24,302 nt of DNA from a virus, in IMG/VR virus record IMGVR_UViG_3300020595_001797, positions 1-24,302 of that record. One strand, 5' to 3'. The position numbers were made by a program, and so were the translations under genes. The notes under the pieces were generated by a model. That model searched no databases and was not told where the DNA came from. It worked only from the letters and a program-made list of their open reading frames with translations. Positions 1-24,302 of the stretch are shown here, piece by piece (positions within the stretch are counted from its first letter, which is position 1; each line of letters starts with the position of its first letter).

Positions 1-1
1 C

Positions 2-313
2 CAACCCAACAAGCGATCTCCTAACTTGCAAAAGTACAAGTCGTTTATCGACCAAGAGTTTGAGATCGTTGGTGCGTACCAGAACAAGGGTAAGATGGAG
101 AACCAGTGTACTTTTACTTGCGTGACAGAGGACGGTACAGAGTTTGGTGTCAAGCCCAAAGGAACCGAAGCACAAAGAGAACAATACTGGATTGACTTTC
201 AAGCAGGAAAACTTACTGGCAAAATGTTAACAGTAAAATTTTTCGAGTGGACGACCAGCGAAAATCCTGTGCCAAGATTCCCAGTCGGTCTAGCAATCCG
301 CGATTATGAGTAA
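2..313 (+). CDS. ATP-dependent DNA ligase, C-terminal fragment (partial at window start)
   Basis: The frame is open from the first bases of the window, so the gene begins upstream; 103 residues are visible. The fragment starts with RSPNLQKYKSF and ends with PRFPVGLAIRDYE, a run I recognise from the C-terminal OB-fold domain of phage and bacterial ATP-dependent DNA ligases. That domain closes over nicked DNA during nick sealing; the catalytic KxDG lysine would lie upstream of the window. A TTG at 26 is only an internal codon. The gene ends 17 bases before the -35 box of the next promoter, so it closes its transcription unit. The assignment rests on the last 30 or so residues. Confidence 0.8.
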   Translation, partial: QPNKRSPNLQKYKSFIDQEFEIVGAYQNKGKMENQCTFTCVTEDGTEFGVKPKGTEAQREQYWIDFQAGKLTGKMLTVKFFEWTTSENPVPRFPVGLAIRDYE

Positions 314-329
314 TTTCTAAAGTTTCCAC

Positions 330-357
330 TTGACAATCCCGATACGTATATTATGAT
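330..357 (+). promoter_or_regulatory. Sigma70-like promoter P1 with CGTA spacer motif
   Basis: TTGACA at 330-335 and TATGAT at 352-357 are separated by 16 nt. The spacer carries the palindrome ATACGTAT, with CGTA at 345-348, exactly 3 nt before the -10 box. It lies in the gap between the ligase and uvdE, and drives uvdE. Three other promoters in the window share the CGTA position. Confidence 0.8.
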
Positions 358-399
358 GATATGCGTAGTCGGGTTTTTCTAAAATACAAAGGATCAAAA

Positions 400-1551
400 A
401 TGTCTTACAACTTATGCTGCATTTCAAACGAACTCAAAGAGCAAGGCCACAAGTTTCAAACCATGACGTGGAAGCGATGGACGCAACTGTGCGACGAGCA
501 TGGTGCAGAGTACGCACTAGATCAGCTAGGCAAGCGTTGGCTCAATAATTTAGAAGTAACTGGTGAGTGCATAGAACACTGTGCAAACAACTTTTGGGGT
601 TATCGTGTTTCGTCCTCACTTTTTCCCTGCTTGACTCATCCAGAGTTTGTATATGGCATTTCAGATGTTCCGCAATATCGTGAGATCATAGAAGAAATGA
701 AAGCTATTGCAGAATACAACGAGGACTGGCAGGTGCGTCTGTCTACTCATCCTGACCAGTTCAACGTACTTGCGTCAGAGAACCAGTCAGCAGTAGAAAA
801 GACCATTACAGAACTTAATCATCACGGTTGGGTTATGGATATGCTAGGTTGCGAGCGTAGTTACTACAATCCCATCAATATCCATGTTAATTGCACCAAG
901 GGTGAGCTTGTAGATATTGCCTGTCGGTTTATGTCCAATCTAAACAAGTGCGATCAAAGTGTGCAGTCTCGCCTTGTTGTAGAGAACGAGGACAAAGGTT
1001 GCTGGACTGTTGCTAACTTGCTAGAACATTTTAATATTCCAATTACTTACGACAACTTGCACGACAAGTGTAATCCGTCAACTGCTGCTACACACGTTTC
1101 CAACATGGCGGCATGTGCGGCTACATGGGGAAGCGTCAAGCCTTTGTTTCATTACAGCGAGTCATGTCCAGATGCGACCAATCCACGCAAACACGCACAG
1201 ATGCCCACAGATTTTCCTACCACTGACAGATATGATTGGGACATAGAACTTAAATCCAAGGACAAAGCGATTCGTGGGCTTTCAATGACAGTCCAATCCC
1301 TACAGGAAGCGTGGTACAAGCAGAGTATCGAACTTGTGCGACAGTCAGAGGAAATGGGTCTTTATGACACTCAAATGAACATTGCTAATAAAGTAATGGA
1401 AGAAGATAAAAAAGTTCTTGAGATGTTGAGAAACGGTCGCGTCGCTGGCAAGCAGTGGATCGCGACCTCCGGCGAATTTGTTATCAAGAAAAGTGAGGAA
1501 GGAACTGCAAGAATTGCCGACCCACGATACCGAGAAGATAGGTCTTACTAA
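400..1551 (+). CDS. uvsE: UV damage endonuclease (UvdE/UvsE family)
   Basis: This 383-residue protein opens with YNLCCISNELKEQG, typical of the UvdE family. These metal-dependent TIM-barrel nucleases nick DNA 5' of cyclobutane dimers and 6-4 photoproducts to start alternative excision repair. Likely metal-site positions are visible in order: H117 (STHPDQF), H162 (IHVNC), E195 (VVENED), H221 (NLHDKCNPS) and H251 (FHYSES). An in-frame ATG at 361 would lie before the expected transcription start of P1; the ATG at 400 follows AAGGA and matches the family N-terminus, so I chose it. Length is somewhat above the roughly 300 residues of many bacterial members, with a charged C-terminal extension. It is the only gene with its own promoter in this part of the window, consistent with photoprotection in sunlit water. 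Confidence 0.92.
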   Translation: MSYNLCCISNELKEQGHKFQTMTWKRWTQLCDEHGAEYALDQLGKRWLNNLEVTGECIEHCANNFWGYRVSSSLFPCLTHPEFVYGISDVPQYREIIEEMKAIAEYNEDWQVRLSTHPDQFNVLASENQSAVEKTITELNHHGWVMDMLGCERSYYNPINIHVNCTKGELVDIACRFMSNLNKCDQSVQSRLVVENEDKGCWTVANLLEHFNIPITYDNLHDKCNPSTAATHVSNMAACAATWGSVKPLFHYSESCPDATNPRKHAQMPTDFPTTDRYDWDIELKSKDKAIRGLSMTVQSLQEAWYKQSIELVRQSEEMGLYDTQMNIANKVMEEDKKVLEMLRNGRVAGKQWIATSGEFVIKKSEEGTARIADPRYREDRSY

Positions 1552-1606
1552 TTACCGCCAGATATTTATAAGTGGAGGGGTTTTGTACCCTGAAAGGAAT
1601 TGACAA

Positions 1607-1747
1607 ATGAGTAAAGAATTAGAACAATCAGAAAAAATCTTTGAGGCCATTAAGATTCTGATGGAATTTGGCGAGAAGGATTTAGCGTTTCAGTTACGGG
1701 TTGCTCACGACACCCATCTGCGGTTAAATTGGAAAGAAAGAACATAA
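1607..1747 (+). CDS. Small hypothetical protein (46 aa)
   Basis: A short ORF begins with ATG at 1607 after a good Shine-Dalgarno (GAAAGGAATTGAC) and ends with TAA at 1745-1747. The predicted protein starts MSKELEQSEKIFEAIKILME and is charged and helical, with no recognisable domain. The next start (1758) follows 10 nt downstream behind a second AAGGA site, so it looks like the first member of a string of small translated genes. It fills what would otherwise be a 200-nt gap after uvdE. No function can be proposed. Confidence 0.6.
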   Translation: MSKELEQSEKIFEAIKILMEFGEKDLAFQLRVAHDTHLRLNWKERT

Positions 1748-1757
1748 GGAATTGAAA

Positions 1758-1952
1758 ATGAAGCAAATTAAAAAAGACATTAAAAAAGCAGAAGAGAATA
1801 TTAACACAATCTTAGTAGGACTGGCTGAGAAATACGAAGATGTTAATTTTGATTTGGATTACGAATCAATTTCTGTCAAGCAGAGTTTCGGATTTTCTGC
1901 TGGAACAACAACAAAAATAGGCAATGCTAAGATAACAGCCTCTATTAAGTAG
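1758..1952 (+). CDS. Small hypothetical protein (64 aa)
   Basis: The ATG at 1758 is preceded by AAGGAATTGAAA, a better start than the in-frame TTG two codons upstream. The 64-residue product is Lys-rich at its N-terminus (MKQIKKDIKKAEENI, probably a helix or short coiled coil). It then has a predicted beta-rich part ending in KIGNAKITASIK. I do not recognise the family. It sits between two other small ORFs with 10-nt gaps, as expected in a phage accessory operon. Confidence 0.65.
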   Translation: MKQIKKDIKKAEENINTILVGLAEKYEDVNFDLDYESISVKQSFGFSAGTTTKIGNAKITASIK

Positions 1953-1962
1953 GAGTTGAAAA

Positions 1963-2295
1963 ATGAGTGAAATAGATCAACATTGGCTAACAGCTTTCCT
2001 GTTTTCCGCATTGGCGACTTTATCGCTTATGTGGTGGCGTGATTCTCACGACACGAAGGAGGCAATTGATTGGCTTGAGGATGAGAATAATCGACTATCA
2101 GAGGAGCATAATGATTTAGTAGATATGTGCAAAAACCTTTTGAATATTATTGATACCTGTGAAGGTAGTACCAGTGCTTGGAGAGGCCGCGACCCTACGA
2201 TTCTTGAACTCGCAGAAATTCTAAAAGATATTGATGAGTGTGTAAATCCGAACTGTCAAAGCGGTACGCAGATAAAGGAGTTGAAAAATGAATGA
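1963..2295 (+). CDS. Hypothetical protein with N-terminal membrane segment and coiled coil (110 aa)
   Basis: AGGAG precedes the ATG at 1963 at good spacing. Residues of about 9-25 (LTAFLFSALATLSLMWW) form one hydrophobic segment, followed by a charged heptad-like stretch (about 30-60). The rest is acidic and has three Cys. The layout suggests a small inner-membrane protein with a cytoplasmic helical domain, resembling i-spanin-like proteins in shape only; nothing lytic lies beside it. The 3' end overlaps the next gene by 8 nt, implying coupled translation. Family not recognised. Confidence 0.65.
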   Translation: MSEIDQHWLTAFLFSALATLSLMWWRDSHDTKEAIDWLEDENNRLSEEHNDLVDMCKNLLNIIDTCEGSTSAWRGRDPTILELAEILKDIDECVNPNCQSGTQIKELKNE

Positions 2296-2659
2296 ACGAA
2301 CAGCTAAAAAGTTAATGTCGAATATAAAATTTGGGCAGACCAGAAATGCGGCAAGAAAAAGTCTAGGTCAGGGGTTAAGGGTTCAACCTATAGAGGTGAC
2401 TACTAAAGACCTCATTGGGAAGTTTCACGATCAAAACGGAAAGTGTTATTGGTCTGGAATTAGTTTAGATGAAAACTTTAACTACATAAAGCGACACCCA
2501 TTGGCAATATCAGTAGACAGGCTTGACAACAGTATTGGCTACATTTACGACAACCTAGCACTAACTCTTAGAGTTTTTAATTTAGGAAGAGGGTCGTTCA
2601 CAGGAGATTTTACAGACGTAATGAAAACTATTCGTAAAAATATTAAAGATACCAATTGA
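2288..2659 (+). CDS. HNH-like endonuclease domain protein (123 aa)
   Basis: The region of residues 50-100 follows the layout of a small phage HNH/treble-clef nuclease family: GKCYWSGISL, then SVDRLDNSIGYIYDN, then an Asn in VFNLGRG. D77, R78, D80, N89 and N98 are the apparent core. The usual zinc cysteines are mostly absent (only C53), and a Val occupies the place before DRLD where His is common in classic HNH motifs. It may therefore be a divergent or reduced-activity member. The N-terminus is basic, fitting DNA binding. The gene overlaps the preceding one by 8 nt, and its stop (2657-2659) overlaps the -35 box of P2. It could be a free-standing homing nuclease or a DNA-processing enzyme. Confidence 0.6.
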   Translation: MNERTAKKLMSNIKFGQTRNAARKSLGQGLRVQPIEVTTKDLIGKFHDQNGKCYWSGISLDENFNYIKRHPLAISVDRLDNSIGYIYDNLALTLRVFNLGRGSFTGDFTDVMKTIRKNIKDTN

Positions 2660-2684
2660 CAAACGCCGATACGTATTGTATAAT
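2656..2684 (+). promoter_or_regulatory. Sigma70-like promoter P2 with CGTA spacer motif
   Basis: TTGACA (2656-2661) and a perfect TATAAT (2679-2684) are 17 nt apart. The spacer contains CGATACGTAT, like P1, with CGTA at 2672-2675, 3 nt before the -10 box. It overlaps the stop codon of the HNH-like gene and drives the ABC-GNAT pair. Confidence 0.88.
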
Positions 2685-2708
2685 AGGGTAAACCAAACGG
2701 AGACAAGC

Positions 2709-3365
2709 ATGAAATTAAAAGTTAGAGTAGAACAAGATGAATTCACAGCAAGAGTCGCACAGGCTTTTGATCTGGATTTTGATGGACTTATCGAAACAGA
2801 GATTCCTGATTTTAAGTTTCCACCATACAATTCTTACAACATAGGATTGGTTGTGGGATCAAGTGGCAGCGGTAAAAGTACCCTTTTGAAAAAGGGTTTG
2901 TGGTGGGATAGTCCAGAAATGAAAGCTGCGTCTGCCAGCGAAGATGGTATATTTAACTGGGAACACAACAAAGCGATTGTATCTCATTTTGATAGTCCAG
3001 ATGAGGCCATTGAAAAGCTACATGCTTGCGGTCTTGCGTCAGTACCTACGCTATGCAAGCCGTTCCATGTATTGAGTAATGGCGAAAAGTATCGTGCGGA
3101 ATTTGCTAGGATGCTAGAGGATGATTTGGTTATGGACGAATTTACGAGCGAAGTAAATCGCGAAACAGCAAAGAGCCTCTGCGTAAGTGCCAGTAAATAT
3201 ATCCGTAAGAAAGACCTAAAGAATATTGTGCTTGCATCTTGCCATAAAGATATAATTCCTTGGCTACAACCTGACTGGGTATTCGACTGCGATACAGGTC
3301 AAAAGTTCGAGAACGACAACGTAAAAGAGAATCTCAACCGAGTTGCTAAGATAACGATAGGATAA
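2709..3365 (+). CDS. ABC-type ATPase (COG2401-like), split from its GNAT partner
   Basis: This 218-residue protein has a complete ABC ATPase core: Walker A GSSGSGKS (50-57), signature LSNGE (122-126), Walker B LVMDEF (140-145) and H-loop H179 in ASCHKD. It has no membrane segment, so it is a soluble ABC ATPase and not a transporter component. COG2401 describes ABC ATPases fused to an acetyltransferase domain; here the two parts are adjacent genes 3 nt apart. An in-frame ATG at 2676 lies within the promoter, so translation must start at ATG 2709 (GGAG at 2699-2702). The pair could modify a nucleic acid or a translation component, but the substrate is not known. Confidence 0.82.
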   Translation: MKLKVRVEQDEFTARVAQAFDLDFDGLIETEIPDFKFPPYNSYNIGLVVGSSGSGKSTLLKKGLWWDSPEMKAASASEDGIFNWEHNKAIVSHFDSPDEAIEKLHACGLASVPTLCKPFHVLSNGEKYRAEFARMLEDDLVMDEFTSEVNRETAKSLCVSASKYIRKKDLKNIVLASCHKDIIPWLQPDWVFDCDTGQKFENDNVKENLNRVAKITIG

Positions 3366-3368
3366 GTT

Positions 3369-3881
3369 ATGTTTGACAAACCACAGTTAGAATTAGATGT
3401 TTACGAGATACCCAAGGACTTAAAAAGTAAGTATTGGGAGATATTCAAGAAGCATCATTACCTTGACGGTGCTATCAACAAAGGTGCTAGGTGTTGGGTT
3501 GCATACCTCTGGGGCAATCCTGTGGCCTTTAATTCTGTCTTAGCTATGCCAAGCGGATCGCTGAAGCGAGCGTGGCGAGAGCATCGTTTGGTTGTTTTGT
3601 CGGACTATCAGGGGATGGGCATAGGAAGTGCCATGAGCGAGTGTGTTGGAGAGATTTTACTGTCAGAGAACAAGAGATTCTTTTCCAAGACTGCAAACAT
3701 AAAGCTAGGTTCTTACAGAAATAGTAGACCACAATGGCGACCAACCAGCAAGAATGGAATCGCAAGAAAAGACCATATAAAAAGCACCAGAGAAAATTAC
3801 AACAATATGGTTAATAAAAAATTGTCTTTACGGGTATGCTACTCCCATGAGTATTTGGGATGCCAAGAAAATATTATTTAA
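3369..3881 (+). CDS. GNAT-fold acetyltransferase-like protein, partner of the ABC ATPase
   Basis: Residues 73-88 (RLVVLSDYQGMGIGSA) match GNAT motif A, the acyl-CoA pyrophosphate loop (Q/R-x-x-G-x-G/A). An N-terminal KHHYLDG (28-34) and a later NSRPQW segment resemble the acetyltransferase part of COG2401. GNAT-fold phage enzymes also include the Mom DNA-modifying protein, so DNA-base modification is a possibility but not shown. The gene starts 3 nt after the ABC ATPase stop, under the same promoter, so the two products are likely made together and may form a complex. The C-terminus is Lys/Arg-rich, compatible with nucleic-acid contact. Length (170 aa) fits a single GNAT domain. Confidence 0.75.
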   Translation: MFDKPQLELDVYEIPKDLKSKYWEIFKKHHYLDGAINKGARCWVAYLWGNPVAFNSVLAMPSGSLKRAWREHRLVVLSDYQGMGIGSAMSECVGEILLSENKRFFSKTANIKLGSYRNSRPQWRPTSKNGIARKDHIKSTRENYNNMVNKKLSLRVCYSHEYLGCQENII

Positions 3882-3888
3882 AATTTGA

Positions 3889-3917
3889 TTGGTAATTCAA
3901 TTAAAACCGACTATAAT
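3889..3917 (+). promoter_or_regulatory. Sigma70-like promoter P3, no CGTA motif
   Basis: TTGGTA (3889-3894) and TATAAT (3912-3917) are 17 nt apart in the gap after the GNAT gene. The spacer lacks CGTA. AAGGAG at 3918-3923 abuts the -10 box, so a transcript starting at about 3924 would exclude that ribosome site. Confidence 0.6.
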
Positions 3918-3937
3918 AAGGAGTTAGAAGATCACAA

Positions 3938-4153
3938 ATGAAATACAGAGGTCAGTCAGACAGTAAGTTTATGGTAACACAAAGGTTGTTACAGAAAAAA
4001 CTGCTTCAATCAAAAGAGTCTATAGAAAATGAAGCAGAGAAATTTGCCTTAGAGATTAAGCTCAAGAGGGCGAAAAGACAAAATAAAAAACAAGAAGGTT
4101 TCTTCGCTACAATACAAGAGAAGTTCTCTAAATTTATCTCAAGGATTTGGTAA
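3938..4153 (+). CDS. Small basic helical protein (71 aa)
   Basis: The protein begins MKYRGQSDSKFMVTQRLLQK and is rich in Lys, Gln and Glu, with a probable long helix or coiled coil from about 12 to 52. It ends with the amphipathic segment FFATIQEKFSKFISRIW, which could touch a membrane. The start is the first ATG after P3. Family not recognised. It is followed after 1 nt by the nuclease-like gene. Confidence 0.65.
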   Translation: MKYRGQSDSKFMVTQRLLQKKLLQSKESIENEAEKFALEIKLKRAKRQNKKQEGFFATIQEKFSKFISRIW

Positions 4154-4154
4154 T

Positions 4155-4664
4155 ATGATTGAAGTAAAAGTCACAAAAGAAATGCTCAAGAAAGCTGGTG
4201 AAAAGGCTAAAGAAATGGGTACTATCAACAACTCTATAGTTCGCGGAGATGGGAATATCGCAGGCTTTTTGGGAGAAGAAGTTGCAAACAACATTTTGAG
4301 TGGACAAATCCTTAACACGTTTGATTATGATATATTGACTGGTGATCTATGCGGAAATAGTCAACAGATTACTTGGGACGTTAAGACCAAGAGATGCAAA
4401 AGCCCTCCGAGAGATTATTATGAATGTTCCGTTGCAGACATACAAAACCAAAAGTGTGACCGCTACGTATTCGTAAGGGTACAAACCCCGATTGTCGATC
4501 AAGGCAAAGCGTGGGTGCTTGGATGGCTACCCCGCGAAGAATACTTTAAAAAGGCTAGGAAGATGACCAAAGGCGAAACTGATACATCCAACGGGTTTGT
4601 TGTCAAAGCAGACTGTCACAATGTTGCAATAAAAGATTTAAATAAATTTGAAAGTAGAAAATGA
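4155..4664 (+). CDS. PD-(D/E)XK-like nuclease (169 aa)
   Basis: The layout fits the restriction-endonuclease-like fold: GFLGEEVA (E41/E42) in the first helix, D59 in DYDILTG, then D75-V-K77 in WDVKTKR, with conserved KCDRYVFVRV further on. The D...DxK spacing is the usual metal-binding core, here with Asp in place of the commoner Glu. Proteins of this shape in phages act in DNA degradation, packaging-end processing or recombination. It is followed by thyX with an ATGA overlap, suggesting coupled translation within a nucleotide-metabolism group. Which activity it has cannot be told from sequence alone. Confidence 0.6.
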   Translation: MIEVKVTKEMLKKAGEKAKEMGTINNSIVRGDGNIAGFLGEEVANNILSGQILNTFDYDILTGDLCGNSQQITWDVKTKRCKSPPRDYYECSVADIQNQKCDRYVFVRVQTPIVDQGKAWVLGWLPREEYFKKARKMTKGETDTSNGFVVKADCHNVAIKDLNKFESRK

Positions 4665-5437
4665 AAAACAAAGTAGAACTAATTGGATTTTATGGTGACG
4701 ACGAGACTATTGCCTGTTCAGCTTGGACATCAACATCACGAAAACTTACGGACGAAAAAAAGGCTAGGGTCAGCAAACTTATCAATATGTTATGGAGCGA
4801 AGGTCATGAGACTCCCTTTGAAAAAGGTGTTATTCATTTTATTGTTGACACTGATATTGCATCCCATATCCATCTTCTTAAGCACCGTATTAGTAGTCTT
4901 AATGCTGAGTCTGCTAGATACAAGGAATTGAAGGAAGATAAATACTTCCTGCCGGAAGATTGGGGTGATGTAAAATCATCAAGATATATTGCTTGGCTAG
5001 ATGATTTTTCTTTTGGTGTGAATGGAGAAAAATGGACTGACATTTTAGAGAATTATACCAATTTAGGTAACAATCTTTACCACCAATGTATCGCAGACCT
5101 AGAACCAGTATTGGGACGCAAACGAGCAAAAGAGTCAGCAAGGTTTTTCAAAACATACAACAGTCAGATTCAGGCAGATGTAATGTTCAATATGCGTAGC
5201 TTTGCTAACTTTGTGCAACTAAGAAATAGTAAACACGCACAGCTAGAGATCAGAGACATTGCAGCAGAGATGCTGAGAATCGTTACAGATATTGCTGGAG
5301 AACCTTTCAAAGCTACACTAAAGGCTTTTGAGGAACGACGAGAGTTGGATGAAGTGGTGAAAGAATTATTGAAATCAAACGGTGGCGATGTTAAAAAGAC
5401 ATCCCACGACATTCTTGAATTGATGCTACCTTTCTAG
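4661..5437 (+). CDS. thyX: FAD-dependent thymidylate synthase ThyX
   Basis: ThyX makes dTMP from dUMP using methylene-tetrahydrofolate, FAD and NADPH. The signature motif (RHRxxSxNxxSxR) is at residues 74-86 as KHRISSLNAESAR, with Lys in place of the first Arg. H75, R76, S79, N81, S84 and R86 are kept. SEGHETPFEK before it and QLRNSKHAQLEI in the C-terminal half (catalytic Arg region) also match the family, and the 258-residue length is usual. The start overlaps the preceding nuclease gene by 4 nt (ATGA). With nrdA and nrdB downstream in the window, it provides deoxynucleotides for phage replication independent of host ThyA or ThyX. Confidence 0.93.
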   Translation: MKNKVELIGFYGDDETIACSAWTSTSRKLTDEKKARVSKLINMLWSEGHETPFEKGVIHFIVDTDIASHIHLLKHRISSLNAESARYKELKEDKYFLPEDWGDVKSSRYIAWLDDFSFGVNGEKWTDILENYTNLGNNLYHQCIADLEPVLGRKRAKESARFFKTYNSQIQADVMFNMRSFANFVQLRNSKHAQLEIRDIAAEMLRIVTDIAGEPFKATLKAFEERRELDEVVKELLKSNGGDVKKTSHDILELMLPF

Positions 5438-5445
5438 GAGAGACA

Positions 5446-5601
5446 GTGGACATTAAACAACAAAAAGAATATGTAGAAATACTTAGAAAAATGTACGAAA
5501 AAGTTTTGCGACTTTGTGGAGAAGGCAGTAGGCAAGAAAAATCTTTTTTAGATATACTTGTAAAAGAAACTGAAATTTTAGACGAAATGGAGTCACAATG
5601 A
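5446..5601 (+). CDS. Small hypothetical protein, GTG start (51 aa)
   Basis: A GTG at 5446 follows AGGAGAGACA, a strong Shine-Dalgarno site, and opens a 51-codon frame that ends in TGA at 5599-5601. The stop overlaps the start of the next gene as ATGA, which supports translation. The product (MDIKQQKEYVEILRKMYEKV...) is charged and predicted helical, without a recognised domain. It exactly fills the gap between thyX and the membrane-anchored gene. Confidence 0.65.
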   Translation: MDIKQQKEYVEILRKMYEKVLRLCGEGSRQEKSFLDILVKETEILDEMESQ

Positions 5602-6053
5602 AAAGTTTTTATAGAATAGCTATTGCCTTTGTTGTCTTGACTTTGTTCCTCCGTGGCGTGCTGTTTATAACCCACACCGCTTCGACCGTCTTTACTAACC
5701 CTACAGAAAAAGAAGCGAATGAAATTGTTGCCACGCAAAGATACGGCACAGAAACTTATTGGCAAGATATAATCCAAGAAGAGATCGGTGGAGAAAAAGA
5801 ATACCGATTAGATGATGGTACGCGAGTCGATTTGCTTTTCGAGGACAAAGCCTGTGAGATTGATTGGGCAAATAAATGGGCTGAAGGAATCGGTCAGTCG
5901 ATTTATTACGGCCTTAAAACGGAACGCCCACCGTTAGTGATTCTTCTTGCAAAGAAAGATGGCTGGGAAAAGTACCGTGACCGAGTTGAGTATTGCGACA
6001 TTGAATGTTGGGTGTATGACACAAGAATCGAGGGTTGGGTTGACCATGAATAA
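5598..6053 (+). CDS. Membrane-anchored protein with PD-(D/E)XK-like domain (151 aa)
   Basis: Residues about 6-27 form a hydrophobic anchor (FYRIAIAFVVLTLFLRGVLF). The rest resembles a compact nuclease-fold domain: RLDDGTRVDLLFEDKACEID, then WANKWAEGIGQSIYYG, then PPLVILLAK. The VDLL...EID core and the following helix with KWxExxGQxxYY are familiar from PD-(D/E)XK-like hypothetical proteins of phages and bacteria, in which Asp and Glu bind a metal. With the anchor, the domain would be held at the membrane, either in the cytoplasm or periplasm depending on topology. It overlaps its upstream neighbour by 4 nt and its downstream one by 8 nt. The enzymatic activity is inferred only. Confidence 0.6.
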   Translation: MKSFYRIAIAFVVLTLFLRGVLFITHTASTVFTNPTEKEANEIVATQRYGTETYWQDIIQEEIGGEKEYRLDDGTRVDLLFEDKACEIDWANKWAEGIGQSIYYGLKTERPPLVILLAKKDGWEKYRDRVEYCDIECWVYDTRIEGWVDHE

Positions 6054-6315
6054 AAAAATTGTTGACGATATAATTATGTGGTTCTCTGCAATATCGCGAG
6101 AAGTGCTGTGGGTGACCTCGTTCGCTGTGGCTGTAGTTATGATTGTCGGTGTAATCAACTCATCGAGAGCTTCAAGTCCAAAACAAAAAGATTATATTTT
6201 GCACAGCATAACATCAGATGGAACGGCTTTTTATCTCCACATGGATGAAGAAGAGTACCAACAATGGGCATCAGAAAATCATATTAAAATTAAAAAACTA
6301 CAACTGGAGAAATAA
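6046..6315 (+). CDS. Small single-pass membrane protein (89 aa)
   Basis: I start this gene at ATG 6046, which overlaps the previous stop by 8 nt. The longer in-frame ATG at 5947 lies deep in the preceding gene. Residues about 18-38 (LWVTSFAVAVVMIVGVIN) span the membrane; the C-terminal half (about 39-89) is soluble and ends KIKKLQLEK. No domain is recognised. It follows another membrane-anchored gene, so the two may work together, but no function can be proposed. Confidence 0.6.
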   Translation: MNKKIVDDIIMWFSAISREVLWVTSFAVAVVMIVGVINSSRASSPKQKDYILHSITSDGTAFYLHMDEEEYQQWASENHIKIKKLQLEK

Positions 6316-6774
6316 ATGAAAGTCTATGTTGTTATCTCAATAGAGCAAGAGAAAAATTTTAAGGTTTCGAGCATAGAGCCTCTAGGTGTCTACTCTGACT
6401 TTGAAACTGCTATGGAATACGTTGACAAACTGCAAGGTGCTAGAGACGCAATTTATCCAACAACCTCCAAAGAAAATAAAGAAGTGGTTTTTGATGTTTT
6501 TGAGTTCGAAGTAGACAAAGAGCCAATTTTACTTTCTTACTTGAAGTCACAGGAAAACCTCGTAAACGCGATGTTAGACAAGACTATAGAGAACTTAATG
6601 AAAGACGGACTGATAGAACAACTTATTGGGGAAGATGGACGTTTTTACTACGAGCTTACGAAAAAAGGGAAAGGTAAGGCTAAGAAATTGAAAGACTTAC
6701 TTTCAAAAAATCCTCGGTGGAATGAAGATTCTTTCCGAGATTTTATTGACGACGAGGACTATGATGAGTATTAA
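6316..6774 (+). CDS. Hypothetical protein with possible winged-helix C-terminal part (152 aa)
   Basis: The start directly follows the previous stop, with CTGGAG upstream. The N-terminal 65 residues (MKVYVVISIEQ ... EFEVDKEP) look like a small alpha/beta domain with a strand at each end. The region about 80-120 (IENLMKDGLIEQL, then GRFYYELTKKGKGK) has the helix, turn and beta-hairpin pattern of a winged helix, so a nucleic-acid-binding role is possible. The tail is very acidic (RDFIDDEDYDEY). The next gene starts inside its 3' end. Family not firmly recognised. Confidence 0.6.
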   Translation: MKVYVVISIEQEKNFKVSSIEPLGVYSDFETAMEYVDKLQGARDAIYPTTSKENKEVVFDVFEFEVDKEPILLSYLKSQENLVNAMLDKTIENLMKDGLIEQLIGEDGRFYYELTKKGKGKAKKLKDLLSKNPRWNEDSFRDFIDDEDYDEY

Positions 6775-6964
6775 TTGTGCTGAATGTGGAAAAACGTGTG
6801 ACCGCTTGCTTGAGTACAGATGTAGAATATGTGAGGAAGTTTACTGTGAAGAATGTTCGCTAAAACATTTCGGCTTAAAAGAATGTAAAGGCAGAGTGTA
6901 TCAAAAAAATATAATTAAAAGTTTATTCTGGATGCTACACAAAAAGTTTTTCAGAAAAGATTAG
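6764..6964 (+). CDS. Small Cys-rich zinc-binding protein (66 aa)
   Basis: Cys pairs CAEC, CRIC and CEEC, with further Cys and a His (SLKHFGLKEC), suggest one or two zinc sites of a treble-clef, RING or B-box-like finger. The C-terminal part is basic and aromatic (KSLFWMLHKKFFRKD). An ATG at 6761 and one at 6764 are both possible; GAGG at 6754-6757 spaces better with 6764. It overlaps the previous gene by 11 nt and ends 3 nt before the tRNA-Gly gene, so the tRNAs and tmRNA are probably cotranscribed with it. Likely protein or nucleic-acid adaptor; no function is assigned. Confidence 0.6.
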   Translation: MSINCAECGKTCDRLLEYRCRICEEVYCEECSLKHFGLKECKGRVYQKNIIKSLFWMLHKKFFRKD

Positions 6965-6967
6965 TTA

Positions 6968-7038
6968 GCCACTATAGTTAAACGGTATAACTGCTGATTT
7001 CCAATCAGCTATTCGGGGTTCGATTCCTCGTAGTGGCT
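6968..7038 (+). tRNA. tRNA-Gly(UCC)
   Basis: The acceptor stem GCCACTA pairs with TAGTGGC (7031-7037), with discriminator T, usual for bacterial tRNA-Gly. D-arm GTT/AAC, anticodon stem GCTGA/TCAGC with loop TTTCCAA (anticodon TCC) and T-arm CGGGG-TTCGATT-CCTCG are all present. CCA is not encoded. It reads GGA codons, and the 71-nt length is normal. Confidence 0.93.
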
Positions 7039-7041
7039 CTT

Positions 7042-7115
7042 GGCTCTGTAGCATAATTGGTTAATGCACTGGACTGTCGATCCAGCGATTGCCGGTTCGA
7101 GTCCGGTCAGAGTCG
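7042..7115 (+). tRNA. tRNA-Asp(GUC)
   Basis: The acceptor stem GGCTCTG pairs with CAGAGTC (one G-U) and the discriminator is G. The D-arm is GCAT/ATGC-like, the anticodon stem is CTGGA/TCCAG around CTGTCGA (anticodon GTC), and the T-arm is GCCGG-TTCGAGT-CCGGT. It lies 3 nt after tRNA-Gly and immediately before the tmRNA acceptor piece, so processing of one transcript would release all three RNAs. CCA is not encoded. Confidence 0.94.
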
Positions 7116-7213
7116 CTCCCTTCGGGGATGGAGTACGGCAAGTGCTATGATTGTAGACGTTGTTATGGGAGATTATTAGGGACGGGAGGGGCAGTTCCTC
7201 CCCGCCTCCACCA

Positions 7214-7384
7214 GAAGCACACCACAGTGTGTAAACCGAAAGACTGATTTCGTGGGCGTTTCGGGGTATCGGACTATGAACCGAGTTAGCCATGCACGTA
7301 TTGCCTAATCTTAGGAAACGTGAGAGTCTAATAGCTGGTAAAAATCCAGAAAGTCGCAGCGAGATATTATGGTGTGTTTCTGAC
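7214..7384 (+). other. tmRNA intervening segment (removed spacer) with extra structure
   Basis: This 171-nt stretch lies between the two mature tmRNA pieces. Its ends pair: GAAGCACACCA (7214-7224) with TGGTGTGTTTC (7370-7380), 11 bp with one G-U, extending the acceptor helix for processing. Inside are the hairpins CCGAAA/TTTCGG (7236-7241, 7259-7264), CACGT-CCTAA/TTAGG-ACGTG (7295-7322) and CTGG/CCAG (7335-7338, 7346-7349). No protein-coding signal is seen on the + strand. Confidence 0.75.
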
Positions 7385-7477
7385 GGGGGCGAAATAGATT
7401 CGACCTGTAATAAGAAGTAACAATTGCAATCCGTAGTTGACAGAAGGGCTACGTTAAAAATCTGTTAAATGTTAATT

Positions 7478-7507
7478 GCAGAACCTAGTTTCGCAATGGC
7501 AGCGTAA
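7478..7507 (+). other. tmRNA tag reading frame (predicted AEPSFAMAA)
   Basis: With GCA at 7478 as the resume codon, the frame reads A-E-P-S-F-A-M-A-A and stops at TAA 7505-7507. The C-terminal Ala-Ala matches tags recognised by ClpXP. The resume codon is inferred from position after PK1 and from the common GCA resume codon; an in-frame ATG lies three codons upstream. Confidence 0.65.
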
Positions 7508-7561
7508 GCTGTCCGAGGTTCCTATACCTTGTCACCCAACATAGGCAGTTTTTATGCCCAA

Positions 7562-7590
7562 CCGTTTTCTGTAAAAAAACGGGGATTTTA
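7562..7590 (+). terminator. Possible hairpin closing the tmRNA transcript
   Basis: CCGTTTT (7562-7568) pairs with AAAACGG (7576-7582) around CTGTAAA. The following GGATTTTAG is only a short T run, so this may be a weak terminator or a structural arm of the coding piece. Confidence 0.35.
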
Positions 7591-7654
7591 GTGTACTACC
7601 TAATTCTATCGAATCTGCATAATGAAAAACTTTTGTAAAAATCTAAAAAACCGA

Positions 7655-7683
7655 TTGACAAAATGCGATTCGTAGACTATAAT
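7655..7683 (+). promoter_or_regulatory. Sigma70-like promoter P4 with CGTA spacer motif
   Basis: Perfect TTGACA (7655-7660) and TATAAT (7678-7683) are 17 nt apart. CGTA at 7671-7674 is 3 nt before the -10 box, preceded by GCGATT, close to the CGATA of P1 and P2. It lies between the tmRNA and the coiled-coil gene and drives the SSB unit. Confidence 0.88.
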
Positions 7684-7729
7684 ATAGTAAACCACAACGC
7701 AAACCAAAACAACTCAACAGGAGTAAAAA

Positions 7730-7912
7730 ATGACTACACTTACAGAAATGGCAAATGCCCATCTTATGAATGTTCAAAGAGAGATTCAAAATCTAACATT
7801 GAGGAAAGCAGAAATTGAAGAAGAAATCAAAAAACTACAGGATTATTTAGTTGAAGGCTCATCGGCCTTAAGAAATGACAATGTTCAGCCAAGTGCTGAG
7901 GAAGAAAGTTAA
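7730..7912 (+). CDS. Small coiled-coil protein (60 aa)
   Basis: The first gene after P4; CAGGAG precedes the ATG. The product is a likely coiled coil from about residue 10 to 45, with heptad hydrophobics in VQREIQNLTLRKAEIEEEIK, and a short polar tail. Proteins of this size and make-up are common in phages ahead of replication genes, but I do not recognise a named family. It is cotranscribed with the next two genes. Confidence 0.7.
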   Translation: MTTLTEMANAHLMNVQREIQNLTLRKAEIEEEIKKLQDYLVEGSSALRNDNVQPSAEEES

Positions 7913-7936
7913 TTTAACAAGTATTGGAGAGATTAA

Positions 7937-8248
7937 ATGGAAAGTAAAGAGTTTTACACGGCACTCACACGATTGCCAAACAGCTATTTTAACACGGAGG
8001 GTGAACTTACTGGTTCAATCGCTGGCGGTCAGTACCGTGGTGAATCAGTAAACCCAGTAACCGCAGTTGCATACAAAGCTACTGGTACTGTTTACGGAAC
8101 CAACAAGCGAGGAACTTTGCAGGCTGGTAGAGCCTTGGGTTTGAACAAAAACTTTACTGAAACAGCTTACAACGCAATCACGGGCGGTTCGAATCGTGGT
8201 AACACACAAGTAGTACGTGGAAAAATTAGATCAGCATTAGGAGTTTAA
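7937..8248 (+). CDS. Hypothetical protein upstream of SSB (103 aa)
   Basis: GGAGAG precedes the ATG at 7937. The product is neutral to basic, rich in Gly, Thr, Asn and Arg (for example AGGQYRGESVNP and NAITGGSNRGNTQ), with no membrane segment. I do not recognise its family. Placement 2 nt upstream of the SSB gene suggests a role linked to single-stranded DNA or replication, but this is only context. Confidence 0.68.
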   Translation: MESKEFYTALTRLPNSYFNTEGELTGSIAGGQYRGESVNPVTAVAYKATGTVYGTNKRGTLQAGRALGLNKNFTETAYNAITGGSNRGNTQVVRGKIRSALGV

Positions 8249-8250
8249 AA

Positions 8251-8592
8251 ATGGATAGTAATTGTTGGGTTGGTGTAGGTCGTCTAACTAAAGATGCCGA
8301 GTTCTCTACCACTAAAAAGGGAACATCAATGAGTAAGTTTCGTATGGCTGTCAACGACAGGCGAAACGATAAAACTCTCTTTATTAATGTGTTGTGCTTT
8401 GGTAAAATGGCAGAAAGCCTTCAGCCTAAACTTGTAAAAGGGCGAGAAGCGTCAATCCAAGGCAAATTAAACATTGATGACTACGAAGATGAGAACCAAA
8501 ACAAAAGAAGTTCCGTCTGCATTATGGCAGATGAAATTTCCCTTGGTCTTGATCCAGCAAATATCGCTCCAAGAGTGCAATCTGATTCGTAA
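8251..8592 (+). CDS. ssb: Single-stranded DNA-binding protein, OB fold
   Basis: The protein begins NCWVGVGRLTKDAEFSTTKKG and continues with SKFRMAVNDRR, FINVLCFGKMAE and VKGREASIQGKLNIDDYED, the strand pattern of the bacterial/phage SSB OB fold. SSB coats single-stranded DNA during replication and repair. At 113 residues it is nearly only the OB domain; the linker is very short and the acidic DDDIPF-like C-terminal tip that recruits host partners in bacterial SSBs is missing (it ends APRVQSDS). The gene follows GGAG with a 2-nt gap to its neighbour and is the last of the P4 unit before the 8683-8717 terminator. Confidence 0.88.
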   Translation: MDSNCWVGVGRLTKDAEFSTTKKGTSMSKFRMAVNDRRNDKTLFINVLCFGKMAESLQPKLVKGREASIQGKLNIDDYEDENQNKRSSVCIMADEISLGLDPANIAPRVQSDS

Positions 8593-8608
8593 TATGGTTC
8601 GGTATGTT

Positions 8609-8681
8609 GCTCCCGAATGGGAATCGAACCGATAGTCTTGGCAACCGTTAGGTTAAAACACGGGAGACACGCTGAGACTAT
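8609..8681 (-). pseudogene. Degenerate tRNA-like element (minus strand)
   Basis: Read on the minus strand, bases 8633-8609 look like the 3' part of a tRNA: T-arm ATCGG-TTCGATT-CCCAT (one mismatch), then TCGGGAGC. CTCCCG at 8666-8661 (minus) can pair with CGGGAG at 8615-8610 (minus). Only about 27 nt separate the acceptor and T-arm parts, too few for D and anticodon arms. A 7-bp ATAGTCT/AGACTAT pair (8632-8638, 8675-8681) offers another fold. It is probably a tRNA relic or a tRNA mimic. Confidence 0.35.
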
Positions 8682-8682
8682 A

Positions 8683-8717
8683 CCCCGCCGAGAACTGGGA
8701 CTTGGCGGGGTTTTTTT
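8683..8717 (+). terminator. Rho-independent terminator after ssb
   Basis: CCCCGCC (8683-8689) pairs perfectly with GGCGGGG (8704-8710) around a 14-nt loop and is followed by seven T. It ends the P4 unit 21 nt before the next promoter. Confidence 0.92.
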
Positions 8718-8737
8718 CTGTACTTATTTAAACCCGC

Positions 8738-8766
8738 TTGACAAATAGCAAAACGTACTGTATAAT
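8738..8766 (+). promoter_or_regulatory. Sigma70-like promoter P5 with CGTA spacer motif
   Basis: TTGACA (8738-8743) and TATAAT (8761-8766) are 17 nt apart. CGTA (8754-8757) is again 3 nt before the -10 box, here preceded by AAAA where P1 and P2 have GATA. It drives the KP-repeat and glycosyltransferase genes. Confidence 0.9.
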
Positions 8767-8779
8767 AGAGATTAACGAT

Positions 8780-9265
8780 ATGTATGAACCAGCGACCGTA
8801 GATTTTTTATCACAACTTTTAGCTATTTTCTTTGGCACTGTGTTTTCAGTATCATTCCTTATAGGCTCTATGGAACCAAGGACACGGGAAAAGCCAAGAG
8901 CCAGAGAAACCTTATCATCATATTTCCAAGATGAGCAGGATGTTTATGCTATTCTGTCTGGAGACGAGGAATATTTAGCAGCGCACGTTACGTTAAAACA
9001 AGAGCCTGTTGCCAGAACTGTCGCCAAGCCTAAGCCTAAACCCAAACCTAAGCCTGTCGCCAGAACTGTCGCCAAACCAAAACCAAAACCAAAACCCAAG
9101 GCTACAAAGCCCTCGCAAACTAGCTTTGGTGCAGACTGCGCTTCGTCTTTAGTAGCTTTAGGTTATAAGAAATTAGAAGCAAAGAAACTGACCGACGAAA
9201 TACTTTCGAGAGACGCTAATATCAAAGACATTGATTCATTTATCAAAGAGGCTTTTAAAAAATGA
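8780..9265 (+). CDS. Membrane-anchored KP-repeat protein with RuvA C-terminal-like domain (161 aa)
   Basis: The ATG at 8780 lies 14 nt after the -10 box, so the leader is very short; the TTG at 8738 is part of the promoter. Residues about 9-31 (FLSQLLAIFFGTVFSVSFLIG) are a membrane anchor. After a charged stretch comes a linker of two 16-residue repeats, VARTVAKPKPKPKPKP (DNA repeat 9004-9099). The last 45 residues (DCASSLVALGYKKLEAKKLTDEIL) resemble the UBA-like C-terminal domain of RuvA, a small three-helix protein-binding domain. The Lys-Pro linker should be stiff and extended, like TonB-type linkers, holding the terminal domain away from the membrane. The 3' end overlaps the glycosyltransferase start by 4 nt. 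Function unknown. Confidence 0.72.
   Translation: MYEPATVDFLSQLLAIFFGTVFSVSFLIGSMEPRTREKPRARETLSSYFQDEQDVYAILSGDEEYLAAHVTLKQEPVARTVAKPKPKPKPKPVARTVAKPKPKPKPKATKPSQTSFGADCASSLVALGYKKLEAKKLTDEILSRDANIKDIDSFIKEAFKK
9004..9099 (+). repeat. Two 48-bp tandem repeats encoding the KP linker
   Basis: Copies start at 9004 and 9052. The first 26 bases of each are nearly identical (GCCTGTYGCCAGAACTGTCG, then CCAARCC), while the KPKPKP halves differ at synonymous positions. This indicates in-frame duplication followed by drift under protein-level selection. Confidence 0.8.
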
Positions 9266-10344
9266 AAATTAACCTACAAGCTCCAATCAATCAGCTTGGC
9301 TACGGCATAGCTGGATTAAACATACTAAAAGCATTACAGGATAAAGCAGAAGTTTCTCTGTTTACTATTGGGCAACCACAAGTTACCAATCAGGCAGACG
9401 CAGATGCGGTCAGAAAAGGGATGGAGACTGCTCAGACGTTTGACCCAAACGCACCCTGTATTAAAATCTGGCATCAGAACCAGATGGCAGAACGCATAGG
9501 GTCAGGTAAATTCATTGGCTTTCCTATCTTTGAGTTGGATACGTTTAGCGATTTGGAGAAGCATCACCTACTAGCCTGCGATGAGTTGATGGTTTGTTCG
9601 CAATGGGCAAGGAGGGTTGTTACTGGTAATAATTTTGGATACTACAAGGCAGATGGTCGTCCTAAACTTCCTCCAAAAACTCACGTTGTACCCCTTGGTG
9701 TAGACACAGAACTATTCCCGCCAGCACCAGTAAGACAAGATGACAAAACAATCTTCTTTAACTGTGGCAAGTGGGAAGTCCGTAAGGGTCACGATATTCT
9801 CATTAAAGCATTTAAGAAAGTTCTTGAACACGATGCTCGCGCAGAGTTGTGGATGATGTGCAGCAATCCATTTAACACCCGCATGGAAGATGCACGATGG
9901 AAAAAGCTATACAAGTTTCCAAAAGTAAGTATTATTCCACGAGCTGAGACACAGCAAGATGTGTATAATATCATGTCAGAAGTTGATTGTGGAGTCTTTC
10001 CTTCTCGTGGAGAAGGCTGGAATCTGGAACTCTTGGAGATGATGTCTTGCGGAAAGCATGTAATAGCCACAGATTATTCTGCACATACTGAATTTTGCAC
10101 TAAAGAAAACGCACAATTATTGCCGATAGATGGTGTAGAGCCAGCGTTTGATGGCAAATGGTTCTTCAATCAAGGTAATTGGGCAAAGATTACAGAGAAA
10201 GAAGTGGACGCACTGTCTGACCTAATGATTTCATTTATTAACAATAAAAAAGGCAAGATTAATAAATCTGGAATTGAAACAGCTTCAAAATATAACTGGG
10301 AAAACACAGCGAAAGAAATAATAAAATGTTTGAACCAATCGTAA
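9262..10344 (+). CDS. Glycosyltransferase, GT4 type (GT-B fold)
   Basis: The protein (360 aa) begins with MKINLQAPINQLGYGIAGLN, a glycine-rich N-terminal donor/acceptor segment. It then has HVVPLGVDTELF, then FFNCGKWEVRKGHDILIKAF, both typical of GT4 enzymes. SRGEGWNLELLEMMSCGK contains the E-x7-E motif that binds the nucleotide-sugar donor. The end of the fold is complete. GT4 enzymes use retaining chemistry with UDP- or GDP-sugars. In phages, they glycosylate DNA bases, virion proteins or host surface glycans; no DNA-hypermodification enzyme is evident nearby, so the acceptor cannot be named. It is translationally coupled (ATGA) to the KP-repeat membrane protein. Confidence 0.88.
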   Translation: MKINLQAPINQLGYGIAGLNILKALQDKAEVSLFTIGQPQVTNQADADAVRKGMETAQTFDPNAPCIKIWHQNQMAERIGSGKFIGFPIFELDTFSDLEKHHLLACDELMVCSQWARRVVTGNNFGYYKADGRPKLPPKTHVVPLGVDTELFPPAPVRQDDKTIFFNCGKWEVRKGHDILIKAFKKVLEHDARAELWMMCSNPFNTRMEDARWKKLYKFPKVSIIPRAETQQDVYNIMSEVDCGVFPSRGEGWNLELLEMMSCGKHVIATDYSAHTEFCTKENAQLLPIDGVEPAFDGKWFFNQGNWAKITEKEVDALSDLMISFINNKKGKINKSGIETASKYNWENTAKEIIKCLNQS

Positions 10345-10670
10345 CATCTAGCATTACATTCACAATGACTAACGAGGGCGACCTGTTTATAGATATAGAC
10401 ATTGAAGATTATAGAGACGAATCAATAAAGTCTTTCGCTAAATTAGTAAGCGCGTTAGGAACCGTACAGCTACAATTAGAAACGGCTCAGATAGCATCTA
10501 GCGGAATATCAGAAGCTATGCCTGAACAACTGGAGCTTTTTATATCAGAAATAACTAGAAGAGCAACTAAAGCATTAGAAGAATCAGAAATTGAAATTGA
10601 TGAGGAAATAGAGGATAAACCAGATGGGGAAGACGACAGACCTTGTATTAGACCTTCAGACCTACTATAG
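10326..10670 (+). CDS. Hypothetical acidic protein (114 aa)
   Basis: The first ATG overlaps the glycosyltransferase end by 19 nt; an alternative ATG lies at 10365. Neither has a strong Shine-Dalgarno. The product is acidic, with strands at the N-terminus (ITFTMTNEGDLFIDIDIED), a helical middle and a very acidic tail (ESEIEIDEEIEDKPDGEDD). Family not recognised. Confidence 0.62.
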   Translation: MFEPIVTSSITFTMTNEGDLFIDIDIEDYRDESIKSFAKLVSALGTVQLQLETAQIASSGISEAMPEQLELFISEITRRATKALEESEIEIDEEIEDKPDGEDDRPCIRPSDLL

Positions 10671-10687
10671 TAGAGGAGAATCTACCC

Positions 10688-11122
10688 ATGAAAAAATCAC
10701 AAAAAATCGGATGGCAAAAGTATGAAGATGTTTTAGAAAGTCAAATTAATAACTCTTTAGCTGAACAGCTTTACGAGAATGTTCTAAGAAATATGGAAAA
10801 ATATCAGGAAGTTGAAGACCTAGATATAGAAAAGGATTACAATTATTCGCACGCAGATGACACGACTCAAGAATTTACTCAAGTAACATTAGATAAAGAG
10901 TTTTCAAAAGAAATATTAATGGCAACCAACTACGAATGTTGGATGGGTCATTGTAACTTTAACATAACACCACAAATTAAAAAGAGCCTAGATGACATAG
11001 ACGGTGTAGAAATACTAAAGGTATGTACAAGATATAGATTTTTTGTAGGTATTGGCAGAATGTTCGACTTTGCTGATGTCAGAAAAGCGATAGAAGAAAA
11101 ATTAATTATTCAAGTAACTTAA
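10688..11122 (+). CDS. Hypothetical protein, conserved-looking in phages (144 aa)
   Basis: AGAGGAGAA precedes the ATG within a possible hairpin (10670-10685). The N-terminal half is helical and acidic. The C-terminal half (NYECWMGHCNFNIT ... GVEILKVCTRYRFFVGIGRMF) resembles a short protein I associate with marine phage genomes, but no function is known to me. Aromatic and Cys residues in ECWMGHC could be functional. It precedes the sigma-like gene by 13 nt. Confidence 0.65.
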   Translation: MKKSQKIGWQKYEDVLESQINNSLAEQLYENVLRNMEKYQEVEDLDIEKDYNYSHADDTTQEFTQVTLDKEFSKEILMATNYECWMGHCNFNITPQIKKSLDDIDGVEILKVCTRYRFFVGIGRMFDFADVRKAIEEKLIIQVT

Positions 11123-11135
11123 CAGGAGATTAAAC

Positions 11136-11690
11136 ATGACAAACATTGAGAAACAAAGCATTGAAGAGATAACAAAGTCAGAATCTTTTTTGAAAATAGC
11201 AGAATCTAAAAATTTATCCAGTAAGGATATATTTAAAATTCTTAAGAAAGCGTCCTATTCATTTAGGTTTAGCCTCACAAAAGACGAAATGATAACGTGT
11301 TCTATTAATGCGTTGTGGAAGGCCGTGGAAAGATACTCTAATGATTCAAACTGCAAATTTACCACCTATTTATACAAAGGTGTAGTAATGGAGTGTTTGA
11401 CTCAAAAAAAGTTTAACTCTGAAAAAAGCTCTAAGGGTGTTAAAACTTACGCTAACTCTTCAAGCGTCTTTAGTCTTATCGAAGACTCGAAAAATACCTT
11501 CGAACCAATAGATATGCTTGATGAAATTAACTTTGCTTGCGAAGACCCCAGCTTGATTTTGGATAGATTCTACAAAAACTTGTCAATTAAAGAGATTGCA
11601 AAAGATAGGGGAGTTTGTGGGGAAAGTATCAGAATTAAAATTAAGAAAAATCTAAAAAACCTCAAACATGCACTTGAAAAAAGTGTATAA
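11136..11690 (+). CDS. Phage RNA polymerase sigma-like factor (184 aa)
   Basis: Residues about 48-95 (KDEMITCSINALWKAVERYS, then CKFTTYLYKGVVMECL) match sigma70 region 2, which contacts core polymerase and the -10 element. Residues about 140-180 (FYKNLSIKEIAKDRGVCGES, then IRIKIKKNLKNLKHAL) match region 4 with its helix-turn-helix. It has the small two-domain form seen in phage late-gene sigma factors and ECF sigmas, so it likely redirects host polymerase to a class of phage promoters. CAGGAG precedes its ATG. Immediately downstream is a gene with its own terminator and no good sigma70 promoter, a candidate target. Confidence 0.75.
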   Translation: MTNIEKQSIEEITKSESFLKIAESKNLSSKDIFKILKKASYSFRFSLTKDEMITCSINALWKAVERYSNDSNCKFTTYLYKGVVMECLTQKKFNSEKSSKGVKTYANSSSVFSLIEDSKNTFEPIDMLDEINFACEDPSLILDRFYKNLSIKEIAKDRGVCGESIRIKIKKNLKNLKHALEKSV

Positions 11691-11764
11691 TACTATTAGG
11701 ATAATAGGATTATTTACGGAAATGGAAAACTACATTTTTTTTGGTCTCAATTGGAGATAATTAC

Positions 11765-12460
11765 ATGTCATACGGAAGTAGTTTTTTACAGGGTACAAAG
11801 GGCGGCACTTACGCTGCTGGTTGGAGAATTGGCACAAGTGGCGTCGTAGATGGTGGCACTATAGTCAAGGCAGGTAATAAGGCTTCTGATAGCCCAATTA
11901 CCAACAGTGTTGGTGTTAGTGAGTTGGCCGACAATCTTGGTGAAAGAAACATCGGTTCTAAAGTTTTGGTTCATTCTGGAAGTGGTGCAGCCACTACTGA
12001 TAGAGCAGGTGTCATGGAAGCAAGAGGCAACGGAGTCGGAACCATTGCTTTCACACCCGATCCAAGCGATAGAACAGCGTCTGCTCCACAATTTGTTATG
12101 AGAGGCGTATCTACAACCCTAAATGGCTCTGCTAATACCACAATTTTGAGCAGAGGAACCGTTGGTGATGGTAGATATGGTAATCTTCATAGCACTATCA
12201 CCGATAGAAAAATTGGATCGAAAGCCGATGAAGCGTTTGACATCATGGCACGACCAAGCACTCAGATCGTTCCGGGTAGAACTAAAGGTACTGGAGCCGG
12301 TGATGCAAACCTTTATGAGAATCCGGCAGACGGATCTGTCGCTGTAGCCAGCGAAATTTTCCCATCTCGTTCAGTTCCGGGTGAATTGACGTACCACTTT
12401 GGTGCGCAAGGCAAACCTACCACTGACGAGTACAAAGCTAAAGATACGCACGAATCGTAA
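11765..12460 (+). CDS. Gly/Ser/Thr-rich protein, possible virion protein (231 aa)
   Basis: The ATG at 11765 follows TTGGAG; an in-frame start at 11741 is less likely. The 231-residue product is rich in Gly, Ser, Thr and Ala, starts MSYGSSFLQGTKGGTYAAGW, and has no membrane segment or recognised domain. Composition, clean codon use and a strong private terminator suggest a highly expressed structural protein, for example a head decoration or tail component, or an abundant non-virion protein. It follows the sigma-like gene directly. No structural neighbours (capsid, portal, terminase) are in the window, so the role stays open. Confidence 0.7.
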   Translation: MSYGSSFLQGTKGGTYAAGWRIGTSGVVDGGTIVKAGNKASDSPITNSVGVSELADNLGERNIGSKVLVHSGSGAATTDRAGVMEARGNGVGTIAFTPDPSDRTASAPQFVMRGVSTTLNGSANTTILSRGTVGDGRYGNLHSTITDRKIGSKADEAFDIMARPSTQIVPGRTKGTGAGDANLYENPADGSVAVASEIFPSRSVPGELTYHFGAQGKPTTDEYKAKDTHES

Positions 12461-12477
12461 ATTTAAGTTTTAAAATT

Positions 12478-12513
12478 GTTCCTCTCTCGTTTTCGGGGGA
12501 GGAACTTTTATTT
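12478..12513 (+). terminator. Strong Rho-independent terminator (12-bp stem, TTTT loop)
   Basis: GTTCCTCTCTCG (12478-12489) pairs along its full length with CGGGGGAGGAAC (12494-12505), with two G-U pairs, around a TTTT loop, followed by TTTTATTT. It isolates the Gly-rich gene from the membrane module downstream. Confidence 0.95.
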
Positions 12514-12526
12514 GGGAGGTTTCGCA

Positions 12527-13105
12527 ATGTTTGATGCTGAGACAATCACTTTCGCAACAGCAATAGCGGGAGCCGTAGTTTCATCTGGAGCTTTTATGTG
12601 GAAGAAACTAGTACAGCCTGCTATTAAATTTTTAGAAGATCAAGAGGACTTAAAAAAGTCGATACAAACAATTAAGAGTGAGGTAACACCTAACGGTGGC
12701 GGGTCAATGAAAGATGCCTTAAATAGCTTAAGGCAAACCTGCGGAAATATAGAAAGAAATCAGAAAGTTTTAGATCAAAGGTCTAAAGCTGCCCTACATT
12801 ACCACGACAGAGCATTATTCGAAATAGATAGTAGCGGAAGGTTGTCTTGGTTTAATGACCAATTTGAGGTAATAACAAAAGGCTCTGATAGCCCCAAAAA
12901 GGGGTTCGATTGGGTGAACATTGTAGACGAGTGCGGCAGAGATGATTTCGTAAAAGAAATAGCGTCTTGTTTAGAAATGAACAGGAAAATAGATATAGTT
13001 ACAAAGTCTGTTGCTGAACACAATGTACACTTTTTAGGTTATCCGTACAGGATTACGGAGAATGAACATGAGGGATTTTTAATTCATCTTTACAAGGAGA
13101 ACTAA
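12527..13105 (+). CDS. Membrane-anchored PAS-domain protein (192 aa)
   Basis: The ATG at 12527 follows GGGAGG; an in-frame TTG at 12476 lies before the terminator stem and is rejected. Residues about 5-24 (TITFATAIAGAVVSSGAFMW) are a membrane segment, followed by a helical linker (about 30-88). Residues about 95-190 look like a PAS domain: ALFEIDSSGRLSWFNDQF, then GFDWVNIVDECGRDDFVKEI, then the closing strands HFLGYPYRITENEHEGFLIH. PAS domains sense ligands or redox state or bind proteins. No kinase or output domain follows, so it would act as a membrane-tethered sensor or adaptor. The holin-like gene starts 1 nt after its stop. Confidence 0.72.
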   Translation: MFDAETITFATAIAGAVVSSGAFMWKKLVQPAIKFLEDQEDLKKSIQTIKSEVTPNGGGSMKDALNSLRQTCGNIERNQKVLDQRSKAALHYHDRALFEIDSSGRLSWFNDQFEVITKGSDSPKKGFDWVNIVDECGRDDFVKEIASCLEMNRKIDIVTKSVAEHNVHFLGYPYRITENEHEGFLIHLYKEN

Positions 13106-13106
13106 T

Positions 13107-13328
13107 ATGGGTTCTAAAAAATTTACTTTGAACTGGTCTGACTTTACAAGTATTGGAAAAAATGCAGTTCTAGTAGGTGGAGCAGCGGCTCTTACTTATG
13201 TTGCTGGAAACTTAGATCAAATTGATCTAGGATCTTTGGGCGCATTGCTAGTACCTATCGTCGCTGTTGGATTAGACACCGCTATCAAGTGGTTGAAAGA
13301 CAACAAAGATGTAGAAGAAAAGGAATAG
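13107..13328 (+). CDS. Small two-segment membrane protein, holin-like (73 aa)
   Basis: The protein has a short polar N-terminus, a hydrophobic segment at about 18-34 (NAVLVGGAAALTYVAG), a polar turn (NLDQIDLGS), a second segment at about 44-60 (LGALLVPIVAVGLDTAI) and a charged C-terminus (KWLKDNKDVEEKE). This is the usual layout of class II holins, which form lethal inner-membrane lesions for phage lysis. No endolysin of lysozyme, amidase or transglycosylase type is visible; the next gene is a papain-like peptidase, which could fill an unusual lytic role, but that is inference. AAGGAG precedes its ATG. Confidence 0.62.
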   Translation: MGSKKFTLNWSDFTSIGKNAVLVGGAAALTYVAGNLDQIDLGSLGALLVPIVAVGLDTAIKWLKDNKDVEEKE

Positions 13329-13330
13329 AC

Positions 13331-14254
13331 ATGGAATTTAACAGTCCTAGAGACTTGTTAAATGCCTACAGGGGAGGTTTCCAAGGTAGTGTATGCGACC
13401 CAGAGGAAACAGCCAACCTTTTAGCTAAACTAAAAACTCCAATTTTTGGTGCTACAGCTTACAGATTATACGGTAGTGGAGAGGGCAAACTCTCTCTGCC
13501 GTTTAAATCTTTATTAAAGGTTGATCCTTCTTTCGGCCCATCCGAAAGACAGACCACAGGCGATTGCGTAAGTCATTCGACAAGAAACGCTATTGATTTA
13601 ACAAGAATCGTAGAAATTGATATTAAAGGCGAGTCAGAATCTTTTGAGGCTCGCGGTGCAACCGAAGGTATATACCAATCCAGAGGTCACAGACAGCAAG
13701 GTATGACCTGTTCGGGGGCTGCAAAATACGTCCACTCTAAAGGTGGAATTCTTATAAGGAAAGACTACGGAAAAGTAGACTTATCTAAATATAATTCAGC
13801 TCTTGGTGCTAACCACAAAATACCTAGTAGTATATATTCGACAGAAGCAAAGAAGCATCAAGTAAAAACAATTTCTTTAATAACTACAGTAGAAGAAGCT
13901 AGAGACGCTTTAGCTAATGGTTATGGTATTTCTGTTTGTTCGAGCATAGGCTTTTCATCAAAGAGAGACAACAAGGGCATTGCGAAACGGTCTAGCGGTT
14001 GGAATCATGCTATGGCTTGGATTGCTTGCGATGACACTGGAACTCGTCATAAAGAAACATTATTTCTAGTTCAAAACAGTTGGGGATCGTGGAATAGTGG
14101 GTCAAAAGTTCATAGCCAACCAGAAGGTAGTTTTTGGATAAGAGAGAAGGATGCCAGAGCAATGCTGGCACAACAAGGATCTTGGGTTTTTAGCGAAGTG
14201 GACGGGTTCCCTGCTAAAAATTTACCAGATTACGGCACAACCTCTTACCTATAG
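13331..14254 (+). CDS. Papain-like cysteine peptidase (C1 family-like, 307 aa)
   Basis: The catalytic set is visible: Cys79 in QTTGDCVSHS (preceded by Q74 as oxyanion Gln), His226 in GWNHAMAW and Asn249 in LVQNSWGSWN, the last with the hallmark NSWG. Order and spacing fit the C1 papain fold. AAAGGAATAGAC precedes the ATG at 13331; an in-frame ATG at 13289 lies within the holin-like gene. There is no signal peptide or propeptide of recognisable type. It may cleave phage structural proteins, a host target, or cell-wall peptide bridges if it passes the holin-like protein. The C-terminus (LPDYGTTSYL) is unusual in no obvious way. Substrate unknown. Confidence 0.85.
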   Translation: MEFNSPRDLLNAYRGGFQGSVCDPEETANLLAKLKTPIFGATAYRLYGSGEGKLSLPFKSLLKVDPSFGPSERQTTGDCVSHSTRNAIDLTRIVEIDIKGESESFEARGATEGIYQSRGHRQQGMTCSGAAKYVHSKGGILIRKDYGKVDLSKYNSALGANHKIPSSIYSTEAKKHQVKTISLITTVEEARDALANGYGISVCSSIGFSSKRDNKGIAKRSSGWNHAMAWIACDDTGTRHKETLFLVQNSWGSWNSGSKVHSQPEGSFWIREKDARAMLAQQGSWVFSEVDGFPAKNLPDYGTTSYL

Positions 14255-14262
14255 GTGTTATT

Positions 14263-14886
14263 ATGAAACTATTAAGTACATGGCTTTTAGCCTCAAGTTT
14301 AGCAGTATTTAGCTTTCTCGGAGACAATGACAAATCAAACTTTAGACCTTACATTTCTACTAATCTCGCACAAGTCATAATGACTGAGGATGAGATTGAT
14401 ATTGTAGAAGAAAAGTGTGATGGTTCTGGTTGGATAACTCACGGAGATGGTCATAGAACTGAATGTCCCGGATGTTCCGCTTGCGAAAGCAAAGAGATAG
14501 AACTTAAATCAATTGTAGAGCCTGAACAAGAAGATTTAAAAAAAAAAGAATCCTCCCAAGAGTCTTCAACTTCTTTAGAAGATTCAGAGTTCTACGTTTA
14601 TCATCTCGGGGCGAAATGGTGTCCTCCATGCAGAACGATGTTAAAGAAAACGTGGGTTAGCAAAAACGTCAAAGAACTTATTAAAAGTAAAAAAGCAAAG
14701 CTATTTATCTATGACGAAGCAGACCCCAAGCATAAAAAATTCTTTTCATACTACAAGGTGAGAAGCTATCCTACCGTTGTAATTGTAGATAAAGAAGCTC
14801 TAAACAAACCTCTGTATAACAAGTCTGGCTATCTAGATGAAGATGCTGCTATAAAAATTATAAACGAGGTGTTAAAAAATGATTGA
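14263..14886 (+). CDS. Exported thioredoxin-fold protein with Cys-rich segment (207 aa)
   Basis: Residues 1-17 (MKLLSTWLLASSLAVFS) look like a signal peptide. A Cys-rich part at 52-74 (CDGSGW ... CPGCSAC) recalls a half DnaJ-type zinc finger. After a Glu/Ser-rich linker (78-108), a thioredoxin domain contains GAKWCPPCRTM (Cys120 and Cys123), RSYPTVVIVD (cis-Pro loop) and a C-terminal helix. This is a periplasmic or envelope thiol oxidoreductase in outline. It may keep a cysteine enzyme reduced, possibly the neighbouring papain-like peptidase, but they may be in different compartments. It overlaps the next gene by 8 nt. Confidence 0.8.
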   Translation: MKLLSTWLLASSLAVFSFLGDNDKSNFRPYISTNLAQVIMTEDEIDIVEEKCDGSGWITHGDGHRTECPGCSACESKEIELKSIVEPEQEDLKKKESSQESSTSLEDSEFYVYHLGAKWCPPCRTMLKKTWVSKNVKELIKSKKAKLFIYDEADPKHKKFFSYYKVRSYPTVVIVDKEALNKPLYNKSGYLDEDAAIKIINEVLKND

Positions 14887-15226
14887 TGACCTTAAAGATG
14901 TAACCCCTGCCCAAAGAAGCATAGCCGAAAGAATCATCATCTTCGCTCAAGCGAAAGATGAAAATTTTTCTTTAGATCCATTTACAATTATGGCAATTTG
15001 TAATTGCATTATTTCGGTTATCAAGCTATTATATATGTGCTACTCGAAAGACAGTATTGCGTCAGCAATAAAGAATCACGGGTATGTTCATTCTATACTT
15101 CTCAAAAGAGAAATTAGAAAACACTTTAAAGACAGAAAACGTAGAAAAGTAATTTACGATAGTTTTAAAGAGGTAGGAACCTCTCTTTCAAAAATGGAGT
15201 TAATTAACTTGATGGAAAGTATATAG
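14879..15226 (+). CDS. Hypothetical protein (115 aa)
   Basis: The ATG at 14879 overlaps the thioredoxin-fold gene by 8 nt, suggesting coupled translation. It has a moderately hydrophobic middle (ICNCIISVIKLLYMCY, about 40-55) and a basic C-terminal part (LLKREIRKHFKDRKRRK), with several Cys. The hydrophobic stretch may be a buried helix or a short membrane-associated segment. Family not recognised. Confidence 0.62.
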   Translation: MIDDLKDVTPAQRSIAERIIIFAQAKDENFSLDPFTIMAICNCIISVIKLLYMCYSKDSIASAIKNHGYVHSILLKREIRKHFKDRKRRKVIYDSFKEVGTSLSKMELINLMESI

Positions 15227-15234
15227 GAGAAATA

Positions 15235-15543
15235 ATGAATAGCTTTCAAATTGTAATGCTTATTGGGTCAGGTCTACTGATAGCAAGCGTTATCCTTCCA
15301 CCGTGTTGGCAGACCCTTAAAAAGATTATTGCCAATCAGGACTGGAATGTCGATTGGCCTGTAAATAAACCAGAGGTCGACGAAGTGTCCCGCAAACGCG
15401 ACAATCCTACTTTGGTTGAGATCGTTGAATGTTGGGAATGTCTAAAGAATAAATGCGATAAAGCAAACTTAAAGGATGCTTCAGAAAGTTTAGATGAGAT
15501 ATTCCCGCTACTTCGCAAAGAAAATAAAGAGGGGGAGAAATAG
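15235..15543 (+). CDS. Single-pass membrane protein (102 aa)
   Basis: GGAGAA precedes the ATG. Residues about 5-23 (QIVMLIGSGLLIASVILPP) span the membrane. The soluble part contains VEIVECWECLKNKCDKANLK, with three Cys, then acidic helices to a Glu/Lys-rich end. It belongs to the membrane and export module by position. Family not recognised. Confidence 0.65.
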   Translation: MNSFQIVMLIGSGLLIASVILPPCWQTLKKIIANQDWNVDWPVNKPEVDEVSRKRDNPTLVEIVECWECLKNKCDKANLKDASESLDEIFPLLRKENKEGEK

Positions 15544-15545
15544 AT

Positions 15546-16019
15546 ATGTCTAAAACAGTAAAGGTAGTCTTAGCTCTAATCTTAGCCTTATCTGCCGTTT
15601 ATGGCGAGCAGATCATAGACTTAGTAAAAAAATACCCTGTAGATATAGTGAATACGCCCTCTGTTGATATAGAGGAGCCGTCACTAGAATACAAAACCTT
15701 GGTTGAAAACATTGTGTCTGTGGATATTGAACCCAAAGACGCAAAAGAATTTTCAGACTTTTACACACAACTGTCAGACATTGTACTTAATGAGCCGGGA
15801 TTTATAGTTTCCACAGGCAATTTTAGAGAATTCAACATGATGGCAGGTGGTCTTAACTTTGCTGGCTTAGAGCTAAAAGGAAAGTACCCAAGTTTAGGTC
15901 AAGAAATAGATGACGCGATTAAAAACACTATTGGTTTAGAAGACTCTGCCTTGACAGACGAGAAGAGAAAAGACCTTTGTGACTGCTTAGACGCAGTGGC
16001 TTGGGGAGTTCACCAATAA
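15546..16019 (+). CDS. Exported or membrane-anchored hypothetical protein (157 aa)
   Basis: Residues about 4-20 (TVKVVLALILALSAVYG) form a signal peptide or anchor. The remainder is acidic with a helical C-terminal half (LGQEIDDAIKNTIG, RKDLCDCLDAVAWG). It starts 2 nt after the previous stop and its stop overlaps the next start (TAATG). No domain is recognised; the signal places it at the cell envelope. Confidence 0.65.
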   Translation: MSKTVKVVLALILALSAVYGEQIIDLVKKYPVDIVNTPSVDIEEPSLEYKTLVENIVSVDIEPKDAKEFSDFYTQLSDIVLNEPGFIVSTGNFREFNMMAGGLNFAGLELKGKYPSLGQEIDDAIKNTIGLEDSALTDEKRKDLCDCLDAVAWGVHQ

Positions 16020-16192
16020 TGGGCATTGTCGACTCTTTAATAGCATCTTTGTTAGAAGAATTAAAAATCGAACAGAGAGACATAGACAAAGCCACCAATA
16101 TTTTAGACATGATTTCCTTTACTAAAGAAGATGGGAAAGATGTCATAATCATACAGATTGGAGAGAACGTACAAGTAAAAATAAACAAATAA
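16019..16192 (+). CDS. Small hypothetical protein (57 aa)
   Basis: The start ATG at 16019 overlaps the previous stop (TAATG), with GGGGAG upstream. The product (MGIVDSLIASLLEELKIEQ ...) has an N-terminal helix and two C-terminal strands (DVIIIQIGENVQVKIN). It is the last gene before the 16205 terminator. Family not recognised. Confidence 0.6.
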   Translation: MGIVDSLIASLLEELKIEQRDIDKATNILDMISFTKEDGKDVIIIQIGENVQVKINK

Positions 16193-16204
16193 AGAGGCAT
16201 CTAA

Positions 16205-16237
16205 CCCCGCTTTAATGAAAATTATTGCGGGGTTTTT
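16205..16237 (+). terminator. Rho-independent terminator closing the membrane module
   Basis: CCCCGC (16205-16210) pairs with GCGGGG (16227-16232) around a 16-nt AT-rich loop, followed by five T. It lies 13 nt after the last small gene and 12 nt before the nrd promoter. Confidence 0.85.
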
Positions 16238-16248
16238 GTACCGACCAC

Positions 16249-16276
16249 TTGATAATCAGAAAAAATAATATATAAT
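16249..16276 (+). promoter_or_regulatory. Sigma70-like promoter P6 for the nrd block
   Basis: TTGATA (16249-16254) and TATAAT (16271-16276) are 16 nt apart. The spacer is nearly all A and T and lacks CGTA, so this promoter may be controlled differently from P1, P2, P4 and P5. It lies 37 nt before the nrdA start. Confidence 0.7.
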
Positions 16277-16312
16277 ACATAAAACATTTGTCATATTTAA
16301 AAGGGAATTATA

Positions 16313-18538
16313 ATGCAGGTTACAAAGAGTAGTGGAGAACAAGAAGATTACTCTGTTGAGAAAATTCACAAAGTGGTTCAGTGGGCAACAAAAGGTATTA
16401 ACGGCGTTTCATTTTCTGACATCGTAATGAACGCCAACCTTTCTTTATATGATAAAATATCTACAAGAGAAATTCACAGCGTGCTTATTAAATCTGCAAA
16501 CGATTTAATTTCTACAAATTCGCCAAACTATCAGTACGTTGCTGCAAAACTTCTAAACATGCAGCTTAGAAAAGAAGTTTGGGGCGGGGATCAAGAGCCA
16601 GACTTTCTTACTTTTGTTCGTAGAAACGTAGACAAAGGTGTGTACGACTCGTCTATCGAGAAAAGGTGGACGGAACAGCAGATAGACTCTCTAGGTAAAT
16701 ACATCAATCATGGTCGTGATGACGTTCTTACGTATGCAGGACTACAACAGCTTATTGATAAGTACCTAGTAAAAAATCGAAGCACCGGAGTTATTTACGA
16801 GACTCCACAATTTGCTTACATGTGTATTGCTATGTGTTTGTTTGACGATATGAATGAGGTAAAAAAGGCTTATGACTGCTACTCGACGTTTAAAATCAAT
16901 CTTCCTACACCTATCATGGCTGGTGTTAGAACAAATATTAGACAGTTTTCTAGTTGTGTCTTGGTTGATGTTGACGATGATCTCGATGCCATTTTTTCTT
17001 CTGTACACGCTGTCGGAAAGTATACTGCTAGGCGTGCTGGAATTGGACTCAATATTGGAAGAGTTAGACCAATCAATAGTCCGATACGCGGAGGGGAGGT
17101 CATCCACACGGGACTAATCCCCTACTTGAAGAACTTTGAGTCAGCAGTTAAATCAACATCCCAGAACGGCATCCGTGGAGGCTCTGCTACGGTTCATGTA
17201 CCATTCTGGCACTATGAGATTGAAGATATTATGGTGTTGAAAAACAATGCTGGGACAGATGACAACAGGGTGCGTAAGCTAGATTATAGCGTTCAATTTT
17301 GTAAGCTATTCTATGATCGTTTAATTGCCAACGAAAATATTACTCTATTCAGTCCAGATGAAGCAAAGGGTTTGTATGAAGCGTTTGGTGACAACGAGAA
17401 ATTCGAAGAGCTGTATCTAAAGTATGAGAGAGCAACATCTTTAAAGTTTAAGAAGAAGGTTCCAGCCCGACAGATTGCACAGATATACGCTCGCGAACGA
17501 TTAGAAACCGGACGTATTTATAGTATGAATATTGACTCAGCAAATGCACACGGGTCGTGGGATGTACCTTGCCATATGAGTAATCTATGTCAAGAAATTA
17601 TACACCCCACAAAACCAATTAAATCCATTGACGATCCAGAAGGCGAGATAGGTATTTGTATTCTGTCTGCATTGAATCTTCTCGAATTAAACAGCGAAAA
17701 GGACATTGAAGATGCTTGCCGGATTGCGGTAAGAACCCTAGAAGCAGTTATTGATTATCAAGATTACCCTGTGTTAGCTGGTAAGAATTTTACAGTCAAC
17801 CGTAGATCATTAGGTATTGGTATAACCAACCTTGCTGGCTTTCTAGCCAAGAACAGGTTGGGATACGGAGATGAAGAAGCATTAAAATTAATTCACGAAA
17901 CTATGGAGCAGATTCAATGGAACCTACTCAATGCAAGCTGTGAACTCGCAGAAGAAAAAGGTGCGTGCGCTAAGTTTGAAGACACAAAGTACGCAAAAGG
18001 TTTGCTACCCATTGACTGGTACAAAAAAGAGGTCGATGAGTTAGTTAATCCTACGTACAATATGGACTGGGAGGGTCTACGTAAGAGGATTAAAAAGTTC
18101 GGTCTTAGACATTCTACACTTTCTGCACAAATGCCCTGTGAATCAAGCAGCGTGGTTCAAAACTCCACCAATGGACAAGAGCCAGTGAGAAGTTACTTAA
18201 CTCGTAAAAAAGCAAAAAATGGTGTGCTAAAACAGCTTGTTCCCAACTATCATACGAGAAGGAAGTATTACACGATGGCGTGGGAAATTAAAGACTGCAA
18301 GTGTTTAATGAATATGGCCGCAGTTATGCAGAAGTTTATCGACATGAGCATGAGTACAAACCTATACTACAATTATGATCATTACGAAGAAGGGAAAATT
18401 CCCTTGAGTGTTATTATCAAGGATCAAATTTACGCATACAAATACGGATTAAAAAACCTCTATTACTGCAACACACCTGATGGTGATGGAGAAGAAGAAA
18501 AAGATATGGGCTGTGAATCAGGAGCCTGTGCAATATGA
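16313..18538 (+). CDS. nrdA: Class I ribonucleotide reductase large subunit NrdA
   Basis: NrdA reduces ribonucleotides to deoxyribonucleotides using a thiyl radical passed from NrdB. It has an N-terminal ATP-cone-like domain (1-90) and the catalytic barrel. The reaction cysteines align as C215 (QFSSC), C426 (SNLCQEI, thiyl) and C449 (GICILSALN), with the Tyr pair in NLYYCNTPDG. The C-terminal shuttle pair is C734 and C739 in MGCESGACAI. The MPCESSSVVQNSTNGQEP segment matches E. coli and T4 NrdA. At 741 residues it is full length, with no intein or intron. It leads an operon with the nucleotidyltransferase and nrdB, overlapping its neighbour by ATGA. GGGAAT precedes the ATG. Confidence 0.97.
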   Translation: MQVTKSSGEQEDYSVEKIHKVVQWATKGINGVSFSDIVMNANLSLYDKISTREIHSVLIKSANDLISTNSPNYQYVAAKLLNMQLRKEVWGGDQEPDFLTFVRRNVDKGVYDSSIEKRWTEQQIDSLGKYINHGRDDVLTYAGLQQLIDKYLVKNRSTGVIYETPQFAYMCIAMCLFDDMNEVKKAYDCYSTFKINLPTPIMAGVRTNIRQFSSCVLVDVDDDLDAIFSSVHAVGKYTARRAGIGLNIGRVRPINSPIRGGEVIHTGLIPYLKNFESAVKSTSQNGIRGGSATVHVPFWHYEIEDIMVLKNNAGTDDNRVRKLDYSVQFCKLFYDRLIANENITLFSPDEAKGLYEAFGDNEKFEELYLKYERATSLKFKKKVPARQIAQIYARERLETGRIYSMNIDSANAHGSWDVPCHMSNLCQEIIHPTKPIKSIDDPEGEIGICILSALNLLELNSEKDIEDACRIAVRTLEAVIDYQDYPVLAGKNFTVNRRSLGIGITNLAGFLAKNRLGYGDEEALKLIHETMEQIQWNLLNASCELAEEKGACAKFEDTKYAKGLLPIDWYKKEVDELVNPTYNMDWEGLRKRIKKFGLRHSTLSAQMPCESSSVVQNSTNGQEPVRSYLTRKKAKNGVLKQLVPNYHTRRKYYTMAWEIKDCKCLMNMAAVMQKFIDMSMSTNLYYNYDHYEEGKIPLSVIIKDQIYAYKYGLKNLYYCNTPDGDGEEEKDMGCESGACAI

Positions 18539-18963
18539 GCGAGAGAAAGGTTGGTAGGGTAGGATTTATTGCATCTGCTTTTGATTTGTGTCACGCGGGA
18601 CACCTGTTAACGCTAAGAGAATGTCGAGAAAAATGTGACTGGCTTATTGTTGGTTTGCAAATCGACCCTTCATCGCAAAGGTCTTTCAAAAATAAGCCTA
18701 TCGAAACTGTGTTTGAAAGATATTTAAGGTTGGATCAAAACGAGAATGTAGATAAGATAATTCCTTATGAAACGGAGTATGATCTTTACGTCTTGATGCA
18801 ATCAGAAAAAATAGATGTTATATTTTTAGGAGAAGATTATAAGAAGGTTGCAGACTATACAGCAAAAAAGTTACCTACACCAAAATATTTTTGTAAAAGG
18901 TACGACGGATACTCATCATCAAAACTAAGACAAAGAATTTTAACAGCGGAGCAAAACAAATGA
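18535..18963 (+). CDS. Cytidylyltransferase-like nucleotidyltransferase (142 aa)
   Basis: The protein has the two motifs of the HxGH nucleotidyltransferase superfamily, H20-A-G-H23 in FDLCHAGHLLTL and S127-S-S129-KLR in DGYSSSKLRQRI. This is the pattern of glycerol-3-phosphate cytidylyltransferase and related enzymes, which couple a phosphorylated substrate to CTP or ATP with release of pyrophosphate. It is about the size of TagD (around 130 residues). Placement between nrdA and nrdB, with ATGA overlaps on both sides, links it to nucleotide metabolism, but the acceptor substrate is unknown. It could also contribute a cofactor or lipid head-group precursor. Confidence 0.85.
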   Translation: MSERKVGRVGFIASAFDLCHAGHLLTLRECREKCDWLIVGLQIDPSSQRSFKNKPIETVFERYLRLDQNENVDKIIPYETEYDLYVLMQSEKIDVIFLGEDYKKVADYTAKKLPTPKYFCKRYDGYSSSKLRQRILTAEQNK

Positions 18964-20033
18964 AAACTATATTCAACACAAAAGCAGTAGATCCAATGAG
19001 CCAACCCTTATTTCTAGGTAAAGACCTTGGAGTTCAAAGGTACGATGTAATCAAGTACCCGATATTTAAATCTTTAGACAGCAAGCAAATGATGAATTTT
19101 TGGCGACCAGAAGAAATTGAGCTAAAGAAAGATAGAGGCGATTTTAAAGAGATGTCAGACAATGAGAAGTTTATCTTCACATCTAACCTTAAGTATCAGA
19201 CCATGCTTGACAGCGTGATTTGTCGTGGTGTTCCTACGCTGCTTGAATATGTCACCAACTCCGAACTGGAGGCATGTTTGATGACTTGGCAATTCTTTGA
19301 GAAAATTCACTCTCAAAGCTACAGTTATATTATTCAAAATGTCTACGCGGATAGTGCCGAAATTTTTGACGGGATTTATGAAGATAAAGAAATAATGAAG
19401 CGTGCAAAAAGTGCTATTGCAGACTATAATAATTTGATGGGAATGGAAATTGATTCGACATCCAAGAAAGATTTGAAGAAACAAATCTACATGACTGTAA
19501 TTTCGATTAACATTCTCGAAGCTATTCGTTTTTACGTTAGTTTTATCTGCTCTTTTGCTTTTGCGGAAAATAAAAAGATGGTAGGCAATGCAGATATTAT
19601 CAAGCTAATCAAACGAGACGAAGCCCTTCACTTAACAAATACTAAAGAAATACTAAACATTCTTCATAAAGAAGAAAGCGAAGGATTCACAAAGATCGCT
19701 AAAGAGTGTGAAGAAGAAGCGATTCAAATGTTTGAAAACGCCGCTGTTGAAGAAAAGAATTGGGCATCATACTTGTTTAAAGATGGGTCAATTCTTGGTT
19801 TAAATGAGCCAGTTCTGCATCAATACATAGATTGGCTTTGTATGTCAAGAAGAAAGATGATAGGATTGCCTTATGAAAATGTTGGCAAAAATCCAATCGC
19901 TGGATGGACGCAGGGTTGGATGGAGAGCGAGAGTGTACAAGTTGCTCCACAAGAGCATGAGATCACTAGCTACAAAATTGGAGCTAGTAAGAACGACTTG
20001 GAAGATATGGATTTTGGAGATATTAAACTATAG
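18960..20033 (+). CDS. nrdB: Class I ribonucleotide reductase small subunit NrdB
   Basis: NrdB holds the di-iron centre and radical that starts NrdA catalysis. Metal ligands line up as D84 (MLDSV), E114 and H117 (FFEKIHSQSY), E187 (LEAIRFY), E221 and H224 (RDEALHL). Y121, in the place of the radical Tyr of E. coli NrdB (Y122), is kept, so this looks like a tyrosyl-radical (class Ia-like) subunit. RFYVSFICSFAFAENKK is a strong family match. Length (357 aa) is normal, and the C-terminal tail (DLEDMDFGDIKL) has the acidic form that docks on NrdA. The start overlaps the nucleotidyltransferase gene by 4 nt. Confidence 0.97.
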   Translation: MKTIFNTKAVDPMSQPLFLGKDLGVQRYDVIKYPIFKSLDSKQMMNFWRPEEIELKKDRGDFKEMSDNEKFIFTSNLKYQTMLDSVICRGVPTLLEYVTNSELEACLMTWQFFEKIHSQSYSYIIQNVYADSAEIFDGIYEDKEIMKRAKSAIADYNNLMGMEIDSTSKKDLKKQIYMTVISINILEAIRFYVSFICSFAFAENKKMVGNADIIKLIKRDEALHLTNTKEILNILHKEESEGFTKIAKECEEEAIQMFENAAVEEKNWASYLFKDGSILGLNEPVLHQYIDWLCMSRRKMIGLPYENVGKNPIAGWTQGWMESESVQVAPQEHEITSYKIGASKNDLEDMDFGDIKL

Positions 20034-20042
20034 GAGGATTAT

Positions 20043-20432
20043 ATGAACCACCCAGATCAGGTAGCTAGAATGAGCCAGTTGAAGTCGAATCAAAGAGTAT
20101 CGCGACCTTTCGGCCAGCATACCAATAAAAAAAGCTATTATGCTTTAGAAGATAAGATTGTCAAATGGCACTATGATAGAAATTTAATTGAAGGAAGCAC
20201 TGATAAAGATCAGTTGCTAAAACTTATCCAAGAGGTTGGTGAGCTTTCAGATCACATTTGCAAAGGCGTAGACATTTCTGATGATGTCGGGGATTGCTTA
20301 GTCGTGCTTATAAACATATGTGAAAGAAACGGCTTGTTATTAACAGAGTGTTTAGCTAAAGCATGGGACGACATAAAAGATAGGAAGGGCGAAATGCGGG
20401 ACGGAATTTTCGTAAAGGAGGCCGACCTATAA
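20043..20432 (+). CDS. MazG-like nucleotide pyrophosphohydrolase (129 aa)
   Basis: MazG-type enzymes hydrolyse nucleoside triphosphates to monophosphates; in phages they may lower (p)ppGpp or clear odd nucleotides. The metal-binding core is visible as E64-x-x-E67 (LIQEVGELSD) and D81-x-x-D84 (SDDVGDCLVVL), followed by the helix INICERNGLLLTECLAKAW and a WDDIKDRKGE tail. It is one domain (about 40-125) with an uncharacterised N-terminal lead. AGGAGG precedes the ATG, and it follows nrdB by 9 nt. Confidence 0.85.
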   Translation: MNHPDQVARMSQLKSNQRVSRPFGQHTNKKSYYALEDKIVKWHYDRNLIEGSTDKDQLLKLIQEVGELSDHICKGVDISDDVGDCLVVLINICERNGLLLTECLAKAWDDIKDRKGEMRDGIFVKEADL

Positions 20433-20454
20433 TTTTTTTTCAAAAGGGTTCTAA

Positions 20455-21126
20455 ATGAAATCTAGAAAAGAGCGACGAGAAGAGAGAAAACGACCGAATC
20501 ACAAGATTAGGTCTTTAGAGGCTAAGACCGAAAACCAAAGGGACTACATACGATCTATTGTTGAAAACGATATTATATTTTGCTCCGGGCCAGCAGGCTC
20601 AGGTAAATCTTTTATTGCTGCGGGCATCTCTGCCCAACACTTACATCATAAAAAGATAGAAAACATAATTGTATCTAGACCGTTGGTTTGTACAGGTAAA
20701 GACATCGGCTCATTGCCGGGAGAAATGGGCGAAAAAATTGCACCATATCTTTTGCCAATGAAAGAAAATTTAAAACATTTTCTCGGTCAGGCTTATTACG
20801 GTCTTTATTCTAATGAGGGGGCTATTAAGTACAAGCCTCTAGAAGTTATGCGTGGTTCGACTTTTCATAATACATATATGATACTAGACGAAGCGCAAAA
20901 CTGCACAGAGGATCAAATAAAAATGTTCGTGTCTAGGATGGGGGAAAACAGCAAGGTAATTATCAATGGCGATGTAGAGCAGAACGACCTTCGTGGGCGT
21001 AGCGGTCTAGCTTTCTGTATGGATAGACTTGAAAACATTGAAGGAATAGGAATTTGCAAACTAGACTACGATGACATCCAAAGAAACGGAATTATCGGAA
21101 AATTTTTGAGAGCATTGGAGAATTAA
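20455..21126 (+). CDS. phoH: PhoH-family ATPase (223 aa)
   Basis: Walker A GPAGSGKS (45-52), the GKDIGSLPGE segment and Walker B with YMILDEAQNC (D145, E146) identify a PhoH-like P-loop ATPase, with INGDVEQNDL further on. PhoH proteins are common in marine phages; proposed roles include RNA metabolism and phosphate-stress response, but the activity is not settled. The N-terminus is very basic (KSRKERREERKRPNHK), fitting nucleic-acid binding. It lies 22 nt after the MazG-like gene, and its stop abuts the next start. Confidence 0.93.
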   Translation: MKSRKERREERKRPNHKIRSLEAKTENQRDYIRSIVENDIIFCSGPAGSGKSFIAAGISAQHLHHKKIENIIVSRPLVCTGKDIGSLPGEMGEKIAPYLLPMKENLKHFLGQAYYGLYSNEGAIKYKPLEVMRGSTFHNTYMILDEAQNCTEDQIKMFVSRMGENSKVIINGDVEQNDLRGRSGLAFCMDRLENIEGIGICKLDYDDIQRNGIIGKFLRALEN

Positions 21127-21474
21127 ATGCCAACATATATTTATGAATGTAATGAGTGCGAACACTCTTTTGAACAGTTGCAGAAAATGTCAGACGAGCC
21201 GCTTAAAAAATGCCCCGAATGTGGGAAGAATGAACTGTTTAAAGTTATAACAGGAGGTATATATGCCTGTGTTAAAAACACAAACACTGTGGGACAACTA
21301 GCAGACAAAAACGCGGAAAAATATAAAAGCATGATCAACGAGAATCAAGCAAAAAAGAAAGAAGAAGCTCCGAAGCTGGACAAACCGTTTTATCACGGCG
21401 AAGCCACACGCAAAGAAATAAACAAGATGACAAATAAACAAAGACAAAGATATATTATGGAAGGTAAAAAATGA
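21127..21474 (+). CDS. FmdB-type zinc-ribbon protein (115 aa)
   Basis: The N-terminus MPTYIYECNECEHSFE, with C8/C11 and C29/C32 (KCPECGK), is the FmdB putative regulatory zinc ribbon. The rest is a Lys-rich extension (about 65-115), longer than the usual short bacterial members. The function is likely nucleic-acid or protein binding, perhaps in transcription, but is not established. It starts directly after the phoH stop and overlaps the next start by 4 nt. Confidence 0.82.
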   Translation: MPTYIYECNECEHSFEQLQKMSDEPLKKCPECGKNELFKVITGGIYACVKNTNTVGQLADKNAEKYKSMINENQAKKKEEAPKLDKPFYHGEATRKEINKMTNKQRQRYIMEGKK

Positions 21475-21833
21475 AAGAACCGCAAGACATTTCGCCTAAT
21501 TTAAACCACCAGTTATATATAAGCTCTGCCGACTATATAGAGCAGAATAATACTGCTAGTTTTAATTTTAACAAGTCTGGAAAAAAAACTGATTCACCAA
21601 AAGAAAAAGTTTTCGGAAAAATTGTTGTAAATAACGACAAATCTAACTATTATATAAGAGTCCACCAGAGTGTTCCTTACGACCCACTGGGGACATACGG
21701 AAAAAGAGAACAGTATCTAGAAACAAAAATGGTTAAAACATCTCAAAGCACATTTGATTTTTACATGCTTTATCTACAAACTAAAAATACAATTTACATG
21801 TCAAAAGCTAGAAGGGGACTAACCAATGGTTAA
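21471..21833 (+). CDS. Hypothetical protein (120 aa)
   Basis: The ATG overlaps the zinc-ribbon gene by 4 nt. The sequence is polar, with predicted strands in FGKIVVNNDKSNYYIRVHQS and a C-terminal helix or strand (FDFYMLYLQTKNTIY). It ends in a basic tail and its last 8 nt overlap the next gene. No family is recognised. Confidence 0.65.
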   Translation: MKEPQDISPNLNHQLYISSADYIEQNNTASFNFNKSGKKTDSPKEKVFGKIVVNNDKSNYYIRVHQSVPYDPLGTYGKREQYLETKMVKTSQSTFDFYMLYLQTKNTIYMSKARRGLTNG

Positions 21834-22140
21834 AAAAGGGCCACTATCAAAAAAAGACAAAGAAATTATTTCGGAATCTGCGTCTTCAAAAACTGTAGAA
21901 GAACTAGCAAAATCTTTAAACAGAGCAGAGGCAACGGTAAAAAAGTATATTGATAAAATTAAAGAGCAAAAACCAAAAAAAGCGTCTCTGACTCTTGACC
22001 AGTTTGCAAGAAATGACAGAGGCTCTACTGTTATGACTCAATCTGCTTCAGAAAGGGCAGAGATGGTTAAAAAAACTGGGATGCCGACCAGAACCAGACA
22101 GTGCGTCACAAGCATCAGAGAGGTTCATAATAAACGATGA
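21826..22140 (+). CDS. Helix-turn-helix DNA-binding protein (104 aa)
   Basis: Residues about 9-42 (SKKDKEIISESAS, then KTVEELAKSLNRAEATVKKY) form a helix-turn-helix resembling small phage or sigma region 4-like DNA-binding domains. The C-terminal half is Arg/Ser/Thr-rich (GMPTRTRQCVTSIREV) and probably an extension or partner site. It may regulate phage genes. It overlaps its upstream neighbour by 8 nt and its downstream one by 4 nt (ATGA). Confidence 0.68.
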   Translation: MVKKGPLSKKDKEIISESASSKTVEELAKSLNRAEATVKKYIDKIKEQKPKKASLTLDQFARNDRGSTVMTQSASERAEMVKKTGMPTRTRQCVTSIREVHNKR

Positions 22141-22556
22141 CAAATCAAGAATGGATTTCTAAATACCGATCCAATAAAGAAGCTGTGTGGATCAAATGCG
22201 AGCTTACAGATGGCTCCAAGCATTACCATGATCATTTCTCTGGGTGGATAAAAATTAAGGAGCTGTGTAACGAAAATTCATGCTTCATCAAAGATTTAAA
22301 ACTTTCATACAGATCGCACGAAGTCAATATTGACGTAAAGGACGCAGATGCAGTTTACTTAATCAGGTCGTCTATGGGTCAAATGGGGCATAAAACTAAA
22401 AACATGTACACAACAGGTGTGTTAAAAAAAGATGTTATGTACAAAAAGATGTGGCTCATACCAGAACTTGTTGTTGAAAAAGAACTTGAAGATAAACTTA
22501 GCGAATGTTTTGAACAGGCGATAATTTATAATGAAAAAAAGAAATCGAACAGATAA
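22137..22556 (+). CDS. Hypothetical protein (139 aa)
   Basis: Its start overlaps the HTH gene by 4 nt. The sequence has mixed strands and helices (VWIKCELTDGSKHYHDHFSG, WIKIKELCNENSCFIKDLKL) and no membrane segment. Its 3' end overlaps the next gene by 26 nt, a little more than is usual here. No family is recognised. Confidence 0.62.
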   Translation: MTNQEWISKYRSNKEAVWIKCELTDGSKHYHDHFSGWIKIKELCNENSCFIKDLKLSYRSHEVNIDVKDADAVYLIRSSMGQMGHKTKNMYTTGVLKKDVMYKKMWLIPELVVEKELEDKLSECFEQAIIYNEKKKSNR

Positions 22557-22995
22557 GAGTAAGTACAAGCACGAGTCTACTGGAGATTATTGTACCTGCG
22601 CCGCTTATGTAGCAGAAATAATGTGTAAAAAAAACGCAGAGAAAAAGAACCAAGGATCTCTGCCTTACAAGTTTTGGAGCAAAAAGCCTTGGGACTGGAC
22701 TTTTAAACGTCAACTTTTTGTCGCAAACAAACTGCTTAAAACGTACTCAGAAGAGGCTTTGGTAAAGGCGGTTAACTCAAATGATTTCAAAGGTATATTT
22801 TCTTTAAATCATCCGAAAGTTGTGAAGGTTATAATCAAATATGAAAAACTAATTAAAAGCCAAAAATCTCAGCCAAGACAAGAAATTGAGGTTAAAGAAA
22901 ACCCAACTACTAGGAACAAGGGTTACGGCAATAAAAATAACTTACTTAACAAATTGAGAAGGATTGAAAATGGCAAAGAGAAAAAAGAAGATTGA
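22531..22995 (+). CDS. Hypothetical basic protein upstream of recA (154 aa)
   Basis: The product is basic and helical. It has two aromatic runs (KFWSKKPWDWTFKRQ), Cys in DYCTCAAYVAEIMC that could bind metal, and a Lys/Asn-rich tail (KNKGYGNKNNLLNKLRRIEN). The recA start lies inside its 3' end (26-nt overlap), so it is translationally coupled to the recombinase and may load or assist it. No family is recognised. The start may be slightly later than 22531. Confidence 0.6.
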   Translation: MKKRNRTDKSKYKHESTGDYCTCAAYVAEIMCKKNAEKKNQGSLPYKFWSKKPWDWTFKRQLFVANKLLKTYSEEALVKAVNSNDFKGIFSLNHPKVVKVIIKYEKLIKSQKSQPRQEIEVKENPTTRNKGYGNKNNLLNKLRRIENGKEKKED

Positions 22996-24079
22996 GTATG
23001 ATGATCCGACAATAGCGACTTTGTGTGCGAAATATGGGAATGTTATTGAGTCTGGCACAAAGGTGTTAGAGTCTCTGGAAACGTATGATACCATTAGTGT
23101 TAGTCCAGCATTGGACATGGCACTCGGTGGTGGACTTCGTGAGGGTCAGGTTGTTGTAATGACTGGCGACCCAAAGACTGGAAAGACAACGACCGCCCTG
23201 TATGCTGCTGCCAAGGCACAAGCCAAAGGTAAAAAAGTATACTATCTAAATACCGAAGGTCGTCTGACCAAGCAAAACTTTCGTGGCATCAAAGGTTTAG
23301 ATATTGATGCTATTCAAGTTGTGCAAGCTACAGACGACACCCCTATCGTATCTGCTGAGACATATCTTAATATCATGGAGCGACTTCTTAAAGAAGAAGA
23401 GAACTTGTTCTTGATCTGTGACTCTACATCTAATATGGTTCCACAGGACGAGATTGATGGAGAGATCCGCACAGGTGTCCGTAACGCTCTGCCACGCTTG
23501 TTGTCTATGTTCTTCAAGCGTATCAGCGGTGACGTATCACGTATGAAAGCTATCGCCGTGTTCATTACTCACAACATCGCCAATACTGGTGGATCACGCT
23601 TTGCACCCAGCAAGATGGCAGACTGTGGCAACATGCTACAGTTCCAAGCTGGAACCAACATGGTTATCACACACCGTGGCAAGTGGGAAGTACCCAAAGA
23701 GTCAGGCAATCACGTTGGTCAAGTTGCTAACTGGGTAATCAAAACCTCTGCTGCTGGAGGGATACCGAACACCAAAGCTGCAAGCTGGATTAAGTATGGC
23801 GTAGGAATCGACGAGGCTCAAGAGCTTGCACAGATAGCTACAGATTTTGCTCTCATTCAAGCAAAGGGTGCATGGTACACAATATCTTGCTTAGTCGATA
23901 ACCGAACGAACCCAATCGTTGCTGCATATTTATCAGATAAAGATGTAAAGGCAGAGGACGAAGAAGCTGTAAGTAAAGCGTTTAAGTTTCAGGGAATGGA
24001 AAAGCTGGTAAACTTCCTAAATGACAATCCTACCTTGTTAGACTTTATATATGATGAAGTTAAGGATTTGCTCTCATGA
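22970..24079 (+). CDS. recA: RecA/UvsX-type recombinase (369 aa)
   Basis: The core is RecA-like: Walker A GDPKTGKT (66-73), catalytic Glu region YYLNTEGR (E96), Walker B FLICD (D151) and the loop 1 area FAPSKMADCGNMLQ. ALGGGLREGQVVVM before Walker A is characteristic. RecA and UvsX form filaments on single-stranded DNA and drive strand exchange. I chose ATG 22970 over the upstream in-frame codon 22964. The 369-residue length fits. It overlaps its neighbours on both sides, and the next gene starts at ATGA. Confidence 0.93.
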   Translation: MAKRKKKIEYDDPTIATLCAKYGNVIESGTKVLESLETYDTISVSPALDMALGGGLREGQVVVMTGDPKTGKTTTALYAAAKAQAKGKKVYYLNTEGRLTKQNFRGIKGLDIDAIQVVQATDDTPIVSAETYLNIMERLLKEEENLFLICDSTSNMVPQDEIDGEIRTGVRNALPRLLSMFFKRISGDVSRMKAIAVFITHNIANTGGSRFAPSKMADCGNMLQFQAGTNMVITHRGKWEVPKESGNHVGQVANWVIKTSAAGGIPNTKAASWIKYGVGIDEAQELAQIATDFALIQAKGAWYTISCLVDNRTNPIVAAYLSDKDVKAEDEEAVSKAFKFQGMEKLVNFLNDNPTLLDFIYDEVKDLLS

Positions 24080-24302
24080 AAGTTGTTGGGCTAAATGGTA
24101 GAGAGTATAATCTCGACACCAAGAAATACCTCATAAGCACTCGGATTAGGCGTAGCTTCTATCATTTACAAGCTAGGGAACTTATAGTGGAGCTATTTCA
24201 TCCCTATCAGGTGCTTGAAGAAGTTACGCTTCCGGGTTCTTCTATGAAAAGATCCAAATTAGCCCTTGACTTTTTGATTCCATCGTGTACAATAGGTATT
24301 GA
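24076..24302 (+). CDS. PD-(D/E)XK-like nuclease gene, N-terminal part (cut by window end)
   Basis: The frame opens with ATGA overlapping the recA stop and stays open to the end (75 codons). It begins MKVVGLNGREYNLDTKKYL, then IVELFHPYQVLEEVTLPGSS. The last part, KLALDFLIPSCTIGI, has the LDF ... IGIE form of PD-(D/E)XK-like nucleases (the last base pair fits a following Glu or Asp). Many phages put such a nuclease beside recA for repair or recombination. The catalytic Lys would be past the window. Confidence 0.55.
   Translation, partial: MKVVGLNGREYNLDTKKYLISTRIRRSFYHLQARELIVELFHPYQVLEEVTLPGSSMKRSKLALDFLIPSCTIGI

Follow-up and report, generated by a model that had tools for sequence, protein, structure and literature searches.

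The window analysed here, the whole of a 24.3-kb viral contig, carries a permuted, two-piece tmRNA gene in which the acceptor piece lies upstream of the coding piece, and the two pieces together complete the acceptor stem and the P2 helix (Table 1). The initial annotation, made from the sequence alone, had placed a permuted tmRNA beside tRNAs at 7117-7590; the gene is indeed there, behind a tRNA-Gly and a tRNA-Asp, and its coordinates needed refining at the encoded CCA, at the spacer between the pieces and at the start of the coding piece. The ribonucleotide reductase is nearest to those of the phage Mosig and of cyanophages (∼55%), and the close relatives are all metagenomic contigs. Elsewhere in the window, two adjacent ORFs (2676-3365 and 3369-3881) correspond to the two halves (3-193 and 200-353) of the 357-residue phrog_11143, one half being ABC-ATPase-like and the other acetyltransferase-like.

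Table 1. Features of the permuted tmRNA locus, in window positions
Feature	Position	Strand	Evidence	Remarks
tRNA-Gly (TCC)	6968..7039	+	ARAGORN, RF00005	directly upstream of tmRNA
tRNA-Asp (GTC)	7042..7116	+	ARAGORN, RF00005	directly upstream of tmRNA
Acceptor piece	7138..7213	+	Rfam, folding, covariation	mature 5' end putative
P2, 3' strand	7149-7180	+		in acceptor piece
T-arm	7184-7202	+		in acceptor piece; loop GGCAGTT
Acceptor stem, 3' strand	7203-7209	+		
Discriminator A	7210	+		
Encoded CCA	7211-7213	+		
Intervening segment	7214..7384	+	folding z -2.7	predicted absent from mature RNA; without open endonuclease gene
Coding piece	7385..7546	+	Rfam, covariation, nhmmer match 7385-7546	3' end approximate; also holds tag frame, P5 and a second 3' hairpin/pseudoknot
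Acceptor stem, 5' strand	7385-7391	+		
P2, 5' strand	7404-7431	+		
PK1	7432..7466	+	covariation	
PK1 stem 1	7432-7436/7449-7453			CGTAG/CTACG
PK1 stem 2	7439-7444/7461-7466			GACAGA/TCTGTT
Tag reading frame	7478..7507	+	sequence, tag comparison	AEPSFAMAA + TAA
P5	7498-7503/7508-7513			around tag stop; tetraloop

The identification rests on covariance models, folding and covariation. When the whole window was scanned with cmscan (Infernal with Rfam 15), the permuted tmRNA model RF04321 matched at 7149-7507 with 89.3 bits (E 3e-16) and the alpha_tmRNA model RF01849 at 7138-7529 with 65.5 bits, both above their gathering cut-offs (47 and 50 bits, respectively), as the initial annotation had anticipated for the Rfam permuted models. 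ARAGORN reported two tRNAs in the window and missed the permuted tmRNA, and was therefore rejected as a test for the presence of a tmRNA. Unconstrained folding of 7117-7600 (z = -3.8, with none of 100 shuffles equally stable) recovered the 7-bp acceptor stem (7203-7209 with 7385-7391), the T-stem and a P2 helix in three blocks (7149-7155/7425-7431, 7159-7166/7417-7424 and 7172-7180/7404-7411). The acceptor stem and three-block P2 that the initial annotation had drawn are both found by folding, and these helices, PK1 and P5 all covary.

Covariation was assessed across 30 related permuted phage sequences, in which two-sided changes were seen at 6/6 pairs of the T-stem, 7/8 pairs of P2b, 3/7 pairs of the acceptor stem, and 4/5 and 5/6 pairs of PK1 stems 1 and 2; the absence of covariation in P2 and the acceptor stem, which would have spoken against the gene, was not what we found. 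Each tested helix is paired in 85-99% of cells, a level that no shuffle reached, with the proviso that such shuffles are inflated by kinship among the sequences; a control with slid partners, which retains this relatedness, gave less pairing in all helices.

The tag reading frame, downstream of the covarying PK1, encodes 9 residues from GCA to GCG, followed by a TAA that sits in the P5 tetraloop, just where the initial annotation had put the tag stop. In all phage permuted genes tested, the tag ends in A[LMIV][AV]A followed by an in-frame stop. Since the helices covary and the tag ends are kept across related phages, the gene is a maintained one, and we are very confident, on sequence grounds, that the locus holds a functional permuted tmRNA, with ribosome rescue as its predicted function.

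We collected 80 related loci by a search with the SSB gene downstream of the tmRNA. Among the best 50 of these 80 SSB relatives, RF04321 exceeds its cut-off in 28, usually flanked by the same upstream genes and by SSB, and RF01849 in only 9; a standard, one-piece tmRNA exceeds the RF00023 cut-off in 25 of 50 related records. Both gene orders thus occur in one phage group, and in one relative (L033) a standard tmRNA occupies the site equal to that of the permuted gene in the window, with shared upstream genes for a 152-residue and a zinc-finger protein and shared downstream genes for a 60-residue protein, a 103-residue protein and SSB. The two forms are mixed on the SSB tree (4 changes), which makes exchange at the level of the locus likely; for the same reason we rejected the use of this tree for timing the permutation.

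So far, permuted tmRNA has been attributed to three lineages of bacteria, and we know of no explanation for its origin. The gene in the window is probably not simply an alpha, beta or cyano gene taken over from a host: when we compared the phage genes with the standard genes of E. coli and 13 other bacteria, with six beta permuted genes and with alpha-type permuted genes, the nearest sequences were the standard tmRNAs of sister phages. Indeed, the nearest sequence is a phage standard tmRNA for 30/30 permuted phage genes (200/200 column bootstraps), and the mean best identity of the permuted phage genes is 0.66 to phage standard genes, 0.57 to bacterial standard genes, 0.54 to beta permuted genes and 0.53 to alpha permuted genes. 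The tags agree, in that phage permuted tags resemble phage standard tags and not ANDERFALAA or alpha tags; tags are even shared across the two gene orders: VEENFALAA (standard in L133, permuted in L024), and AEPSFAIAA and AEPSFAMAA. Since all 30 genes are nearest to a standard phage gene and not to an alpha or beta permuted gene, the permutation probably arose in phages.

The trees are consistent with this proposal and leave its details less certain. On 188 columns, the permuted phage genes are nested within the standard phage genes, while on 227 columns all phage genes, including that of Mosig, lie to the same side of a 97/100 branch with no resolution of their internal order, so that the standard phage genes form a grade in one tree and a clade in the other. 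AU tests gave P values of 0.06-0.28, none of them significant. Because these tests are non-significant and the two trees disagree, the direction and the place of the permutation are favoured only; going from standard to permuted would be the easier direction, as the standard phage genes have an extra 3' region that is missing in the permuted genes. In addition, two standard-order tmRNAs (L055 and L056) are placed on a long branch among the permuted ones, which could be a reversal to the standard order or a misplacement.

We considered whether the permuted gene was instead acquired directly from a bacterium (an alphaproteobacterium or a beta-type proteobacterium), as was proposed for Melnitz and SAR11 phages, and is unrelated to the standard tmRNAs of the sister phages. 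Several features point this way: the alpha_tmRNA match in the window is over the cut-off, the beta_tmRNA model scores 83.6 bits in L040, just below its cut-off of 84, and a GGGG...CCTTATTACCMAA element after the tag is common to beta and phage genes. The AU tests likewise reject neither a single clade of phage and beta permuted genes (P = 0.06 and 0.16) nor one of phage and alpha genes (P = 0.23 and 0.15). The window also has an alpha-like T-loop (GGCAGTT; likewise alpha-like in L048 and L037) and an alpha-like 5' end (GGGGGCGAAATAGATTCGAC), and part of its tRNA-like domain may therefore have been exchanged. Nevertheless, for every one of the permuted phage genes a phage standard gene is closer than all of the bacterial references, whether alpha, beta or other, the tags fit those of the phage standard genes, and L033 has a standard tmRNA at the same site, and we consider direct acquisition from a bacterium rather unlikely. 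Descent of the window's permuted gene from a phage standard tmRNA is the reading that we favour, as probable on the sequence comparisons.

The segment between the two pieces is very variable. In the window the spacer is 171 nt (174 including the CCA) and forms a structured hairpin, with an outer 12-bp helix (AGAAGCACACCA/TGGTGTGTTTCT) that continues the acceptor stem, as it does in Mosig and L051. Rfam gave nothing convincing for a group I intron, ribozyme, riboswitch or tRNA in this spacer (E up to 5). Measured after the discriminator base, spacers in the relatives range from 5 to ∼618 nt. Three loci (L048, L046 and L037) have 5 nt, many have 12-17 nt, some have 33-174 nt and others 588-618 nt. 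The 5-nt spacers consist of CTTAC only, with no encoded CCA, and the acceptor stem would thus be closed by a predicted 6-nt loop. In seven phages with alpha-type permuted tmRNA (L005, L006, L008, L010, L011, L014 and L018), whose contigs are near-identical, the ∼165-nt spacer has a putative 52-codon ORF with an AAGGAG resembling a ribosome-binding site and a stop within the mature tmRNA (GGGGGCGAAATAG), as in the HNH genes described below. One spacer (L027, 6281-6407) holds two ∼55-nt direct repeats (AAAGTTGGGTCAGGGTTCCCA...) and gave no convincing Rfam match, and one coding piece (L060, within 6666-6880) carries a perfect inverted repeat (TGGAATCCACTATTTAAGTGGATTCCA) inserted in a PK1 loop.

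The 588-618-nt spacers hold an intact gene for a 176-185-residue HNH/endonuclease-VII-like protein (phrog_3322), with matches to phrog_3322, phrog_1035 and phrog_3118; we found neither a Pfam match nor a meaningful solved-structure relative for this protein, and its AlphaFold model (pLDDT 40) was unusable. The stop codon of the gene lies within the mature coding piece, usually as ..CGG GGG TGA.., and at the start of the cassette the acceptor 3' strand is repeated in truncated form, together with a TATAAT-like promoter. This second copy was rejected as a working acceptor, for in L114, where the 5' strand has changed, only the first copy has changed with it (GGGCGUG/CACGUCC). One relative, L047, retains a scar of the two cassette ends only, and L055 and L056 retain the cassette 5' end after their standard tmRNA. 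We also rejected the idea that the window spacer is what is left of such an HNH gene, as we saw no similarity between the two and the spacer, unlike the L047 scar, does not retain both cassette ends. An HNH endonuclease ORF at 2288-2659 of the window belongs to phrog_3322 (78 bits), like the spacer endonucleases, and has no adjoining tmRNA.

Searching IMG/VR with the endonuclease protein yielded 13 loci, in 11 of which (9 distinct) the gene lies between the pieces of a permuted tmRNA; in the remaining two it lies directly 3' of a standard tmRNA (L118) or near one on the other strand (L117). The parents of two further loci (L126 and L138) have a standard tmRNA with the same endonuclease family immediately downstream (profile scores of 173 and 196 bits). 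None of the family was confirmed in bacterial genomes among GTDB contigs, and homologues in two crAss-like phages are not beside tmRNAs. A different HNH-like type (MFRFxDNFGRS...HHIxPY) lies directly after the 3' end of the standard tmRNA in L069 and L087, and thus more than one endonuclease family may favour the tmRNA 3' site.

The distribution of sequence identity around these genes suggests that they are mobile. Pairwise dN/dS among the endonucleases is 0.10-0.35. In one pair of loci (L101 and L102) the endonucleases are ∼100% identical, the tmRNAs 83% identical and the outer flanks unrelated; the near-identical block starts at the T-arm, spans the endonuclease and reaches the P2 strand of the coding piece, and divergence begins in PK1. 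In a second pair (L099 and L100) the endonucleases are 81% identical in DNA and the tmRNAs 63%. Near-identical endonuclease blocks with co-converted tmRNA flanks in unrelated surroundings are the mark of homing, and we think it likely, from these patterns of identity, that the spacer endonucleases home, with an endonuclease activity that we infer. Some relatives have the family in the spacer and others immediately 3' of a standard tmRNA, and it would take the flanking tmRNA along when it moves; homing with co-conversion would also account for the mosaic tRNA-like domains.

These observations allow a more specific, and more tentative, proposal: that the two-piece tmRNA had a separate origin inside the virus lineage, in which an HNH homing endonuclease 3' of one-piece phage tmRNAs promoted a permuting tandem duplication or recombination, landed in the resulting spacer and now spreads both the permuted arrangement and mosaic tRNA-like domains. 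We regard this as possible, though doubtful.

With respect to function, the permuted tmRNA would presumably be transcribed with the two upstream tRNAs and be processed as a tRNA is, by RNase P at 7385 and by 3' processing at the CCA, with removal of 7214-7384, so that the acceptor and coding pieces remain, joined through the acceptor stem and P2. With alanine attached, and with the help of host SmpB, this RNA would release ribosomes that have stalled, appending the degradation tag (A)AEPSFAMAA. We found no SmpB in 33 related records, five of which measure 120-174 kb, and the use of host SmpB is therefore presumed. The RNA may also replace host tmRNA or compete with it, as the initial annotation suggested, and would depend on host SmpB for this. 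As a whole, the observations are best explained, and we believe fairly likely to be explained, by a working permuted ssrA of a marine-type, T4-like phage, yielding a two-piece RNA that rescues ribosomes with host SmpB, derived from a phage standard tmRNA and, in relatives, giving an HNH family a home in its spacer.

The lack of SmpB in the phages would also be compatible with a gene repurposed away from rescue, for example as a leader of the tRNA cluster, as a decoy for SmpB or alanyl-tRNA synthetase, or for selective tagging of host proteins; the very variable spacer and the 9-residue tags, which lack the ANDEN start of bacterial tags, could be read in the same way. However, the tag end, PK1 and all helices of the tRNA-like domain are kept, as ordinary trans-translation expects, and we consider repurposing improbable. 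That the gene is a dead or decorative copy, either a decaying fragment or the remnant of a phage integration site, is very improbable: ssrA is a common integration site and tmRNA fragments are known in prophages (PMC9004378), but this gene is complete and covaries in dozens of divergent phages, has an in-frame tag with a conserved ALAA-like end and an encoded CCA in the window, and is surrounded by phage genes, with SSB as a neighbour.

A working permuted ssrA of this kind has several implications. Because both gene orders occur in one phage group, once at the same site and with closely similar sequence, the transition from standard to permuted becomes traceable. The spacer, presumably discarded from the RNA, acts like an intron, also in that mobile genes make use of it, and homing with co-conversion provides a mechanism for tmRNA mosaicism. 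The gene is further support for phages keeping their own trans-translation RNA while using host SmpB.

The initial annotation took a permuted tmRNA in a phage to be unusual; there is precedent: 53 two-piece tmRNAs were counted in 18,146 phage genomes, mostly aquatic (PMC9004378), and the tmRNA database paper in which RF04321 was built counted 79 phage tmRNAs (PMC11915505). Phage-borne permuted tmRNA is thus already known; new are the presence of both gene orders in one phage group and the spacer endonucleases, for which we found no published description in permuted tmRNA spacers in a partial search of the literature. The phage genes share with RF04321 and with the alpha (RF01849) and beta (RF01850) types (PMC11915505) an acceptor piece that comes first, the same acceptor/T/P2/PK1 architecture and the tag frame; they differ in being nearest to phage one-piece tmRNAs, in their 9-residue tags and in their spacers of 5 to ∼618 nt, which hold protein genes in some relatives. 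Like the tmRNAs of Melnitz and Pelagibacter phage Mosig (PMC9004378; MT647606), the gene in the window is phage-borne, marine and permuted, with a short tag (GEDNFALAA in Mosig, whose annotated SsrA scores 93.6 bits with RF04321) and a hairpin spacer that closes on the acceptor stem. The Mosig gene has thyX and a late-transcription accessory gene as neighbours, whereas that of the window has a zinc-finger gene and SSB, and the two-piece tmRNA of Melnitz was explained as a SAR11 type acquired from the host (PMC9004378), whereas the sister phages of the window have one-piece forms. Finally, the endonuclease-bearing relatives resemble tmRNA group I introns with LAGLIDADG endonucleases (PMC11915505), in that a selfish endonuclease gene lies in tmRNA sequence that is missing from the mature RNA; in these relatives, however, the gene is HNH/endonuclease-VII-like and lies in a permuted spacer that is presumably removed by tRNA-type processing, and the spacer of the window has neither an Rfam intron nor an endonuclease.
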